Source of the DNA: Pseudomonadota bacterium
Lineage (GTDB): Bacteria > Chloroflexota > UBA5177
Assembly (NCBI GenBank): GCA_021324655.1
Contig: JAJPIP010000089.1
Location: 1 to 63,417 of the forward strand
Direction: 5' to 3'
DNA: 63,417 bases
Numbering within the stretch: position 1 is the stretch's first letter; each line of letters opens with the position of its first letter. Below, in pieces: positions 1 to 63,417 of this stretch. Below the pieces are notes generated by a model, which saw nothing but the letters and a program-made list of their open reading frames with translations, did not search any database and had not been told where the DNA came from. The position numbers were made by a program, and so were the translations under genes.

Positions 1-870
1 ACCCCGATCCTCGAGGATGAAGGTCGCGGCACGATACGAGGACATGTGAGACGCCGGGTTGTAGCGCTGCATGCGCAGCAGGTCGCGGGGATCCGAGGCG
101 CGCAACACATGCTCGGCCGCGTCAACAGTATGAGACCGGAAGACCGGGAGAAGGCCGCCCGATCCGTTGGCACGCAGAATGGCTTCTATTTGGGATGCTG
201 CACTGGGGTCCGGACTCCAGCGGACGGCCTTCCCGTGATACGGGTCTCGACCGGTCGCCACGCTGACGAGATAGTCGTCGATGTTGTAGTACCCCGCGAA
301 GAAGATCAGTGCGTGCACCTGACGATTGACTCGGCCGTCGGAGGCACCCACCAGCGCGACCGACGAACCGACGGAGATACCGAGATAGGAGATGCGGCGC
401 GGATTCACCTGGGGAACTCTTTCAAGGTAGGTGAAAGACCGAACGTAGGTCTCCGGGTCCTCGAGCCCGGCATGCCCCGTGGCGAGAGTTTGCAGCTGCG
501 GAAAGAGAACAACATACCCGAGCCGTGCCAACGTGTCGCTCAGAGCGACAAAGCCCGACCGCGCCCCCACCGGTAGGCGGACACCCTGGGCAATGACGAT
601 AGCCGGTTCGGACAGGCGCGCCGGTTCCCCGATTAGGGGTCGGGGCAGGAAAAAGTCGGCGATGACGGTCCCCTGCGGTGTTGCGAAGCTCACCCGCCGG
701 TGCGCCGGCGCCCGCGTTATCCAGTCGAGCGGCTTGACCGGCACCTGGGGAAAAACCTGCAGGATGAAGAGCGCGGCTCTCGCTCCGGTCACAACCTGAG
801 TGTGAAACAAGACGGCAAGAACGATCAGTGCAGCGACGCAAAACGCCAGGACACGTCTCACCACTCTCAC
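1..870 (-). CDS. alpha/beta hydrolase, membrane-anchored, 3' end off the window
   Basis: The minus frame whose codons cover bases 1-3, 4-6 and so on has no stop from about base 1020 to base 1, so the gene runs out of the window. From a GTG near 870 the product opens with a basic stretch and a hydrophobic segment (VLAFCVAALIVLAVLF), probably a signal anchor. The hydrolase part follows: a strand and oxyanion-type region (AIVIAQGVRLP) and the nucleophile elbow GISVG. This supports an esterase or dienelactone-hydrolase-like fold. The catalytic acid is not identified, and the catalytic His probably lies beyond the window. GTG codons at 924 and 948 are alternative starts. It is divergent from gvpA, with about 185 bases between them. 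Substrate unknown. Confidence 0.6.
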   Translation of the reverse strand, partial: MRVVRRVLAFCVAALIVLAVLFHTQVVTGARAALFILQVFPQVPVKPLDWITRAPAHRRVSFATPQGTVIADFFLPRPLIGEPARLSEPAIVIAQGVRLPVGARSGFVALSDTLARLGYVVLFPQLQTLATGHAGLEDPETYVRSFTYLERVPQVNPRRISYLGISVGSSVALVGASDGRVNRQVHALIFFAGYYNIDDYLVSVATGRDPYHGKAVRWSPDPSAASQIEAILRANGSGGLLPVFRSHTVDAAEHVLRASDPRDLLRMQRYNPASHMSSYRAATFILEDRG

Positions 871-1054
871 CGCACCCGCCGGCAGCAAGAGCTGTACCGA
901 GACTGCCGAGTGGGGGAGGCCCACGGCATAGATATTGCGCTTGCCCACAGGAGTGCCGGAAGGCCGAGCGATCACTGCCGTCCGCGGGAAGGACGGAGTT
1001 AGTCGTACGTGGATTAGAGGATAGTACCAAGAGACGTGGAAAGGAGCGAGGGAT

Positions 1055-1531
1055 ATGGCAATGGTGTATGAGCGGGGGCCCGCGCAGCGTCAGAACGTCC
1101 AGAAGATGGGAGGAGCATCCAGTCTCGCCGATCTCCTTAACGTCATCCTTGACAAAGGCATCGTCGTCGACGCATGGGTGCGTCTCTCCGTCATCGGGAT
1201 CGAAATTCTGACGCTGGAAGCGCGCGTCGTGGTAGCTTCCGTCGAAACGTATCTGCGCTATGCCGAGGCGATCGGACTGACACAGCTTGCGTCGGCGCCG
1301 CCGCAGACCGCGCAGAATAACAATCAGGGCAATGGGACCAATGGCCACCGTCAACTGTCGCAGCGCGAGGTGATGGGATATCTCGAGAACCACCCGGACG
1401 GCGTGCGATTGGGTGAAATGCAGGCATACTTCGACGCGCCGCGCGACCGGCTGCAGGAGATGCTGAGCAGTCTGGTCAATGAGGATCAGGCGCGAGAGGA
1501 GCACAACACGTACTACCCCGCCAATCACTAG
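1055..1531 (+). CDS. gvpA: gas vesicle structural protein GvpA with C-terminal winged-helix-like extension
   Basis: This is the main shell protein of gas vesicles. Residues 23-75 match the GvpA core ([19 protein letters not shown], then [20 protein letters not shown]). A typical GvpA has about 70 residues; this one has 158. After a linker rich in Q and N (81-100), residues 101-155 ([20 protein letters not shown] ... [19 protein letters not shown]) read as a helix-helix-helix-hairpin pattern like a winged helix. The fold of that tail is an inference. The start has a good ribosome site (AAAGGAG, 10 bases upstream). It is the first gene of the gvp operon and has no other plain GvpA copy nearby, so it is probably the shell subunit. 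A role as a minor J-type subunit cannot be excluded. Confidence 0.85.
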
Positions 1532-1594
1532 ACGGACCTGAGTGTCCTCGCTGGTGGCGAGGAGTGGCGTTGCCATAACCGAGAGGAGACCGAG

Positions 1595-2665
1595 GTGGAG
1601 GGCATCTACCTGTACGCCATTACGGGGGGAACACTTCACCTCGGTCCCGACGTCCACGGGCTACCGGACGGCACCACACGCGTTTCCACGCTGACCATCG
1701 CCGACTTGACGGCAGTGGTGAGCCCGTACTCCGGCCCGTCGTTCGACGATCTGCCGCGGGCTGAGATCCTCCAGAACCTTCTGGCACATCAGCGCGTGCT
1801 GGAACAGGTCCTACCGGAGCAGACGGTCCTTCCGGTCAAGTTCGGTACAGTTCTTCCGGCCGAACGGACCATCGAAGCCGCCCTGGAGCGCTACCGGCCG
1901 CGACTGACAGACGCACTTCATGAGGTTGGCGACGCCGTGGAGATTGACCTATCGGTGGCGTGGGACTCCGCAGCCATACTCAATGAGATCAGCCACGAGC
2001 CGGACGTGCGAGCGATGGTCAGCGCCGTGACCGGCAGCGGTCAGCAGGGCGATGTGGCGACACAGATCAGCATTGGACAGTTGGTTCACGAGACGCTCGG
2101 GCGGCGACGCCAGGAGCTGCGGCGGAGCATGCTGGACGATCTATTGCCGCTGGCGCGGGATGCGGAGCCAAGCCCTGTCCCGGCTGACGAATTGGTCCTC
2201 AACGTGGCCTTTCTGGTTGATCGCCCCCAACTTCGAGAGTTCGAGGCAACCGTGGATCGCCTCGGAACGCGGCATGGTGACCGGCTGACCTTCCGCTATG
2301 TCGGCCCCCTGCCGCCGTATAGCTTCGCCACGGTGGTGATTGGTCAGCCGAATTCCGACGAGATAGGCAGCGCGGCTCGTGCCCTGGACCTGGGCGAGCA
2401 GTTCACGCGGGGTGATCTGCGGGCGGCATATCGGCGGCGGGCGGCGGAGACGCATCCGGACGTGCAGCCGGACGACACGGGGCGGCAGCACCACTTCACG
2501 GAGATCACCGCCGCCCACGACTCCCTGGAGAAGTACGTGGCGAGCCTAGAGACCGGCTCAGGGGCCGGCGGAGACGTCACGTACGATGTGCGGCCGGAGG
2601 TTCTGGCCTCCCAGGTCACATTGCGCATCGTGCGCGGCGATGAGTCGGGAGCGCTCGAGACATGA
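1595..2665 (+). CDS. GvpF/GvpL family protein fused to a J domain
   Basis: GvpF/GvpL proteins are assembly factors that bind GvpA. The family signatures are visible: IYLYAIT at the N-terminus, LPVKFGTVLP near residue 88, and YVGPLPPYSFA near residue 235. The family normally ends soon after this point. Here about 100 residues follow, and within them residues 262-315 read as a J domain: LGEQFTRGDLRAAYRRRAAE followed by THPDVQPDD. The diagnostic HPD tripeptide is at residues 287-289 and helix III (HHFTEITAAHDSL) comes after it. J domains recruit and stimulate Hsp70, so this protein may bring DnaK to nascent shell protein. The start is GTG with GAGGAG upstream. Its end overlaps the next gene as ATGA. 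Confidence 0.85.
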   Translation: MEGIYLYAITGGTLHLGPDVHGLPDGTTRVSTLTIADLTAVVSPYSGPSFDDLPRAEILQNLLAHQRVLEQVLPEQTVLPVKFGTVLPAERTIEAALERYRPRLTDALHEVGDAVEIDLSVAWDSAAILNEISHEPDVRAMVSAVTGSGQQGDVATQISIGQLVHETLGRRRQELRRSMLDDLLPLARDAEPSPVPADELVLNVAFLVDRPQLREFEATVDRLGTRHGDRLTFRYVGPLPPYSFATVVIGQPNSDEIGSAARALDLGEQFTRGDLRAAYRRRAAETHPDVQPDDTGRQHHFTEITAAHDSLEKYVASLETGSGAGGDVTYDVRPEVLASQVTLRIVRGDESGALET

Positions 2666-3447
2666 GCGAGATGCCGGAAGCGCCCGCCGTAGGGACGTAC
2701 GTCTACTGCGTCGCTCGTGCCGCGCCATTCGATGCATTTCCCGGGTTCGTCTCAACCGCCATCGGCACCGAAGACGGCCCGGTCCGTACGATTCGCTACG
2801 AGGATCTGGTTGCCGTCGTCAGCACATCTCCCAATATTCGATACACCCTGCGGCGGGAGTATTTGCAGGCGCACGAGCGGGTCGTGGAGGAAGCGTCCCG
2901 TTATTCGGCGGTGCTGCCCGTGGCGTTTGGCACGGTCGCGATGAACGACGCCCAGGTGCTCGGGCAGCTGTTACAACGCCGCTTCGACGAGCTCCATGAG
3001 ACGCTCCAGACAGTGGAGGGACGTGTCGAGCTCGACCTGAAAGCGCACTGGCAGCGCGAGGCGGCCTTTGCGGAAGTCGTCGCGGAAGACGAGCAGATCC
3101 GCATGCTTCGTGATGTCGTGGCCAACCAGAGCTCCGATGCCGGCTACTACGACCGCATCGAGCTGGGCGAGCGCACCGAGCAGGCACTCGCGGCGAAGCG
3201 CGTGCGCGACGCAGAAGCAATTCTGGACGTGCTGGAGCCACTGGCCGTCAATACCCGCGTCAATAAAGAGCTGACCGACATGATGGTGCTCAACGCTGCA
3301 TTCCTGGTCGACAAGGAGAGGGAGCAGGACTTTGATGAGAAGGTTCGCGAACTCGGCGACGCCGGCGCCGGACGCATGCTCCTTCAGTATGTAGGCCCCG
3401 TGCCTCCGTACAACTTTGTCAACATTCGCGTGCGTTGGGAGGCCTGA
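2662..3447 (+). CDS. gas vesicle protein GvpF/GvpL, second paralogue
   Basis: This 261-residue protein is a standard-length GvpL/GvpF member. It has the N-terminal strand GTYVYCVARAA, the central LPVAFGTV (near 91) and the terminal YVGPVPPYNFVNIRVRW. Unlike the preceding paralogue it stops at the usual place with no J domain. It is translationally coupled to the upstream gene (ATGA overlap at 2662), and gvpG begins one base after its stop. GvpF/L proteins are accessory proteins thought to chaperone GvpA and cap growing vesicles. I cannot separate F from L by eye, so no letter is assigned. Confidence 0.88.
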   Translation: MSEMPEAPAVGTYVYCVARAAPFDAFPGFVSTAIGTEDGPVRTIRYEDLVAVVSTSPNIRYTLRREYLQAHERVVEEASRYSAVLPVAFGTVAMNDAQVLGQLLQRRFDELHETLQTVEGRVELDLKAHWQREAAFAEVVAEDEQIRMLRDVVANQSSDAGYYDRIELGERTEQALAAKRVRDAEAILDVLEPLAVNTRVNKELTDMMVLNAAFLVDKEREQDFDEKVRELGDAGAGRMLLQYVGPVPPYNFVNIRVRWEA

Positions 3448-3448
3448 G

Positions 3449-3751
3449 ATGCGTTTGCTCGCCGAGCTCCTGCTTTTCCCCATCACCGGCCCGATTCGTG
3501 GACTGGAGTTCATCGTGAAGCAGATCCAGGCCGAGCTGGAAGCGGAGCTGATGAATGAGGATCGCGTGCAGGGACAACTGGCCGAGTTGAGCCTGCGTCA
3601 CGATCTTGGCGAGATCAGCGGCCCGGAATATGAGGAGAAGGAGACGGCGTTGCTCGAGGAGCTCGATATGATTCGCGCCTATCAAGAGGGCCTGATCGAC
3701 GAGTACCTGACGCTTGATGTCGACGCCCCTCCGGCGGAGGACAGGACATGA
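3449..3751 (+). CDS. gvpG: gas vesicle protein GvpG
   Basis: This 100-residue protein matches GvpG in size and pattern. A short hydrophobic N-terminus (MRLLAELLLFPITGPIRGLE) is followed by a charged helical region containing EYEEKETALLEELDMIRAYQ. GvpG is a small accessory protein conserved in most gvp clusters and usually placed beside gvpF/L, as here. The ATG at 3449 lies just after the stop of the previous gene. An in-frame codon at 3416 lies inside the previous gene and was not chosen. The end overlaps the next gene by four bases (ATGA). Confidence 0.85.
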   Translation: MRLLAELLLFPITGPIRGLEFIVKQIQAELEAELMNEDRVQGQLAELSLRHDLGEISGPEYEEKETALLEELDMIRAYQEGLIDEYLTLDVDAPPAEDRT

Positions 3752-4563
3752 CCTCCGACGCATCAACGGACGGCGCCGGTCGCGGCTGGTATCTCTACGG
3801 TGTCGTTCGGCGGCCGGGCCCGCAGGGTCAGGGCCGGCGTGTGGTCGGCTTACCGCTCCCGGAGATTGAGTCCGTGGAGCAGGGAGACCTTGCCGCCGTG
3901 GTGCGCCCGGTCGCGCTGTCCGAGTTCGATCCGGACGTCGTCCGGCGCCGCGCCGAGGATGTGGCTTGGCTTGAGTCGGTCGTCCAGGGGCACAACGATG
4001 TTATAGCCGCGATCCACGAAAACTCGGCCATTCTTCCCGCGAAGTTCGGCAGCATCTACGCGTGCCGCGACGATGTCGCAGCGGCGCTGGAAGGCGCCCA
4101 GGATACGTTGCGACAGCGGCTGGACAGCCTGGAGGGAATGGACGAATGGGCGGTCCGGGTCCGGGCTCCGCGATCCGCCATCGACGAGCGCGCGTCGCAG
4201 GCCGGAGCCATCAGGGAGCTCGAGGCTGAGGTGGCAGCGGCGACACCCGGCCGAGCCTACTTTTTGCAGCGACAGATGGAACGACACCTTGCTGCCCGAA
4301 TCGACGGAGCGGTGGCCGAATTGGGTCAGCTCGCCTACGAGGATCTGGCGCGTTTTGCGGCCGAGTCGGAGGCGAACCCATCCGGCGCCGTGGGCGACGA
4401 GGTCGAGGTGCTCAAGGCAGCCTTCCTGGTCTCGCGTCAGGACGTCGAGGGGTTTCTGGCGGCCCTCCACACCCTGGGCGATCGCATTCCGGGCCTCACC
4501 GCCAGCTACACCGGTCCCTGGCCGCCGTACAGCTTTGCAACCCTTCCGGAGGGTGCTCCGTGA
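3748..4563 (+). CDS. gas vesicle protein GvpF/GvpL, third paralogue
   Basis: A 271-residue GvpF/GvpL member with GWYLYGVVRRPG at the start, ILPAKFGSIY in the middle and YTGPWPPYSFATL at the end. These are the family's three hallmark strands. The C-terminus is close to the canonical ending, so there is no fused domain. It is coupled to gvpG by an ATGA overlap and to the next small gene by GTGA. Four such paralogues in one operon suggests subfunctionalised assembly factors, perhaps one for each GvpA-fold subunit (A, S/M, J). That pairing is an inference. Confidence 0.88.
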   Translation: MTSDASTDGAGRGWYLYGVVRRPGPQGQGRRVVGLPLPEIESVEQGDLAAVVRPVALSEFDPDVVRRRAEDVAWLESVVQGHNDVIAAIHENSAILPAKFGSIYACRDDVAAALEGAQDTLRQRLDSLEGMDEWAVRVRAPRSAIDERASQAGAIRELEAEVAAATPGRAYFLQRQMERHLAARIDGAVAELGQLAYEDLARFAAESEANPSGAVGDEVEVLKAAFLVSRQDVEGFLAALHTLGDRIPGLTASYTGPWPPYSFATLPEGAP

Positions 4564-4781
4564 CCGAACCACTTCCTGCGTCCCAGCGGGCAACTCTACT
4601 CGACCTGCTCGATCGCGTCATCGACCACGGCGTCGTGCTGGCCGGAAACGTGACGATCACGGTGGCGGATGTCGACCTGATCTATCTCGAACTGCGCGTG
4701 CTGTTGGCGGCGGCGGAACGCCTGACGTCCCTATCGCGCAAGAGCGATGTGACACATGACGTCGAGGTCGCGCGTGACTGA
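4560..4781 (+). CDS. GvpA-fold minor subunit, GvpS/GvpM-like
   Basis: This 73-residue protein has the GvpA-family core: LLDLLDRVIDHGVVLAGNV (helix and start of strand 1) followed by ITVADVDLIYLELRVLLAAA. The wording VLAGNVTITVADVDLIYLEL, rather than the WARVSLVGIE of GvpA, fits the minor GvpS/GvpM branch, which helps nucleate or initiate vesicles. GTG start at 4560, overlapping the upstream stop. It has no C-terminal extension. The next gvpF/L gene begins inside its last codons. Confidence 0.82.
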   Translation: MTEPLPASQRATLLDLLDRVIDHGVVLAGNVTITVADVDLIYLELRVLLAAAERLTSLSRKSDVTHDVEVARD

Positions 4782-5508
4782 CCGCGCGTCTCACCACAAG
4801 TACGTCTACGCCATCGTGCCCGCATCGGCGAAGATGCCTCCCGACCTGCGGGGACTGGACGGCGCCGTCCTGCACTTGATCTCCAATCGTGAGCTCGCGG
4901 CGATCACCAGTCCGGTCGAGCCGGGCGCGCTCGCCACCACGAAACACGTGTTCCAGCACGAGCGGACCCTGGAGGCCGTGCGGGAGACCGTTCCGGCGCT
5001 TCCCGTTCGGTTCGGCACGATCCTGCCTGACGATGCCTCCGTCGTCGCTGCCCTCGAAGACGGCTATGACAGCCTGATCGCCGACCTCGACCGGCTGGGG
5101 GACAAGGTTGAGATGGGGGTGACTGCCGTCGCCGCCGCCGCTCCGTCCCCGCCTGCGCCGGCAGACGCCGCGGCCGCGGCGGGCGGGCCCGGCAGTCGCT
5201 ACCTGCGAGCCAGGGTGGAGGAGTACCGCCGGGAAGAGTCCGACCGCCGGGCGGCCGAGCAGATGGGGAGGGACCTGGACCGCGTACTGATTCCGCCCGC
5301 CCTCGAACGCCGGCGGCTAGCAGACAGGGAGCCCGCCAGGCTGCGAGCCGGCTACCTGATAGATCCGGCCTCGGTGCCGATCTTCCGCGAGAGGGTCGAG
5401 CGCTTCCGCCTGTCGCGGCCCGACCTGCGCGTCGTGCTGACCGGGCCCTGGCCACCCTATACCTTCGTGAGCAAACGCGGAGCGCAGCGGACGGAAGGGA
5501 GGACGTGA
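4774..5508 (+). CDS. gas vesicle protein GvpL/GvpF, fourth paralogue
   Basis: The fourth GvpF/L paralogue has HKYVYAIVPAS at the N-terminus, LPVRFGTILP in the middle and VLTGPWPPYTFV near the end. It has an alanine/proline-rich insert around nucleotides 5130-5190 (encoding AAAAPSPPAPADAAAAAGG) that the other three lack. I chose the GTG at 4774, which has GAGGT upstream and overlaps the previous gene by eight bases. The ATG at 4756 is an in-frame alternative. The stop overlaps the ATG of the next gene. Confidence 0.85.
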   Translation: MTDRASHHKYVYAIVPASAKMPPDLRGLDGAVLHLISNRELAAITSPVEPGALATTKHVFQHERTLEAVRETVPALPVRFGTILPDDASVVAALEDGYDSLIADLDRLGDKVEMGVTAVAAAAPSPPAPADAAAAAGGPGSRYLRARVEEYRREESDRRAAEQMGRDLDRVLIPPALERRRLADREPARLRAGYLIDPASVPIFRERVERFRLSRPDLRVVLTGPWPPYTFVSKRGAQRTEGRT

Positions 5509-6275
5509 TGGCCGACGAGCCGCCCCAGACCGGAGAGAAGCGTGAGGACGACACGACGGGGGCTCACCTCGAGCCCATCCTGAAGGAAGAACTGACTGCC
5601 GCAATGGAACCTGTGGCTCAGGAATTCGGAGACGAGTTGGCACGTGTCCTGCGTACGGAAGTAGATCACGTTATCGAAAAACGAGGGGCGCAGGCCCATG
5701 AAGAGGAGAATACCGGGGCGCGCCAACCGGGTGCCCGACGTCAAGAACGGCGAAAACCACCGCCACCTAGTAGGCGCGGTAGAAGCGCACCGCATCGATC
5801 TGTAGCCGATAGAGGAGGTAGTCCCATGACCGCTGAGGCCCAGACCCAGGATCAGGACCAGCAGCAAGCCGACCAAACGCCACCGACCAATAACGCCGGG
5901 ACGTCTCAGGCCCACACCGCGTCGCACAGTGAGACCACGCCGGCTCAGGGCGCAGCGGAGGATCAGGCCGGTCCACAGGCGCAGGCGAATCAGTCGGATC
6001 GTACCGAACAACAGAGATCGAAGCCTCTCACCTACGTCTACAACCCAAGCAGCGCCATTCAGGCCGGGCTGATAAACCTCGCGACTCAGTGGAAAGAGAC
6101 GGGCGCGGTCTATCAAGCGATCCACGCGTACACCGAGGTGCTTACCCGCTACCCGAACACGGGTGCTGCGGCTGCAGCCACGGAGGGGCTCCTCGATCTA
6201 GCGAGCAAGCTGGAGCAAGAAGGCCGCTTCTACGCGGCGCTTAGCATCTTCCACAAACTGGAGGTTCTTGTGTGA
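5508..6275 (+). CDS. P-motif helix protein with basic linker and TPR-like C-terminus
   Basis: 255 residues, no named family recognised. Residues 30-44 (TAAMEPVAQEFGDEL) carry the A-x-x-P-V helix that recurs in five other proteins of this island. The middle is low-complexity: first Arg/Pro-rich, then Gln/Thr-rich. The last 85 residues form paired helices (LINLATQWKETGAVYQAIHA ... YTEVLTRYP ... LLDLASKLEQEGRFYAALSI) with the small-large spacing of tetratricopeptide repeats. Good ribosome site (GGAAGGGAGG) and coupling to the preceding gvpL/F. It overlaps gvpK by GTGA, so it is embedded in the gvp operon. A strong internal ribosome site at 5812 suggests a second, shorter product starting at 5826. 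Confidence 0.7.
   Translation: MADEPPQTGEKREDDTTGAHLEPILKEELTAAMEPVAQEFGDELARVLRTEVDHVIEKRGAQAHEEENTGARQPGARRQERRKPPPPSRRGRSAPHRSVADRGGSPMTAEAQTQDQDQQQADQTPPTNNAGTSQAHTASHSETTPAQGAAEDQAGPQAQANQSDRTEQQRSKPLTYVYNPSSAIQAGLINLATQWKETGAVYQAIHAYTEVLTRYPNTGAAAAATEGLLDLASKLEQEGRFYAALSIFHKLEVLV
5812..5828 (+). promoter_or_regulatory. internal Shine-Dalgarno and ATG inside the 5508 gene
   Basis: GAGGAGGT at 5812-5819 lies six bases before an in-frame ATG at 5826. This is the best ribosome site of the neighbourhood and would give a 149-residue protein (MTAEAQTQDQ ...) containing only the Q-rich linker and TPR-like part. The protein segment just upstream (Arg/Pro-rich) looks like non-coding sequence read through. 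So the locus may be two former genes now joined in one frame, or one gene with two starts. Confidence 0.5.
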
Positions 6276-6688
6276 CCAGGCCCGGGTCCGGCGCGCCCCG
6301 GCACGCGGGAGAACTCAACCTGGACGACAGACCGACCGGTGATCTCGACGCGCTCGAGGGCATCACCCGCGACCTGTCGCGATACGGCGTCCTCTCCGAG
6401 CCGGGCGATGTGGACCTGGATCTACCCGGACGCATCGCGCTTGATCCCGAACGGGTGGAGCAAGGTCTCGCCCGGCTCGTTCTCTCGCTCATCGAGCTCT
6501 TGCGTCGTCTTATGGAGAGGCAGGCGATCCGCCGCATCGACGCCGGGTCGCTGAGCGACGATGAGATCGAACGGCTCGGCGAAACGTTTCTGAAGCTTGA
6601 CGAAAAAATGCAGGAATTGAAGGCTGCATTTGGGTTGCAGGACGATGACCTCAACATCAATCTCGGCCCCCTAGGCGACCTGATGTAG
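6272..6688 (+). CDS. gvpK: gas vesicle protein GvpK
   Basis: 138 residues. The GvpK signature is clear: IALDPERVEQGLARLVLSLI, then ELLRRLMERQAIRRIDAGSL and SDDEIERLGETFLKLDEKMQ, ending with the acidic DDLNINLGPLGDLM. GvpK is required for vesicle formation in several systems and may act in nucleation. GTG start at 6272 in a GTGA overlap with the previous stop. The N-terminal 40 residues are a variable extension. Confidence 0.92.
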   Translation: MTRPGSGAPRHAGELNLDDRPTGDLDALEGITRDLSRYGVLSEPGDVDLDLPGRIALDPERVEQGLARLVLSLIELLRRLMERQAIRRIDAGSLSDDEIERLGETFLKLDEKMQELKAAFGLQDDDLNINLGPLGDLM

Positions 6689-6757
6689 GCCGGGGGTCGG
6701 TAGAGTCAGTACGAACAGAGATACGCGTGGGGTAAGGTCCCGGCAAGGGAGAATCCA

Positions 6758-7168
6758 GTGAACGACGGTACAAACCGCGGCGCACCTATGACCGCCTATC
6801 GACGCCCGCTCCCCGCGCACTCCGAGCCCACCAACCTCGCCGACCTGCTGGAGCGCGTCCTCGACAAGGGTATCGTGATTGCCGGGGATATCACGCTGGC
6901 GCTCGCCACCATCGACATCCTCACCATCAAGGTGCGATTGCTGATCGCGTCCGTTGATAAAGCGCAGGAAATGGGCATCAACTGGTGGCAATCGGACCCG
7001 TTCCTGTCGAGCAAGACCAAGGAATTAGAAGACGAGCGCGACCAACTGCTCGGGCGCATCCGCCGTCTTGAAGCGCGGCTCGGCGTGGAGTCCGACGAGG
7101 CGAAGGAACTGGACGCGACCGCTCGCGACGAGGTGGGGGACGCATCGGAACCGGAGGGCGGCCGCTAG
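6758..7168 (+). CDS. gvpJ: gas vesicle protein GvpJ-like (GvpA fold)
   Basis: A 136-residue member of the GvpA/J family. The core (NLADLLERVLDKGIVIAGDI, then LALATIDILTIKVRLLIASV) is followed by DKAQEMGINWW, a typical GvpJ ending of the fold. The C-terminal tail (about 70 residues) is charged and helical, containing KELEDERDQLLGRIRRLEAR. GTG start with AGGGAG upstream. Its stop codon abuts the stop of the convergent gene at 7169, leaving no intergenic space. GvpJ is thought to sit at the vesicle tip or to nucleate assembly. Confidence 0.85.
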   Translation: MNDGTNRGAPMTAYRRPLPAHSEPTNLADLLERVLDKGIVIAGDITLALATIDILTIKVRLLIASVDKAQEMGINWWQSDPFLSSKTKELEDERDQLLGRIRRLEARLGVESDEAKELDATARDEVGDASEPEGGR

Positions 7169-7837
7169 CTAGAGCGCGAACAGCACCTGATACCCCTCGA
7201 TCTCGGGGTCGCCCAGAATGAACGGCCGAATCTCGGGGACGGTGTCTTCCAGGGTATGGCTGGTCATCGCGTCCAGCTCACTTTCCCAGAGCGTAATCGT
7301 GATTCCTTCGGTAGTTCCTGGGTTACCGAGCACGTAGGCCCCGAGAAACCCCTGGGCGTTCTCGAAGACGCCGGCCAGCTGCTCGCGCCAGAGCTTGATG
7401 GTATCCTCCGCGTTCAGCACTGTTCCGGGCATGGCGGTGGTTGTCATGATCCGGGCGTAACGGGGTATCCCGCTCGTCTTCACACGCTCGCCGTCCTGAC
7501 TGGTTTGATTCTGCTCGGCGTCGGCGCGACCTCCCGTCTGCGCCCCGGACCCGGCCGCCGACTCGTCGGCGGCCGGCACGCCACCCTGCGCCGCGGGCCC
7601 AGAGCTCTCCAACGAGTTTTCTTCGCTGTTTGCGGCGGTTTGTGCTGGCCGCGCGGTCTCGGCGCGCGCCCGCTGTAACTGCTGACGGATGGCCTCGGCC
7701 ACTTCCTCGCCGAACGTGTTGAGCACCGGTTGGAGGGCCTGAGTGATGTTACGATCCATCATTTCGCCCAGCGCCTTGCCTGCGTCGACCCACTGCTCAT
7801 CAACCGACGCATGCTGGTCATTCTGCGTTGACGTCAT
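7169..7837 (-). CDS. P-motif helix protein with ABM-like C-terminal domain
   Basis: 222 residues. Residues 32-46 (TQALQPVLNTFGEEV) are the same A-x-x-P-V helix seen in the neighbouring island proteins. A low-complexity linker (55-115) leads to a compact domain at about 125-222: RYARIMTTTAMPGTVLNAED, a helix (WREQLAGVFENAQGFLGAYV), then ITLWESELDAMTSH. The beta-alpha-beta order and the 'aggregate then travel' phrasing resemble the dimeric alpha/beta barrel of antibiotic-biosynthesis-monooxygenase (ABM) proteins. The match is by pattern only. ATGA coupling to the upstream small gene (7834-8058). This pair is transcribed against the gvp operon. Confidence 0.65.
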   Translation of the reverse strand: MTSTQNDQHASVDEQWVDAGKALGEMMDRNITQALQPVLNTFGEEVAEAIRQQLQRARAETARPAQTAANSEENSLESSGPAAQGGVPAADESAAGSGAQTGGRADAEQNQTSQDGERVKTSGIPRYARIMTTTAMPGTVLNAEDTIKLWREQLAGVFENAQGFLGAYVLGNPGTTEGITITLWESELDAMTSHTLEDTVPEIRPFILGDPEIEGYQVLFAL

Positions 7838-8058
7838 GCCGAATCTCCTCGCCGCGCGCCCGGCGGCCCCTTACGTGGTGGACCGGCCGGCGGTCTGCTC
7901 TGCGGAGGACGTCCCAGGCCACGTGCGTCGCGTTTCTCTCCGCCGATGCGGTCCTGTATATGGCCGGCACTCTCCTCGACTCGCTGTCGAACCGTCTCCG
8001 CCATCTCCTGGAGCCTTCGGCGGAAGAGGTCCGCCTTCTCACGCGCCTGCTCGTCCAC
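7834..8058 (-). CDS. small coiled-coil protein coupled to the ABM-like gene
   Basis: 74 residues from GTG 8058, preceded by AAAGGGGAAAGG. A longer start at 8097 is open but lacks a ribosome site. The N-terminal half is one amphipathic helix, LFRRRLQEMAETVRQRV. It aligns with NLRDRLQETVSTIRERV near the C-terminus of the 12342 protein. The second half is Pro/Arg/Gly-rich, as in that protein too. The stop overlaps the next ATG (ATGA), so the two are co-translated. It is probably real because of this coupling and similarity. Function unknown. Confidence 0.5.
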   Translation of the reverse strand: MDEQAREKADLFRRRLQEMAETVRQRVEESAGHIQDRIGGEKRDARGLGRPPQSRPPAGPPRKGPPGARRGDSA

Positions 8059-8159
8059 ACCTTTCCCCTTTGGGCGGATGCACCACGCATCGTGCACCCT
8101 TTTCCTGCCCCGGGTAGCAAGTGGTGTGCCTCGGGCCGGATGGCATGAAATTTGCGTCT

Positions 8160-8187
8160 TTGACGGTCAGCAGTGCCGAGATATACC
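8160..8187 (+). promoter_or_regulatory. putative promoter for the 8274 gene
   Basis: TTGACG at 8160-8165 and TATACC at 8182-8187 are 16 bases apart, in the divergent space between the 7834 and 8274 genes. A hairpin (CCACGGC ... GCCGTGG, about 8228-8252) follows in the leader. This suggests the 8274-13748 genes form a transcription unit separate from gvpA-gvpJ. Confidence 0.4.
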
Positions 8188-8273
8188 TGCGGGCGACCTA
8201 ACCCGCCGGCGAGGGCGGTTCTCCGGCCACGGCTGGACGGGCCGTGGCGTGTTCCCTAACGAAGGAGGGCATG

Positions 8274-9218
8274 GTGACTACGGAGGTTGGAGGGGGCGAG
8301 CCGGCGCAGCAGTCCCCGGACGAAGCGCGCAGTCCCAACACAAGCAGCGGTCAACGCGGAGCGCTGAGCCAGGCGCTGCAAGAGCAGATCGCCCAGGCAG
8401 TGGCGCCGATCATGGGCGAACTGCAGAGCCAGATCGCGCAGGCGGTGCAGCAGCACGTGGACCAGGCGCGTGACATGAGTCCTCAGGAAACGCACGACCA
8501 GGTGGACCAGGCACTTGAGCCAATTCGCAGCGAGGTGGAGCGGACCATGCAACAGACGATGGAACAGCAAGACCAGAACACGCAGAACGGTGCCCCCCAG
8601 ACAGAGCGCGAGACTCGGCCGGCCGGCAATCAGTCGTCCCAGCCGCAAGACCAGCAGCAGAACCAGCCGCATGGTCAATCGCAGTCCGGCGGACCAAACG
8701 AGCAGGCGCAGGGCCAGCCATCTGGTCAGCCCCAGCAACAGGAGCAATCCGACCAGCAAGGACAGGAACAGGAGTCACCCATCAAGCTCGCCGCCATGCA
8801 GACGGGTGACGCTCTCAAGAAGACGGTTCAGTGGCTGGTCAAGACCCTGAGGGCCCTGCTGCAAACAGTGCGTTACCTCCTGGAGGCAGTCGCCTATCTC
8901 TTGAAGACGCTCGTGGTTGCCCTCAAGGAAGGCGTGGTCAAGATCGGCTCCGGACTCGGTCACGTGGTCCACGCCATCGGCCAGTGGGCGCTCGGCCTGG
9001 TGAAAAACCTCCTGGGCAAACTCTGGCATGCCTTCGGCACTCAGTTGCTCCAGCGGGCCCTCCACTGGATCGAGTCGCTGGGCGGTAACGATGAGTCAAG
9101 TCAGCCGGCCGGACAGAGCCAGGCGAATCAGCAGCAAAGTCAGCCGGAGGGCCAGGCAGGTTCGCCCGGAGGACAGCAGCAGACCCAGCAGCAACCGGCG
9201 CCGGCAAGCGCGGGCTAA
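8274..9218 (+). CDS. P-motif helix protein with long amphipathic heptad helix
   Basis: 314 residues from GTG 8274 (AAGGAGGG upstream). The ATG at 8271 sits too close to the ribosome site. Units AQAVAPIMGELQSQI (40-54) and DQALEPIRSEVERTM (78-92) are the island's 15-residue P-motif. Residues 95-168 are Q-rich. At 184-218 five perfect heptads follow one another (TVQWLVK, TLRALLQ, TVRYLLE, AVAYLLK, TLVVALK), then a weaker amphipathic stretch to about 265, then another Q-rich tail. A helix with one broad hydrophobic face and no charge-free 20-residue span suggests surface association rather than a true membrane span. No enzyme domain is seen. Confidence 0.7.
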   Translation: MTTEVGGGEPAQQSPDEARSPNTSSGQRGALSQALQEQIAQAVAPIMGELQSQIAQAVQQHVDQARDMSPQETHDQVDQALEPIRSEVERTMQQTMEQQDQNTQNGAPQTERETRPAGNQSSQPQDQQQNQPHGQSQSGGPNEQAQGQPSGQPQQQEQSDQQGQEQESPIKLAAMQTGDALKKTVQWLVKTLRALLQTVRYLLEAVAYLLKTLVVALKEGVVKIGSGLGHVVHAIGQWALGLVKNLLGKLWHAFGTQLLQRALHWIESLGGNDESSQPAGQSQANQQQSQPEGQAGSPGGQQQTQQQPAPASAG

Positions 9219-9331
9219 TCGATGACGGCGTGGCGGCTCGTGGGAACGCCTTGAGCCGCCGCGCCCGAGCTTGACGCCGGCACGCCGGCCGGCGGCGCGT
9301 TCTTTCCGGAGTCCTCACCGAGGAGTACAGC

Positions 9332-10360
9332 GTGAGCACGAACCAACACCCGGAGCAGCAAGGACAGCCGTCGCCCGCGCCCGAAATACACGGGCATGCC
9401 GGCGACGGACAGCCCCTGGATCCAGCGTTCCAGCAGCAGATCCAAAAGCAGCTCCAAGAAGCCATTCGACCTGTGCTGGCTGATTTTCATCTGCAGGTCG
9501 AACAAGCAGCGGAGAGAATGGTGCAGACAGATATCCAGCACGACACGAACGGCAAGGGTGGCGCCGAGAACTCCCAACAAGTCGTGGCGCGATCGGACGC
9601 TGAGACCGGCGCGGCTCCTTCCCCAGGTCAGCAATCCTCCGGGGCGCAATCTTCACCCCAGACGCCGGACAGTGAGCAAGACTCGGCCACGGCTGACGCC
9701 AATCCCGCCGGCGGCGGCACAGGCGACATGCAGTTGCCGGCGCGGCAGGAATCGTCTGCGGTTACGTCGAGTCAAGGTGGCGCATCGACAGGGCAGCCAC
9801 AGTCAAGCTGGCAGCAACTCCAGCAGGCCGCGGTGCGACTGGCGGAGCGGCAGGCTGAAGCCTGGTTGCAGGCCGTGCTTGTCTCCGGATTGGATGCGAT
9901 TCTGGCCGAACCGATGCGGGCACGAGCACAGCAACGCGCTGAAGACGGTTTGCGCGCCGCATTGAATAAGGCTTTCGAGCCCTTGCCGAAGAACGCCACC
10001 ATTCGCGAGCTACGGGAGCAAACCGAGCGGACTCTCAGCGCAATCCTGCGTGAAGTTCTGGACACCGTGTACGCGCCACAGGTCAGGTCGGACCTCGAGC
10101 AGCGCGGAAAGTCCATCAGCCGCGACCTGAGCCACGGAGAATTTAAGGGCGGCCTTCAGCAGGGAGAAGACGCTCTACGCATGCTGGTGGAGGCGCTCAT
10201 CCCCGTGATCAGACGTCAGTGGCAGCGACTGCTTCGTCTCTTGTTGCGCATGATCCTTATCGCCTTGCAGGACACGCTCGGCTCTGACGCCGGCGAGAGC
10301 CTCACGAGTCTCACCGCAGAGCCGGGGCAAGCCTCGAAGTCCGGTGAATCTTCGGCTTGA
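9332..10360 (+). CDS. P-motif helix protein with helical C-terminal domain
   Basis: 342 residues, GTG start with GAGGAG nine bases upstream. The N-terminal P-motif is QEAIRPVLADFHLQV (42-56). A Q/S/P-rich linker spans about 70-155. The C-terminal 170 residues are predicted all-helical from their Leu/Ala spacing (LQAVLVSGLDAILAEPMRAR, TLSAILREVLDTVYAP) and end in a basic-hydrophobic helix (RRQWQRLLRLLLRMILIALQ). There is no match to a family I know. It shares architecture with the 8274 gene before it and the 10515 gene after it: short helix, disordered linker, helical effector part. Confidence 0.65.
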   Translation: MSTNQHPEQQGQPSPAPEIHGHAGDGQPLDPAFQQQIQKQLQEAIRPVLADFHLQVEQAAERMVQTDIQHDTNGKGGAENSQQVVARSDAETGAAPSPGQQSSGAQSSPQTPDSEQDSATADANPAGGGTGDMQLPARQESSAVTSSQGGASTGQPQSSWQQLQQAAVRLAERQAEAWLQAVLVSGLDAILAEPMRARAQQRAEDGLRAALNKAFEPLPKNATIRELREQTERTLSAILREVLDTVYAPQVRSDLEQRGKSISRDLSHGEFKGGLQQGEDALRMLVEALIPVIRRQWQRLLRLLLRMILIALQDTLGSDAGESLTSLTAEPGQASKSGESSA

Positions 10361-10514
10361 CGCGGGCATGAAAGATGCAGAGATGGGCGCACCAAGCGGA
10401 GCCGCGATCCGCCTGGACCGGGGAGACGAGGTTTGCGCCCTGCCGGGCGCGAAGAGCGAGTTTCCGGAAGCATACAGTCAGTACTGATCGCGGCGTGGTG
10501 TAAAGGAGGTCAGC

Positions 10515-11237
10515 GTGACGGTCGACCAACAGCAGACGAGCGAGCAACGCGACTCGGAAGGGAAGCAAGATCAGAATCAGGGCACGCAGCCGACCGGGCA
10601 GAGCAGCCAGGGGCAGGAGGGTAACCAGTCCCAGCCGCAGAGCAACCAGCCCGAAGGGCAGAGCGGCCAGAATCAGCAGCACGGCGGGGAGCATCCGCAG
10701 GGTCAGTCAAGTGGCTCGCAGTCACAGGGTCAGAGCGGACAGTCCGGACAGTCCCATTCCCAGGGCTCGGCAGGCTCGAGCCAGCAACAGGGGCAGCAAA
10801 GTGGACAGCAGTCGCAAGGTCAGGGGGGCCAGCAGGCAGAAGCGGCTAGCGCCAACGCTCTGAGCAATGTCTTGCAGCAGCAGATCTCCCATGCCATGCA
10901 GCCGGTACTGCAGCAGGTGCAGCAGCAGGTATCGCAGGCCGTGCAGCAGCAGATGGATCAGGCGCTTCAGCCGGTGAAGGATCAGCTGTACAAGCAGGTC
11001 GATCAGGCCCTGGAGCCGGTGCAGCGGCAACTCGAGCAGCAGGCCGACAAGGCGATGCAGCCTGTGCGCGAGGAGCTGCACAAACAGGTCGAGCAATCGC
11101 TGGGACCGGTGCGCCAGGAACTCCGACAGCAGGTCGACGAATCGATGCAGGAAGTTCGGAAGGAGTTGCAACAGCAGGTCGAGCAGGCAGTTGCCTCCGC
11201 CTTCTCGGTCGAGGGGCAGGGCAGTTCGTCGCAATAG
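10515..11237 (+). CDS. Q-rich P-motif protein with tandem 15-residue repeats
   Basis: 240 residues, GTG start with AAAGGAGGT. Residues 3-107 are almost entirely Q, S, G, N and E. From residue 125 the protein is built of 15-residue units: SHAMQPVLQQVQQQV, then after an eight-residue SQAVQQQM come DQALQPVKDQLYKQV, DQALEPVQRQLEQQA, DKAMQPVREELHKQV, EQSLGPVRQELRQQV and DESMQEVRKELQQQV. Fifteen residues in four turns (3.75 per turn) would favour a right-handed coiled coil. Repeats of a helix on a vesicle surface recall GvpC, but GvpC repeats are about 33 residues and not of this sequence, so the name GvpC is not given. Confidence 0.7.
   Translation: MTVDQQQTSEQRDSEGKQDQNQGTQPTGQSSQGQEGNQSQPQSNQPEGQSGQNQQHGGEHPQGQSSGSQSQGQSGQSGQSHSQGSAGSSQQQGQQSGQQSQGQGGQQAEAASANALSNVLQQQISHAMQPVLQQVQQQVSQAVQQQMDQALQPVKDQLYKQVDQALEPVQRQLEQQADKAMQPVREELHKQVEQSLGPVRQELRQQVDESMQEVRKELQQQVEQAVASAFSVEGQGSSSQ
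10956..11180 (+). repeat. five in-frame 45-bp repeats coding for 15-residue units
   Basis: Each 45-base unit codes for one D/E-x-[AS]-[LM]-x-[PE]-V helix unit of the 10515 protein. A further unit at 10887-10931 is separated by a 24-base spacer. The units differ at many third positions, so this is an old, selected array rather than a recent slippage product. Confidence 0.75.
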
Positions 11238-11376
11238 CTGATGGCGGCCGGCACGAGACAACCTGCTGATGTTGTCAGCACTATGAGATATGGGACCGCC
11301 GGCGCCTGCCGGCGGTCCTGCAGTACGGGCAGGACGGATCCGGCGCACGAGTCACGATGGCCCAAAGGAGATAGAG

Positions 11377-12345
11377 ATGACCACTGACAGCGAGCAGTAT
11401 CTGGTGGAGACAGTGCCGCGCGCGACGCCATCAACCGACAGCGCGTCAGAACCTCCTGCCTCCGACCAGTCCAATGGACATGATCCGTTCTCTGCGCTCA
11501 GCCAACTGCAGCGGCAGATGATCGACACGATCCGCAATCCGCAGGCCGCACGTGAGGCGTGGCTACGAAACGTTCTACGTGAGTCGGGCGGGCCTTCGAG
11601 CAACGGACAGAATCCGTCGGTGTCGCCGCCGGGGCTGACTCTCTCCATCAGCCCTCAGGATCTTCGGACTACATTGACGGCTATCCTCGATACCGCGTCG
11701 GACGACCTCTTCTCACCGCAGCTCAAAGAAGCGATCGAGAAGCGATTCGGTCAGATGTCCGAGGCGTTGACCGCCGGCATGCGTAAGGCCAAAGTGCCGG
11801 CAGCCGCCATGAAGGAAACACAACCAGAGCTGGACCGGATTCGTGGCGATCTGGTGGAGGCGATGTTCTCGGAGTCACTCCGCCGACAGTTCCATGAGGA
11901 TGCGGAGCTTGCGGTCGCCGCTGTCCTGGGTGGTGACCTGCCGAGTGCACGCCAGTCCGCCCGCACGGCGATGCAATCCCTTGTGCAGCGACGCGCGGAC
12001 ATCATGGCGTCGCATTACGAGCAACTCTATGAGACGTCCCTGCGTGCCGCGGTGGCCGGAATCCAGGAGAAGCTCGGCTCGTCAGCGAAACCGGAGACCC
12101 ACGAAAGAACGCAACCGGACGGGAAAGCCGCGGACAACAACGGCTCCCGCGCATCCGCCCAGCCCGGTGCGATGCCTGACACCCTGAAACGATCTCCCAA
12201 GGCAGCGCAGACGGTCTGGCAGCGCGCCTACGACCGCGCTGCCAGAGAGCAAGGTGAGGGACGGAAGGCGGAGCGAGCCGCCTTCCAGGTACTGCGTGAG
12301 CAGTACGAGAAGAAAGGCGACCGCTGGGTCAAGAAGGCATCGTGA
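11377..12345 (+). CDS. gas vesicle island protein with ChaB-like C-terminal domain
   Basis: 322 residues from ATG 11377, preceded by AAAGGAGATAG. An open frame reaches back to 11290 without a ribosome site. The N-terminal 270 residues are helical with a disordered beginning and no recognised domain. Residues about 273-320 (PKAAQTVWQRAYDRAAREQG ... RAAFQVLREQYEKKGDRWVK) resemble ChaB, a small helical family with the pattern of a W/A-x-x-A-Y helix, an A-x-x-V-A-W-x-x-V-K helix and a K/D-x-W-V-x-K end. The role of ChaB is poorly known. The gene lacks the P-motif of its neighbours but overlaps the next gene, which has it (GTGA). Confidence 0.6.
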   Translation: MTTDSEQYLVETVPRATPSTDSASEPPASDQSNGHDPFSALSQLQRQMIDTIRNPQAAREAWLRNVLRESGGPSSNGQNPSVSPPGLTLSISPQDLRTTLTAILDTASDDLFSPQLKEAIEKRFGQMSEALTAGMRKAKVPAAAMKETQPELDRIRGDLVEAMFSESLRRQFHEDAELAVAAVLGGDLPSARQSARTAMQSLVQRRADIMASHYEQLYETSLRAAVAGIQEKLGSSAKPETHERTQPDGKAADNNGSRASAQPGAMPDTLKRSPKAAQTVWQRAYDRAAREQGEGRKAERAAFQVLREQYEKKGDRWVKKAS

Positions 12346-13748
12346 CGGACGAGCCGACCCCCTTGATCGTCGAGCGGCGCCCGGCTCCAGTATCCGGGGG
12401 CCCCGGTCCGGACGAAGACAATGCGTCAACTCCGGCCGTGACTGACGCCATCCGGGCACAGGTGGCTGAGATGATGGCCCCGGTGCTCTCCGAGTTCAGC
12501 CGGCAGGCTGCCGAGACCGCCCGCGAACGCATTACGCGGGCCGCGCCGGCCATACGCGCCACTATGGAGCGAGAAGTCGATCGCGAGGTGAGGCAGGCGC
12601 TGCAAGAAACAGAACACGATCTGCCGCGGCCGGCCGAGCCGGCTCGTGCCCAGGCTCGGGCAGACACGACCCATCAGCCCCTAAAAAGCCCCGCCGCGCC
12701 AGAGGCACCGCGCCGGTCCGAGGACGGTACCCGGCACGCGGACCAGTCCTCGGATGGCCATCAGTCCGCACCGCACCCTGCCCCCGACGGGCAGAAGGAG
12801 CGAGAAGCGTCGACCCAGTCTGAGGCCCGCAACTCTCTCGACCACCCGCATGACACTGGCTCCCTTACCACGCACTCCGCCCCCTCCAGCCAAGAGGAGC
12901 ATGAACAGAAGAACGAATCTCCCTCTCTGCTCAGCCAGTTCCTGGACTCGCTCCGCGCCGCGGTCCCCGCGGTCATGGAAGAGGGCGCCGACGAACTCGC
13001 TGTCGTGTTTATCGATCGCCTGCTGGACGACGTGTTCTCGGAAGAATCGCGACTGAAGGCCGAGGAGGAAGCGGAAGATGGCGCACGTGAGCTCCTGTCG
13101 CGGGTCGCCGGACCACCAGGTGGCGCCGCGGCATCACCTCTAGACCCGCGCACCGAGCGCCAGGTGTATGAGCTTGCACGCGAGATGGTGAGTGCCCTCT
13201 ACGAGGGACCGCTGCGCGAGCAGATACGCCAGCATGCGGTGGCGGCCGCTGGAGATCTCGTCCACCAGGATGTCGACGGCGCAGAACAGGAAGGGAAAGA
13301 GGTGCTCAGTGCCCTTCTGCACGCGGTGCTCCGGGTCCTGGGGCAGCATGCAGCGGAGGTCACGCACATCGCGCTCAAGCTAGGTACTGCGGCGGCCGCT
13401 GAAGCCGCACAGGAGAAAGTTGAAAGCGCCACCGAGGAAGCGCGAGACGAGCTGGAGGAGGCGCCGCAGGAGTTGCGCGGCCGGGCCCGCGACACGCGGG
13501 AAGAACTGCAGGACCGCACGGCAAACCTGCGCGACCGCCTGCAGGAGACCGTCAGTACGATCCGGGAACGCGTCGGCACGGCTCGCGACGGTATCGACGA
13601 GCGAATGGAAGCGCGGCGCCCCCCGAGCACGGGAGGCGTGGGCCGGCACCCCTCCGCGGGCTCCCGCCTCGGCCGGCATCCCGGCGCCGGTGGACGGCCG
13701 CCGCGCGGACCGAGCGGCAGGCCGCCGTCGTCGGGCCCGAGGCGCTAG
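12342..13748 (+). CDS. P-motif protein with coiled-coil tail
   Basis: 468 residues, GTG start overlapping the previous stop. P-motif at 42-56 (AEMMAPVLSEFSRQA). A long charged, proline-containing linker (75-195) is followed by a helical middle (QFLDSLRAAVPAVMEEGADE and on). From about 364 comes a strongly charged coiled coil (EEARDELEEAPQELRGRA, NLRDRLQETVSTIRERV). The last 45 residues are Gly/Pro/Arg-rich. The coiled coil resembles the small 7834 protein on the opposite strand. This is the last gene of the island; about 170 bases of untranslated DNA separate it from the hsp20 promoter. No enzymatic motif seen. Confidence 0.65.
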   Translation: MTDEPTPLIVERRPAPVSGGPGPDEDNASTPAVTDAIRAQVAEMMAPVLSEFSRQAAETARERITRAAPAIRATMEREVDREVRQALQETEHDLPRPAEPARAQARADTTHQPLKSPAAPEAPRRSEDGTRHADQSSDGHQSAPHPAPDGQKEREASTQSEARNSLDHPHDTGSLTTHSAPSSQEEHEQKNESPSLLSQFLDSLRAAVPAVMEEGADELAVVFIDRLLDDVFSEESRLKAEEEAEDGARELLSRVAGPPGGAAASPLDPRTERQVYELAREMVSALYEGPLREQIRQHAVAAAGDLVHQDVDGAEQEGKEVLSALLHAVLRVLGQHAAEVTHIALKLGTAAAAEAAQEKVESATEEARDELEEAPQELRGRARDTREELQDRTANLRDRLQETVSTIRERVGTARDGIDERMEARRPPSTGGVGRHPSAGSRLGRHPGAGGRPPRGPSGRPPSSGPRR

Positions 13749-13882
13749 CGTTTTCCGCCGCGCCGCACGGTAACAACCGGTAGCCACTCTGCCGAACCGC
13801 ACAGAAGCCGGCGTACACGGACCGAGGCGCGGCGGGCCTCGAGACACGCACCCGCGATACATTGTCGAATTACTTTACAGGG

Positions 13883-13927
13883 TGACTGTCATAGATATTG
13901 ACAGACCCCAAGTCACTGTGGTATGAA
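13883..13927 (+). promoter_or_regulatory. hsp20 promoter with nested inverted repeats
   Basis: TTGACA at 13898-13903 and TATGAA at 13922-13927, 18 bases apart, form a good promoter. CTGTCA (13886-13891) and TGACAG (13899-13904) are inverted with a 7-base spacer and cover the -35. An outer pair, GTGACT (13883-13888) and AGTCAC (13911-13916), encloses it. An inverted repeat with 7-base spacing over a heat-shock promoter has the layout of a HAIR-type (HspR) operator, although the half-site sequence differs. Confidence 0.55.
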
Positions 13928-14006
13928 TATTATGGAAAGCCCCTGTGGCGGGGGCGAACAAATTAGTCCGCGCGCGACGCGCGCGATCGTCAAGGAGGTG
14001 TGTGAT

Positions 14007-14459
14007 ATGGCCACGAATCTGACCCGTTACACGCCCGCCACGCGGACGGGGATCACTCCGCTGCCGGATATGATCAACCGGCTGTTCGAGGAGAGCTTCG
14101 TTTTACCGTCGGTTTTCGATCGCACGTTCCGTCAGGTGACGGGGACCAATCTGTGGGAGACCGACGACGCGTACATCGTCCAGGTGGTGCTGCCGGGTGT
14201 GGATGCCGAGCATGTCGACATTCAAGTGACGGGGCAGCAGCTCACGCTCAAGGGCACGTACAGCATTCCGACTCCCGAGAACGCGAATCTGATCTGGAAG
14301 GGGATTCCTGATGGGAACTTCATGGAGACCATGAGCCTGCCGGACGACGTTGATTCCCTGAAGGCCACCGCCCAGTATGATCAGGGCCTTCTCACCGTGA
14401 CACTACCGAAGGCCGAGCACGCCAAGCCGCAGTCAATCAAGGTCCAGACTGCGCACTGA
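14007..14459 (+). CDS. small heat shock protein, Hsp20/alpha-crystallin family
   Basis: 150 residues. The start ATG follows a perfect AAGGAGGTG. The alpha-crystallin domain runs from LWETDDAYIVQVVLPGVDAE (strands 2-4) through HVDIQVTGQQLTLKG to the hallmark QYDQGLLTVTLPKAE (A-x-x-x-G-L variant near residue 130). sHSPs hold unfolding proteins until Hsp70 takes over. GvpH of haloarchaea has an Hsp20-like fold, so position next to the gas vesicle island may be meaningful, especially with a J-domain GvpF/L in the same island. The gene has its own promoter and can equally be a general stress gene. Confidence 0.92.
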   Translation: MATNLTRYTPATRTGITPLPDMINRLFEESFVLPSVFDRTFRQVTGTNLWETDDAYIVQVVLPGVDAEHVDIQVTGQQLTLKGTYSIPTPENANLIWKGIPDGNFMETMSLPDDVDSLKATAQYDQGLLTVTLPKAEHAKPQSIKVQTAH

Positions 14460-14620
14460 AGGACCGATCAATTCAGGTCGCGGGCGGATATTCCACGGGA
14501 TGTCCGCCCGCGACGCGTCTGTATTGTGAGTCGCGAGAGCCGCGCCCTGCTGTGACGCGCGTACTTACGATATTCTGAGAGCAACAAGTCTCAGGGCGGG
14601 ATCAAACGGGGGAGGCGGCG

Positions 14621-16123
14621 GTGGCATCGGTTCGTCCCGGGGAGGCGCAGGAATACGCGCGTGCCGGCAGCGGCGTGTCGGGGTTGGACGAGGTAATGGG
14701 GGGAGGCTTTCCTGCCGACCGTCTGCACCTCGTCCAGGGGGCACCGGGCACCGGCAAGACGACGATCGCTCTCCAGTTCCTGCTTGAGGGCCGCCGGCAG
14801 GGGGAGACGGTCCTGTATGTCACACTCTCCGAAACCGCCGAAGAACTCCGTGCCGTCGCTGCGTCACATGGCTGGGATCTGAGTGGCGTCAGCATCCACG
14901 AGCTCGCTCCCGACGAGCAGTCGCTGCGGCCCGACGAGCAGTACACAATCCTGCACCCGTCTGAGGTTGAGCTGGGTGAAATGACGTGGGCGGTCCTGGA
15001 GGAAGTAGAGCAGACGAAGCCGCGTCGCGTGGTTTTCGACTCCCTCGCGGAGTTGCGTCTTCTGGCTCGCGACCAATTGCGCTACCGGCGCCAGATTCTC
15101 GCCCTCAAGCAATTCTTCGCCGGTCGGCACTGCACCGTCCTTCTACTGGATGGCCCCAATCAGACCGGCGAGGGCCTGGAAAGCGTGGCGCACAGCGTCC
15201 TGGAGCTAACCCAGCTCTCGCCCGTCTACGGACCGGACCGGCGGCGGCTTCGCGTCCTGAAGCTTCGCGGCGGCCACTACCGAAGCGGCAATCATGACTA
15301 CGTCATTCAGACCGGCGGCCTCACCGTGTTTCCCCGACTCGTGGCAGCCCATCACGAGACCCCGTTTTTTACTGGGCCCCTCCCGAGCGAGGTGCCCGCG
15401 CTGGACGCCCTGTTGGGGGGTGGACTCGACCGCGGGACGAGCACTCTGCTGATTGGACCCGCCGGCGTCGGGAAGTCGGTGATCACCACGCAATTCGTGG
15501 TGTCGGCCGCCGCCCGCGGGGAGCGCGCAGATGTGTATATCTTCGACGAGAGCGTGCAGACCTACCTGACGCGATCCTCCAGCCTGGGACTGGATGTAGC
15601 GAGCCACGTCGCGGACGGCCGGATTGTGTTGCGTCGGCTGGATCCTGCCCAAATCTCGCCGGGCGAGTTCGACCATCTTGTGACGGAGGCGGTGGAGAAG
15701 AGGGGCTCCCGGGTCATCGTCATCGACAGCCTCAACGGCTACCTCAATGCCATGGCCGAGGAGCAGGCGGTTCTTATTCAACTGCACGAGCTACTCACCT
15801 ACCTGGGACAGCGGGGCGTCGCGACGCTGATGACGATTGCGCAGCACGGACTGGTTGGCGAGAACGCCGGTCCGCCCCTCGACATCAGCTATCTGGCTGA
15901 CACTGTCCTGCTCCTTCGGTACTTCGAGACCGCCGGCCGGCTGTGCCAGGCGATCTCGGTCGTGAAGAAGCGCAGCGGTCAGCACGAGCACACCATTCGC
16001 GAGCTGACTCTCGGGCCGGGCGTCCGAGTCGGCGAGCCGCTGCACCAGTTTCAGGGTGTTCTCGCCGGCTCACCCGCTTACCTTGGGCCGTCGCATGCCC
16101 TCTTCTCCGGCGGCCACGGCTAA
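14621..16123 (+). CDS. KaiC-like tandem RecA-fold ATPase
   Basis: 500 residues with two KaiC-type domains. The first has Walker A GAPGTGKTT (40-48) after GVSGLDEVMGGGFP, and the catalytic carboxylate region YVTLSETAEELRAVA. The second begins VPALDALLGGGLDRGTSTLL and has Walker A GPAGVGKS near 283. KaiC-like proteins outside cyanobacteria act in stress or redox signalling, often paired with a histidine kinase as here. No kaiA or kaiB is visible in the window, so a clock role is not implied. GTG start preceded by GGGGAGG. A CTGAGA ... TCTCAG inverted repeat lies in the leader (about 14574-14593). Confidence 0.88.
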   Translation: MASVRPGEAQEYARAGSGVSGLDEVMGGGFPADRLHLVQGAPGTGKTTIALQFLLEGRRQGETVLYVTLSETAEELRAVAASHGWDLSGVSIHELAPDEQSLRPDEQYTILHPSEVELGEMTWAVLEEVEQTKPRRVVFDSLAELRLLARDQLRYRRQILALKQFFAGRHCTVLLLDGPNQTGEGLESVAHSVLELTQLSPVYGPDRRRLRVLKLRGGHYRSGNHDYVIQTGGLTVFPRLVAAHHETPFFTGPLPSEVPALDALLGGGLDRGTSTLLIGPAGVGKSVITTQFVVSAAARGERADVYIFDESVQTYLTRSSSLGLDVASHVADGRIVLRRLDPAQISPGEFDHLVTEAVEKRGSRVIVIDSLNGYLNAMAEEQAVLIQLHELLTYLGQRGVATLMTIAQHGLVGENAGPPLDISYLADTVLLLRYFETAGRLCQAISVVKKRSGQHEHTIRELTLGPGVRVGEPLHQFQGVLAGSPAYLGPSHALFSGGHG

Positions 16124-16124
16124 T

Positions 16125-17330
16125 ATGCAGGACCGCGTCCTTGTTCTCGCACCGGTGGGACGTGATGCCCGTCTGGCAGCCGAGACCATTCGTCGAGCCG
16201 GCGCCCAGGCGGAGATCTTTACGGATGTCGGCGAGTTATGCCTGCAGATACCGCGCGGCGCCGGCGCTCTCTTGCTCACGCAGGAAGCGCTCTCTCCCTC
16301 CGATGCCGACCAGCTGCTGGCAGGTCTCGCGGCCCAGCCTCCCTGGTCAGACCTTCCCGTTATCGTTCTGGTCAGCCGGGAAACTCCGATTGGGACTTTG
16401 CTGAGCGAGATTCTGGGCCAGCGAGTGAACGCCACGTTCCTGGAGCGTCCCACCGGCGCGGCAACCCTCGTCCGGGCGGTAGAGATGGCGTTGCGGGCAC
16501 GCCGGCGGCAATACGAGCTCCGAGACTTCCTGCTCGCCCTGGCCGCGGCGCAGGAGGCGGAGCATCGTGCGAGGGCCGCCGCGGAGGAGGCCGCCCGGAG
16601 TCGAGACGAGTTCCTGGCCTCAGTGGCCCACGACCTCAAGAACCCCCTCGGCGCTATCAAGGGGTACGCTCAGTTCGTTCAACGACAACTGGCGAAGGGG
16701 AACGCCCCGCCAGAGAAGATCGTCGAGAACTTGCAGCGCATCAACGACATCTCGAGCAGGGCGGTTGCCCAAATCGATGATCTGCTCTATGCGGCGCGAT
16801 TGCAGGCGGGGCAGCCCCTGAAATTAAGCCCCGAACCGGCAGATCTGGTCGCGCTGATAGGGCGCGTAACCGCCGAGAGCCAGGAAGCAAACCGCGATTA
16901 CCGCATCCAGCTGGAGACCCGACTTGCCCAGCTTCCTGGACAGTGGGATACATCTCATCTGGAACGCGCCCTTGCCAATCTGCTCGGCAATGCCGTCAAG
17001 TACAGTCCCCAGGGAAGTACGGTGACTGTTGGTCTTGCGATTGATGGGACCCAGGCAGTGGTCACCGTCCACGATCAGGGAATCGGCATTCCCACCGACG
17101 ATCTTCCTCATATCTTCGAACGCTTCTACCGCGCCGCGAACGCGACCCAGCTCGCCGGCACGGGACTGGGTCTGGCGGGCGTGCGACAGATCGTCGAGCA
17201 GCACGGCGGCACGGTCGCCGTGGAGAGCGAACTGGGGAAGGGAACGTGCGTGACGATGCGGCTGCCGATCGTGAGCGCCGGCGCGGCGGACGACGAGGAC
17301 AGCGCCCTCGCGGAGGCGGAGGGAGCGTAG
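16125..17330 (+). CDS. histidine kinase with N-terminal receiver-like domain, partner of the KaiC-like ATPase
   Basis: 401 residues from the ATG one base after the KaiC stop; an open frame extends upstream within kaiC. Residues 1-110 (VLVLAPVGRDARLAAETIRR ... SDLPVIVLVSRETP) have the alternating strand/helix pattern of a receiver. It lacks an obvious phospho-Asp at the end of strand 3 (GALLLTQEAL), so it is probably a pseudo-receiver. A coiled coil follows, then the HisKA box SVAHDLKNPLGAIKG, and HATPase motifs NLLGNAVKYS, DQGIGIPTDDLPHIFERF and GTGLGLAGVRQI. No membrane segment, so it is cytosolic. Its partner response regulator is not in the window. Confidence 0.88.
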   Translation: MQDRVLVLAPVGRDARLAAETIRRAGAQAEIFTDVGELCLQIPRGAGALLLTQEALSPSDADQLLAGLAAQPPWSDLPVIVLVSRETPIGTLLSEILGQRVNATFLERPTGAATLVRAVEMALRARRRQYELRDFLLALAAAQEAEHRARAAAEEAARSRDEFLASVAHDLKNPLGAIKGYAQFVQRQLAKGNAPPEKIVENLQRINDISSRAVAQIDDLLYAARLQAGQPLKLSPEPADLVALIGRVTAESQEANRDYRIQLETRLAQLPGQWDTSHLERALANLLGNAVKYSPQGSTVTVGLAIDGTQAVVTVHDQGIGIPTDDLPHIFERFYRAANATQLAGTGLGLAGVRQIVEQHGGTVAVESELGKGTCVTMRLPIVSAGAADDEDSALAEAEGA

Positions 17331-17332
17331 AC

Positions 17333-18286
17333 TCAGTCGCTGCCGAGAAGCAGCTCGCCCGGCTCTTCGGCGCGCGCCAGGATATCCCGTACGCAGTCGA
17401 TGTCCCGATGCATCTCGTCGACCAACGCCTGTACGGTCTCGAACCGCCTCTCTTCGCGAACGCGCTGCACAAACTCGATTCCCAGCTCCTCACCGTAGAT
17501 GTCGCGGTCAAAGTCGAGAATATGCGCTTCCACGGTGAGGTCATGTCCTTCGAACTGGGGGTTGTATCCGACGCTGGCGGCGGAAACGAGACGCTCATGC
17601 CCCAGCCGGACGTACCCGGCGTAGATTCCCGTCGCCGGCAGCGCCTGGTACTGGGGAACGTGAATATTCGCGGTGGGGAAACCGAGAGCGCGTCCGCGTC
17701 CCTGTCCGCGGACCACGGGTCCGGAAAAGCCTGCGTAATGGCCCAGATAACGAGCCGCGCCGGTCACATCTCCGGCCGTCACCAGCTCGCGGACCAGCGT
17801 GCTGCTGATGGGTGTCTCGTCCAGCCGCTCACGCGGCACGACATGCACGGCGAACCCGGCAGCCGCCCCACTCCGGATGAGGAAATCGACGTCTCCCTCC
17901 CGATTGTGACCGAAGGCGAAGTCGGCGCCGACCCATATCTCGGCCAGGTTTATGTGATCGAGGATGGAGACCAGAAACTGGCCCGCGCTAATCTGGGCGA
18001 CCTGACGATTGAAGGGAAGGATGGCGAGAACATCGGGACCGAGTGCACCCACGATGCGTGCCTTTGCTCCCGCGTCCGTCAACTGCCGGCTATCCGGCCG
18101 AAACACCACGTCGGGACGCGGATCGAACGAAATGATGACGGAATCGAACGCCAGACGCCGCGCCCGTTCGATGACCTGGCGGATCAGGAACTGATGTCCT
18201 CTATGGACCCCGTCGAACGCGCCAATGGTGAGGACGGCGGGCCGCCCGCGCTCAAGCTCGGTCAGATCACGAACGACCTTCATCAT
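17333..18286 (-). CDS. ribF: bifunctional riboflavin kinase / FAD synthetase
   Basis: 317 residues. RibF makes FMN from riboflavin and then FAD. The N-terminal adenylyltransferase part has TIGAFDGVHRGHQ (HIGH-like nucleotide binding) and the later ISSTLVREL motif. The C-terminal flavokinase part has GRALGFPTANI and the Y/V-E-x-H-I-L-D-F segment VEAHILDFDRDIYG. It is the last gene of the nusA-to-ribF cluster; its start overlaps truB by 20 bases. Its stop lies two bases from the stop of the convergent kinase gene. Confidence 0.95.
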   Translation of the reverse strand: MMKVVRDLTELERGRPAVLTIGAFDGVHRGHQFLIRQVIERARRLAFDSVIISFDPRPDVVFRPDSRQLTDAGAKARIVGALGPDVLAILPFNRQVAQISAGQFLVSILDHINLAEIWVGADFAFGHNREGDVDFLIRSGAAAGFAVHVVPRERLDETPISSTLVRELVTAGDVTGAARYLGHYAGFSGPVVRGQGRGRALGFPTANIHVPQYQALPATGIYAGYVRLGHERLVSAASVGYNPQFEGHDLTVEAHILDFDRDIYGEELGIEFVQRVREERRFETVQALVDEMHRDIDCVRDILARAEEPGELLLGSD

Positions 18287-19148
18287 CCCCCCGGAACACG
18301 CGAGTCGGTTTCAGGCTTCCCCCCACCGCTTCCCCGAGAGCGAGCAAGCGGCCATCGCGGTCATACAGCCTTATGCTGCCATGAACGTCTGCGGCCTCCA
18401 CCGCCCTGCCATACCCCACCGCCTCGGCCTCACCGGTCGAGAGAACGCGCGCCGAGAGGGCGAGAACGGCACGTTCCGGCGGGAGGATCGCGGCGCGCAC
18501 CTCGTTGGCCGAGGTGAGTCTGTCCAGCGGTGCGCAGTCGGAGACGACAAACTGCCCGCTGCGCACGCGGCGTAACGCGTGCAGATAACCTCCGACGCCC
18601 AACGCCGCTCCGAGATCCCTGGCCAGAGCGCGGATGTACGTGCCGGCGCCACATGTGACACGGAGGCGAACGCGGGGCAGATCGACGCGCACCACCTCGA
18701 CGCGGGAAATAGTGACACGGCGCGCTTCGACGTCGACGTCCTCACCGCGCCGCGCCAGCACATAGAGCTTCTGTCCGCCCCGCTTGACTGCGGCATACCG
18801 CGGCGGCACCTGGTCGATGTCTCCGACGAACCCGCCGACCGCCCGCTCGATATCGCTCCGCGACAGACCACGCACCGGCGCGCACCTCAGCAGGTCGCCC
18901 TCGGCGTCGTCCGTCGCCGTCGTCGCGCCCAACACAACTTCGGCGCAGTACTCCTTGTCCGACGCCAGGAGGTAGGACGACAGGCGCGTCGCGGACCCGA
19001 GGACGACAACGAGCACGCCGGTTGCGAGAGGATCCAGTGTACCGGCATGTCCCACGCTGCGTTGCCCCGCCACTCGGCGCACCCGTCGTACCACGTCGTG
19101 GGACGTCCAGCCGAGGGGCTTGTCAATGGGCAGGATGCCGCTGATCAC
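18267..19148 (-). CDS. truB: tRNA pseudouridine-55 synthase TruB
   Basis: 293 residues from GTG 19148. Codons upstream are open to 19271 but lie inside nrnA and give no family similarity. TruB converts U55 of the T-loop to pseudouridine. Motif I (ILPIDKPLGWTSHDVVRRVR) and the catalytic-Asp motif GHAGTLDPLATGVL are clear. KEYCAEVVLG and GTYIRALARDLGAALG are further family segments. C-terminal PUA-like tail. It overlaps nrnA by 26 bases at the start and ribF at the end, in keeping with one operon. Confidence 0.95.
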   Translation of the reverse strand: MISGILPIDKPLGWTSHDVVRRVRRVAGQRSVGHAGTLDPLATGVLVVVLGSATRLSSYLLASDKEYCAEVVLGATTATDDAEGDLLRCAPVRGLSRSDIERAVGGFVGDIDQVPPRYAAVKRGGQKLYVLARRGEDVDVEARRVTISRVEVVRVDLPRVRLRVTCGAGTYIRALARDLGAALGVGGYLHALRRVRSGQFVVSDCAPLDRLTSANEVRAAILPPERAVLALSARVLSTGEAEAVGYGRAVEAADVHGSIRLYDRDGRLLALGEAVGGSLKPTRVFRGDDEGRS

Positions 19149-20121
19149 CGTAGAAGCGGTCGTACGTCTCCAGGAGAAGCCGCTTGGCGTGGTCAGGCGG
19201 CCCGGGAAGCGTCGCTCCCGCCGCCTGCTTGTGCCCGCCGCCCCCAAGAGCGACGGCAATCGAAGAGACATCGATTCCGGGGCGCGACCGCAGACTTACC
19301 CGCAACTCGCCATTCTCGGCCTCCTTGAGCAGCATGACGACATCCGCCTCTTCGATGCCGCGCAGATAGGCCGTGATGCCCTCCATCTCGTCCATCTTGA
19401 CGCCGTTGTCCTGCAGCACGTGCTGCGCCATCCAGGCGTACACGATGCGCCGCTCCGGGAAGAGCTCGATGGTCTCCAGCACCTCGCCCCACGCCCTGGC
19501 GACGCCGAAGCGCTTCCGGTCGAAGAGCTGGAAGGCGACCCGCTGGGAGTCCGCGCCGCGCCGTACCAGATCGGCCGCGACCTCCAGCGAACCGGGTGTG
19601 GTGGCGCCGTTCTGGAAGGCACCGGTATCGCCCATGATGCCAAAGAGAAGCGTCGTCGCGGTTTCCGCGTCGATCGGAGCATCGAGCAGGCGCAGCAGAC
19701 GGTACGACAGCTCCGACGTCGACGAGGCCGCGCCGTCGACGACATTGACCGTCCCGTACCCGGGATTCGTGCGGTGATGATCCAGGTCAACGAGCGGAGT
19801 GCCGGCGAAGCGATCCGGGTTCTCCGTGTACAGCGTGCCGACGCGATCGATATCGGCGGCATCCGCGAACACATAGACGTCGAACGGGACCTCCGGGAGG
19901 TGGTCGACGACACCGGCTGCACCCGGGAGGAAGCGGGCATACGCGGGAACACGATCGGCGAGCGCAACCACCACGTCTTTCCCCTGGGCCCGCAGGCCGA
20001 GCGCCAACCCGATACTGGAGCCGACGGCGTCGGCGTCGGGATCGACATGGGAGAGGACGGCAATGCGCTTCGCGTCGCGGAGAAGGCACGCTGCCTCCGC
20101 GAGATCACCGCCGTCGGTCAT
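19123..20121 (-). CDS. nrnA: DHH/DHHA1 phosphoesterase, NrnA-like oligoribonuclease / pAp phosphatase
   Basis: 332 residues. Metal-binding DHH motifs are in order: SHVDPDADAVGSS (I), VFADAADIDRVG (II), LVDLDHHRTNPG (III, the DHH), and ASSTSELSYRL. The DHHA1 substrate loop is at the C-terminus (ALGGGGHKQAAGATL). NrnA degrades nanoRNA and removes the 3'-phosphate of pAp. The location between rbfA and truB is common in Gram-positive and Chloroflexota genomes. ATGA coupling to rbfA. Confidence 0.92.
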   Translation of the reverse strand: MTDGGDLAEAACLLRDAKRIAVLSHVDPDADAVGSSIGLALGLRAQGKDVVVALADRVPAYARFLPGAAGVVDHLPEVPFDVYVFADAADIDRVGTLYTENPDRFAGTPLVDLDHHRTNPGYGTVNVVDGAASSTSELSYRLLRLLDAPIDAETATTLLFGIMGDTGAFQNGATTPGSLEVAADLVRRGADSQRVAFQLFDRKRFGVARAWGEVLETIELFPERRIVYAWMAQHVLQDNGVKMDEMEGITAYLRGIEEADVVMLLKEAENGELRVSLRSRPGIDVSSIAVALGGGGHKQAAGATLPGPPDHAKRLLLETYDRFYGDQRHPAH

Positions 20122-20477
20122 TCACGCTCCCCGGTGTCCAGAGTTTTCATCAGATCAAGGATACGCGCTCCGCGCTCCAGCGAGTTATCCAGCTTGAAGG
20201 TGAGGTCCGGAGTGGTCCGGATGCGCAGCCAATCTCCGATGTCACGCTTGATCAGACCTTTGGCTCGCCGCAGCGCCTCGAGGGTCTGCTCCTGCTCTTC
20301 CTCGCTGCCCAACACGCTGACGTGGATGATGGCATGAGTGAGATCGGCGTTGACGTCGACGCCGGTGATGGTCAGAAAGCCGAGACGAGGATCTTTCAGC
20401 TCCTCCCGAATAAAGGTACTGGCCCGGCGCTCAATTTCCGCCGCCACACGCTGCTGCCGCCGCTCGCTCACGCTCAA
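20118..20477 (-). CDS. rbfA: ribosome-binding factor A
   Basis: 119 residues. RbfA is a KH-fold 30S maturation and cold-adaptation factor. The family pattern is present: RQQRVAAEIERRASTFIREE, LGFLTITGVDVNADLTHAII, and the C-terminal LRIRTTPDLTFKLDNSLERG. It follows infB after 60 bases and overlaps nrnA by four. Confidence 0.94.
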   Translation of the reverse strand: MSVSERRQQRVAAEIERRASTFIREELKDPRLGFLTITGVDVNADLTHAIIHVSVLGSEEEQEQTLEALRRAKGLIKRDIGDWLRIRTTPDLTFKLDNSLERGARILDLMKTLDTGERE

Positions 20478-20536
20478 CCTCCCCTTTGGTGTGCTGCCGA
20501 CGCGCCTGTTCCAGATAGCGGAACAGGCGCGTCGCG

Positions 20537-22408
20537 CTAGACGACCCGCCGCTGCCCGAAGGCCTCGATGACGTCGCCTTCCTGGAAGTCGTTGAAACCG
20601 TCAATGACGATGCCGCACTCGTAGCCGGCACTCACCTCACGCGCGTCTTCCTTGAAGCGCTTGAGCGACGAAATCCGGCCGTTGGTGACGAGCTCACCGC
20701 CACGCAGGACGCGCGCTTCGGCGTTGCGGCGAATGTCGCCATCGGTGACGTAGCAGCCGGCAATAACGGTGCGGCCGGCCTTGAAGGTCGCGCGAACCTC
20801 GGCGTGCCCATCGATGACCTCTTCGTAGACCGGCTCGTGCATGCCGGACAGCGCGATCTCGATGTCTTCGATGAGCTTGTAAATGATGTCGTAGTACTTG
20901 ACCTGGACGCCGGTCGAGTCGGCGGCACGGCGGGCGCCCTCGTCGGGACGAACCGTAAAGCCGATGATGAGGGCCTGGGAGGCGTCGGCCAGCAAGACGT
21001 CCGACTCGGTCACCGGACCCACGGCGGCACGGATGATCTTGACCTTGACCTCGTCCCCGTTGAGCTCGTTGAGTGCGTGCTCGATCGCCTCGATCGAGCC
21101 CTGCGTGTCCGCCTTCAGGACGATGTTCAGCTGCTTGGTCTCACCGGTCGAGATCTGGGCGAGAATGTCCGCCGGGCGGCGCATGGTCGAAGCAAGGGCC
21201 TCCGCCCGCTTCTGACCGGCACGCTCCACCGCCACGCTGCGGGCAACCTTCTCGTCGGGCAGCGATTGGACCTTGTCCCCCGCCTCCGGGACCTCGTTGA
21301 GGCCCAACACGGCGACCGGCGTGCCCGGCGGCGCGACCTTGACCGGCTTCCCCCGATCGTCGAACATGGCTCGGACGCGGCCGTAGGCGCTACCGGCAAC
21401 CACCGCGTCGCCGGTGTGCAGCGTCCCGCTTTGAACGATCATCGTCGCCATCGGGCCACGCGCTCGCTCCATCCTCGCTTCAATCACCACACCCTGCGCG
21501 GGCTTGTTCGGATTCGCCTTCAGGTCCGCAATCTCGGTCGTCAGTAGAACCGTTTCAAGGAGGTCCGGGATGCCCTCGCCGGTTTTCGCCGACACCGGGA
21601 TCACCTCGGTCTGTCCGCCCCAGGCAATCGGATTGAGGCCGATCTCATTGAGCTGCGTCAAGACGCGGTCGACATTGGCATCCGCCTTATCGACCTTATT
21701 GAGGGCCACCACGATGGGCACCCCGGCCGCTTTGGCATGATCGATCGCCTCCACCGTCTGGGGCATGACGCCATCGTCCGCCGCCACCACGATGATGGCG
21801 ACGTCGGTGGCCTGCGCCCCGCGAGCGCGCATGGCGGTGAACGCGGCGTGGCCCGGCGTATCCAGGAACGTAATCTTATGGCCGTTCTTGACGACCTGAT
21901 AGGCACCGATGTGCTGGGTGATGCCGCCCGCCTCACGCGCGGCGACGTTGCTCGAGCGAATGGCGTCCAGCAGGAGGGTCTTGCCGTGATCGACATGTCC
22001 CATCACGGTCACGACCGGCGGCCGCTCCTCGAGCAGGCTCTCGTCCTCCTGCTCGACCGGCACGACCTCCTCAACCTCGAGGTCGTCCAGCACGGAGGGC
22101 GCTTCCTTGACCTCCCACCCCAGGTCGCCGGCGACGATCGCCGCCGTGTCGTAATCCATCTCCTGATTGATGGTGGCCATCACGCCGTTCTTCATAAGCG
22201 CTTTGATAATGTCGACCGGCGTGAGGGCCATGCGCTCCGCCAGATCCTTGACCGTCAGGGACGGCGGCAACTCGACGATGCGCGGCCCCTCGGGCTTTGC
22301 CGGCTGCGGCGCGCGGGGGGCCGAGCTATCCGGACCTCGACGTCCACCGCGATTTCCCGGGCCGCGGCGGCCGCCGCCACGTCCCCTATTTGTTGAAACC
22401 ATATTCAC
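20537..22408 (-). CDS. infB: translation initiation factor IF-2
   Basis: 623 residues, a short-type IF-2. The N-terminus is a basic Gly/Arg-rich tail followed by an IF2_N module ([20 protein letters not shown]). The G domain has [16 protein letters not shown] (G1), [10 protein letters not shown] (G2), [17 protein letters not shown] (G3) and NKVDKADAN (G4). Beta-barrel domains and the fMet-tRNA-binding C2 domain follow and end at [11 protein letters not shown]-2 brings initiator tRNA to the ribosome. The compact N-terminus compares with about 890 residues in E. coli. Confidence 0.97.
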
Positions 22409-22433
22409 CTCTCTTCAGCCGGCACGCGGCCGG

Positions 22434-22751
22434 CTAGCTCGTTTCGGCCGCCCCGACCGGGGTCCTGGGCGGCACCTTCTTCTCGGGAAGCGTGTCCCGG
22501 GCGTATGTCAATAACTCTTCCCAGTTCTCGGGAGAAACGGTCATGGAAAGCGCGTGATTGAGTGCCCGCTTCTTGCGCGCCAACTCCCAACATTCGACGG
22601 CCGGGCAGAGATAGGCGCCGCGGCCGTTTTTCTTTCCCGTCCTGTCGGCCTCCACGCGATCATCACTGACGCGAACCACCCGCACCAACTCACGCTTCGG
22701 TTTGGTCTCCCGGCAGGCCACGCAGGAACGCAGGGGAACATGCTTCGGCAT
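22434..22751 (-). CDS. ylxR: YlxR family RNA-binding protein
   Basis: 105 residues between nusA and infB, the standard position. The family motif PLRSCVACRETKPKRELVRV is at the N-terminus, then GRGAYLCPAVECWELARKKR. YlxR proteins are small nucleoid- or RNase P-associated regulators. The last 30 residues are a species-specific tail. Confidence 0.9.
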   Translation of the reverse strand: MPKHVPLRSCVACRETKPKRELVRVVRVSDDRVEADRTGKKNGRGAYLCPAVECWELARKKRALNHALSMTVSPENWEELLTYARDTLPEKKVPPRTPVGAAETS

Positions 22752-22756
22752 CGCCT

Positions 22757-23938
22757 TTACCCCTCATCCATGACATCCACGGGCATGACGTCGAGCAACT
22801 CGGCCATGGTGACCGGCTCCTCCTCGTCCTCCAGGAGATCCTGTGCCGCAGATGCCTCCGTGTTGGCTGCCATGTCCTGCAGTTGCTCCCGCTCGCGCTG
22901 CGCTTCAACGTCGGACTGCTTTTTGATATCCACCCGCCAGCCGGTCAGTTTGGCGGCAAGGCGGGCATTCTGCCCCTCCTTGCCGATGGCCAGGGAGAGC
23001 TGCCCGTCCGGCACCACGACCACCGCGCGCCGTTCCTCCGGGAAGATGTCGACGTCAATTACCTGCGCGGGCTGCAGCGCATTGGCCACAAACCGCTCGG
23101 GATTGTCATCCCAACTGACGACGTCGATCTTCTCGCCGTTCAGTTCGTTGACAACGTTCTGAATGCGCACGCCGCGGAGGCCGACACAGGCGCCGACCGC
23201 GTCCACGCCCTGTTGCCGCGCCGACACCGCGACTTTGGTGCGCGATCCCGGCTCGCGCGCAATCGCCTTGAGCTCGACGATGCCGTTGAAGATCTCCGGA
23301 ACCTCGACCTCGAACAATCGGCGGACGAGTCCGCGGTGACTGCGCGAGACGATGAGCTGAGGGGTGCGAATGCCGCGGTCCACCTTGACCAGGTAGACCT
23401 TGACCCGCTGGCCGATACGATAGCGCTCGCGGGGCACCTGCTCCGGCGGCGGCAGCAGAGCCTCCGCCTTTCCCAGATTGACGATGATGCCACGCGGTTC
23501 CACGCGCTCGATGATCCCGTTCAGGATCTCCCCTTCGCGATTGGCGAACTCATCGTAGATGAGGTCGCGCTCCGCCTCCTGAATACGCTGCAGGATGGTC
23601 TGCTTGGCGGTCTGCGCCGCAATGCGGCCGAAGTTGGGAGGCGTCACCTCGACTTCGACGACCTCGCCCAGGCCCGGGTGGCCCGGCAGCGACTGCGCCT
23701 CCTTGAGAGAGACTTCAGTGGCCTCGTCCTTGACGTCGATGACGACCTTCTTCTCGGCGTAGACGCGAAACTCGCCCGTCTCGGTATCCAGCTCGACCCG
23801 TACTTCCGGAACCTGTCCATACTGGCGTTTGTAGGTCGATTCCAGCGCTTCCTCAACCGCCTTGATGACGACCTCCACCGGGAGATCACGCTCGGCCGTG
23901 AGCTGCGTAATCGCCGTAACCAAATCCGCTTTTGCCAT
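22757..23938 (-). CDS. nusA: transcription termination/antitermination factor NusA
   Basis: 393 residues with the NusA order: N-terminal RNAP-binding helical domain (ITQLTAERDLPVEVVIKAVE), S1 domain (GEILNGIIERVEPRGIIVNL), KH1 (DAVGACVGLRGVRIQNVVNE) and KH2 (LSLAIGKEGQNARLAAKLTG). It has a short acidic C-terminal tail and lacks the proteobacterial repeats. It is normally preceded by rimP; here the upstream DNA is a 5' leader and a divergent uvrC. A terminator-like hairpin in its leader suggests autoregulation by readthrough. Confidence 0.96.
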   Translation of the reverse strand: MAKADLVTAITQLTAERDLPVEVVIKAVEEALESTYKRQYGQVPEVRVELDTETGEFRVYAEKKVVIDVKDEATEVSLKEAQSLPGHPGLGEVVEVEVTPPNFGRIAAQTAKQTILQRIQEAERDLIYDEFANREGEILNGIIERVEPRGIIVNLGKAEALLPPPEQVPRERYRIGQRVKVYLVKVDRGIRTPQLIVSRSHRGLVRRLFEVEVPEIFNGIVELKAIAREPGSRTKVAVSARQQGVDAVGACVGLRGVRIQNVVNELNGEKIDVVSWDDNPERFVANALQPAQVIDVDIFPEERRAVVVVPDGQLSLAIGKEGQNARLAAKLTGWRVDIKKQSDVEAQREREQLQDMAANTEASAAQDLLEDEEEPVTMAELLDVMPVDVMDEG

Positions 23939-23967
23939 CGTTCCACTCCGGGTCTGGGCGTGGAAAA

Positions 23968-23989
23968 GGCTAGTCCTCTCGAACTAGCC
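23968..23989 (-). promoter_or_regulatory. second hairpin in the nusA leader
   Basis: GGCTAGT at 23968-23974 and ACTAGCC at 23983-23989 form a perfect 7-bp stem with an 8-base loop, 30 bases upstream of the nusA start. It is not followed by a U tract, so it is more likely an RNA structure than a terminator. Confidence 0.45.
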
Positions 23990-24013
23990 CTCCATCCTTA
24001 CTCGTGAAAGAAA

Positions 24014-24039
24014 GAGAAGTGGGGACATGCCCACTTCTC
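24014..24039 (-). terminator. attenuator-like hairpin in the nusA leader
   Basis: On the minus strand a perfect 10-bp stem (GAGAAGTGGG with CCCACTTCTC, 6-base loop) is followed by TTTCTTTC. A TATACT -10-like box lies upstream on the same strand (24070-24075). A transcript from there would meet this hairpin about 25 bases later, 75 bases before nusA. This fits transcription attenuation of the nusA operon. Confidence 0.5.
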
Positions 24040-24145
24040 CCTGCTCGGGTTCTGCCCGCTTTGTATTCGAGTATACCAGACCCGGCCCGCGTTCAGCACG
24101 TTATGTCTAGCGCTGCGGCCGTCAAGCGGAATATACTGGTACGGC

Positions 24146-24173
24146 GCTCGCCCCGCACGGGCGAGCCTTTTTT
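24146..24173 (+). terminator. intrinsic terminator just upstream of uvrC
   Basis: GCTCGCCC (24146-24153) and GGGCGAGC (24159-24166) form an 8-bp stem, followed by six T (24168-24173). The uvrC ATG is eight bases downstream. A TATACT at 24132-24137 would start RNA almost at the foot of the hairpin. It may block readthrough from upstream or attenuate uvrC. Confidence 0.6.
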
Positions 24174-24181
24174 GACCCACC

Positions 24182-26008
24182 ATGATCGACACTTCCCGCC
24201 TGAAGTCCGTGCCCACGCGGCCCGGCTGTTACCTCTTCAAAAACGCCGACGGGGACGTTATCTACGTCGGCAAAGCCGCCTCGCTGCGGTCCCGCCTGCG
24301 CTCCTACTTTGCCGCGCCGGAAACGCAAGCGCCGAAAGTGCGTGCCATGATGGCGCACGCTGCCGACTTCGAGACGATCGTGACCGACTCCGAGATCGAG
24401 GCGCTCATTCTCGAAAACAACCTCATTAAGGAGCAGCGGCCCAAGTACAATATCCGGCTCCGCGACGACAAGCAGTATCCCTACATCTGCGTCACCCTCC
24501 AGGAGCCGTTTCCCCGCGTTCTAAAGGTGCGCCACACCCGCAAGGACGGCGCTGTGTATTTCGGGCCCTATGCCGACACCGGAGCGCTCAACGAAACGCT
24601 CGCCGTTCTCAAGAAGCTGTTTCCTTACCGGTCTTGCGACCTCACGATCCCGGACAGCGGCGATCCGGTGGTGGAGCGGCCCTGCCTGGAGTTCTTTATC
24701 AAGCGCTGCACGGCACCATGTGTCCGGAAGACCACACGTGACGCGTACCGGCAGGTGATCGATCAGGTCCTGCTGTTCCTGGAGGGGAAGCATGACCAGG
24801 TGCTGGCGAGTCTGCAGGCCGAGATGGATGAGGCGGCCGAGGCTCTCGACTTCGAGCGAGCGGCTCGGGTGCGGGATCAGATCAGCGCGATCGAGCGAGT
24901 GGCCGAGCGGCAGAAGATTACCTCGCTGCGAGAGACGGACGGTGACATCGTGGCGCTGGCCCAGGCGGAGGCGGAGGCCAGTGTCCAGATCTTCCACGTG
25001 CGCAGCGGCAAAGTCGTGGGGCAGGACACCTATCTCCTGGAGGCCGAGGAGAGCGAGCCGGCGGAGATTCTGTCGTCCTTCCTGCAGCAGTACTACGAGC
25101 GAGCCACCCACATCCCGCGCGAGATCCTGACGCAATACGACCTGTCGGAGGACACCCTCCTGCTCGAGTGGCTGCACTTTCTGCGTGGCAGCGCGGTGAC
25201 GGTCTCGGCGCCGCGCATCGGCGAGAAGCGCCGCCTGGTCGAACTGGTCGCTGCCAACGCGGAAAAAGCGCTGGAGGAGTACCGGCTGCGCTGGATGAGT
25301 GATGCGCAGAAAACCACCGGCGCGCTCACCGAACTGCAGGCGGCGATTGGTCTCGAGAGACTGCCTCGGCGGATCGAGTGCTACGACATCTCAAACATTC
25401 AAGGCGCGAACGCGGTGGGCTCGATGGTGGTCTTCGAGAACGGCAAGCCGAAGAACGCCGAGTACCGCCGCTTCAAGATCAAGACGGTGGACGGGCCCAA
25501 CGACTTCGCCATGATGCAGGAGATGCTGCGGCGGCGCTTCAAGCGGCTGGAGGACGGCGCGGGAGACGAGAGCTTCGGCGCGCAGCCCGACCTGATCATC
25601 ATCGACGGAGGCAAGGGACAGCTGCACGCGGCCCAGGAGGTTATGGCCGAATTGGGCCGCGACGATCTCCCGATCGTCTCGCTGGCCAAGCGCCTCGAGG
25701 AAATCTTCGTCCCCGGCCGCGAGGAATCGATCCTCTTCCCACGCAACTCGCAAGCGCTCTATCTCGTGCAGCGCATTCGCGACGAAGCTCACCGCTTCGC
25801 CGTGTCGTATCACCGCAACGTCCGCCAGCGCGCCACCGTCCAGTCCCAGATCGACACTGTCCCCGGCATCGGCGCCGCGCGCCGCAAGGCGCTGATCAAA
25901 ACCTTCGGCTCGGTCCGTGGCATCAAAGCCGCCACGGCCGAAGAAATCGCCGCCGTCCCCGGTATGAACCGCAAACTAGCCGACACCGTCAAAGAGTATC
26001 TGGTATAG
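24182..26008 (+). CDS. uvrC: excinuclease ABC subunit C
   Basis: 608 residues, full length. UvrC makes both cuts of nucleotide excision repair. The GIY-YIG nuclease is at the N-terminus (GCYLFKNADGDVIYVGKA). A UVR domain follows at about 205-240 (AALDFERAARVRDQISAIE variant). The RNase H-like nuclease is RIECYDISNIQGANAVGSMV with DLIIIDGGKGQL, and a helix-hairpin-helix pair ends the protein (VPGIGAARRKALIKTFGS). No Shine-Dalgarno is seen before the ATG; instead a terminator hairpin occupies the leader. Confidence 0.97.
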   Translation: MIDTSRLKSVPTRPGCYLFKNADGDVIYVGKAASLRSRLRSYFAAPETQAPKVRAMMAHAADFETIVTDSEIEALILENNLIKEQRPKYNIRLRDDKQYPYICVTLQEPFPRVLKVRHTRKDGAVYFGPYADTGALNETLAVLKKLFPYRSCDLTIPDSGDPVVERPCLEFFIKRCTAPCVRKTTRDAYRQVIDQVLLFLEGKHDQVLASLQAEMDEAAEALDFERAARVRDQISAIERVAERQKITSLRETDGDIVALAQAEAEASVQIFHVRSGKVVGQDTYLLEAEESEPAEILSSFLQQYYERATHIPREILTQYDLSEDTLLLEWLHFLRGSAVTVSAPRIGEKRRLVELVAANAEKALEEYRLRWMSDAQKTTGALTELQAAIGLERLPRRIECYDISNIQGANAVGSMVVFENGKPKNAEYRRFKIKTVDGPNDFAMMQEMLRRRFKRLEDGAGDESFGAQPDLIIIDGGKGQLHAAQEVMAELGRDDLPIVSLAKRLEEIFVPGREESILFPRNSQALYLVQRIRDEAHRFAVSYHRNVRQRATVQSQIDTVPGIGAARRKALIKTFGSVRGIKAATAEEIAAVPGMNRKLADTVKEYLV

Positions 26009-26077
26009 GGTCGAGCGCGGCCGCGCCTGCGGTCGCAGCCCTTCCATTACCCTGGGTCACAGACAGGAGGTACGGAG

Positions 26078-27166
26078 ATGGTGCACGAGGTCAAGGGTGT
26101 GGTCGCGCGCAGCAAAGGACAGCCGGTGACGGTGGAGACGATCCTGGTGCCTGATCCCGGTCCGGGGGAAGCGCTGGTCGCCATCCAGGCCTGCGGTGTC
26201 TGCCACACCGATCTGCACTACCGCGAGGGCGGCATCTCGGACGACTTTCCCTTTCTCCTGGGTCACGAGGCCGCCGGGACCGTCGAGGCGGTGGGCGAGG
26301 GCGTGACCAACGTGGCTCCGGGGGACTATGTCGTCATCGCCTGGCGTGCTCCCTGTGGTGAATGTCGCTCGTGTCTGCGCGGACGTCCCTGGTACTGCTT
26401 CAATAGCCTCAACGCGACGCAGCCGATGACGCTGCAGGACGGAACCCCGCTCAGTCCCGCCCTCGGGATCGGCGCCTTTGCCGAGAAGACCCTGGTGGCG
26501 GCCGAGCAGTGCGTCAAGGTGGACCGGGATGCTCCGCCGGAGGCCGCCGGCCTGATTGGTTGCGGGATCATGGCCGGCTTCGGCGCCGCCGTCAACACCG
26601 GCAACGTTTCCCGGGGCGATACCGTGGCCGTGATCGGCTGCGGCGGGGTCGGCAACGCGGCGATTGCGGGTGCGAATGTGGCGGGGGCCCGGCGCATCAT
26701 CGCCGTGGACGTGGATGACCGCAAGCTGGAAGCGGCGAAGCGGTTCGGAGCGACGGACACCGTCAACGCTCGCGAGCAGGATCCCGTCGAAGCGATTCGG
26801 GAAATGACCGGCGGCAACGGTGCCGATGTCGTCATCGAGGCGGTCGGTCGGCCGGAGACCTACGAGCAGGGCTTCTACGCGCGCGACCACGCCGGCACCC
26901 TCGTCCAGGTCGGCGTGCCGACACCGGAGATGCAGATTCAGCTCCCCCTCCTGGAGCTATTCGGCAGGGGCGGAGCGCTCAAGTCCTCCTGGTACGGCGA
27001 CTGCCTGCCGACGCGCGACTTCCCGATTCTGATCGACCTCTACAAACAGGGAAAGCTCGATCTCGAAGGCTTTGTCTCCGAGACGATTCCGATCGACGCC
27101 GTGGAAGATGCCTTCCACAAGATGGAGCGCGGGGAGGTGCTGCGATCCGTCGTCGTGATGGAATAA
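26078..27166 (+). CDS. zinc-dependent alcohol dehydrogenase, S-(hydroxymethyl)mycothiol dehydrogenase-like
   Basis: 362 residues, class III-type MDR. The catalytic zinc ligands are C39 ([12 protein letters not shown]) and H63-E64 ([10 protein letters not shown]). The structural zinc cysteines C93, C96, C99 and C107 are present. Rossmann motif [12 protein letters not shown]. The closest group by wording is the NAD/mycothiol-dependent formaldehyde dehydrogenases, which oxidise S-hydroxymethyl-thiol adducts. The thiol used in this organism is not known, so substrate assignment is tentative. AGGAGG precedes the ATG. Confidence 0.85.
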
Positions 27167-27193
27167 CCCCGATGCCCTTCCCCCGACCGTAGT

Positions 27194-27212
27194 GGCAGAG
27201 CCCCGCTCTGCC
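27194..27212. repeat. 19-bp palindromic repeat, copy A
   Basis: GGCAGAGCCCCGCTCTGCC folds into an 8-bp stem with a 3-base loop. It lies in the space between the dehydrogenase and the GNAT gene. The flanking bases (agt before, c after) are shared with copy B. Confidence 0.75.
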
Positions 27213-27232
27213 CGCGACTGAACCACAACACT

Positions 27233-28222
27233 ATGAGTCTGACCATCCGTCCCCGAGACCCCGACGACGACCACCACATCACGGACATCTACAGCCGCAT
27301 CAATCATGATCGCCCCCCGCAGACCGTCGAGGACTTACGTCACCGTCTCAGCGCGATCCCGGAACGGGCCAACGACACCTGGCTCATCGCCGAACGTGAC
27401 GGCCAGGTCGTCGGCTACGCCGATTTCCTGAAAAGCGTCTATACGGACCGGCCGGGCGCGTACTGGATGCAGGTGTGGACCGCCCCCGGGTGGGATCGGC
27501 AGGGAATCGGCGGCGCGCTGTACGCGCATGTTGAAGACGCCATTCGAGCGGCCGGAGGCCGGACCATTGAAACGCGAGCGCGTGAGGACAGTCTGGACGC
27601 GCTGAGCTTCCTCGAACGTCGCGGCTACCGCCGGACAGGCCATGGGGACCGGCTCTCGCGCCTCGATGTGGCGAACGCACGGCTGGAGAGATCACGGGCC
27701 GCGGCGGAGCGGGTGACCGCGGCGGGAATCCGCATTGCCACCCTGGCTGAATTGGGTGCCGGCGAAGCGCTGCTCCACGAGCTCTGGGAGCTCGATAACG
27801 CTACATCACGTGACATTCCCGGTCTGATCGACTTCACGCAGATGCCGTATGACGAGTGGTATCGCTACACGTTGGAGGCGCCGGGGTCTCATGCGGAGAT
27901 CTTCTGGGTGGCGCTGGATGGTGATCGCATAGTCGGGATGTGTCAGCTCGAGCTGCGCTCCCCCGGCTACGTCGATAACGCCTACACCGCGGTCGCTCGC
28001 GACTGCCGTGGACGGGGCATTGCCCGCGCCTTGAAACTGCGAGCCATCGAATGGGCGCAGCAAAACGGCATAAAGTGGATGTTCACCGGTAACGACCTGG
28101 AAAACAAAGCGATGCTGGCTATCAACATTGACCTCGGCTACCAGATGCTGCCTGCCGCCATCGAGATGCGCAAGGACCTGACATCGACAGAGTCGCAGTG
28201 GCAGAGCCCCGCTCTGCCGTGA
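27233..28222 (+). CDS. tandem GNAT N-acetyltransferase
   Basis: 329 residues made of two GNAT folds. The first has the acetyl-CoA loop GWDRQGIGGALYAHVEDAI (about 88-106) and the second has RDCRGRGIARALKLRAIEWA (about 255-274). GNATs transfer an acetyl group from acetyl-CoA to an amine. Substrate unknown. The last eight residues (QWQSPALP) are coded by the palindromic repeat copy B, so the C-terminus has been remodelled by the repeat. Start ATG with only a weak ribosome site. Confidence 0.85.
   Translation: MSLTIRPRDPDDDHHITDIYSRINHDRPPQTVEDLRHRLSAIPERANDTWLIAERDGQVVGYADFLKSVYTDRPGAYWMQVWTAPGWDRQGIGGALYAHVEDAIRAAGGRTIETRAREDSLDALSFLERRGYRRTGHGDRLSRLDVANARLERSRAAAERVTAAGIRIATLAELGAGEALLHELWELDNATSRDIPGLIDFTQMPYDEWYRYTLEAPGSHAEIFWVALDGDRIVGMCQLELRSPGYVDNAYTAVARDCRGRGIARALKLRAIEWAQQNGIKWMFTGNDLENKAMLAINIDLGYQMLPAAIEMRKDLTSTESQWQSPALP
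28200..28218. repeat. 19-bp palindromic repeat, copy B, inside the end of the GNAT gene
   Basis: Same sequence and orientation as copy A. It overlaps the last codons of the GNAT gene, whose stop is at 28220-28222. Confidence 0.75.
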
Positions 28223-28292
28223 CGCCGCAGTGTGCCGGGCCGGCGAATCCGCACCCTGCGGCGCACCCCCAGCAGTCGGGCGGCTGTCTCCG

Positions 28293-28311
28293 GGCAGAGC
28301 GGGGCTCTGCC
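28293..28311. repeat. 19-bp palindromic repeat, copy C, inverted
   Basis: GGCAGAGCGGGGCTCTGCC, the reverse complement of copies A and B, 74 bases after copy B. B and C form an inverted pair of the kind seen in REP/BIME elements and could fold into one larger structure between the GNAT and APH-like genes. Confidence 0.75.
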
Positions 28312-28337
28312 ACGACAGTTCTTTTGCCGGCGGAAAA

Positions 28338-29249
28338 GTGAGGCGGCCCGGACGGGTACGCGAGGCGCTCGCGGCTTTCGGCGTCTCTGAGGCCCGATTA
28401 CGCGTCCTGAAGCGGTCCTGGAATGAGGTATACGAGGTGCGCACGGCGGCCAACCGCTATGTCCTCCGCATCGGGCGACCGGGTGCCCGCACGGAGATCC
28501 AGGTCCGTTCCGAGTTGGCCTGGCTCGAGGCCCTCCGGCGCGACACCGACCTCGTCGTCCCCACGCCACTTCCTACTTCATCCGGGGACGTGGTGCATGT
28601 GATCGCCGGTGATCCGCCGCTCTGCGCTGTTCTCTTCACGTGGGTTCCGGGACGGCGTATCCGGAGAATGCCACGCACACGACTGGTCGCCGGCCTCGGT
28701 GAAACGCTGGCGCGGCTGCACGCGCACGCCGAGCGCTTCGTCCCGCCAGATCCCTTCACCGGTGAGCGGTTCACCGAGGTCTGGGGCTTTGGCCGTCCGC
28801 GTCCTCTCTACGACGATGCCCCGCACTCTCTCTGGTCCAGAGAACTGCGTGACCGCATCCGGCAGCGCGCGGCAGAGATACAGGCAGCCATCACGCGGCT
28901 GTACGCGGCTCCGGAACCGCCCCTCTTCGTCCATGGAGACCTCCACCTCAGCAATGTGAAGCAGCTCAACGGCAAATTGGCTGTCCTGGACTTTGACGAC
29001 AGTCTGTGGGCCTATCCCATTCAGGACATCGGCATCTCGCTGCAGTATGTCCTGCTTCGCTGGAACGATCCGCGTGCCGTTGATGCGTTCCGGGCCGGCT
29101 ACCAGAGAATCAGGCCGTGGCCGGCGGGCGACGTCGATCTTTTCGTCGACGCCCGCGCGCTCGAACTCCTGAGCCTCTCCCTGCGCGAACCGGCCGGCGA
29201 GGAGAGCGCCCGGCGCATGCTGACGTTTCTGAAGCACCGTCTCGAGTGA
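28338..29249 (+). CDS. APH family phosphotransferase
   Basis: 303 residues from GTG 28338. The frame is open to 28230, but that part overlaps the palindromic repeat. The fold is that of aminoglycoside/choline kinase-like enzymes: Lys-strand region YVLRIGRPGARTEIQVRSEL, hinge AVLFTWVPGRRI, catalytic loop FVHGDLHLSNVKQ (HGDLHxxN) and metal motif AVLDFDDSLW. These enzymes phosphorylate small hydroxylated molecules. A resistance role is not implied. Similar fold to the 50179 gene. Confidence 0.85.
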   Translation: MRRPGRVREALAAFGVSEARLRVLKRSWNEVYEVRTAANRYVLRIGRPGARTEIQVRSELAWLEALRRDTDLVVPTPLPTSSGDVVHVIAGDPPLCAVLFTWVPGRRIRRMPRTRLVAGLGETLARLHAHAERFVPPDPFTGERFTEVWGFGRPRPLYDDAPHSLWSRELRDRIRQRAAEIQAAITRLYAAPEPPLFVHGDLHLSNVKQLNGKLAVLDFDDSLWAYPIQDIGISLQYVLLRWNDPRAVDAFRAGYQRIRPWPAGDVDLFVDARALELLSLSLREPAGEESARRMLTFLKHRLE

Positions 29250-29264
29250 CAGTGCTACTTCGTG

Positions 29265-29903
29265 TCAGGAGTGGGCGAAGCCTTGCGTCCGCAGCGTGCT
29301 GGCCATGCGGTCCGTGCTTTCCGGGTCGCGGAAGCGCTTGAGGATCTCCGGCTCTTTCGATCGGTCCACCGGTCGACGCCGCGCATTCATGAGCTTGAAG
29401 GGCAGCTTGGATTTGGTGCGGCGGCCGTGTGCGGTGTCGAGGATGCCGGCCAGCGCTTTGTCGTCCAGCACCAGATGCCGCTTGCGCCAGATCACACTCG
29501 TGGGATCGTTCGCCTGAAAGCTGACGAGACAGTACTCACCGGCCTCAGAGAGCAGCAGATTGTGGGCGCCGACCCGCTCCATCTCGAAACCGATGGCGCG
29601 CAGCAGGTCCTGATAGTATCCCTGATCGGGCGAGCCCAGCAGCGTGCGATCACGCTGCAGCGTATCGAACGCTTCCAGCAGTTCGAGGTGCGTCGTCTCC
29701 CGTACCTGGATGCTGCCCTCCGTCTCGAAGCGCACCGTGAAATTTCCGTTCCCCTCGATGACCGTGACGTCGTGCGCTTCCAGTTCGTCGAGCACGGCGC
29801 CGATCACGCGGAGTGTGTTCTGGTACGGCGAGGTCACCGCGCCGGGGATGGCCGGCACGTTCATCGAATCGAGGATCTCTTGCAGGATAGGAGACAGGCT
29901 CAT
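29265..29903 (-). CDS. conserved hypothetical protein
   Basis: 212 residues from ATG 29903 (GGAGGACCC upstream; the open frame to 29972 lacks a ribosome site). No family recognised. The N-terminal half contains alternating strands (HDVTVIEGNGNFTVRFETEG), and the C-terminal part is basic (KSKLPFKLMNARRRPVDRSK). No signal peptide or membrane span, so probably cytosolic. Convergent with the APH-like gene 16 bases away; the 30087 gene on the same strand lies 183 bases upstream. Confidence 0.6.
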   Translation of the reverse strand: MSLSPILQEILDSMNVPAIPGAVTSPYQNTLRVIGAVLDELEAHDVTVIEGNGNFTVRFETEGSIQVRETTHLELLEAFDTLQRDRTLLGSPDQGYYQDLLRAIGFEMERVGAHNLLLSEAGEYCLVSFQANDPTSVIWRKRHLVLDDKALAGILDTAHGRRTKSKLPFKLMNARRRPVDRSKEPEILKRFRDPESTDRMASTLRTQGFAHS

Positions 29904-30086
29904 GGGTCCTCCGTTGGTCAGTGAGCATGGGACAACGACGAATTGCGGCGGAGGAGGCAGCCGCTCGATCACACAATACGTCCCATCGGGCCGACTGGCA
30001 AGACCCGCGGCAGCGTTTTCACCGGAAAGGCGACCAAGGTCACCTCTGCGGCCGGGGAGGAAGACCCGGCGAGGGCGGTGCGCAGG

Positions 30087-30314
30087 CTAATCGAGCCGGC
30101 GATAGGTGACGAGCATCTCCTTCTGGGCTTCCAGGAAGAGAGCTTTCCAGCCACGCGGTATCCCGGTGAGCGTGTGCGAAACCTCGACGTAGCCGGCCCA
30201 TCCCATCCGATCCACGTCGTGGTGATACTTCTCGAGGACCTCTTTTTCCGTTCCCGTCAACCGATGAACGACCACCTGCTGGGTCTCGTCCATCACCGGC
30301 CGTCTCGTGGCCAT
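30087..30314 (-). CDS. small hypothetical protein
   Basis: 75 residues, ATG with GGAGGAG upstream. The sequence (GTEKEVLEKYHHDVDRMGWA, GIPRGWKALFLEAQKEMLVT) looks like a compact helical protein. No family recognised. The good ribosome site and normal composition support it as real. Confidence 0.55.
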   Translation of the reverse strand: MATRRPVMDETQQVVVHRLTGTEKEVLEKYHHDVDRMGWAGYVEVSHTLTGIPRGWKALFLEAQKEMLVTYRRLD

Positions 30315-30651
30315 GGGCTGTCTCCTCCGATTGTCCCGCTCAGGTCAGAATCGCCGCGTGCGTGCTTCTCGTTGTCCCTCCGGCGTCACGCTGCGGGTCC
30401 CCTATCCGCATCGCGACACGCGATCTGTCCCTGCCGTCCCTGACAGGTTCCAGACGCTTCCATGTATACATGTCCGAAGGGAGTACGTCAACCGCAGATG
30501 CATCTGGAAATTGCGTCTCGGTCATTGCGGGCGCCGGCGATCCGGCATCGGACGGGAGCTGGGCGCGATTATCGGCCGGAAGAAATCGACGGTCGGAGAT
30601 TTCTGCGCTCTCGGTGTGTATGCTATGGCACCAAACGAGAGGGGGCAGCAC
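30315..30651. other. divergent intergenic region
   Basis: About 340 bases between the 30087 gene (minus) and the TIR-like gene (plus). The frame in front of the TIR-like gene is open to 30307 but has atypical composition and no ribosome site, so I treat it as untranslated. The only structure seen is a 12-bp palindrome at 30461-30472. Confidence 0.5.
30461..30472. promoter_or_regulatory. 12-bp perfect palindrome, possible operator
   Basis: CATGTATACATG lies in the divergent region upstream of the TIR-like gene. It is symmetric, and AT-rich compared with its surroundings. Confidence 0.3.
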
Positions 30652-31650
30652 ATGGCCGGGAACCGGAGAGCCTTTGTCATCAGCCCGATCGGCATGGAAG
30701 GGTCGCCGGTGCGGCAGCACGCCGACGATGTGTTCGACTACATCATCACCCCGGCCATGGAGGAGTGCGGCATTCAGGCCTACCGCTCGGATCACATGCA
30801 CGACCCCGGCAGGATCTCGGAGCAGATGTTCGGGAGCATCCTCCACGCCGATCTGTGCATCGCCGTTCTTACGGGCCACAACCCGAACGTCTTCTATGAG
30901 CTGGCCGTGGCGCAGTCCTTCGGCCGCCCAGTGATCATGCTCATCCAGAAGGGCGAGGTGCTCCCCTTCGACATTCACGATCTGCGGTGCGTCCAGTACG
31001 ATCTGTCGCCGCGACCGCTCTTCGAGCGCGTCTATTCGCGCGAGATCGCCGCGCACGTGCACAGCCTGGACTCCTCCGGCTGGCAGACCAGCAGCCCCAT
31101 CGGCGTGACGGCGAACGGACACGAGGCGCAATCCCCTGTCCGGTACGTCGAGCGATCGGCCTCCTATGCCGAGCACGGCCGATGGTTGCCGATCCTGGAA
31201 GAGGCAACGGCCGGGATTGACATGATGGGCATCAGCCTCGGGTCCTGGCGCAGCTCCACCGGCTTCCGGAAGCTGCTGGAGGCCAAGGCCGAGCAGGGAG
31301 TCGGCGTCCGCCTGCTGCTCATGCACCCCGAGAATCCGGCGCTGCCGGAGCTCATCAATCAGTCCATCGACGAAGCGGACTTCAACAACGTTCGCCACAG
31401 CATCGAGGTCATGTCACAGCTGGCCGCCAGAATCGTCGATTCAGCGCCCGGGGTTGCGTTTCGGCAGGTGCGGCGCGGGGTGATGCATGGACAGCTGACG
31501 CTCACCGACGTCCGGGCCCTCTACGTGCCGTACCTGTTCGGTGTGCGCACGATCGACAGTCCGCTCCTGGAAACCGCGCCCGGCACCGGCTTCTATGACC
31601 TCATGCAGAAAAAGTTCGACGCGCTGTGGGACGCCCAACCGGCCGCGTAA
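30652..31650 (+). CDS. TIR/deoxyribosyltransferase-like domain plus PLD-like domain protein
   Basis: 332 residues from ATG 30652 (GAGAGGGGG upstream). The N-terminal 150 residues have a Toll/nucleotide-hydrolase-like fold pattern: first strand AFVISPIG, then YRSDHMHDPGRISEQMFGSI, ILHADLCIAVLTGHNPNVFY and ELAVAQSFGRPVIMLIQKGE. The Glu of FYELAVA is where nucleoside deoxyribosyltransferases and TIR NADases place the catalytic Glu. The C-terminal half (DMMGISLGSWRSSTGFRKLL, GVGVRLLLMHPENPALPELI, HGQLTLTDVRALYVP) is PLD-like with a degenerate HxK (HGQ). Such fusions occur in signalling or abortive-infection proteins. Function here is inferred. Confidence 0.65.
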   Translation: MAGNRRAFVISPIGMEGSPVRQHADDVFDYIITPAMEECGIQAYRSDHMHDPGRISEQMFGSILHADLCIAVLTGHNPNVFYELAVAQSFGRPVIMLIQKGEVLPFDIHDLRCVQYDLSPRPLFERVYSREIAAHVHSLDSSGWQTSSPIGVTANGHEAQSPVRYVERSASYAEHGRWLPILEEATAGIDMMGISLGSWRSSTGFRKLLEAKAEQGVGVRLLLMHPENPALPELINQSIDEADFNNVRHSIEVMSQLAARIVDSAPGVAFRQVRRGVMHGQLTLTDVRALYVPYLFGVRTIDSPLLETAPGTGFYDLMQKKFDALWDAQPAA

Positions 31651-32065
31651 TGCGGCCGAACCCACCGCAGCGTGGTCGTTCACGGCGATCGAGATCAGCA
31701 AGCAGTGGGCGCGCTAAGCCCCAATACCTCTCGGAGAACTCGTGACAGCGGGGCCCCCACCCGGCCCGGTAGGGGCGATCTGGGTTCGCCTGCGATGGCC
31801 GCAGTACCGTGACACGACGCAGCGCGCAGAGGCAGCATGGCTCCATAGACATCAAGGTCGGACCGGCCCGTACCGCAGGGCGGGTCGCGCAGCGAAGCGG
31901 AGCAGTGCTCCGCCGCCCGACTCCTCTTGTGCCCACGAACCCGCCGGTTTCGCAACGGCGCAGGAGCCCGAAGGGGGGCCGCGTCGGGCTCTCTCCGTGT
32001 TCGCGCGGGGCATTCGTCCGCAAGGGCCGGCCCCATCGCCACGCCTGGACGCGCCATGCGGGAGC
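31651..32065. other. intergenic region with dispersed repeat traces
   Basis: 415 bases between convergent genes. No gene supported. It contains GGCCCGGTAGGGGC (31763-31776), repeated with one change at 52413-52427. AGCGGAGCAGTG followed by CTCCGCCGC (31896-31916) is repeated at 46763. These look like remnants of short dispersed repeats. Confidence 0.5.
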
Positions 32066-32578
32066 CTACCGCAGGATGAAGCTCACCGATGCCGCCGGCA
32101 CGCGATATAACACGTCGTTGTTCTTCGCCAGGGCAAGCAGGAATCTATGCGGCCCCGGCCGCGCGAAAGCGACGGTCTTGGGCAGGCGGAAGTTGACCGA
32201 CGGCGACGCCACCAGGAACAGCCACGGAAACTTCAGGTAGGGACGCTGGTAGGCGGCGGCCGGGATGCGGTCGAGGTACACCTGGACGTGCCCCTGCCCG
32301 TTGCGCGGTAGCCGCCCGATATCCTGGATGTCCAGCGCCACGCCGGTGACCTTGAGGTTGATCGTCAGCACGGCCGGATGCCTCGCCGGATTGAGCGTGT
32401 GCGGGATGTTCGTCGAGAGGACGCGAATGCTCTTCGGCCCGTTGGCCGTCGGCACCGTGGGCGAAGCGGTCGGCGTGGCCGCAGTGTTCGACGAGCCGCA
32501 GCCGGCGAGAACGGCTCCGGCCAGTGCAACGGCACAGACAAAGGAAAGTGGCAGGACGCGAACGCGGAGGAAGCTCAC
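32066..32578 (-). CDS. predicted lipoprotein of the WxL-like surface locus
   Basis: 170 residues from GTG 32578. The open frame upstream (to 32914) is not supported. Signal peptide with basic start and hydrophobic core (RVRVLPLSFVCAVALAGAVL) ends in the lipobox LAGC. A Thr/Pro-rich spacer follows (TAATPTASPTVPTANG), then a beta-rich domain (INLKVTGVALDIQDIG ... GHVQVYLDRIPAAAYQRP ... VNFRLPKTVAFARPGPHRFL) that reads like an immunoglobulin-type sandwich. Lipid anchor on the outer face of the cell membrane is expected. Last gene of the minus-strand surface locus. Confidence 0.65.
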   Translation of the reverse strand: MSFLRVRVLPLSFVCAVALAGAVLAGCGSSNTAATPTASPTVPTANGPKSIRVLSTNIPHTLNPARHPAVLTINLKVTGVALDIQDIGRLPRNGQGHVQVYLDRIPAAAYQRPYLKFPWLFLVASPSVNFRLPKTVAFARPGPHRFLLALAKNNDVLYRVPAASVSFILR

Positions 32579-32760
32579 CGAGCGACACCTGAATCTTGCA
32601 TGGAACCCAGGCTGGAAGCGCGCTCGCGCCCTGCCGGCCACGACAATCATAGCGGAAAGCCCATGACTTGTCGCCGGAAAAAAGGAGCACGCCCACCCGG
32701 GGAAACGGGTGAGCGCACTGCATGAAGGGATAAGCGATGGTAAGGAGCCGCTTCGTCCCT

Positions 32761-33576
32761 CTAGGGACCGGATGTCAGAGACTCGGTCAGAGTTGATGCG
32801 TAGTAGCCGTTCTTGACGGTGCTCGGCGCGTACAGCGAGAGCTGCCCCTGCGTGACGGCAGTGGGACTCGACCCGCCCGTCGACGTGTTGCAGATGGTAT
32901 TGGTGCCGCCGCACTTATCGGTCCGGGGGTAGAAGGTGTAGGTACCCATCCCCTGCGCCTTGGTCGTCGACGTGGCTTTGGCCGCCGAGGCGACGGTCAC
33001 TGCGCCCTTGTCGATGGGCACCGCGCCCGTCATCTTGATGGACGGACTGGCGCCGTTCCCGGTGCAGGCATCCGGGGGGCTCACGCAAGTCACGGAGGGG
33101 ACGTCCATATAGGTCGACCCGGCGGTGATGGTGGCGCCCTTCGTGCAGCCGCCCGTCGACCCATTCAAGGTCGTGCAGGTCCACTGCGTCTCCTGGAACG
33201 TCACGTGCCAGCCGGCGCCGGTTCCGGTATAGTCGGCCACCTGATAGGGGGCCAGGCAGAGCAGGTAATCCACCTGTTGTTTGCTGGAACCGACGAACTG
33301 GATGAGATAGGAGGCCGGCGACGTGAGCGATGTTGGATTGTTGATCGTTTGGGTGCAGGTGACCGAGGTTGTGCCGCCGGTGTTCACGTTGCTGGTGTAC
33401 GCCTGGCCATTGAGGATCTTGAATGTCAGGGCGCCCAGGCCCGAGCTATTGATGGTGACTGTCGCCTTGATCGGCTGGGACACGGGGCCCGAGGCAGCAT
33501 GGGCAGCGACGAAGGACGTCGCCCCGATGGCCAGGGCTAGCCCTACCGTCAGTACTCGCCTCATCGTCGCTACCAT
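32761..33576 (-). CDS. secreted WxL-like surface protein (third in locus)
   Basis: 271 residues from ATG 33576 (GCAGGAG eight bases before; GTG 33585 is an alternative). Signal peptide MRRVLTVGLALAIGATSF ... AHAA. It has four or more cysteines in Cys-rich loops. The block GTGAGWHVTFQETQW has the proximal W-x-[LV] motif, and the end GYYASTLTESLTSGP fits the distal strand of the WxL domain. WxL domains bind peptidoglycan and pair with DUF916 partners. The locus holds such a partner 30 bases upstream (33606). Confidence 0.65.
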   Translation of the reverse strand: MVATMRRVLTVGLALAIGATSFVAAHAASGPVSQPIKATVTINSSGLGALTFKILNGQAYTSNVNTGGTTSVTCTQTINNPTSLTSPASYLIQFVGSSKQQVDYLLCLAPYQVADYTGTGAGWHVTFQETQWTCTTLNGSTGGCTKGATITAGSTYMDVPSVTCVSPPDACTGNGASPSIKMTGAVPIDKGAVTVASAAKATSTTKAQGMGTYTFYPRTDKCGGTNTICNTSTGGSSPTAVTQGQLSLYAPSTVKNGYYASTLTESLTSGP

Positions 33577-33605
33577 TGATTCCACTCCTGCAGGTTTCTC
33601 GTTGA

Positions 33606-34481
33606 CTATCGGATGACGAACGTGCCGGACTTGCTGGTCGAGCCGCCGTTCCAGTGCAGCTTGATGAGCCAGTGGTACGTCCCCTTGGCGGGGTGCGATG
33701 ACCAGCGCAGCGGGTAGGCGAACGTCTGCCCGGGAATCGTGGTGTCGATCGGCATCGCCTTGGCGACGATCGGCTTGCTATGACCCGGCGCGTAAACCCA
33801 CATGAAGCCATTGCCCTTCAGCAGCTGGTTGCCGTTGTTGAAGAGATGCGGGACGATGTAGAACGCGCCGCTCATCCACTGAGCCTGCACGTTCTTCACG
33901 CCCAGGCGGAAGAACTTCGGACCCGGCACGTTGATGACCACCGCAGTGATGACCCGCGGCTGGATGATGACCTGGGCTTTACCGGACGTCTGGCGATCGT
34001 GGGACGGCACATAGGCGCTCACGCCACCGACGTATTGTCCGGGTTTGATGCCCTTCGGAATGACCACCTTGAACGGCATCACGCCGCCCTGACCGCCGGT
34101 CAGAGAGACATTGCCAGTCGGGAGGTGAATCCAGCGGCCGACGCTGTGAACCCTGGCGGAGGGCAGGTTATAGGCAAGTCCTCCGAACATGGCATCCGTG
34201 GCATCCACGGCCAGCACCCGGATCGCCGCCGGGCGGTTGCTGACGTCGCCGACGACGGCGTAGAGCTGCGTCGTCGTGCCAGGCTTGGCGGTCACGACCC
34301 ACCAACCAGGCTGGGAGATGCGATTGCCCTGAGCATCGGACGGATACACCGTCACCGGAGTCTGGTTTGGCCCGCTCGCAAGGGCAAGGTTGATAGAAAG
34401 TCCGCTGAGAACGACCGCGCCGAGCAGAGCCCGCAGAGCGCGTTTCCCCGTCATTCTCCTCATTATCCCTTCAGTCTTCAT
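33606..34481 (-). CDS. DUF916-type WxL-interacting protein
   Basis: 291 residues from ATG 34481 (AAGGAAACAGGA upstream). Signal peptide (RALRALLGAVVLSGLSINLA). The mature part follows the WxLIP layout: an N-terminal Ig-like domain (VTAKPGTTTQLYAVVGDVSN ... MPFKVVIPKGIKPGQYVGGV) typical of DUF916, then a second sandwich (VPGPKFFRLGVKNVQAQ ... GTYHWLIKLHWNGGSTSKSG) typical of DUF3324. The usual C-terminal membrane helix and basic tail are missing, so the partner may be secreted or held otherwise. Confidence 0.7.
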   Translation of the reverse strand: MKTEGIMRRMTGKRALRALLGAVVLSGLSINLALASGPNQTPVTVYPSDAQGNRISQPGWWVVTAKPGTTTQLYAVVGDVSNRPAAIRVLAVDATDAMFGGLAYNLPSARVHSVGRWIHLPTGNVSLTGGQGGVMPFKVVIPKGIKPGQYVGGVSAYVPSHDRQTSGKAQVIIQPRVITAVVINVPGPKFFRLGVKNVQAQWMSGAFYIVPHLFNNGNQLLKGNGFMWVYAPGHSKPIVAKAMPIDTTIPGQTFAYPLRWSSHPAKGTYHWLIKLHWNGGSTSKSGTFVIR

Positions 34482-34586
34482 TCCTGTTTCCTTCTGATTG
34501 ACACTTGAGTGGTTCCCGGCCGGCGCATCCGCTCCAGCGAGCGGATGCGCCTCTCGGCACGATGCCGAGCCGGGAATCATCACTAT

Positions 34587-35255
34587 CTACGGGCTGGTCG
34601 AGAGCGTTGCAGTGATCGTGGTCGTGTAAGTTGCTGCATAGGCGTCTGCCGGGACGTGCAGGCTCAGGCCGGACAGCGTCACGTCGTAGGTGCCCATACC
34701 GGTGTTGGTGGCCGCGCTGACTTCCTCGACGGGGGCGTTGGCGCCACCGGTGCCCGAGGCGTTGTCGATGGGGGTCGTGCCGGCGCCGGAGAAACCGCCG
34801 GGACCAACGCCACGGCCGGTCTGCGCGGTCCCGGAGCAGTGCTGCTCGCTGTAGGCGGCGCAGCTGTAGCTCGAGAAGGCGCCACCGGTCAACTCGCCGT
34901 TCGGGAAGGCGTCATTATTCTGGCAGTTGCCGCCGGTAGCGCAGCTAAATGCCGGCGAACCGAGCGTCAGGTGCCAGCCGGCGCCGGTACCCGTGGCGTC
35001 GACAATCTTGAACGTGCCGTTCCAGGACGCCAGCGTCGTGGCGTCCTGGCCGTTCAGATTGACGGCCTGAAACGCCGCCAGGGTAGGAGCAGTCAGGCTG
35101 AGTGCGCCCTGATTCATGGTGACGGTCGCGCCGATGCAACCGGTAGTGGCGTTGGCGGTACAGCCCGCCGCGAAGGTGTTGGCCGGCGTGCCGACCGCGA
35201 GAACGGACGCACCGGCCAGGATGGCCGCGGCGCCGAGTCCGATGAGTTTGCGCAT
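34587..35255 (-). CDS. secreted WxL-like surface protein (second in locus)
   Basis: 222 residues from ATG 35255 (AGGAGG eight bases upstream). Signal peptide RKLIGLGAAAILAGASVLAV. Motif block DATGTGAGWHLTLGSPAF contains W-H-L, the canonical WxL. The end GMGTYDVTLSGLSLHVPADA followed by TTTITATLSTSP is nearly the same as the end of the 35397 protein. Six or more cysteines. No membrane span, so exported and probably wall-bound. Confidence 0.72.
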   Translation of the reverse strand: MRKLIGLGAAAILAGASVLAVGTPANTFAAGCTANATTGCIGATVTMNQGALSLTAPTLAAFQAVNLNGQDATTLASWNGTFKIVDATGTGAGWHLTLGSPAFSCATGGNCQNNDAFPNGELTGGAFSSYSCAAYSEQHCSGTAQTGRGVGPGGFSGAGTTPIDNASGTGGANAPVEEVSAATNTGMGTYDVTLSGLSLHVPADAYAATYTTTITATLSTSP

Positions 35256-35396
35256 GGTGTGATTCCTCCTAGTTACTTCCGTTTTGTGTGGGTTCCATGC
35301 AAATTGACTGTACTTTGATGTCACTCTGTTGCCTACTGGCCTGTCGTCCCGTTCTTCCCTCCTTTGTCGGTAGCTCAATTCGGGGATATTCATTGG

Positions 35397-38300
35397 TTAT
35401 GGTCCTGTCGCGACCGTCAGGGTGATGGTCGTGTTGTACGTCGACGCGTAGGCGTCGGCAGGGACCGTCATCTTGAGGTTGTGACCGGACACGTTGTCCA
35501 CGGTGCCGGGCACGAAGGTGTACGAGGCGTCTCCGCCCGCATAGGAGGCGATCTTGACCGGCGCGCACCCCAGGGAGCTGGCGCACGTGCCGCCGTTGAG
35601 ATCGCCGGTGTCGATGGCGAAGGGGGTCGTGCCGCGCGGCAGGGTCAGCGTGCCCGTATTGCATCCGGAGACGCACTGGCTGCCGTTTGGACCCTGCGCC
35701 AGCGGACCGCCCATCAACAGGTTGCCCGGCTGCAGCTTATCGCCGCCGTTGGGGCAGCCGGCGTTGCCAGTGCAGGTAAGCTGCGAGGCCTGGACCGTGA
35801 CATTCCAGCCGGCGGTGCCGGAGGACTGCTGATCCTGGACATTGATGTTCGAGAGTGAGGCGAAGTCGGACAGATCCTGGCCGGTGAGCGTCTCCGAGGC
35901 GAACGGAGCCGTCATGGAGACCCCGCACATGGCGAGGGCGGTCGTCGTGGCGCCGGCGCAGAGACCGACGGTCGCCGTCAGGCTGTACGGACTGCCGTTG
36001 TTGTTGCTGGTGGCGTGGGCGTTGTCCGCGCCGTTATAGGCGGCGGTGATCGCCGGCGAGCCGTAGGTGGATGCGGTATAGGTCACCGAGCAGGCAGCCG
36101 CGCTGCTGCTCTGACTAATCAATGTGCAGCTGGGCGGAGGTCCGGCCGTGAAGGTGCTGCCGGCCGACGATGTGAACCCACCATTGCTGCTCGGGCTCAC
36201 CGTCCAGATCACGCTGCCGCCCGGCGCCAGCTTGGTGCCGTTCCCGTCCGTGTCGGTGACGGTGGCCGTGCAGGTCGTGCCGCTGTTGATGGTCACGGTC
36301 GAGGCGGCGCAGCTAACGCTAGTAGTGGTGGGCCGCAGGTTGACGGTCACGGTAAAGGCGCTTGTGGTGTTGCTCGCGCTGTGGGGACCGTCCCCGGCGT
36401 AACCGGCGCTGATGGCCGGTTGCGGGGTGCTGACGACGCTCGGCGTGTAGGTGACCGTGCAGGTCGCCGACGAGCCGGTGCCGCTCAAGGTGCAATTCGC
36501 GCTGTTGCTGAAGCTGCCGTTGGTGGACGGGCTCACCGTGAAGCTGACCGAGCCGGTCGGCGTGATGGCCGGCGAGGTATCGGTGTCGGTGACGGTGGCC
36601 GTGCAGGTCGTGCCCTGATTGGCATCGACCGTGGATGGCGTACAGCTGACGCTGGTGGTGGTCGAGCGAGCGGTGATGTTGAACGCCACGCTGGTGGCTG
36701 ATGTCAGCGTTCCGCTCGTCGCCTTCAGCGCGTAGCCGGTGCCGGCATTGTCGATCGAAAGGTTACTGAAGGCGGCGACCCCTCCGGAGACCGTCTGCGT
36801 CGTCGTGCCGCTCAGCGTACCGCTGTTCGCGTTGGCGCCGATCGCGATGGCGACTGAGGTTGCGTTGTCGCCGGTCTCCAGATTGCCGAATTGGTCCTGA
36901 ATCTGGACGGTCACGGCGGGCGAGATGGCGAGATTCGACTTGGTGTTGGACGGCTGCTGGCCGAAGACCAGCTTGGCGGCCGCGGCCGGCGTGATAGTAA
37001 AGGCGTTGCTGGGGCTCGAGGTAATCGAGCCGCTGGAGGCAATCAGCGTATAGCCGGTGCCAACCTTGTTGATCGAGAGATTGCCGAAGGTCGCCACGCC
37101 GGCGGACACCGTCACCGACGTTGTCCCGGAGAGCGTGCCACTACCCGGATTGGTGCCGATCGCAATCGAGACGCTGCTCGAGTTGTCGCCGGTCTCGACG
37201 TTGCCATTGGCGTCCTCGAACTGCGCCGTCACGCCGTTGCTCCCACCGATCGTCTGCCCCGCGGTCGTGTTCGTAGGCTGATTGACGAAGACCAGCTGCG
37301 TGGCGGTGCCGGGCGTGAAGGTGACCTGAGCCGTCTGGCTGAGGGGGAGGCCGTCGGAACTGTCAGTCGCCGTATAGGTGACGCTCTCGGCCTTGGTGTC
37401 TTTGACTGTGAACGAGGCCTGGCCGTTGGTACCGGTGGTGCCGGTAACCGTGGTGATGGTCGAGCTGCCGGATCCCTGGCCGAGGCTCACGGTCTTGTTG
37501 CTGACCGGATTGCCGTTGGCGTCGAGGAGGGTCACGGTAATCGTCGAGGTGTGCGAGCCGTCGGCCACCACCGAGGTGGGGTTGGCAACCACGGTCGATT
37601 TCGAGGCGGATACGGCGCCGGCCGTGAACGTGACTTTGGGCTGAGTATTGAGCTGGGTGCTGTCCGTCGAATCCGTCGCGGTGTACGTCACGGTCTCCGC
37701 GGTCGTATCTGTCGCGGTAAACGTGGCCTGGCCATTGGAGTTCGTCGGATTCGTGCCCGTCGTGACGACCGAGTGAGCGCCGGTGTTCTGTGCCAGCGAC
37801 ACGCTCTTGTTGCTGACGGGGTTGCCGTACTGATCCATAAGCGTCACCGTGATGGTCGAGCTGTGCGTGCCGTCGGCGACGACGGATGTCGGATTGGCCA
37901 CGACGGTCGACGTCGTGGCGGACACCGGCCCGGCGGAGATGGTGAACTGATTGCTGGTGCCGGTCGAGGACGTGGTCGTGCCGGTCGCCGTCAGCGCGTA
38001 GTTGGTTCCCGCCGTGGTGATGGATACTCCGGTGAAGGTAGCCACACCGCTGTTCGCCGGCTGAGTTGTCGTGCCACTGAGCGACGCGCCTGACGTTCCG
38101 GTCCCGGAGGTGATGGCCACCGAGATGGTGCCGGTATACCCCGTCACGACGTTATTGTTGGCGTCTTCGGCCGTCACGGTGAACCCGGCGCCGCTATTCG
38201 TTCCCGTATAGAGGGCGGAGCCGGCCGTCGTGCTGTTAATGGTGCTGACGACGAACTTGGCGACGGCGCCGACCGTGACGTTGAAGGTTGCCTGCGCGAC

Positions 38301-41111
38301 ATTGCCCGAGGCGTCGGTGATCACGATCGTATGGTTCCCCACGGTGGCATTGCCCGGCACGGTATAGGTACAGCTTCCGCTGCTCGGCAGGTTGCCGCTG
38401 GAGTCGGTAGAGCACGTACCGGAGATAGCGAGGGTGCCACCGTCCCAGGTCGCCGTGACGGTGCTGCTGGCCGCGAAGCCCGTGCCCGTTAGCTGATTGT
38501 TGGTCGAGCCGGCAGCACCCGATGACGGGTTAAGCCTGATCGACGGGTTGATCGTGAAGGTGGCCGTGGCTGTATGAGACGTGTCCGCCGCAGTGACTGT
38601 GTGTGAGCCGGCAACATCCTTCGGGATAGTGAAGCCACAGGTGCCCGCTATGGCCCCGGTACTGTCAGTCGAACACTTGGTGAGCTGCGTCCCCGAGGCG
38701 GTATTCCACGTGAGAATGACGGTGCTGCTGCCGCTCGCGGTGAAACCGCCGCCGGTGACCGTTACAGCCTGTCCTGTCGGCCCCGAACTTGGCGCGAGCA
38801 CGATCTGGCTTACGTCAAACGTGCTGCTCGTCGCCGAGTTCAGTCCGCCCGAAGTCGCTTGAATTTCATAACTGACCCCAGGGTTGTTGACCGACAACGC
38901 TCCGAAGGTCGCGACGCCGCTGGCGGCATTCGTAGAGGAGTTGGAAAGCGTGCTCGACCCGGGATTGTGGCCCGAAGTGAAAGCCAATGAGACCGAGGCA
39001 GTGCTGCTGGTGACCAGGTTCCCGTACTGATCCTCAACATCCACGGTTACCGCCGGTGTGACAGGCAGTCCTGCTTGTGCATTCGACGGCTGCTGTCCGA
39101 ACACCAAATTCGCCGCGGCGGCGGAATCCACCGTTTCCTGCTGGGTCGCGGTGGAGTGCGCGAGGGTGGAGTCCGTCGCCGTAATGGTCGGCGTACCGGA
39201 TTTGTCATCGGTATACTTGAAACTTGCGCTCGACGAAGCGCTAATCGTCAGCGATGCCGGATTGAAGCTATGAGTTCCCGGGGAGTCTGAAGTCAGCGTG
39301 ACCGTGTGGCTCGTGGCAGGAACGATGGGGTTACCAGCCGAGTCCTCGAGTTGGACTGTCATGTAGCCGGAAGCCACCCCCGCCGTCAGGTCCGGATTGT
39401 TTGGTGACCCTGTGTACGGCAGCGACGTAAAGGCGATCTGAGTCGGGGTACCGTTGGAAGTCGACGAGGGGCAGGATGCATCCGTGCCCGTAGCCATATG
39501 GAAGTCGACAGTGACGGCCGGGTTACTACCGTTGTTGAACTGGATGAGAGCAATCTGGGGATTGAATCCTATCTTGCGAGCGCAGATCACCATCTGTGCC
39601 GACCCCGCAAAGGTAAGCTTGCCCAGGTCGTACTTCCCGCTCGAGTCTGTCGTAATACTCGGTGGCGGCGTGTTACAGCCCTGGGCGCAAGTAACGCTTA
39701 CACCCTGGATGGGCAAGCTCGTCCCGGAACCCTGGTAGATATGACCGGAGACATCGCTCACCGTGCTCGCCGCCACGTAGGTCGGCGACGCCGCCGGTGT
39801 CGGTGACGCGCTAACGGTCGGCTGCGGCGTTACCGTCGCGGACGCTCCCAGTGCCTTCAGTACGTTGATGCGGCCGAAAGTCTGACCTGAAAGAGGATCC
39901 GTGGCACCCGTGATCTGGTTGTAGACCTGGCTCGCGGTGTCGCCGTTGGCGACAAGCAGGCCCGCCAGACCGGCGACTTCGGCAGCAGCGGGCGACGTCC
40001 CACTCACGGTCCCATAAGCTCCGCCCGGCTGCGTCGTGTAGATGCCGGCGCCGGGAGCGGCGACATCGGCGCTGACGAGATCGTCGGTGCTGAGGAGGTT
40101 GTCATTCTGATCGGTCGCGGTAACACCAAGCACACCGGGATCGCCCGCCGGGTAGGTAGCGACTGTCGAGGCACTGTTGCCGGTGGCGGCGACCACCACG
40201 ATGCCCTTGCTCTCGGCGTTCTGGATGGCGCTATTCAGCGCGCTCGAATAACCGGGGCTGCTGAAAGCCATCAAGATGACGTTGGCGCCGGCTTTCTCCG
40301 CGTCGAAGACACCTGCAATGACGTTGGAGTCGGTGCCGGTGCCGTCCGAGGCCAGAACCTGGATCGAGGTCAGCGAGGCGCCCGCGTAGTCGACGCCGGC
40401 CATGCCGATGCTGTTATTCACCGAGGCGGCGGCGATGCCGGCCATCTCCGTGCCGTGTCCGTTGGGGTCGGTGTTCGGGTCGGTGCCGACCTCGCTCTTC
40501 CCGGCCCCCGTGTTGACGACGCCGGAGAGGTCGGGATGGGTGGCATCAATGCCGGTATCCAGCACGGCGATATTGGCCGTGCCGGTGGGGGTGATCGAGC
40601 CGTAGGCCTGGTCCCAGGAGATCGTGTGCAGCGCCCACTGCTGGGAGTATCCGGGGTCGTTCGGGAGGCTCGTCTTGGTGAGCGTGTAGTTCAGCTGGGC
40701 CGACTGGACCTCGGACCGCGCCGCGTAGGCGGCGACCATCTGGCTCTCGGTCCCCGGCGTCACGTCGATGACGAGCGTGTCGATCGGCGTGAAATTGGTC
40801 TCGATCGTCCCGCCCACGGCCGCCACCACCGCGTTCTCGGTGGTGGAATCGGAGGATGAGGCATTGAAGGTCACCAGGATGGAGGAGGTGCTGGCCTGGG
40901 GAGAGGGCGTCGGAGTTGCGCTCGGAGTGCTGGTCGCAGCGGACGTCGCAGCCGGCGTCGCCGTACCGGTGGCGGCCGGCGTGCTCGTGGCCGTCGTCGT
41001 GGCGGTCGGCGTGCCGGCCGCGTAGCTTGCAACCGGCGTCACCTGAACAACCGTTGCCATTAAGAGCGTCAAGGCGACGGCGAACCGTCCCACGATCGTT
41101 CTTCCCTGCAT
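35397..41111 (-). CDS. giant subtilisin-family surface protein with Ig-like repeats and WxL-like C-terminus
   Basis: 1904 residues. Signal peptide (FAVALTLLMATVVQVTPVAS), a Thr/Ala/Pro-rich linker, an I9-like propeptide region, then the S8 protease domain at about 150-420. The catalytic triad is D185 (VLDTGID), H219 (NGHGTEMAG) and S373 (SGTSPAAAEVAG), with N312 for the oxyanion hole. A carboxypeptidase-regulatory-like module follows, then filamin-like repeats (AAKLVFGQQPSN type, at least four), two Big_1/invasin-like repeats (STVVANPTSVVADG twice) and two Ig-like repeats (TTTSVSC type). The last 180 residues carry GTAGWNVTVQASQL and LKMTVPADAYASTYNTTITL, the WxL-like pattern. First gene of the surface locus. 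Confidence 0.85.
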   Translation of the reverse strand: MQGRTIVGRFAVALTLLMATVVQVTPVASYAAGTPTATTTATSTPAATGTATPAATSAATSTPSATPTPSPQASTSSILVTFNASSSDSTTENAVVAAVGGTIETNFTPIDTLVIDVTPGTESQMVAAYAARSEVQSAQLNYTLTKTSLPNDPGYSQQWALHTISWDQAYGSITPTGTANIAVLDTGIDATHPDLSGVVNTGAGKSEVGTDPNTDPNGHGTEMAGIAAASVNNSIGMAGVDYAGASLTSIQVLASDGTGTDSNVIAGVFDAEKAGANVILMAFSSPGYSSALNSAIQNAESKGIVVVAATGNSASTVATYPAGDPGVLGVTATDQNDNLLSTDDLVSADVAAPGAGIYTTQPGGAYGTVSGTSPAAAEVAGLAGLLVANGDTASQVYNQITGATDPLSGQTFGRINVLKALGASATVTPQPTVSASPTPAASPTYVAASTVSDVSGHIYQGSGTSLPIQGVSVTCAQGCNTPPPSITTDSSGKYDLGKLTFAGSAQMVICARKIGFNPQIALIQFNNGSNPAVTVDFHMATGTDASCPSSTSNGTPTQIAFTSLPYTGSPNNPDLTAGVASGYMTVQLEDSAGNPIVPATSHTVTLTSDSPGTHSFNPASLTISASSSASFKYTDDKSGTPTITATDSTLAHSTATQQETVDSAAAANLVFGQQPSNAQAGLPVTPAVTVDVEDQYGNLVTSSTASVSLAFTSGHNPGSSTLSNSSTNAASGVATFGALSVNNPGVSYEIQATSGGLNSATSSTFDVSQIVLAPSSGPTGQAVTVTGGGFTASGSSTVILTWNTASGTQLTKCSTDSTGAIAGTCGFTIPKDVAGSHTVTAADTSHTATATFTINPSIRLNPSSGAAGSTNNQLTGTGFAASSTVTATWDGGTLAISGTCSTDSSGNLPSSGSCTYTVPGNATVGNHTIVITDASGNVAQATFNVTVGAVAKFVVSTINSTTAGSALYTGTNSGAGFTVTAEDANNNVVTGYTGTISVAITSGTGTSGASLSGTTTQPANSGVATFTGVSITTAGTNYALTATGTTTSSTGTSNQFTISAGPVSATTSTVVANPTSVVADGTHSSTITVTLMDQYGNPVSNKSVSLAQNTGAHSVVTTGTNPTNSNGQATFTATDTTAETVTYTATDSTDSTQLNTQPKVTFTAGAVSASKSTVVANPTSVVADGSHTSTITVTLLDANGNPVSNKTVSLGQGSGSSTITTVTGTTGTNGQASFTVKDTKAESVTYTATDSSDGLPLSQTAQVTFTPGTATQLVFVNQPTNTTAGQTIGGSNGVTAQFEDANGNVETGDNSSSVSIAIGTNPGSGTLSGTTSVTVSAGVATFGNLSINKVGTGYTLIASSGSITSSPSNAFTITPAAAAKLVFGQQPSNTKSNLAISPAVTVQIQDQFGNLETGDNATSVAIAIGANANSGTLSGTTTQTVSGGVAAFSNLSIDNAGTGYALKATSGTLTSATSVAFNITARSTTTSVSCTPSTVDANQGTTCTATVTDTDTSPAITPTGSVSFTVSPSTNGSFSNSANCTLSGTGSSATCTVTYTPSVVSTPQPAISAGYAGDGPHSASNTTSAFTVTVNLRPTTTSVSCAASTVTINSGTTCTATVTDTDGNGTKLAPGGSVIWTVSPSSNGGFTSSAGSTFTAGPPPSCTLISQSSSAAACSVTYTASTYGSPAITAAYNGADNAHATSNNNGSPYSLTATVGLCAGATTTALAMCGVSMTAPFASETLTGQDLSDFASLSNINVQDQQSSGTAGWNVTVQASQLTCTGNAGCPNGGDKLQPGNLLMGGPLAQGPNGSQCVSGCNTGTLTLPRGTTPFAIDTGDLNGGTCASSLGCAPVKIASYAGGDASYTFVPGTVDNVSGHNLKMTVPADAYASTYNTTITLTVATGP

Positions 41112-41330
41112 CCCTTCTCCGTTCCCCTGGCCGGCTGAGAGCGCTCCTGCACCGGCCTTTATCGGTATCCCTCGTCCCTCGGGCGGGCCCCTGCCCCCTG
41201 ATCGGTGCCGAGGCGAGCGACTTTCCTCTCCGCTCGCCCCGATACCACCGAAGCTCTCAGGTGATCGGTGACCCGGTTTTTCCCGCCGGGAGTTCCATGC
41301 AGCCGAAGATTACCGCGGGAACAGGGGTAC
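41112..41330 (-). promoter_or_regulatory. long structured leader of the surface locus
   Basis: About 200 untranslated bases precede the 41111 start. They contain the hairpin GGCGAGCG ... CGCTCGCC and an outer pairing CACCGATC ... GATCGGTG-type around it. The stretch holds no ORF with a ribosome site other than that of the protease gene. I could not match it to a known riboswitch consensus. Confidence 0.35.
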
Positions 41331-41501
41331 CGCCATCCCCGCGATGCATGATTTTTGGTTAGCCGTTTCCGGCTAATCCTTTCGTCCCTGGGCCGTCAGG
41401 ATGATGGGCGCCTACTCCTATAGAGGGGGCCGATAGTAGCAGGGGCCGACAGCACGGTCCGGCCGGGGCCCTGCCGGAGTCATCGCCAGGCGAGACCGCG
41501 A

Positions 41502-41677
41502 GTGCCGAATATCGCCGCCAGTAGTGCCAATCGTCGCGGCCATTGATGCCGGTCGTCGCCGCCATTGGTGCCGGTCGTCGTGGCTATTGGTGCCGATCGT
41601 CGCCGCCATTGATGCCGGTCGTCGTGGCTATTGATGCCGATCGTCGCGGCTATTGGTGCCGATCGTCGCGGCTATTG
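41502..41677 (+). repeat. 22-bp minisatellite, eight units
   Basis: Eight head-to-tail units of 22 bp, of the form RTGCCGRTCGTCGYSGCYATTG, with a degenerate first copy. 22 is not a multiple of three, so it does not code for a repeat in one frame. No gene covers it. Confidence 0.85.
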
Positions 41678-41681
41678 GGGT

Positions 41682-41739
41682 GTAGGCGCACGGCTTGTCC
41701 CTGCGTGTGTATTCGGGCAGGGACAAGCCCTGCGCCTAC
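41682..41739. repeat. 58-bp inverted repeat, MITE/REP-like
   Basis: Arms of 23 bases at 41682-41704 and 41717-41739 are complementary at 22 positions, with a 12-base loop. It follows directly after the minisatellite. No transposase nearby. It may be a small non-autonomous element or a strong RNA hairpin. Confidence 0.7.
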
Positions 41740-42072
41740 GGGTCGATGGCGCTTTTCCACGGGGGGGGTTGCATCGGGGGTGGGGCGCCGACCGGGCGCT
41801 GTCGGCGCGTGGGGTGGGACCACCCAGCAGGTGAAGCGCTGCCCGGCCGCCCTTTCCCCTCGTGGATGAGCGTCTCGTGTCGTCTATCGCGGGACGAAGG
41901 CGGGGACCGCTGCTGTCGTCGGCCCTCCCGACGAGGAGACGTCGTTTCCCGCGCGACGATCAGGTCCAGGGGAGAACGTGCCGTGCGCGCGGAGCCGGCT
42001 TAGAAGGGCAGATTCGAGACAGCGGTACGCATCTTGCGAACTAGTGTCCAACTATTCCACAAGGAGGGAAGG
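41740..42072. other. intergenic region upstream of the membrane stress operon
   Basis: About 330 bases with several open frames on the plus strand, all of biased composition and without ribosome sites. No gene is supported. The promoter of the 42073 operon should lie in its last part (AGCGGTACGCATCTTGCG region), but no clear boxes are seen. Confidence 0.4.
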
Positions 42073-42756
42073 GTGACGACGACGAACAAGCAGTCCCAGA
42101 GCGCCTCGGAGAGCCCGAGTTCCACCGGATCCGGCAGCGGCGCCGATACGGCTCAACAATTGGGCAATCAGGCGCAACATATTGCCGATACCGCAACCTC
42201 GAAGGCAAAGGAAACGGCGCGGCAGCAGAAGCAGGGCGCAGCGCAGAGCTTGACCACCGTCTCGAAGTCCCTGCGCGAGACTGGCCAGCAGCTACAGGGG
42301 CAGGGCCAGGGAGCGGCGGGCCAGGCCGTCGACAAGGTCGCCGGTGGGATCGATCAAGCCGCGGGCTACTTGCAGAACACGACCGTCGCGGAGATGATCG
42401 GCCAGGTCGAGGGGTTCGCGCGTCGTGATCCCGCGATCTTCGTGGGTGGAGCGTTCGGGCTCGGGTTCCTGCTCTCACGGTTCATCAAGAGCACGCCACA
42501 GCCGCCCAACGCGCCCGGCGCCGGTTCCGCCGGCGGGTACGGCCCGGCGGGCAGGCCCGCCTACGGCGCGTACACACCGTACGGTGCCGGCTCCTATGGT
42601 GGCGAGTCGTACGGCTCCGGGTATCCACCCTATAGGCCGTACGACGAGACTGAGGCCGAATACGGGGCGGATAGCACCGCGGAGATGGTGATCGAGGTTG
42701 AGGAGTACACGCCTGGAGTGGAGTTTGATGGCACGCCCAATGAATCCACCCTCTGA
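42073..42756 (+). CDS. ElaB/DUF883-like membrane-anchored helical protein
   Basis: 227 residues from GTG 42073 (AAGGAGGG upstream). The N-terminal 120 residues are a charged Q/A/T-rich helix with LEA-like composition (DTATSKAKETARQQKQGAAQ). The segment RRDPAIFVGGAFGLGFLLSR is the membrane-proximal motif of ElaB/YqjD-like proteins: a short hydrophobic helix ending in R. The C-terminus is Gly/Tyr/Pro-rich, then acidic. First gene of a three-gene operon; overlaps the next by 26 bases. Confidence 0.7.
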   Translation: MTTTNKQSQSASESPSSTGSGSGADTAQQLGNQAQHIADTATSKAKETARQQKQGAAQSLTTVSKSLRETGQQLQGQGQGAAGQAVDKVAGGIDQAAGYLQNTTVAEMIGQVEGFARRDPAIFVGGAFGLGFLLSRFIKSTPQPPNAPGAGSAGGYGPAGRPAYGAYTPYGAGSYGGESYGSGYPPYRPYDETEAEYGADSTAEMVIEVEEYTPGVEFDGTPNESTL

Positions 42757-43144
42757 TCGCACAACAGGCGACCGCTCCCTGGGCGAGCTTTTCGCCGATC
42801 TGTCTCGTGAGACTGGAGATTTGGTCCGCGAGGAGGTGGCTCTGGCCAAGACGGAGCTGTCCCATAAAGCGGGCGCGGTGGGAAAGGATGTCGGCTTTCT
42901 GGCGGCGGGTGGAGCGGTTGTCTATGCGGGCTTCCTGGCCCTCATGGCGGCCGTGATCATCGGTCTGGCGCAGCTCGGCGTCACGTGGTGGGTGAGCGCC
43001 CTGATCGTCGGCGTCGTCGTCGCGGCGGTCGGCGCCTTCCTGGTCTGGAAGGGTCTCAACAACCTCAAGCACGGTGGTCTGACTCCGACCGCCACGATCG
43101 ACAGCCTGAAGGATGACGCAGCGTGGACGAAACAACAGATCTAG
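42731..43144 (+). CDS. phage holin family (DUF1469-type) membrane protein
   Basis: 137 residues from ATG 42731. The N-terminal amphipathic helix (SLGELFADLSRETGDLVREE, VALAKTELSHKAGAVGKD) is followed by two membrane helices (FLAAGGAVVYAGFLALMAAV and SALIVGVVVAAVGAFLVWKG). This is the 'Phage_holin_3_6' pattern, widespread in chromosomes and mostly not phage-related. It sits between ElaB-like and DUF3618 genes, a combination common in actinobacteria and Chloroflexota. Confidence 0.85.
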   Translation, partial: ARPMNPPSDRTTGDRSLGELFADLSRETGDLVREEVALAKTELSHKAGAVGKDVGFLAAGGAVVYAGFLALMAAVIIGLAQLGVTWWVSALIVGVVVAAVGAFLVWKGLNNLKHGGLTPTATIDSLKDDAAWTKQQI

Positions 43145-44097
43145 GTGACCCGTCGGTCGTACCTCCGTTGATGGCTGCGACTCCCTTCCCAGACGAGGAG
43201 CCGGCACTGATCGACCAGGACGAAGACAGCGACATTGAGGCGCAGCGCGCCCAGATTGAGCAGACGCGGAGCGCGATGGGAGAGACCATCGACGCCATCG
43301 AGCACAGGTTGAGCCCGCACGGTCTAGCCCAACAGGCGAAGGAGACCGTGCGGGGCGCAACCATCGGAAAGGTAGAAAACGCCTTGAATACAGCGACAGA
43401 CACCGTGCAGCAGGCGGCCTCCTCCGCCGAGGAGACCGCGGCCGCAGCGGGCGGCACGATTTTCGAGACGATCAAGCGGAACCCGGTACCCGCGGCCCTG
43501 GCCGGCATCGGCCTCGGCTGGCTGATCATGGAAGCCCGGAAGTCGGATTCCGGTGCCGGTGCGTCAGGTCCATACAGTTCGAGCCGCAACCGGGGATACG
43601 CGCCGTACCGGTCGCCGTATGGGTACAGCCAGTACGGCACCCCGACGGATCGAATGTATGGCGGCGGAGATCAGAGTAACTCCCAGACGGGCCAGGTGAT
43701 GGGGCAGGTCCAGCAAACCGCCGGACAGGTTGTCAATCAGGCCCAGGACGCGGCCGGGCAGGTCGTCGACCAGGCGCAGCAGGTCACGGGACAGGTCATG
43801 GACCAGGCCCAGCAGATGACCGGGCAGGTGGCCACCCAGGTACAACAGCAGGCTCAGACCGCCTCCTCAACCTTCAGCCGAATGCTCCAGGAGCAACCGC
43901 TGGCGGTCGGGGCGGGTGCGCTCGCCGTTGGCCTGGCGGTGGGTCTCGCCATCCCCGAGACGCCGCAAGAGGCGCAGCTCATGGGGCCGGCCCGCGAGAC
44001 CGTCATGCAAAAGGTCGGCGAGGCCGCCCAGCAAGCCGGACAGAAGGTAGAGCAGGCGGTCGAAGGGGCGATCAGCGGAGAGAACCAGAGCGGGTAG
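43123..44097 (+). CDS. DUF3618 protein with hendecad repeats
   Basis: 324 residues, GTG start inside the preceding gene. DUF3618 motif: EAQRAQIEQTRSAMGETIDA followed by IEHRLSPHGLAQQAKE. Short hydrophobic helix NPVPAALAGIGLGWLIMEAR. At about 193-245 five 11-residue units of the form [DN]QAQx[VMA][TA]GQV[VMA] follow one another. These are LEA/apolipoprotein-like amphipathic repeats. A second hydrophobic helix (LAVGAGALAVGLAVGLAIPE) follows. Likely an inner-membrane-bound stress protein. Confidence 0.78.
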   Translation: MDETTDLGDPSVVPPLMAATPFPDEEPALIDQDEDSDIEAQRAQIEQTRSAMGETIDAIEHRLSPHGLAQQAKETVRGATIGKVENALNTATDTVQQAASSAEETAAAAGGTIFETIKRNPVPAALAGIGLGWLIMEARKSDSGAGASGPYSSSRNRGYAPYRSPYGYSQYGTPTDRMYGGGDQSNSQTGQVMGQVQQTAGQVVNQAQDAAGQVVDQAQQVTGQVMDQAQQMTGQVATQVQQQAQTASSTFSRMLQEQPLAVGAGALAVGLAVGLAIPETPQEAQLMGPARETVMQKVGEAAQQAGQKVEQAVEGAISGENQSG

Positions 44098-44182
44098 TCC
44101 TCCCGCGCGTGACCACCGAGACAGGGATGGGCGGCTCCAGATCCCGGAGCCGCCCTCCGTACATCGCGCGATTCGGATTTAC

Positions 44183-44878
44183 CTACTGGACGACCTGCCA
44201 GCCGTTGGGCGTCATCACGTACAGGTTGCAGTTGCTGTCGATCATGTAGGTCGTGTTGTCGGTCATGGGCGTGCAGGGAAGGAACGATCCTTCGTTCACG
44301 ACAACGTTGCCTTTGATGACGAAGCCGCCGCTTCCGTAGAGGTTGGTGAACTGATCGCATGTGTAGGGCGACGGCGACGGGCCGACATAGAGGGCGGATG
44401 GAGCTCCGACTTGAGCCGAGGTACCGTTATCGACCGTCGTGATAGATACCGGTTGTCCGGTGGTCTCGTCCACGAAGGTGATACCGGCACTATTGCCCTC
44501 GACGTTCAGACAGGTAACCGGTCCCTGAAACTTGGTGTCCGGGGCACCCCCGCCATACTCGAGGGTGAGGACGACATGCCCGGTCGGTGCCGGTGCAAGG
44601 ATCGTGGGGTCGGCAGTGCAGGTGGCGGGTCCCGCCACCTGGCAGTGTGCCGAGAAGGCAAACTTGATGGCGCCAATGCCCGACTGATCGGATGGATTGA
44701 ACGCGTCGGCAGTCCCGAGGTTGTTCGTCGCCAGTCCGCCACCGACCGCGAAGTTGTATGCCGCGTTGCCGTTGGAATCGGCGCGCGCCACGCGCGGCAC
44801 AGCCAGCGCGACAAGCGCCAGCGCCGCGATGACGACCAGACGCGCGGGTAGGCCGACAGAGAGATATTTGGTGTCCAC
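44183..44878 (-). CDS. secreted hypothetical protein
   Basis: 231 residues from GTG 44878 (GGGAGGG seven bases before). Signal peptide ARLVVIAALALVALAVPRVA then ARADS cleavage. The mature part is beta-rich (VLTLEYGGGAPDTKFQGPVT, AGITFVDETTGQPVSITTVD) with six cysteines and ends in YMIDSNCNLYVMTPNGWQVV. No family recognised. Convergent with the DUF3618 gene and divergent from another secreted protein across an 18-bp palindrome. Confidence 0.65.
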   Translation of the reverse strand: MDTKYLSVGLPARLVVIAALALVALAVPRVARADSNGNAAYNFAVGGGLATNNLGTADAFNPSDQSGIGAIKFAFSAHCQVAGPATCTADPTILAPAPTGHVVLTLEYGGGAPDTKFQGPVTCLNVEGNSAGITFVDETTGQPVSITTVDNGTSAQVGAPSALYVGPSPSPYTCDQFTNLYGSGGFVIKGNVVVNEGSFLPCTPMTDNTTYMIDSNCNLYVMTPNGWQVVQ

Positions 44879-45287
44879 GGATTCACCCTCCCGGAGTGAC
44901 TTCACTGATGAGCAGATCAGTGCGGGACCACGGGATGCACGCCCCGATTCCCGTACCTCTATAAAAGGGCAGAAAGAGCGCAGGCGCCATAGGGTCATGA
45001 CCCTATTTATCGTGGGGCGAAGACCCTATACGTCGGGTCCCGCGGGAAAGTCCTTTCACCTCGACGGCACGCGGTCCGAAACCGCGTCGTGGCGCGCGAC
45101 ATGGCAGGACGTTGAGGGTTGTCTCCCTCATTTTCGCTAGGCCCTTTGAGGATGATCGCGGCACGCTCGAATGATTGTTGTCGTGATCAACCACCTGTAA
45201 GGTGCGAGTGGACAGCCTCGGCTTACCCGGCCCACCGTGGAGCCGCGCCGGGGACGGGACGTCGTATCACTTTATGGGGATGAATGC
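44879..45287. other. divergent intergenic region between two secreted-protein genes
   Basis: 409 bases. The plus strand has an open frame (44697-45140) that is a shadow of the minus gene. The region holds the 18-bp palindrome at 44989-45006, a further GACCCTATA half-site near 45021, and an AT-rich CTCTATAAAAGG close to the palindrome that could be a promoter for the minus gene. No CDS is supported. Confidence 0.5.
44989..45006. promoter_or_regulatory. 18-bp perfect palindrome, probable operator
   Basis: ATAGGGTCATGACCCTAT is a perfect 9+9 palindrome in a divergent promoter region, followed 14 bases later by a half-site GACCCTATA. The symmetry and the extra half-site suggest a dimeric regulator controlling both secreted genes. 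Confidence 0.55.
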
Positions 45288-46547
45288 ATGAATCGAATTC
45301 TGGGCGTGCTCCTGGTGGCATGTGGGCTCATACTCTTGCCGGTGGTGACCGGCGGTGCTTTGACGCCGGCTCACACCGCGTCCGCAGCGTCTGGTCCTTC
45401 GCTCACCAGCGAGATCTTCCAGCCGTCGACCCTGACGATGACGAACAACAGCGCGACCGGCGGCTCAGCCTGCCCGAGCCAGTCGGCAACGCCGACCCTG
45501 ACCATCTGCCGGCCCGATCAGGCACAGGGCGGCTCGACGTGCGACACCATCGCGAACTCGCCGTCCACCTTTAATTTCGCGGCGACGGGCACGGCCAAGG
45601 GGCCGGTGAACGGAAACTACACCGTCAACGGCACGTTCGTCCTCACCTACGACGCAAGCAATAATCCTACTGTCTCCAACTTCTCCGCCAACTTCCAGAT
45701 CAGCAGCGGCGGGGGAACGGCAGCATCCGGCGCGCTGGGCATCCAGGCGGTGGATCAGCAGAACACCAGTAATCCGGACGGCATCAGCGGCTACTGCAAC
45801 GGCTTCGGCGTGCCGGTCATCAACGCACTCGTCACGTATTACAACGCCCAGGTCAACGGCAGCGGCGTCACGGGTCAGACCGATCTGCAGCTGACCGGCA
45901 CCGCCGGAACGGCCGGTCCCAGCAGCGATGGCTTCACCCAAGCCTTCAACTGGACGGCCACGACCGGCGTTTGCTACACGAGCATCGACACCACCTTCAA
46001 CGGCACATCTATCCCGGCAAACAGCACGCTCTGGGCGCCGGCCGTGATCAAGCTGCAGGGGCCGCAGCCCACCTCGCCCGTCACTATCTCGTTCAACAGT
46101 CAGACGCTCACCTTCCCCGGTGGCTCGACCTACACCATCCCGAACGGCACATTGATCGTGTCGCCTTCCGCCACGACGTCAACCACGACCTACAGCAACG
46201 GGTCCTGGCAGACGACGGTCCCGGCCGGCTATGCCGGCAATACCTTTGCCGCCGGTGTTGCGATTCCGCTTCCCAGTGGTCTGGCCGGAGGCGCGAAGCC
46301 CGTGACCTGGAGCGCGCAGATCAGCAGTTCCCAGCCGGGTTACACGGTCCACTGGCAGTGGTCCGCGGCCGCCTACTCCAGCGCCTTCGACTCCACGTAC
46401 CAGACCGAGAACATCTCCCCGACCGACGGCGCCTACAGGGCGGGCACGCCGCAGGGCTACCTCTCGTCCCTTATCGGCGGCGGCACCGGTGTCGGCGGCT
46501 CGAGCTACACCGGCAGCCCCAGCGACACCGCCCACTGCCGCTTCTAG
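45288..46547 (+). CDS. secreted hypothetical protein, beta-rich
   Basis: 419 residues from ATG 45288. The frame is open from 45237, but the signal peptide begins at 45288: NRILGVLLVACGLILLPVVT, then ALTPAHTASAAS. The mature protein is Ser/Thr/Gly/Asn-rich with few charges and about eight cysteines, typical of exported beta-sandwich surface proteins (GNYTVNGTFVLTYDASNNPT, NSTLWAPAVIKLQ). It ends SDTAHCRF. No domain recognised. A strong terminator follows. Confidence 0.65.
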   Translation: MNRILGVLLVACGLILLPVVTGGALTPAHTASAASGPSLTSEIFQPSTLTMTNNSATGGSACPSQSATPTLTICRPDQAQGGSTCDTIANSPSTFNFAATGTAKGPVNGNYTVNGTFVLTYDASNNPTVSNFSANFQISSGGGTAASGALGIQAVDQQNTSNPDGISGYCNGFGVPVINALVTYYNAQVNGSGVTGQTDLQLTGTAGTAGPSSDGFTQAFNWTATTGVCYTSIDTTFNGTSIPANSTLWAPAVIKLQGPQPTSPVTISFNSQTLTFPGGSTYTIPNGTLIVSPSATTSTTTYSNGSWQTTVPAGYAGNTFAAGVAIPLPSGLAGGAKPVTWSAQISSSQPGYTVHWQWSAAAYSSAFDSTYQTENISPTDGAYRAGTPQGYLSSLIGGGTGVGGSSYTGSPSDTAHCRF

Positions 46548-46586
46548 ACCGACAAGCGGCCGTTCAGCACAGAGCCACCCCACCTC

Positions 46587-46625
46587 GGAAACGGTCCGGC
46601 TTCTCCACGGAGCCGGACCGTTTCC
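46587..46625 (+). terminator. strong hairpin terminator after the 45288 gene
   Basis: A perfect 15-bp stem (46587-46601 with 46611-46625) with a 9-base loop, 40 bases after the stop codon. It is followed by ATTTG, so the U tract is weak. It may act in both directions. Confidence 0.65.
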
Positions 46626-46942
46626 ATTTGTAGCGGAGACGCGTATCGTCAGGAGCGCTGCCTGCGGGTGTCTCTGGATGACCGCGACTGACCCTCGGGA
46701 CCCACCCGCCACACGTAGAGACGGATCGCCCCAAGAGATGTAGTGCGGGGACCGCGGAATGCAGCGGAGCAGTGTCCCGCCGCGACTGTGTGGTGTGGAG
46801 AGACCACGGGATTCCGGCACGAGGCAGCACACAAGCAGGATACTGCTGCCCTATCTATCCGGAACATCCTCAACGAGTTGGCGGTCCCACCCTCCCGCGG
46901 ATGGATTCTGCCCGGCGCTGGGTCGGCCTCGCCTTGCCTCTT
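46626..46942. other. intergenic region
   Basis: 317 bases with no supported gene. It contains AGCGGAGCAGTGTCCCGCCG (46763-46782), a near copy of the 31896 repeat. Plus-strand open frames here are antisense to the 46943 gene or lack ribosome sites. Confidence 0.4.
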
Positions 46943-47299
46943 TTACCCGGCCAGTCCGTCGAGACCGGCAAGGAGTGCATCGAGCCCCATGTCGGACATC
47001 ACCGACTGCATTCCGCGCACGCTCACGATCGACGCGCCGGTGCCTCCCGGATACAGGACGGCCCAGGCTGCTGCCCGGGTCTCCACGGCCGGCGTCAGGC
47101 GGCTACACACGACGAAATCCGGGGAGTGCTTCACGACCGCATCGTCGAGATCGTCCGGCGCCACAATGATCACTTCGATCTCGGGACGCAGGGCGCCAAC
47201 GACCGCCGCCAGACTCTCACGATATGCTTGCGGCGCGTTGCCGATGACGATGCGCACCGATTGGACTCTCTTTCCACAGGGGGCCGTCAGGACGGCCAT
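46943..47299 (-). CDS. hypothetical protein with receiver-like fold pattern
   Basis: 118 residues from ATG 47299. AGGAGG lies 15 bases away, so the true start is uncertain; the open frame reaches 47497. The alternation of strands and helices (QSVRIVIGNAPQAYRESLAA, PEIEVIIVAPDDLDDAVVKH, SPDFVVCSRLTPAVETRAAA) resembles a receiver or small Rossmann domain without the C-terminal output part. It lacks the usual acidic pocket, so phosphorylation is unlikely. It stands upstream-opposed to nothing obvious and downstream of the NarL pair in the same direction. Confidence 0.5.
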   Translation of the reverse strand: MAVLTAPCGKRVQSVRIVIGNAPQAYRESLAAVVGALRPEIEVIIVAPDDLDDAVVKHSPDFVVCSRLTPAVETRAAAWAVLYPGGTGASIVSVRGMQSVMSDMGLDALLAGLDGLAG

Positions 47300-47582
47300 G
47301 TTGCTATAGCGTATCCTCCTGGAGCCGGACAATCCCTCCCTCTTTGCATGGATTTTTGCCTCAACAAAATGAGCTAGGATGCGTCCCCGCGCCGTCCACA
47401 TCGCATTCCAGAGCCGGCGGCTCCAGATCGGCATGGATGCGGGTCGGAAGGGAAATCGGGAACCCGCACCGTCGCCCGGATGCCGTGGGGCCATCACGGG
47501 CGAACGCAGATCGCTCGGACCCGTGGGAGCGGCCCTTCCCCACGGACGCGCTTCTCAACGGTCGTGGGAATCGAGGGCTGCG

Positions 47583-48257
47583 TCACTCTCGCGGCGGAAG
47601 GATGCCGTCGCGGCCGATTTCCACCAGGCCATACTGGATCGCGAGCACGAGCGCCTGCAGGCGCGAGGATGCGTTCAGCTTGCCGAGGATGTTGACCATG
47701 TGCGTCCGCACGGTCTCCGGACTGACATGCAACTCCTGGGCGATATCCTTGTCGCTGGCCCCCCGGGCCAGCGCTCGCAGGACGTCGATCTCACGGGGCG
47801 TGAGGCGCGAGGCGATCGCGTGCGCTTCGACCTGCTCGGCTCGCCGCTGGTTCGCCAACCGCAACAGACCCACCACGTCCTGCGGCGACATCACCGCTTC
47901 GCCGCGGCTGAGGCGCCGGACGGCATCGATGATCTCGGTCAGCGGAGCAGACTTGTGCAGGACCGCCGCGGCCCCCGCCTCGACAGCCCGGGCGATCTGC
48001 GTCGTCTCATGGCTGGCGGTGAGGATCAGCACCACACTCTCTGGGCTGGCGCGGCGAAGATCCGGAATGACGTCGACACCGCTGCCGGTCCCGAGGTCGA
48101 GGTCCAGGACCGCCACATCGACGTCCACCAGGTAGGGACGCGCCTCTTCTGTGGTTCCCGCCTGGCCCACGACTTCCATATCCGGTTCCCGATCAATCAT
48201 GAAGGCGAGCGCCTGCCGGAAGGCGGAGTGGTCTTCTACCAGGAGGACACGCGTCAT
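47583..48257 (-). CDS. NarL/LuxR family response regulator
   Basis: 224 residues. Receiver: acidic pair E8-D9 (LLVEDHSAFRQALAF), phosphoacceptor D52 (VAVLDLDLGTGSG), T of VLILTASHE and K of LHKSAPLTE. Output domain LuxR-type HTH at about 152-215: LTPREIDVLRALARGASDKD, IAQELHVSPETVRTHMVNIL, GKLNASSRLQAL. It overlaps the kinase gene upstream (ATGA), so the two are partners. Target genes are not evident. Confidence 0.94.
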   Translation of the reverse strand: MTRVLLVEDHSAFRQALAFMIDREPDMEVVGQAGTTEEARPYLVDVDVAVLDLDLGTGSGVDVIPDLRRASPESVVLILTASHETTQIARAVEAGAAAVLHKSAPLTEIIDAVRRLSRGEAVMSPQDVVGLLRLANQRRAEQVEAHAIASRLTPREIDVLRALARGASDKDIAQELHVSPETVRTHMVNILGKLNASSRLQALVLAIQYGLVEIGRDGILPPRE

Positions 48258-49987
48258 TCGATTACCTCCAGGTCAAAGCTAAACGCCGAGCCGCCTTCCG
48301 GATTCGATTCGACCGTCAGGTCGGTCCCGTGGACCTGTATGATGCGCCGCGAGAGATAGAGGCCAAGGCCGACCCCCGATACACCACGGCCGCTACGGTC
48401 GCGCCCGCGGCCGAACTTGTCGAAGATCCGTTGCATGTCATCGGGATGGATGCCGTAGCCGCGATCTCGCACGGTGAAGCGCAAGTACCGGCCGTGCCGT
48501 TGGAGCTGCAGCTCGATCGGCGCGCCGGCCTCGGAATACTTGGCGGCGTTGCCGATAAGATTGCGGAGCACCTGACCCACCCGTTGCTTGTCCGCCAGGA
48601 CGATCTCCGGCGGTGAATCCAGCGCGAGGAAGGGGTGATCGCCCAACAGGCTGCGCGCGAAGTCCCGTGCCTCCGAAACGATAATGCCGGCCGGCACGGG
48701 CCGGAGCTGCACGCCGAACTCCGACCGCTCGAGGCTGGAAGCGGCCTGCATGTCGGCCGTCAGGGAGGTCAGGGTATCGATCTGCTCGTCGATCGTGTGC
48801 AGGGCTCGCGCCTGCTCGTCCGCCGAGAGATCGCCGGTTGCCAGAACCGCCGCCATGCCGCGAATGGCGGCCAGCGGTGATCCGAGCTCGTGGGCCACCA
48901 TCGCAGTGAAGCTGGACTTCATCTCCGCCAGATCCTCCAGCCGCCGGCCGTAGCTCTGGGCGGCGGCCAGCCACTGCAACCTTTCCTCGGCGATCCGCCG
49001 CAACTCCAGGACGGCGCCCGCCGTCAGGATCACGGCGAAGGCGAGGCGCAGCAGATTCGCCGTGGTGAGCACGTCCGTATAAGTAGAGGGCCAGAAGACG
49101 TTCTGCAGCTGCGAGCCGGCAAGAGCAATAAGGGCGATAAGTAGCCACATATCGAAGCTGCGGCCCGCGGCATGGCGCAGCGCGCCGACGGTGGCCGCAA
49201 CGGTCAGGAGGAGCGGGATGGGCGACAGGATCCACTCCCAGACGGTAAGGACGTCGAGCACCCCGCTCGAATCCCGGGCCGCTTCGCGCAGACTGGACGT
49301 CGTCACGAGAGCCGGCAGCGAGGTAGCGACGGACGTCGCGACCACCAACACGATCAGCCCGGCGGTGATGATCCCCAGCCGCTCTCGCGTGAGCGCGGGC
49401 GGTTGAGATGGGACGAGTCCGACGACGAGCAGAGCCCCGACCGCCACACGAATGGCGAGGGCGGTATACATGGTGTCGTTCACCGGCCGAACGACCCCGA
49501 CGAGCGGCAGCAAGTAGCCGAAAACCAGGGCGCCGAGTCCAAGCACGGCGAAACCGGCGGCAACCCAACGCAGCCGTTGTGTCTCGCCGGCCGAGGGGAA
49601 TAGGACCAACATCAGCGCGCCAAAGAGGGCCGCGAGCGCCGTCGCCGCTTCCAGTCCCACCTCCGCCACGGGCGAATAGACGGCAAAACGGGCGGCGCTC
49701 AGACTCAGAATCAGAATGGTCCAGAGGAGGATGGCGGCAGCGACAATCCACGGCACATACGGCGGGAGCGCATATTCTTCACGGCCGGCCGCCGTGGTGA
49801 CCGGCTCTACCGATTCACGCTCGGCCGTAAGGAATAAGCCCTGTTCCATCCACGTCTCCCCGTCCACACCGGCTGCCGCTCCCGGCCGGCCCGGGCGCCG
49901 CCGGCCCCGCCCGTCCCGCTCCGGGCGTGCCCTTCGCCCCGTCTCCCCTGTGCCCAGATCCAACGATGTGGAATTCGACTCGTTCAA
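48254..49987 (-). CDS. membrane histidine kinase of the NarL pair
   Basis: 577 residues if the TTG at 49987 (GGAAAG upstream) is used. An ATG-start form about 46 residues shorter is also possible. About eight membrane helices (YVPWIVAAAILLWTILILSL ... LLIALIALAGSQLQNVF) form a MASE-like sensor. Then HisKA (FTAMVAHELGSPLAAIRGMA, His in H-E-L) and HATPase_c motifs (RNLIGNAAKYSEAG, VRDRGYGIHPDDMQRIFDKF, GVGLGLYLSRRI). Coupled with the response regulator. Confidence 0.9.
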   Translation of the reverse strand: MNESNSTSLDLGTGETGRRARPERDGRGRRRPGRPGAAAGVDGETWMEQGLFLTAERESVEPVTTAAGREEYALPPYVPWIVAAAILLWTILILSLSAARFAVYSPVAEVGLEAATALAALFGALMLVLFPSAGETQRLRWVAAGFAVLGLGALVFGYLLPLVGVVRPVNDTMYTALAIRVAVGALLVVGLVPSQPPALTRERLGIITAGLIVLVVATSVATSLPALVTTSSLREAARDSSGVLDVLTVWEWILSPIPLLLTVAATVGALRHAAGRSFDMWLLIALIALAGSQLQNVFWPSTYTDVLTTANLLRLAFAVILTAGAVLELRRIAEERLQWLAAAQSYGRRLEDLAEMKSSFTAMVAHELGSPLAAIRGMAAVLATGDLSADEQARALHTIDEQIDTLTSLTADMQAASSLERSEFGVQLRPVPAGIIVSEARDFARSLLGDHPFLALDSPPEIVLADKQRVGQVLRNLIGNAAKYSEAGAPIELQLQRHGRYLRFTVRDRGYGIHPDDMQRIFDKFGRGRDRSGRGVSGVGLGLYLSRRIIQVHGTDLTVESNPEGGSAFSFDLEVIE

Positions 49988-50178
49988 CTAGTCTTTCCGG
50001 ATGACACTCTATCCCCGCCCGGCTACCGTGACAATGGTACCGAAGGAGAAACACGCGAAATCGTTGGACGTACTCCTGCCGGACGAAGCTGCCGGCACAC
50101 TGACGCGTCGCCAGGTCCCGCCCTCTCTCACGACGAGGCCTGAGGTCGATGCCATCCAGCGGCAGTGTGGTCGAACCT

Positions 50179-51252
50179 CTACGGCACATCTCGCAACGAT
50201 TCCATCCAGGCGATTCCATGATCCCGCAATGCAGCTCGTAAACTTCCGCGCGGGTAGGGGGGCGGCGCCGGCGCATAGGCGTGTTCACAGCGTGCCCCGT
50301 AGGCGAGCGCATAGAGGGCGGACGCACCAAGCGTCGCGCGCTCGGCCTCCGTAAAGAGCCGGCCGCGCGCTGCCTCATACTCGGCCACGAAGGCGCGTGC
50401 GTCCGCAAGACTGGGCGTGAGGATCACCGGGCGATCCCAGCGTGCTGGGTACGTGGGAACCGTCTGTCCCACGATGACCGGCTCGTCCTCCACGATCAGA
50501 CTGTCCCAGTCGTAGATCACGGTCACCCGGTCGACGGAGAAGCGGAAATGCTTGATCGACCAATCCATATGCCCCAGAACGCGGCTGCCGGGCGGTCGGA
50601 GCAGAAACGGAGCGGCGCGTTCGGCCAGCGCATCGATCCACTCGGCGCCGGAGCGGGTGGCCGCGAAGTCGAAGATCGCCGAGTGAGGAACCGGCCACAG
50701 TTCGCCGCGCTCCAGATGCGCGCGAGTGCCGACCCGGATGCCGGCCACGTCGAGATCACGGCCGAGCCGCGCGATATCGGCCAGGAGACGCGCCATGATG
50801 GCGCGGACCGTTGGGTCATGCCCGTCGCGGTCATGCCCCTCCGCCACAAATGCCTCGACCGTCGCCCACCCGTTGCCGAGCGGCGCAGGCCCGGCAACAA
50901 CGGGCGGGGCAGGGATTCCCGCCGCCGTCAGGCTCCGCTGCACGCGCGTCACCGCCGCCAGCCGCTCGCGCGTCCACTCCGCACCCGGGGGATGCGCCTT
51001 GATCACGACGTCCGGGCCATCCTCCAGCAGCAGCCCGGCCACAGCGCCCTGGCTGGACTCGTAGACGTGGCACTGCTGCACCGCGGCGCCCAGCTCCTCC
51101 CGGCAGAAGGTGTCGATCATGCCGGCAATCTCCGCCGACTCGGCCGTCCCAAAGATAGCCCGTTCCAGGGGCCGATCACCCCAGCCGTCCATGGCCGCAT
51201 CCATCGCATTGACGATGCTGCGGACCCCGCTATTCCCTGTGCCGATCCCCAA
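50179..51252 (-). CDS. APH-like phosphotransferase family protein
   Basis: 357 residues from TTG 51252; ATG 51204 (MDAAMDGWGDRP) is an alternative. Weak but complete APH pattern: nucleotide-loop VYESSQGAVAGLLLEDGPDV with VVIKAHPPG (Lys), catalytic loop VLGHMDWSIKHFRF (H-x-D with K instead of the usual N-neighbour) and metal motif VIYDWDSLI. Substrate unknown. It lies beside tRNA-Lys, whose promoter starts within 10 bases of the gene's 5' end on the other strand. Confidence 0.75.
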   Translation of the reverse strand: MGIGTGNSGVRSIVNAMDAAMDGWGDRPLERAIFGTAESAEIAGMIDTFCREELGAAVQQCHVYESSQGAVAGLLLEDGPDVVIKAHPPGAEWTRERLAAVTRVQRSLTAAGIPAPPVVAGPAPLGNGWATVEAFVAEGHDRDGHDPTVRAIMARLLADIARLGRDLDVAGIRVGTRAHLERGELWPVPHSAIFDFAATRSGAEWIDALAERAAPFLLRPPGSRVLGHMDWSIKHFRFSVDRVTVIYDWDSLIVEDEPVIVGQTVPTYPARWDRPVILTPSLADARAFVAEYEAARGRLFTEAERATLGASALYALAYGARCEHAYAPAPPPYPRGSLRAALRDHGIAWMESLRDVP

Positions 51253-51257
51253 CTTCG

Positions 51258-51287
51258 TTGACCGTCCGCCAAAAACCAGGGTACACT
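51258..51287 (+). promoter_or_regulatory. promoter of tRNA-Lys
   Basis: TTGACC at 51258-51263 and TACACT at 51282-51287, 18 bases apart, end ten bases before the mature tRNA 5' end. This is a convincing sigma-70-type promoter for the tRNA. Confidence 0.65.
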
Positions 51288-51296
51288 ACAGGGCGC

Positions 51297-51372
51297 GGGC
51301 GGCTAGCTCAATTGGCAGAGCAACGGACTCTTAATCCGTCGGTTCAGGGTTCGACTCCCTGGCCGCTCACCA
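51297..51372 (+). tRNA. tRNA-Lys (anticodon CTT)
   Basis: 76 nt with a full cloverleaf. The acceptor GGGCGGC pairs with GCCGCTC (one G-U). The D arm is AGCTC ... GAGC. The anticodon stem ACGGA/TCCGT carries the loop CTCTTAA, giving anticodon CTT. The T arm is CAGGG TTCGACT CCCTG. The discriminator is A and CCA is encoded. It reads lysine AAG codons. No partial copy of its 3' end is seen nearby, so no integration event is evident. Confidence 0.97.
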
Positions 51373-51771
51373 GATATTTTCCCCGACCTGACGCCACATT
51401 TCCGGACCGATCTTGCCCTGACATCGCACGGTAGCTGGATGCTACCTGGGCGTTGCCGGCACCGCGGGACAACGGACGCTCATCCGCCCATCCACTCCGG
51501 TGGGTGCTTCCCTCTCGGGCGTGGCGACGGCGATACAATGCGTTGGCACGATTAGACGTACAAGCCATCTATGGATCTGATCGCGGTGAAGCGTGCGGCA
51601 AACCGACTGCAGGATCGTGCGACGCGTGGAACGGTTCGACTTGCGCTAGCACGGTGAGGAGTGAGGCATCCGCGGGCCGTCCTCCTTACCCCGCCATGAG
51701 GTGACTCGAACGAGTGGGGAAGGAGCCTGCGGGCTGACCTCTCCCCTGACGTCCACCCGGCATGCACCACC
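51373..51771. other. intergenic region downstream of tRNA-Lys
   Basis: About 400 bases. A 28-codon frame (51571-51657, MDLIAVKRAANRLQDRA ...) has no ribosome site. A GC-rich hairpin GGGGAAGGAG ... CCTCTCCCC lies near 51716-51746. There is no U tract next to the tRNA, so its terminator is not identified. No gene supported. Confidence 0.4.
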
Positions 51772-52095
51772 CTACATCAGGAGCATCGCCCGCACGATCT
51801 CGCCGTTCTGCACGTGATAGATCACGGCGGCGTGCATCTCGGGCGGGAAACCCTCAAAGTTGAAGCCCGTCACGTGCTCCTCGTCTATGACCCAGGATCC
51901 GACGTGAACGCGACTGGGGATTTCGACGTGGAGATTGGGGCTATCGGCAAAGAGCTTCGCATAGAAGCCGCGGATGGCGTCACGGCCCTGCATCATGATG
52001 TTGCCGGTCCCGTCGGTGAGCACGGCATCGGAGCTGTAGCACCGCAGAAAGCCCTCGAGATTCCGGGCGTTGAAGCCGTCCACCTGTTCCTGCAC
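51772..52095 (-). CDS. SnoaL/NTF2-like protein, 5' end interrupted by an amber codon
   Basis: 107 residues from GTG 52095. The cone-shaped NTF2-like fold is suggested by VDGFNARNLEGFLRCYSSDA, QGRDAIRGFYAKLFADSPNL and MHAAVIYHVQNGEIVRAMLL, the SnoaL-like pattern. Upstream in the same frame a perfect AGAGGAGGT precedes ATG 52158, and 19 sensible codons (MSMTDPLGQRQTIEPMDPV) then hit TAG at 52099-52101 immediately before the present start. The original gene therefore was probably 52158-51772 and has suffered a nonsense change; a shortened product may still be made. Confidence 0.65.
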   Translation of the reverse strand: MQEQVDGFNARNLEGFLRCYSSDAVLTDGTGNIMMQGRDAIRGFYAKLFADSPNLHVEIPSRVHVGSWVIDEEHVTGFNFEGFPPEMHAAVIYHVQNGEIVRAMLLM

Positions 52096-52158
52096 GACCT
52101 ACACCGGGTCCATGGGCTCGATTGTCTGCCGCTGACCCAGGGGGTCCGTCATGCTCAT

Positions 52159-52543
52159 GTGTACCTCCTCTGTCCGGTCGCCACGGCGGCGGTCTTCGTT
52201 ATCGATCCGAGGCTGTGGCTCCGACTGCACTTGTCACGCATCATACGGTACGACCTCCGCAGAGGTAAACGCGTGTCAGCAAAGGCGCGTACTGCGCATG
52301 GCGCGACCAGCACAGCAAGTACGATCGGATGGCCGCTAGGCGAGCGAAGATGGGACGCAATGGGACACGTGGCGTTTCGCTGCTACGGGCGCCGCAGCAA
52401 CTATCCGTGACACGGGCCGGTAGGGGCCGCCGCGACTGGCGGCCCGCCCTGACATCCCCGCTTCAACCTTGCCGATCCTCGTCCTCGCCCGGGTCCATCC
52501 AAGCGCAGATGCGGTGCGTGCATACGTGTGGGCGGAAAGAGGC
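52159..52543. other. intergenic region with a palindromic repeat
   Basis: 385 bases without a supported gene. It contains GGGCCGGTAGGGGC (52413-52427), shared with 31763, followed by the perfect hairpin GGGCCGCC gcgact GGCGGCCC (52424-52445). Probably a dispersed palindromic element. Confidence 0.45.
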
Positions 52544-52796
52544 ATGCAAGGGAAACTCACCACCACGCTGGACGAGGAGAGCTACCGAGGCTTGCACAAG
52601 CAGGGGGAATGGGGCCGCATCAGTACCTTCATCGAGGAGCTAGTGCGGGTACACATTGCCACGCCGGCCCATATCGAAGCGGGATACCGCGCCATGGCTT
52701 CCGACGAAGAGCACGAGCGCGAGGCCCGAGAGTGGGTCGAGAGGCTTATCGGCGAGGGAGTTGGTCCCATCAGGACGGAGCATCACCAGACCGGGT
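52544..52796 (+). pseudogene. RHH-type antitoxin-like fragment
   Basis: From ATG 52544 (GAAAGAGG upstream) the frame encodes KLTTTLDEESYRGLHKQGEW, then GRISTFIEELVRVHI, the pattern of ribbon-helix-helix antitoxins that pair with PemK/MazF-like toxins, then AGYRAMASDEEHEREAREWV. Homologues usually stop a few residues later. Here the frame stays open to 53176 across another gene in a different frame, so the natural end seems lost by a frameshift near 52770. No toxin gene follows. Either a decayed antitoxin or an orphan regulator. Confidence 0.45.
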
Positions 52797-53453
52797 ATGA
52801 TCAGCAACGTCATCATGTCGTACCGCAGAATGGCCGAGGTCACGGACGAGATCGACGGCGTCCGGACCACGGTTGCCCTCCAACTCCGTCACGACCCGGG
52901 CCGCGATCCCTGGTATCCGATCAGCTTTCGGGCGCAGTACCCGGGTGCGCACTTCAGCCGCCGTTTCTACTGGTCCGCGTATGGCCCATGGACGCTCCCG
53001 CCAGATCGTGCGCTTGCTCTGCTGAACGAAGCCGAACGCGGCGGCATGCTCAGCGAGGACTACTCCATTCGCTTCGACGACCATCGCCCCGAGGCAGAAC
53101 GCTTCGTCGTGTCATCCGCGCTGGATCGCGCCGAGCGGCTGCGCCACTTGGAGGAGATCACCTGCGCCCAGGGTGAGCCGAACTGGGGAGCGGACCCCTT
53201 CTTTGTGGTCAGCATGGAAGATGGCCGTCCCTGGCGGGCAGTAATGCTGGTGAGCGAGGACCGGACGCTGATGACGTTTCGCGTTACCACCGATGACGCG
53301 CCGCGCCCGGCGGTCAAAGACATGGGGCGCGGTGGACGGCGGCGGCTGTACAACATCATGCCGGACATCTCGCCTGAGACCGTGCGGCGATTCCGGACCG
53401 ACCTGGAGACGGTGCTGGCGGCCCCGGAGGGAACGGAGCGTCTGCGTGACTGA
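52797..53453 (+). CDS. hypothetical protein
   Basis: 218 residues from ATG 52797. The frame is open upstream to 52656 but overlaps the antitoxin-like frame. No family recognised. The composition is balanced, with normal hydrophobic strands (VRTTVALQLRHDPGRDPWYP, AQYPGAHFSRRFYWSAYGPW, DRTLMTFRVTTDDAPRP) and a helical end (ETVRRFRTDLETVLAAPEGT). Its stop overlaps the next gene's GTG by eight bases, so the two may once have been an operon. Confidence 0.5.
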   Translation: MISNVIMSYRRMAEVTDEIDGVRTTVALQLRHDPGRDPWYPISFRAQYPGAHFSRRFYWSAYGPWTLPPDRALALLNEAERGGMLSEDYSIRFDDHRPEAERFVVSSALDRAERLRHLEEITCAQGEPNWGADPFFVVSMEDGRPWRAVMLVSEDRTLMTFRVTTDDAPRPAVKDMGRGGRRRLYNIMPDISPETVRRFRTDLETVLAAPEGTERLRD

Positions 53454-53905
53454 CGGCAGGCCGCGCCGGTACTGGTGGGCCAACCAGACCAACCCATTCA
53501 ACGCAGACCATGAGGGCGGTTTTCCTCGCCACGACCCGGCGGACGCGGACCGCTCACTCCAGCCACGACTTCTCGGCCATGACTGACCTGTGGCCGGGCG
53601 ACATCGTGCTGTTCTACGTGGCGGTAAGAACGCAGGACTTTGCGCGGGGGAGAAGGTGGAGGCGCCAGCTGTCGAGGGCCCTCGCCCCTATCAGAACGAG
53701 AACAACACCAACTGCTACGTGGCGCGCGTGACCTATAACGACATCAATCCGCCCGTCGCCCGGGACGACATCCCCCCTGGACTGGCGCCTGGCCGAACTT
53801 GGCCCCTTCACGCGCGTCGGCTCGGTGAAATACGGCTTCCTGTTCCCGGTGTCGGACAACTTTGTCGCCAAGCTACGGACCCGGATTGGCGACGTGATCC
53901 CTTAA
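53446..53905 (+). pseudogene. EVE-like domain gene broken by frameshifts
   Basis: Pieces of one protein lie in three frames: RRYWWANQTNPFNADHEGGF from GTG 53446, then LWPGDIVLFYVAVRTQDFA in the second frame (about 53587-53645), then GEKVEAPAVEGPRPYQNENN and NCYVARVTYNDINPPVARDD in the third, and finally DWRLAELGPFTRVGSVKYGF followed by LFPVSDNFVAKLRTRIGDVI, ending TAA 53905. W-W-A-N-Q, the GDIVLFY strand and the GPFTRVGSVK-YGFLFP block fit EVE-like (modified-base-binding, PUA-related) domains. At least three frameshifts are needed, so it is inactive unless the sequence has errors. Confidence 0.6.
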
Positions 53906-53925
53906 AGCGGGCGCTGCCGAATGCG

Positions 53926-54426
53926 TCACGCGGACCGATCGCGTGAGGCACCATGACTGCCGACCGCGAGACCCCCGACCAGGGCCAGCAGCGTCACGAC
54001 CACCACCAGGGCGACTCCCACCCCATGCGGCCATCCCGCGATGACGGCCACGACCCCCACGATCACGACCATCACCCCGGCGACGGCCGCCACACCGCAC
54101 AGGAACATCGCCAGGGTGAGGAGCGCCATCAGGATGTTGAGAGGAGCAACGAGGACCGAACGCATGGTCTGCGAACCCGAGGGTGGCGCACCGGGTGATG
54201 CGCCGCCCGCAGGCAGGACAGGTGCCGGGGGTGATGCCGTGCGCCAGGCATGGTGCTTGGTGTAGTACAGGCCGGTCCCGGGGACGCCAAGCGAGGTCCG
54301 CGTGCCCGTCGGTCCGACCGTGTAGTGAAATCCTCCCCCACCCACGGTCAGACTCGGACCTGATCGTGACAGATTTATGCGCAGGCCAGGGACGATGCCG
54401 ATGCGGCGGTAGAGCCGAAAACCCAT
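53926..54426 (-). CDS. DUF4236 domain membrane protein
   Basis: 166 residues. The N-terminal 60 residues have the DUF4236 pattern: MGFRLYRRIGIVPGLRINLS, RSGPSLTVGGGGFHY, then GTRTSLGVPGTGLYYT. A short Pro/Ala linker follows, then two or three membrane helices (VLVAPLNILMALLTLAMFLC, VAGVMVVIVGVVAVIAGW, VALVVVVTLLALVGGLAV). Function of DUF4236 is unknown. It lies about 100 bases downstream of the potassium channel gene, same strand. Confidence 0.8.
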   Translation of the reverse strand: MGFRLYRRIGIVPGLRINLSRSGPSLTVGGGGFHYTVGPTGTRTSLGVPGTGLYYTKHHAWRTASPPAPVLPAGGASPGAPPSGSQTMRSVLVAPLNILMALLTLAMFLCGVAAVAGVMVVIVGVVAVIAGWPHGVGVALVVVVTLLALVGGLAVGSHGASRDRSA

Positions 54427-54524
54427 GTCCGTCCTCGTCTAACGGGCCAGGAGTCGACATACGCCAGATGCAGGCGCCCAGGCGAGGTATCCGGCAGCCG
54501 GGTCGTGCGTCACGTCGGCGAATC

Positions 54525-55409
54525 TCAGGCGGTCCGCGCCTGTGGCGCGTCGTCGGAGGCGGGCGGTGCATTGAGAGCCAGGAGCAGCAAGGAGCGCAGA
54601 TCGGCCAGGTCTTTCCGCAGCCGGCCCATCTCGTCCACCATCGAATCCTGCACCTGCTGGATCTCGTGACTGGTCGTTGACTGTACCGCGTGGATCTCCT
54701 GACTCGTCTCCGCCTGCCATGCCTCCTCTTTCCGTTCGGCCGCGTGATCATCCTGCGCAAGCCACAGGGAGGTGAGGCGGGCAGAGGCCGCCCCGACCAC
54801 GCCGACCCCCACGAAGACCAGGAGACCAGCGAGAAGATGTCCCCCCGCGGTGACAGGAGGATAACTGCCATACCCCAGCGAGGTCACGGTGATAAACGAC
54901 CAATAGAGCGCGTCCAGGAAGGTGCGCATGTGCGGATTCATCCCGTGCTCGAGGACCCAGATGGAGTACGCCGAGCCAAACCAGAGCAGAAGAAAGGACG
55001 GCAACAGGAACCAGGTGCCATCGCGCCGGAGGAGCTTCGTCTGGGCCAGGTCCAGAAGAACCTTCACCGGGACGAGGAGTTTGACCAACTTGAGCAGGCG
55101 GAGCACCCTCAGTCCGCCCACGAATGGAATGACCGAGACCAGATCGATCCAGTGGTCGTGCACGTAGGCCCAACGATCCGGGTTATCCCAACAGCGGGCA
55201 GCGAATTCCAGGGCGAAGAGGGCGGACAGGCTCAGCACGAGTGGATCGTTCCAGCCGATGCCGTGACTGTCATCAAGGAAGGAGAGGCAGAAGTAGATCA
55301 GGGAGAGGCATCCCATCGCCACCTCCCACCGCCCGTTGTGGGCCTTGATGAAGGCCGTCAGTCCCCCGCGCCGTCCATTGCCCCGCATCTCGTATTCCAG
55401 GACTCCCAT
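54525..55409 (-). CDS. voltage-gated-type potassium channel
   Basis: 294 residues, ATG with AGGGGAG. Six-helix layout: S1 (VAMGCLLSLIYFCLSF region), S2 (DPLVLSLSALFALEFAARCW), S3 (IDLVSVIPFVGG), a short S4 with basic residues every third position (LRVLRLLKLVKLL), S5 (FLLPSFLLLWFGSAYSIW), pore helix and filter (DALYWSFITVTSLGYGS), and S6 (LLAGLLVFVGVGVVGAASAR). The filter reads T-S-L-G-Y-G, close to the canonical T-V-G-Y-G. The C-terminal 75 residues form a coiled coil (EIHAVQSTTSHEIQQVQDSM) suited to tetramer assembly. Confidence 0.88.
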   Translation of the reverse strand: MGVLEYEMRGNGRRGGLTAFIKAHNGRWEVAMGCLSLIYFCLSFLDDSHGIGWNDPLVLSLSALFALEFAARCWDNPDRWAYVHDHWIDLVSVIPFVGGLRVLRLLKLVKLLVPVKVLLDLAQTKLLRRDGTWFLLPSFLLLWFGSAYSIWVLEHGMNPHMRTFLDALYWSFITVTSLGYGSYPPVTAGGHLLAGLLVFVGVGVVGAASARLTSLWLAQDDHAAERKEEAWQAETSQEIHAVQSTTSHEIQQVQDSMVDEMGRLRKDLADLRSLLLLALNAPPASDDAPQARTA

Positions 55410-55926
55410 CTCGTCCGCTCCCCTCTTGACATGTGCGGAGCATGGTACACCCGGCTTATTAGCTCGTTATTAGGTGCCCTCCACGACTGACGGCACCAGG
55501 CGGCTCCGCGACGGGATCTCACAACCAGCACGCCTCTCACGTACTCAGGGCAACCGGCGTCGGAACATGAACACGGGCGCGCCGAACCCGACGGGACGAT
55601 TGGTGCCCCCCCAAATGTGGCAGAGCATCGTGGCCGTGGCCAGTCTGCTACTGGAGTGCGACCGTCTGACGGCGAGAGGCGTCCAGTCGACACGGTCCAG
55701 CCACCGAGACCGGTAACCCTCAACTACCGGTCCCCGACACCGAAGCTCACGGTCCCCAGTCGCCGCCGGCGTCAATCACATCCTGCTCGCCCGACACGTC
55801 AACAACTGCTCCTTCCAGTTCCAGTCTCTCCACTTCCTACCGTGTCAGCACGCCCCCGACGACGTCGTGCGTGGGATGTTCGATGTGCAGCGCGGGAGTT
55901 CCGGCTCCTGTCCTCTTACGCGCCGG
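55410..55926. other. intergenic region
   Basis: About 520 bases between the channel gene and the hydrolase gene, both on the minus strand. Open frames on both strands are short, with biased composition and no ribosome sites. No repeats of note. I see no gene. Confidence 0.4.
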
Positions 55927-56700
55927 TCATCTCAACGAATCGATGAACCTGGTCACTCGATTTGTAAAGCGCTCCGTCTCCCTGAGGTGGACCATGTGGC
56001 CCCGCTCCGCCCATTCCTCCAGCTGCAGTGCCGCGAGGTGCCGCTGGAGGTACGCGCGGTCCTCCTCGGGGAGCCGCTGGCCGAAGATGGCGAGGTACGG
56101 AACTTTGATCTTGCCGGCCGCCTCGTCGACCTGCGCTTGCATCTCCTCCGGGGAGGGGCGGCCCAGCTCGTACCAGTAAGCGACCACCAGGTCCTGGCGC
56201 ACCGTCTGCGTTGCCAGCGTGCTGGAGCGTAATGGCTCCGGCAGCATGTCGACGCCGATACTCCCGCGAATCGGCTCGAACGCCGCAGCGAAGCTGGGCC
56301 CACGGAGCAGGGGCTCCATCTGCTGACTCATGCCGATGACCGGTCCGACAAGCAGCGTCTGATCCACGTTGACCACACCCGCGACCGGCATCTGTGCCGC
56401 GTAGAACGTGGCGAAGATCGCCCCGTAGGAATGACCGACAATGACCGGCCGCTCGATCCCCAGGTCGGTGATGAGCCGGTGGACCCGTCGTGTGACCTCG
56501 TCCATGGAGCGCGGAAGTCCGGCGCTCTCGCCATGGCCGGGAAGATCGATGGCGACGCACCGATACCGATCGACGAGTCGGTCAATGATCGGCCGCCACG
56601 TTTCCTTGCTAAAGGTCAGCCCATGAATGAACACGACCGGGCTGCCGGTCCCTCGGTCCTCGTAGGCGAGGCGAGTGCCCGTGTCTTCAACTGCCTCCAC
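55927..56700 (-). CDS. alpha/beta hydrolase
   Basis: 257 residues from GTG 56700 (GCAGGAGGG upstream; open frame to 56802 crosses the operator region). Classical fold: oxyanion HG in VVFIHGLTFS, DLPGHGES, nucleophile elbow VGHSYGA (Ser), acid in YLAIFGQRLPEEDRAYL region, and catalytic His in AERGHMVHL. Substrate unknown, esterase- or lactonase-like. Divergent from the tetR gene across a palindromic operator, so probably controlled by that TetR. Confidence 0.9.
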   Translation of the reverse strand: MEAVEDTGTRLAYEDRGTGSPVVFIHGLTFSKETWRPIIDRLVDRYRCVAIDLPGHGESAGLPRSMDEVTRRVHRLITDLGIERPVIVGHSYGAIFATFYAAQMPVAGVVNVDQTLLVGPVIGMSQQMEPLLRGPSFAAAFEPIRGSIGVDMLPEPLRSSTLATQTVRQDLVVAYWYELGRPSPEEMQAQVDEAAGKIKVPYLAIFGQRLPEEDRAYLQRHLAALQLEEWAERGHMVHLRETERFTNRVTRFIDSLR

Positions 56701-56721
56701 GCAAACCCTCCTGCATTTTGA

Positions 56722-56752
56722 TACGATGTTTCGTAACATCGTTACGATATCA
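56722..56752. promoter_or_regulatory. TetR operator in the hydrolase/tetR divergent region
   Basis: Two overlapping palindromes: ACGATGTT tcgt AACATCGT (56723-56742) and CGTAAC atc GTTACG (56732-56746), with a further ATCGTtACGAT overlap. The region is the only AT-rich stretch between the two starts and overlaps TATCAT. It fits autorepression and control of the hydrolase. Confidence 0.6.
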
Positions 56753-56759
56753 TATCTCT

Positions 56760-57407
56760 GTGAGCAGGCCGAAGGAACATGACGAGCACACGGCCGCCGC
56801 ACTACTCAACGCGGCCGAACGTGTCGTGGCGGAGGACGGCGCGGCAGGACTCTCCGTGCGACGTGTCGCCGATGACGCCGGAACGACGACCCGGGCTGTG
56901 TACAGTGTGTTTGGCTCGAAGGAGGCACTGGTGGTGGCGCTTGGCGCGCGGGCCTTCGATCTGCTCGGCTCGTCGGTTGGATCAGTCCCACAAACCACCG
57001 ACCCCCGGGACGATCTGGTCCAGGCGGGCCTCGTCTTTCGCCGCTTCGCCCGGGAGCATCCCGCCCTCTTCCAGATCGCCATTCAGCGCGTCGACGTATC
57101 GGCCGAGGAGGGGCAGGGATTCGCGGACGCCGGCTTTCGGGCGCTTGCGGTGCTCGAGGACCGCATTGCCCGGCTGGGAGAATCCGGGCAACTCGGCGGT
57201 CGCGCGGTGGGGTCCGCGGTGTGGGAGTTCCACGCGCTGTGCGAGGGGCTGGCGGTCCTCGAGGCGCGCTGCCTCCTGCGCAACGACGAGGCAGAGGCGC
57301 TGTGGGTGGACGCGCTCTCAGCCCTCGTGCGAGGGTGGGACAGCACTGAGTCCTCGCGTTCCGCCACCGCTTTGAGTCGAGCCATCGATTCCGCTGACCC
57401 GCGCTGA
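56760..57407 (+). CDS. TetR/AcrR family regulator
   Basis: 215 residues from GTG 56760. N-terminal HTH: TAAALLNAAERVVAEDGAAG, LSVRRVADDAGTTTRAVYSV, FGSKEALVVALGARAF, the standard TetR_N. The C-terminal helical ligand domain resembles the WHG-type (VWEFHALCEGLAVLE). It is divergent from the alpha/beta hydrolase, with a palindromic operator just in front of its own start. A ligand handled by the hydrolase is likely. Confidence 0.92.
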   Translation: MSRPKEHDEHTAAALLNAAERVVAEDGAAGLSVRRVADDAGTTTRAVYSVFGSKEALVVALGARAFDLLGSSVGSVPQTTDPRDDLVQAGLVFRRFAREHPALFQIAIQRVDVSAEEGQGFADAGFRALAVLEDRIARLGESGQLGGRAVGSAVWEFHALCEGLAVLEARCLLRNDEAEALWVDALSALVRGWDSTESSRSATALSRAIDSADPR

Positions 57408-57429
57408 ATCTCCTGCGAAAGCGCCCGCG

Positions 57430-57624
57430 CTACCAGCCGCCTCCGCCATCCGGGCGGGAAGGAGAACGCACACCCGAAGGGTCCCCGGCAGGTGGTTGCA
57501 TCGAGCGCCACACAGCGAAGTCAAGACGCTCTTCTTCCTCCCGGCCGAGCACGATCGTGGGGTCCATGATCGGGACGACGATGAGATGCGTTGCGCGTCG
57601 GGCAATTGCCTCGCCGGCGCTCAA
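57430..57624 (-). CDS. possible small protein coupled to the XRE-kinase gene
   Basis: 64 codons from TTG 57624, whose codon overlaps the stop of the upstream kinase (TTGA). The sequence GEAIARRATHLIVVPIMDPT followed by EEERLDFAVWRSMQ looks protein-like, but the tail is low-complexity. No ribosome site of its own. Low confidence. Confidence 0.2.
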   Translation of the reverse strand: MSAGEAIARRATHLIVVPIMDPTIVLGREEEERLDFAVWRSMQPPAGDPSGVRSPSRPDGGGGW

Positions 57625-59222
57625 TCGCCTGTTGCATCCCCCATGGGCAGCATCAGGGTGAACGTGGTGCCCGAGCCAGCCTCGGAGTGGACCGTCAGCT
57701 CACCACCATGGGCCTCCGCGATCCCCCGAGCAAGATAGAGCCCTAATCCCAGGCCCGCCGTGTCTCCACGCGACGCATGCCGATGGAAGAGCCCCGGCAG
57801 GAGATCCCGTGGGATGCCCGGTCCCTCGTCGTGGACCTCAACCATGGCCCACTCTCCATCCTCCCGGCGTCGCCGGCCCACGCTCACGACAACCGGTACA
57901 CCGTCGGGCGTGTGCTGGACGGCATTGCCGACGAGGTTCTGCACCGCCTGGCTCAGACGCGCCGCGTCCCCCTCCACGATCAGCTCCTGCGGCGCTCGGA
58001 CGTCGATCTCCGGGCGATCGGCCTTCGCCCCGTCGACGACGCCATGGATCAGATCCACGAGATCGACCCTCTGACGATTGAGAGAGAAGATGCCGCCGTC
58101 CAGGCGAGAGGCATCGAGGAGATCGGTCACCATACGGCTCAAATTGCCCAGTGAACCGGACACGTGCGCGATCTGCTTGGCGTGCCTATTGGCGCTCCCA
58201 TCCCCGCCGTCGCGCTGCAGCCGCCGTATCACGAGATCAACTTCCCCCTTGATGGGTGTGAGCTGGTTCTGGAGGTCATGGGCAACGCTCTCCAACATCT
58301 CCTCGGCCACCTGGCGCCGCGCCTGCTCGAGGGACTGCCGCGTCACGGCCTCATGCAGCTCTGCCCGGTGCGCGACCATGCCAATCCACCGGCCGGCCGC
58401 CTCAAGGAAGTCACGCTCTGCCTGGGAGAACCGGTCGGGGTGGACGGACTCCGCCACGACAATGCCCCGGATGCTGCCGTTGACCCGGAGCGGGACGGCG
58501 TACAACGACCGAACGCCCAGCGTGTGCACCACGCCTCGGTCCATCTCGGGGTCCTGGTCGGCTTGACCCGTGTAGTATTCCCTTCCGGAGACAAAGACGT
58601 CGACCTGCCGACCGCCGTTGGCGATCGGAACCCGATCCAGCCCGACTCGGATCTGTTGCCGTCCCATCGGCGTATTGCTGGTTCCCAGGGCCACCAGTGT
58701 GTCGGTCTCCGGCTCATGGAGGAAGAGGTCAATCTTATCCGCGCCCATCGCCTCCGCCAGCAGGTCGCTGGCCTCATTCATCGCGTCCTTGAGGGTCAGG
58801 GCCTGGATACCGAGCAGGCGCTGGAGAGTGTAGTGGAGCAAGACTTTAATCTGACCGCCTCCCCCGTCGTCGCCTGGCTCACGCGCCGTTCGCATCGGCT
58901 CGGCCTTCGGGATACCCTGGACACCAAAGCCGACCGCCTCCATCAGGACGGCCAGAGGAAGCTCCAGGGCGCCGGCAAGGTGGCTCAGGAGCGGAAGGGA
59001 GGGAAGCCCATACTTCCCGGTCTCCAGGGCCGACACTCGCTCCTGACTCCATCCCAATCGCGCCGCCAGTTGTGCCTGGGTCAGAACCAGTTCCTTGCGG
59101 CGGTCGCGGATGGTCGCCCCGAGTTGGGGCAGATCGGGCGGTTGCCCTGCGTACATCGGTTGTGTCCCTTCGTGCTCGCACCGTCCGGTTACAGGCGCCG
59201 ATGCGCCGGCCGTGGTCTTCAT
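57621..59222 (-). CDS. histidine kinase with N-terminal XRE-type HTH and GAF domain
   Basis: 533 residues from ATG 59222; ATG 59156 is an alternative. Residues 34-90 are an XRE helix-turn-helix: LGATIRDRRKELVLTQAQLA, ARLGWSQERVSALETGKYGL. A GAF domain spans about 145-300 (LLAEAMGADKIDLFLHEPET, VRSLYAVPLRVNGSIRGIVV). HisKA box ESVAHDLQNQLTPIKG, then HATPase_c (VQNLVGNAVQHTPDG, VHDEGPGIPRDLLPGLFHRH, GLGLGLYLARGI). No membrane helix. A DNA-binding domain on a kinase is rare. Confidence 0.88.
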   Translation of the reverse strand: MKTTAGASAPVTGRCEHEGTQPMYAGQPPDLPQLGATIRDRRKELVLTQAQLAARLGWSQERVSALETGKYGLPSLPLLSHLAGALELPLAVLMEAVGFGVQGIPKAEPMRTAREPGDDGGGGQIKVLLHYTLQRLLGIQALTLKDAMNEASDLLAEAMGADKIDLFLHEPETDTLVALGTSNTPMGRQQIRVGLDRVPIANGGRQVDVFVSGREYYTGQADQDPEMDRGVVHTLGVRSLYAVPLRVNGSIRGIVVAESVHPDRFSQAERDFLEAAGRWIGMVAHRAELHEAVTRQSLEQARRQVAEEMLESVAHDLQNQLTPIKGEVDLVIRRLQRDGGDGSANRHAKQIAHVSGSLGNLSRMVTDLLDASRLDGGIFSLNRQRVDLVDLIHGVVDGAKADRPEIDVRAPQELIVEGDAARLSQAVQNLVGNAVQHTPDGVPVVVSVGRRRREDGEWAMVEVHDEGPGIPRDLLPGLFHRHASRGDTAGLGLGLYLARGIAEAHGGELTVHSEAGSGTTFTLMLPMGDATGD

Positions 59223-59398
59223 GCTTGTTCTCTCTTCCAGCGCGGACCAGGACAGACGAATGGCTCGCTCGCACGGTCTCGCTACGATCGGAGTCTAGCG
59301 GGCGAATCTAACGATCGACGGGGCAGGACGCTTACGGCCGTATAACGATTGGTAACCGTTCATAAACGCGCCGATGGCTGCCCCGTGGGCCGTGAGCA

Positions 59399-62300
59399 TT
59401 ATGACCGCGACGCATCCGAACTTCGTGCTCGCGGCAGGGAGACGAAGAAGGTGCTGCCCTGGCCGAGGACGCTCTCCGCCCACACGCGTCCACCTTGCGC
59501 CTCAACGGCGTCGCGGGTGATGGCGAGTCCCAGGCCGATCCCCTCTCGGTGCATGCCGGGCGTCCGATAGAAGCGCCCGAAGATCGCGTCGAGCTGATCG
59601 GGTGGGATACCGGGTCCGGCATCGTGGACAGCAAGCCGCACATGGTCGCCAACGAACCAGCCGGAGACGGCGATTCGGGTTCCGGGTGGGGTATGCCGGT
59701 GAGCGTTGGACAGGAGATTCGCCAGAACCTGCTCCAGCAGCCGCCGATCTCCCTCCACCTCCAGGTGATCGGGCATGTCCACATCCACCTTCTGGTCCTT
59801 CTCCTGGAGCAGAGGGGCCATAGTTTCCACAGCCGTTTCGACTACTCCCCGTAGATCGACGGTGGCGCGTTCAACCGCGCGTTCACCAACAGAGACCTGA
59901 TTGGCGGCGAGCAGTTGTCCGATCTCAAGCCGCAAGCGCTCGGCATTCCTCCGAGCAGCGGCAAGCAGCTCCCGCTCTGCCGGCTCGAGCGTCTTCCCGA
60001 TGGCGGCATCGAGCAGGCCCAGCGCAGCTCGGATCGAGGTCAGGGGTGTCTGCAGCTCGTGGGACACCGAGGCGATGAAGCCTTCCTGGAGCGTGCGGAG
60101 CGTGCGGTCGGTCACGTTGTGGGCGGCACCGATGGTTCCGATTATGTCGCCGGTGGCGTCACGCAGCGGCTCGACGTACGCCTCATAGGTGTGGCTGTCG
60201 ACCCGGAACTCGAACTCAACCGGCGTCCCGCCCAGCACCTGCTGATGGATCGTCTGTGCTGCGCCGTCCAGGTCGGTGTCGGCGAAGAGGTCAGATACCT
60301 GGAGCCCATCGACGCCGCCGCGTGCTGCCGGCCACGTCGGAATGGACGCCCCAACCAGGGCGGTGAGACACATCATCTCGTCAGTTGTCCAGAGCATGGC
60401 CGGCATCTGGTTCAGCAGGAGTTGGAGCCGCTCTTCACTCCGCCGGACGTCTTCCACCGCCGCGACCAGATCTGCCGTTCGTTCTGCCACCCGGGCCTCG
60501 AGGTCCTCCCGCGCCAGCCGTCCCTCATGGATATCAGTGGCTGCTCCGAACCACTCGGTGATGGCGCCGGACGCATCGCGAAACGGCACCTGACGAACCA
60601 GGAACCAGCGATAGATCCCATCATGGCGGCGCACGCGATGCTCGATGGTCATGGGAGTGCCGGAGGCGAAGGCGGCCTCAAACGTGGCCATCGACGTTGC
60701 GATGTCATCAGGATGGATTGCTCTGAGCCAGCCGCCGTTCCGGATCTCTTCGTCCGTCTGCCCGGTATACTCCATCCACCGCTGATTGAGGGAGACCTGA
60801 GGGCCGGTCGGATCGCTCCGCCACAGGAGATCCGGCACCAGGTCGTTGAACGCCCGCAGCCGCGTCTCGCTCTCGTGCAGCGCCTCCTCAGCGCGTCGAC
60901 GCTCGGTGATGTCTTCGTACAGGACGGTGAGACGATCACCGCCACGCGGATAGGCGAAGACTTCATACCAGCGGCCGAGCGATGCAACCACATACTCGAT
61001 CCGCTCCTGTTCCCCTCGCTTGGCGATCCGATCAAAGGCTTCATGCCACCATGGCTCCAGGTCCGGCAAGACCTCGCTGGCCCTGCGGCCCTTCGCTTCG
61101 GCAACTGGTATACCGATCAGCCGCTCGAAGGCCGGGTTGAACTCGTGATAGAACTGGTCGACGGCGCGGCCGTCCGCGTCACGCACAAGTTCGATGTCGG
61201 CATAGCCCTGGCCCATCGTCTCGAACAGCGTGCGGTACTTCTCCTCGCTCTCCCGCAGCGACGCCTCGGCGCGGGCACGTTCTACAGCCGCCCACGTCCG
61301 CTCGGCTGTCTGTTCCAGAACCGAAACCTCATGCTGCGTCCACGCTCGCGGTTTGCTGTCGTGCGCGACCAGGTTAAGGACCCACTGGCCGTCCTTGATC
61401 AGGGGCACGACGACAAACGAGGCGACCTTGAGGCCGCCCAATATCGCCTTCTCCTCGTCGCTAAAACGCCCATCGGTTTCGACATCGTCGATGGCGTCCG
61501 TCTCACCCTGGCGCATCTTCGTGACCGACCGAGCGAAAGGACGCAAAGGGAAACGCCCGACGTGCGGCGCGAATCCCTCGCGCACGTAATTCACCGAGAC
61601 GGTGTACTCGGAGACTGCAGGATCGATTTCGTTGTACATCACGCGATCGAGATCGAGTGTTTCGCCGACGAGTTGGAGGGCTTTCTGCTGGATCTCGATT
61701 GGATCGGACAGCGGGCGCAGCGTGTCGCTCAGCCTTAGCAGGTATTCCCGCCGCTGCTCACTGCGTTTGCGCTCGGTGATGTCCTCGACAACAAAGCTGT
61801 ACTGGGGCCTCCCGGACGCACTCGTCCCAATCAATGCGACCGTGCAACTGAGCCAGGGCGATCCAGGAAATTGCGCATCCTGATACTCGAAGGACACCGG
61901 TGCGCCGTCTCGCCGGCTCCTTTCAAGGTGGTCCAGCCACAGCGCCTGGACATCGTCGGGCGCCGCCGGATCCGCGGAGGACCGCCCCGCCCTGACCTCG
62001 GCTCGCTTTCCGAGGTACTCGGCCGCCATCCGATTCGCCGAAAGGACGACCGTTCTGTCCCCGTCAATCTCGCCGATACCCATCAGGAAGGGGGCGGTCT
62101 CGTAGAAGCTCTGAAGCTGTGCCTGGCTCTCCCTCTGAGCCTCCAGGGCACGCCGGCGCTCGAGAAAGTCGGCAGCCTGGCGGGCGAGGATATCGAGCAG
62201 GCGCAGGTCTCGCTCGTCGGGCGTGTGAATCTGGCGCCAGTGCGTCGAGATCATGCCAACCAGTCGCCCCTCGCGTGTCGTCAGCGGCGTCGATTGCACG

Positions 62301-63187
62301 GCGGCGATGCCGCTCAGCCGATACTGCCGCAAGCTTTCGGCGTTGACGGGAACATCGGCGGCAGCCACGTTCGGCACGATCATGCGTTCGCTCCGGAGGA
62401 GAGCCGCGCTGCAGGTCGTGCCGGAATCGATCGAGACGCTGTGCCAGACGGCGGCTGACTCGGGATGGAAGTGTCTCCACGCCAGAAGCCGCAGCTCATT
62501 GCGTTTGGCGTCGAGCAGTTGGATGCTGCCGAAGTCCGCACGCATCATCGCCATCGCCGCGTCCAGGATCTGCTCATAGAGGGGCTCATCGCCTTCATCC
62601 TCGACCAGCATCCTGCTGACCTTCTGGAGCTGTTTCGTGTCTTCAAGTTCGCGGGCGAGCTGCGCACGGCTCTCCCGCAGCGTTTGCTCAATCAGGACAC
62701 GATCCGTGGTCTCGGTGGAGACGTCAAACGTCCCGATCACCGCCCCCGAATCGTCATAAATCGGGGTCCAGGTCGCCGAGAACCAGCGATTCGTCACCTC
62801 TCCGTCCGTGGCCAGCGGAAAGACTTGATCGACGAACGACTGGGATCCGGCTGTCCGGACGGCGTCCAGAGGATGCTGCATGGTGCCGATGAGTTCCGGC
62901 CACACCTCCGGCATGGTTCGCCCGAGGGCGTGAGGGTGCCGCCGTCCCAGGATGGTTGCGTACTCGTCGTTGTACACGATCCGTGCGTCCTGGCCCCACC
63001 AGATGCACACCGGTTGGCGCATGGCGAGCATGAGGTCGACGGCCGACCGGATGCCCTGGGGCCACGATTCCATCGGCCCAAGCGGCGTTGCTGCCCAGTC
63101 GTGGGACGGAATAAGATCTGCCATCTCGCCGCCCCGCACGGGCACCCCACCGCCGTGAGCTCGCTCCGGCAAGACCTTACGTGCCAT
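59399..63187 (-). CDS. large hybrid PAS/GAF sensor histidine kinase
   Basis: 1262 residues from ATG 63187; ATG 63124 (MADLIPSHDWAATPLGPMES, the usual beginning of this type) and a start at 63238 are alternatives. Order: PAS (near VCIWWGQDARIVYNDEYATI), GAF (FGSIQLLDAKRNELRLLAWR), PAS (FYETAPFLMGIGEIDGDR), GAF (TLDLDRVMYNEIDPAVSEYT), PAS (LFETMGQGYADIELVRDADG), PAS (LVPDLLWRSDPTGPQVSLNQ), coiled coil, PAS (LLLNQMPAMLWTTDEMMC). Then HisKA (IASVSHELQTPLTSIRAALG) and HATPase_c (VLANLLSNAHRHTPPG, VHDAGPGIPPDQLDAIFGRF, GIGLGLAITRDA). No membrane helices. Signal unknown; GAF/PAS stacks suggest light, redox or small-molecule sensing. Confidence 0.9.
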   Translation of the reverse strand: MARKVLPERAHGGGVPVRGGEMADLIPSHDWAATPLGPMESWPQGIRSAVDLMLAMRQPVCIWWGQDARIVYNDEYATILGRRHPHALGRTMPEVWPELIGTMQHPLDAVRTAGSQSFVDQVFPLATDGEVTNRWFSATWTPIYDDSGAVIGTFDVSTETTDRVLIEQTLRESRAQLARELEDTKQLQKVSRMLVEDEGDEPLYEQILDAAMAMMRADFGSIQLLDAKRNELRLLAWRHFHPESAAVWHSVSIDSGTTCSAALLRSERMIVPNVAAADVPVNAESLRQYRLSGIAAVQSTPLTTREGRLVGMISTHWRQIHTPDERDLRLLDILARQAADFLERRRALEAQRESQAQLQSFYETAPFLMGIGEIDGDRTVVLSANRMAAEYLGKRAEVRAGRSSADPAAPDDVQALWLDHLERSRRDGAPVSFEYQDAQFPGSPWLSCTVALIGTSASGRPQYSFVVEDITERKRSEQRREYLLRLSDTLRPLSDPIEIQQKALQLVGETLDLDRVMYNEIDPAVSEYTVSVNYVREGFAPHVGRFPLRPFARSVTKMRQGETDAIDDVETDGRFSDEEKAILGGLKVASFVVVPLIKDGQWVLNLVAHDSKPRAWTQHEVSVLEQTAERTWAAVERARAEASLRESEEKYRTLFETMGQGYADIELVRDADGRAVDQFYHEFNPAFERLIGIPVAEAKGRRASEVLPDLEPWWHEAFDRIAKRGEQERIEYVVASLGRWYEVFAYPRGGDRLTVLYEDITERRRAEEALHESETRLRAFNDLVPDLLWRSDPTGPQVSLNQRWMEYTGQTDEEIRNGGWLRAIHPDDIATSMATFEAAFASGTPMTIEHRVRRHDGIYRWFLVRQVPFRDASGAITEWFGAATDIHEGRLAREDLEARVAERTADLVAAVEDVRRSEERLQLLLNQMPAMLWTTDEMMCLTALVGASIPTWPAARGGVDGLQVSDLFADTDLDGAAQTIHQQVLGGTPVEFEFRVDSHTYEAYVEPLRDATGDIIGTIGAAHNVTDRTLRTLQEGFIASVSHELQTPLTSIRAALGLLDAAIGKTLEPAERELLAAARRNAERLRLEIGQLLAANQVSVGERAVERATVDLRGVVETAVETMAPLLQEKDQKVDVDMPDHLEVEGDRRLLEQVLANLLSNAHRHTPPGTRIAVSGWFVGDHVRLAVHDAGPGIPPDQLDAIFGRFYRTPGMHREGIGLGLAITRDAVEAQGGRVWAESVLGQGSTFFVSLPRARSSDASRS

Positions 63188-63417
63188 CCTCTTCAAATTT
63201 CCTTGTCCCGGCGGCCGGAGTGCGGCCGTCTGCCGCACTTCGACTCCCAGTACGCGATCGTTTGGGGCGGCACATGCCGCCTCTGACGCGCGTGGTGTCT
63301 TCCGTCTGAAGGTACTCAGGATACGCCCAGCCCGCCCCGTTGGTCCAGTATCCCATCACTCGCCCCCAGGGCTCGTACATTATCGGCATGGCCGGGTGGT
63401 CGTGGCCGGCCCGAGTG
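63188..63417. other. window-edge region upstream of the large kinase
   Basis: 230 bases to the end of the window. A minus-strand open frame (63177-63389, MPIMYEPWGRVMGYWTNGAG) overlaps the kinase start and has no ribosome site. I treat it as unsupported. No other feature seen. Confidence 0.35.

Follow-up and report, generated by a model that had tools for sequence, protein, structure and literature searches.

A protein of 240 residues encoded in a gas-vesicle (gvp) cluster of a Chloroflexota genome carries tandem 15-residue repeats, which are predicted to form one long amphipathic helix with a spacing of 3.75 residues per turn. The protein has no detectable homology to GvpC, the known vesicle-strengthening repeat protein. 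Our favored reading, held with slightly less than even confidence, is that it is an accessory rod on the gas-vesicle surface that would work like GvpC without being GvpC.

The window, the whole 63,417-nucleotide stretch of DNA analyzed here, belongs to a 3.8-Mb genome (96% complete), and its first part (~1–14 kb) is the gvp cluster (Table 1). The cluster contains an extended gvpA, a gvpF/L-DnaJ fusion, further gvpF/L-like genes, a gvpG-like gene, gvpK, and gvpJ, and then a run of accessory genes. The DnaJ domain (PF00226, E 7.2e-8) is joined to GvpF/L at window positions 1595–2665, and this same stretch aligns with long GvpF/L relatives from other gvp loci. A ChaB-domain protein (PF06150, E 1.2e-12) is also encoded inside the cluster, at 11290–12345.

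Table 1. Features of the gvp cluster and of the repeat protein in the window, and 33-residue-repeat proteins of other gvp loci.
Feature	Position	Strand	Basis
gvpA with winged-helix-like C-terminal extension	1055–1531	+	NCBIfam GvpA, 108.8 bits (cut-off 100); extension by profile
gvpF/L family gene	4756–5508	+	PF06386, E 6.2e-44
Tag in m1 (gene 5505–6275; TPR-like C-terminal domain)	5574–5669	+	E 2.0e-10
gvpK	6272–6688	+	PF05121, E 3.6e-35
gvpJ-like gene, GvpA family	6758–7168	+	PF00741, E 2.9e-15
Tag in m2 (gene 7169–7837, minus strand)	7670–7765	-	E 4.1e-13
Tag in m3 (gene 8244–9218), followed by one repeat-class unit	8370–8465	+	E 5.4e-11
Tag in m4 (gene 9332–10360)	9434–9529	+	E 1.9e-9
Strong Shine-Dalgarno sequence aaaggaggt ahead of the GTG start	10502–10510	+	Direct reading
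15-residue-repeat protein gene, 240 aa	10515–11237	+	ORF; homologues; codon-position pattern
Low-complexity N-terminal tail, residues 1–105	10515–10829	+	Composition: 36 Q, 21 G, 20 S
Tag of the repeat protein, residues 118–149	10866–10961	+	Motif HMM, 42–43 bits
Unit 1, ISHAMQPVLQQVQQQ, tag class	10884–10928	+	
8-residue spacer VSQAVQQQ	10929–10952	+	Same place and length in 4/4 homologues
Five contiguous 15-residue units, repeat class, MDQALQPVKDQLYKQ to VDESMQEVRKELQQQ	10953–11177	+	
Partial last unit VEQAVASAF	11178–11204	+	
Tag in m6 (gene 12342–13748)	12447–12539	+	E 5.6e-11
33-residue GvpC-like proteins	L066:14533–16053; L082:14–1153; L083:15243–17186; L099:16661–17740; L100:14252–15658		

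The repeat array extends from Ile124 to Phe230 (nucleotides 10884–11204) and is read as 15-8-15-15-15-15-15 residues followed by a partial unit. The preliminary description had counted five contiguous units and a separated one, each of exactly 15 residues, at 10887–11180; the count is borne out, and the array proves slightly wider. The D/E-Q-A-L-x-P-V residues that it took as fixed are mostly so, except that the acidic residue at position 2 is missing from the separated unit 1 and that Glu replaces Pro in the last full unit. Autocorrelation of the protein with BLOSUM scores gives z = 11.1 at lag 15 and z = 9.4 at lag 30, and none of 3000 shuffles exceeds z 5.2 at any lag. A 33-residue period is absent from the protein (z = −1.0 at lag 33).

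Homologues of the repeat protein, with 46–49% identity over the helical part, are found in three other Chloroflexota genomes (G195, G306, and G346), and all four genomes bear gvp clusters. Two of the three homologues lie inside gvp regions, and the G306 copy lies on a separate 5-kb contig of that gvp-bearing genome. The 15-residue period is present in all three, as the preliminary description expected of homologues. The units are arranged as 15-8-15x4 in G195 and as 15-8-15-19-15-15 in G306 and G346, where the 19-residue unit follows the first full repeat; the 15-8-15 start is common to the four genomes. The N-terminal tail varies in length and sequence. Over 83 codons, the copy in the window differs from that of G346 at 24 first, 14 second, and 45 third codon positions, a pattern that shows constraint at the protein level. 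The Q-rich composition could invite the view that the period arose by chance in a low-complexity sequence. This view is refuted, since shuffles of the same composition come nowhere near the observed values, the period and the spacer are kept in four genomes, and the codon pattern is that of a constrained protein; it has virtually no chance of being correct.

Relatives were sampled from 400 genomes of the phylum screened for gvpK. A profile search of two orders (47 + 61 = 108 genomes) detected the repeat protein only in G195, G306, and G346, and a motif HMM run against 7881 ORFs of 71 sources gave matches confined to the four genomes, the next ones being noise. Reversed ORFs gave nothing better than E 2.7. 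No relatives of the repeat protein were found in plasmids and viral contigs or, in a search without a positive control, among 18 genomes of other collections that bear gvp genes. A 15-residue lag at locus L100 was traced to a short segment in a protein that is not related. Searches of Pfam, NCBIfam, and PDB with the repeat protein returned only sub-threshold amphipathic-helix matches, and PHROGs gave no match for the three proteins tried. A search of the open-access literature turned up no account of a 15-residue gas-vesicle repeat. GvpN above the curated cut-off is found in none of the four genomes.

Within the units, positions 1, 5, 8, and 12 are occupied by large apolar residues, position 4 mostly by Ala, and position 7 by Pro. 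Hydrophobicity peaks only once in the spectrum, at 95–96° per residue, corresponding to 3.75–3.79 residues per turn, and the hydrophobic power is 22.7 at 96°, 0.0 at 100°, and 0.3 at 103°. The periodicity is thus 15/4, as had been proposed, with almost nothing at the heptad spacing, and an ordinary heptad coiled coil is rejected. AlphaFold2, with an alignment of four sequences behind the fold, predicts one continuous helix in the repeat region (residues 2–131 of 136) with a moderate mean pLDDT of 75.5; disorder of this region is accordingly not supported. By this prediction, the protein possesses amphipathic α-helical tandem repeats, a trait of GvpC. It also possesses a trait of right-handed 15/4 coiled coils, namely a 15-residue period with a 3.75-residue apolar spacing.

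Unit 1 and the 8-residue spacer together best match a motif in neighboring proteins, which is called the tag here. In the home genome, all significant matches to the tag lie in six genes of the one gvp cluster, and none lies elsewhere. In the other three genomes, tags are found in m3-like and m4-like proteins, with two tags per m3-like protein in G195 and G306; the tag in the m4-like protein of G346 was masked by the composition correction of HMMER and was recovered by alignment and pattern. Each of the four genomes encodes at least three tagged proteins, the repeat protein counted. The tag pattern has 0 matches in reversed ORFs (1.14 million residues) and two false, membrane-protein-like matches in the forward set. 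The short helical motif common to the six cluster proteins is probably a docking tag. The search of the open-access literature likewise turned up no account of a tag shared among Gvp accessory proteins.

The TPR-like domain of m1 is found by itself in other gvp loci. With an internal Shine-Dalgarno sequence and an ATG at 5827, m1 can be read as one gene or two, which weakens its interpretation as a clean tag-TPR fusion. A weak match of m2 to the ABM monooxygenase family (E 0.012) is below the cut-off. The C-terminal domain of m4 is predicted with moderate confidence to be a helical bundle and has no PDB match at E ≤ 0.001.

Two classes of units are distinguished. In the tag class (n = 16), position 9 is hydrophobic in all units and position 2 is seldom acidic. 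Of the 17 later units, which make up the repeat class, 14 have Arg or Lys at position 9 and 15 have Asp or Glu at position 2. This class is a derived one, distinct from unit 1 and the 8-mer. The protein had previously been regarded as a multivalent version of the neighbors' motif. The motif is indeed common to the neighbors, but the later units with Arg9 and Asp2 form a separate class; the protein consists of a tag and, behind it, a rod of derived repeats, and a multivalent copy of the neighbors' motif is too simple a description.

These features bear on an alternative in which the 15/4 stripes pair as a right-handed coiled coil and the protein is an oligomerization scaffold, with the tagged neighbors as its clients and the shell not its direct target. 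The value of exactly 3.75 residues per turn, which is the right-handed pentadecad signature, the occurrence of the motif in five other cluster proteins, and the minimum of three tagged proteins in every genome all agree with such a scaffold. However, all 16 tags and 14 of 15 repeats have Pro at position 7, away from the apolar face, and coiled coils do not usually carry such a regularly conserved Pro. With position 9 hydrophobic in the tags but Arg or Lys in most repeats, tag and repeat have no single core in common, and no solved coiled coil has similarity at E ≤ 0.001. The tetramerization domain of VASP, a right-handed coiled coil, has the same 15-residue period and 3.75 residues per turn; it has no sequence match to the repeat protein, which differs in its conserved Pro. 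A kinked helix lying on a surface explains the conserved Pro7 at least as well as a right-handed coiled coil does, and we regard the scaffold as unlikely.

GvpC is an outer gas-vesicle protein of cyanobacteria and haloarchaea. In published work it follows the GvpA ribs as a long amphipathic helix with 33-residue repeats, 33 residues corresponding to four GvpA (PMC9994262, PMC10185304). The repeat protein resembles it in being encoded in a gvp cluster, in its long amphipathic helix (predicted here) of tandem repeats, and in its Q-rich composition. It differs in repeat length (15 residues, against 33 in GvpC and 32–38 in haloarchaea), in the Pro of nearly every unit, in the shared tag, and in a poorer fit to the GvpA spacing. 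The absence of a sequence relation to GvpC, stated beforehand, is confirmed: PF01304 has no match at E ≤ 0.1 in the protein or in the whole home genome, hhalign gives a probability of 0.2% against the repeat consensus of Anabaena flos-aquae GvpC (PMC9994262), and the period is 15, not 33. The 21-residue repeats at the C terminus of A. flos-aquae GvpJ (PMC10903477) are also short tandem repeats of unknown function in a gas-vesicle protein, but they have another period and are joined to a GvpA-family domain.

In a search of 52 gvp-bearing genomes of Chloroflexota, PF01304 never scored above its cut-off. A lag scan and then a profile revealed 33-residue GvpC-like repeat proteins in Chloroflexota gvp loci (Table 1). 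These proteins share the phylum, the kind of cluster, and helical tandem repeats with the 15-residue protein, and differ in their period of 33 and in that several end in a winged-helix domain, which here sits on GvpA. They occur in 19 of the 48 genomes without the 15-residue protein and in none of the four with it. This mutual exclusion is not significant with four genomes (p ~0.15) and is suggestive only. The winged-helix-like domain forms the C terminus of GvpA in three of the four genomes and ends several 33-residue GvpC-like or similar helical proteins in other loci. Among the loci that carry it by profile (window 1055–1531; L058, L076, and L007; L066, L080, L082, L099, and L100), no single one has it on both GvpA and a helical protein. 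Taken together, the 33-residue pattern and the distribution of this domain suggest that the 15-residue protein plausibly fills the place of GvpC in these clusters. A place on the outside of the vesicle would be unexpected for such a winged-helix-like domain.

The fit to the GvpA ribs was evaluated with the spacing in PMC9994262. A straight helix of 15 residues (22.5 Å) covers 1.77–1.86 GvpA spacings; the values are 2.24–2.36 for 19 residues, 0.94–0.99 for 8, and 3.9–4.1 for 33. Eight residues match the GvpA spacing well, whereas 15 and 19 match it poorly. A strict ruler of one unit per two GvpA fits only poorly, and the lattice arithmetic counts mildly against a strict GvpC-like register. On an ideal α-helix, the apolar stripe drifts by 60° per 15 residues; the drift is the same per 33 residues and has already been noted for GvpC. 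The conserved Pro is about 107° (repeats) or 133° (tags) from the center of the apolar face. A kink from this side would bend the apolar face inward. The bend needed on a vesicle is 3–5° per unit, and a full proline kink of 26° per unit would give a radius of ~5 nm, too tight for a mature cylinder. In view of this geometry, we give the surface rod slightly less than even confidence and regard the coiled-coil scaffold as the next most likely reading.

In the surface rod that we favor, the low-complexity Q/G/S tail, probably disordered, would stick out from the N-terminal docking helix, that is, the tag. Four to five 15-residue repeats would lengthen this helix into one long amphipathic helix, and its apolar stripe (positions 1, 4, 5, 8, and 12) would stay aligned, given the spacing of 3.75 residues per turn. 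The Pro found in almost all units may let the helix unwind slightly, with the apolar side bending toward the convex surface. A helix of this kind in vivo would bind the GvpA shell and may reinforce it, and the five tagged neighbors would probably be brought to the same surface through their tags. A GvpC-like role of the protein is thus plausible. More tentatively, a proline-marked helix of ~30 residues may be a modular vesicle-docking tag, of which one member became the 15-residue-repeat rod that replaced GvpC.

The tails might instead be the working part. In that case, Q/G/S-rich tails would form a brush or condensate with the helix as an anchor, and the protein would be a clustering or solubility factor like GvpU/GvpT of Bacillus megaterium, which act on the extended C terminus of GvpA (PMC10903477). 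Long Q-rich tails or linkers are present in the repeat protein and several tagged neighbors, and G306 GvpA also has a Q-rich tail. This reading appears improbable, since it is the repeats that are conserved, whereas the tail is only ~40 residues long in G195 and has more charge and more lysine in G346.

The apolipoprotein plan consists of amphipathic repeats punctuated by Pro, which the present repeats resemble, and sub-threshold Apolipoprotein matches are found for the repeat protein (E 1.1e-4) and m6 (E 9.3e-6). The protein could then coat lipid or polyester inclusions in the manner of an apolipoprotein or a phasin, with its gene merely sited in the gvp cluster. However, these matches are far under the curated cut-offs (22.5 bits against 90 for PF01442), and the family is found only in genomes with gvp clusters, which makes such a coat very improbable. 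The 3-11 helices of perilipin 4, apolipoproteins, and α-synuclein (PMC5889406) are likewise slightly unwound, amphipathic tandem helices that coat a curved apolar object; their period is 11/33 (3.67 residues per turn), and perilipin 4 coats lipid droplets.

Engineered GvpC is used to tune ultrasound contrast agents. If the surface rod is correct, shell reinforcement would have arisen more than once, and these Chloroflexota would possess a second, unrelated way to coat a gas vesicle. The portable docking helix would then be a new short tag to decorate gas vesicles, and the 15-residue arrays would offer a natural test of repeat length against the GvpA lattice.
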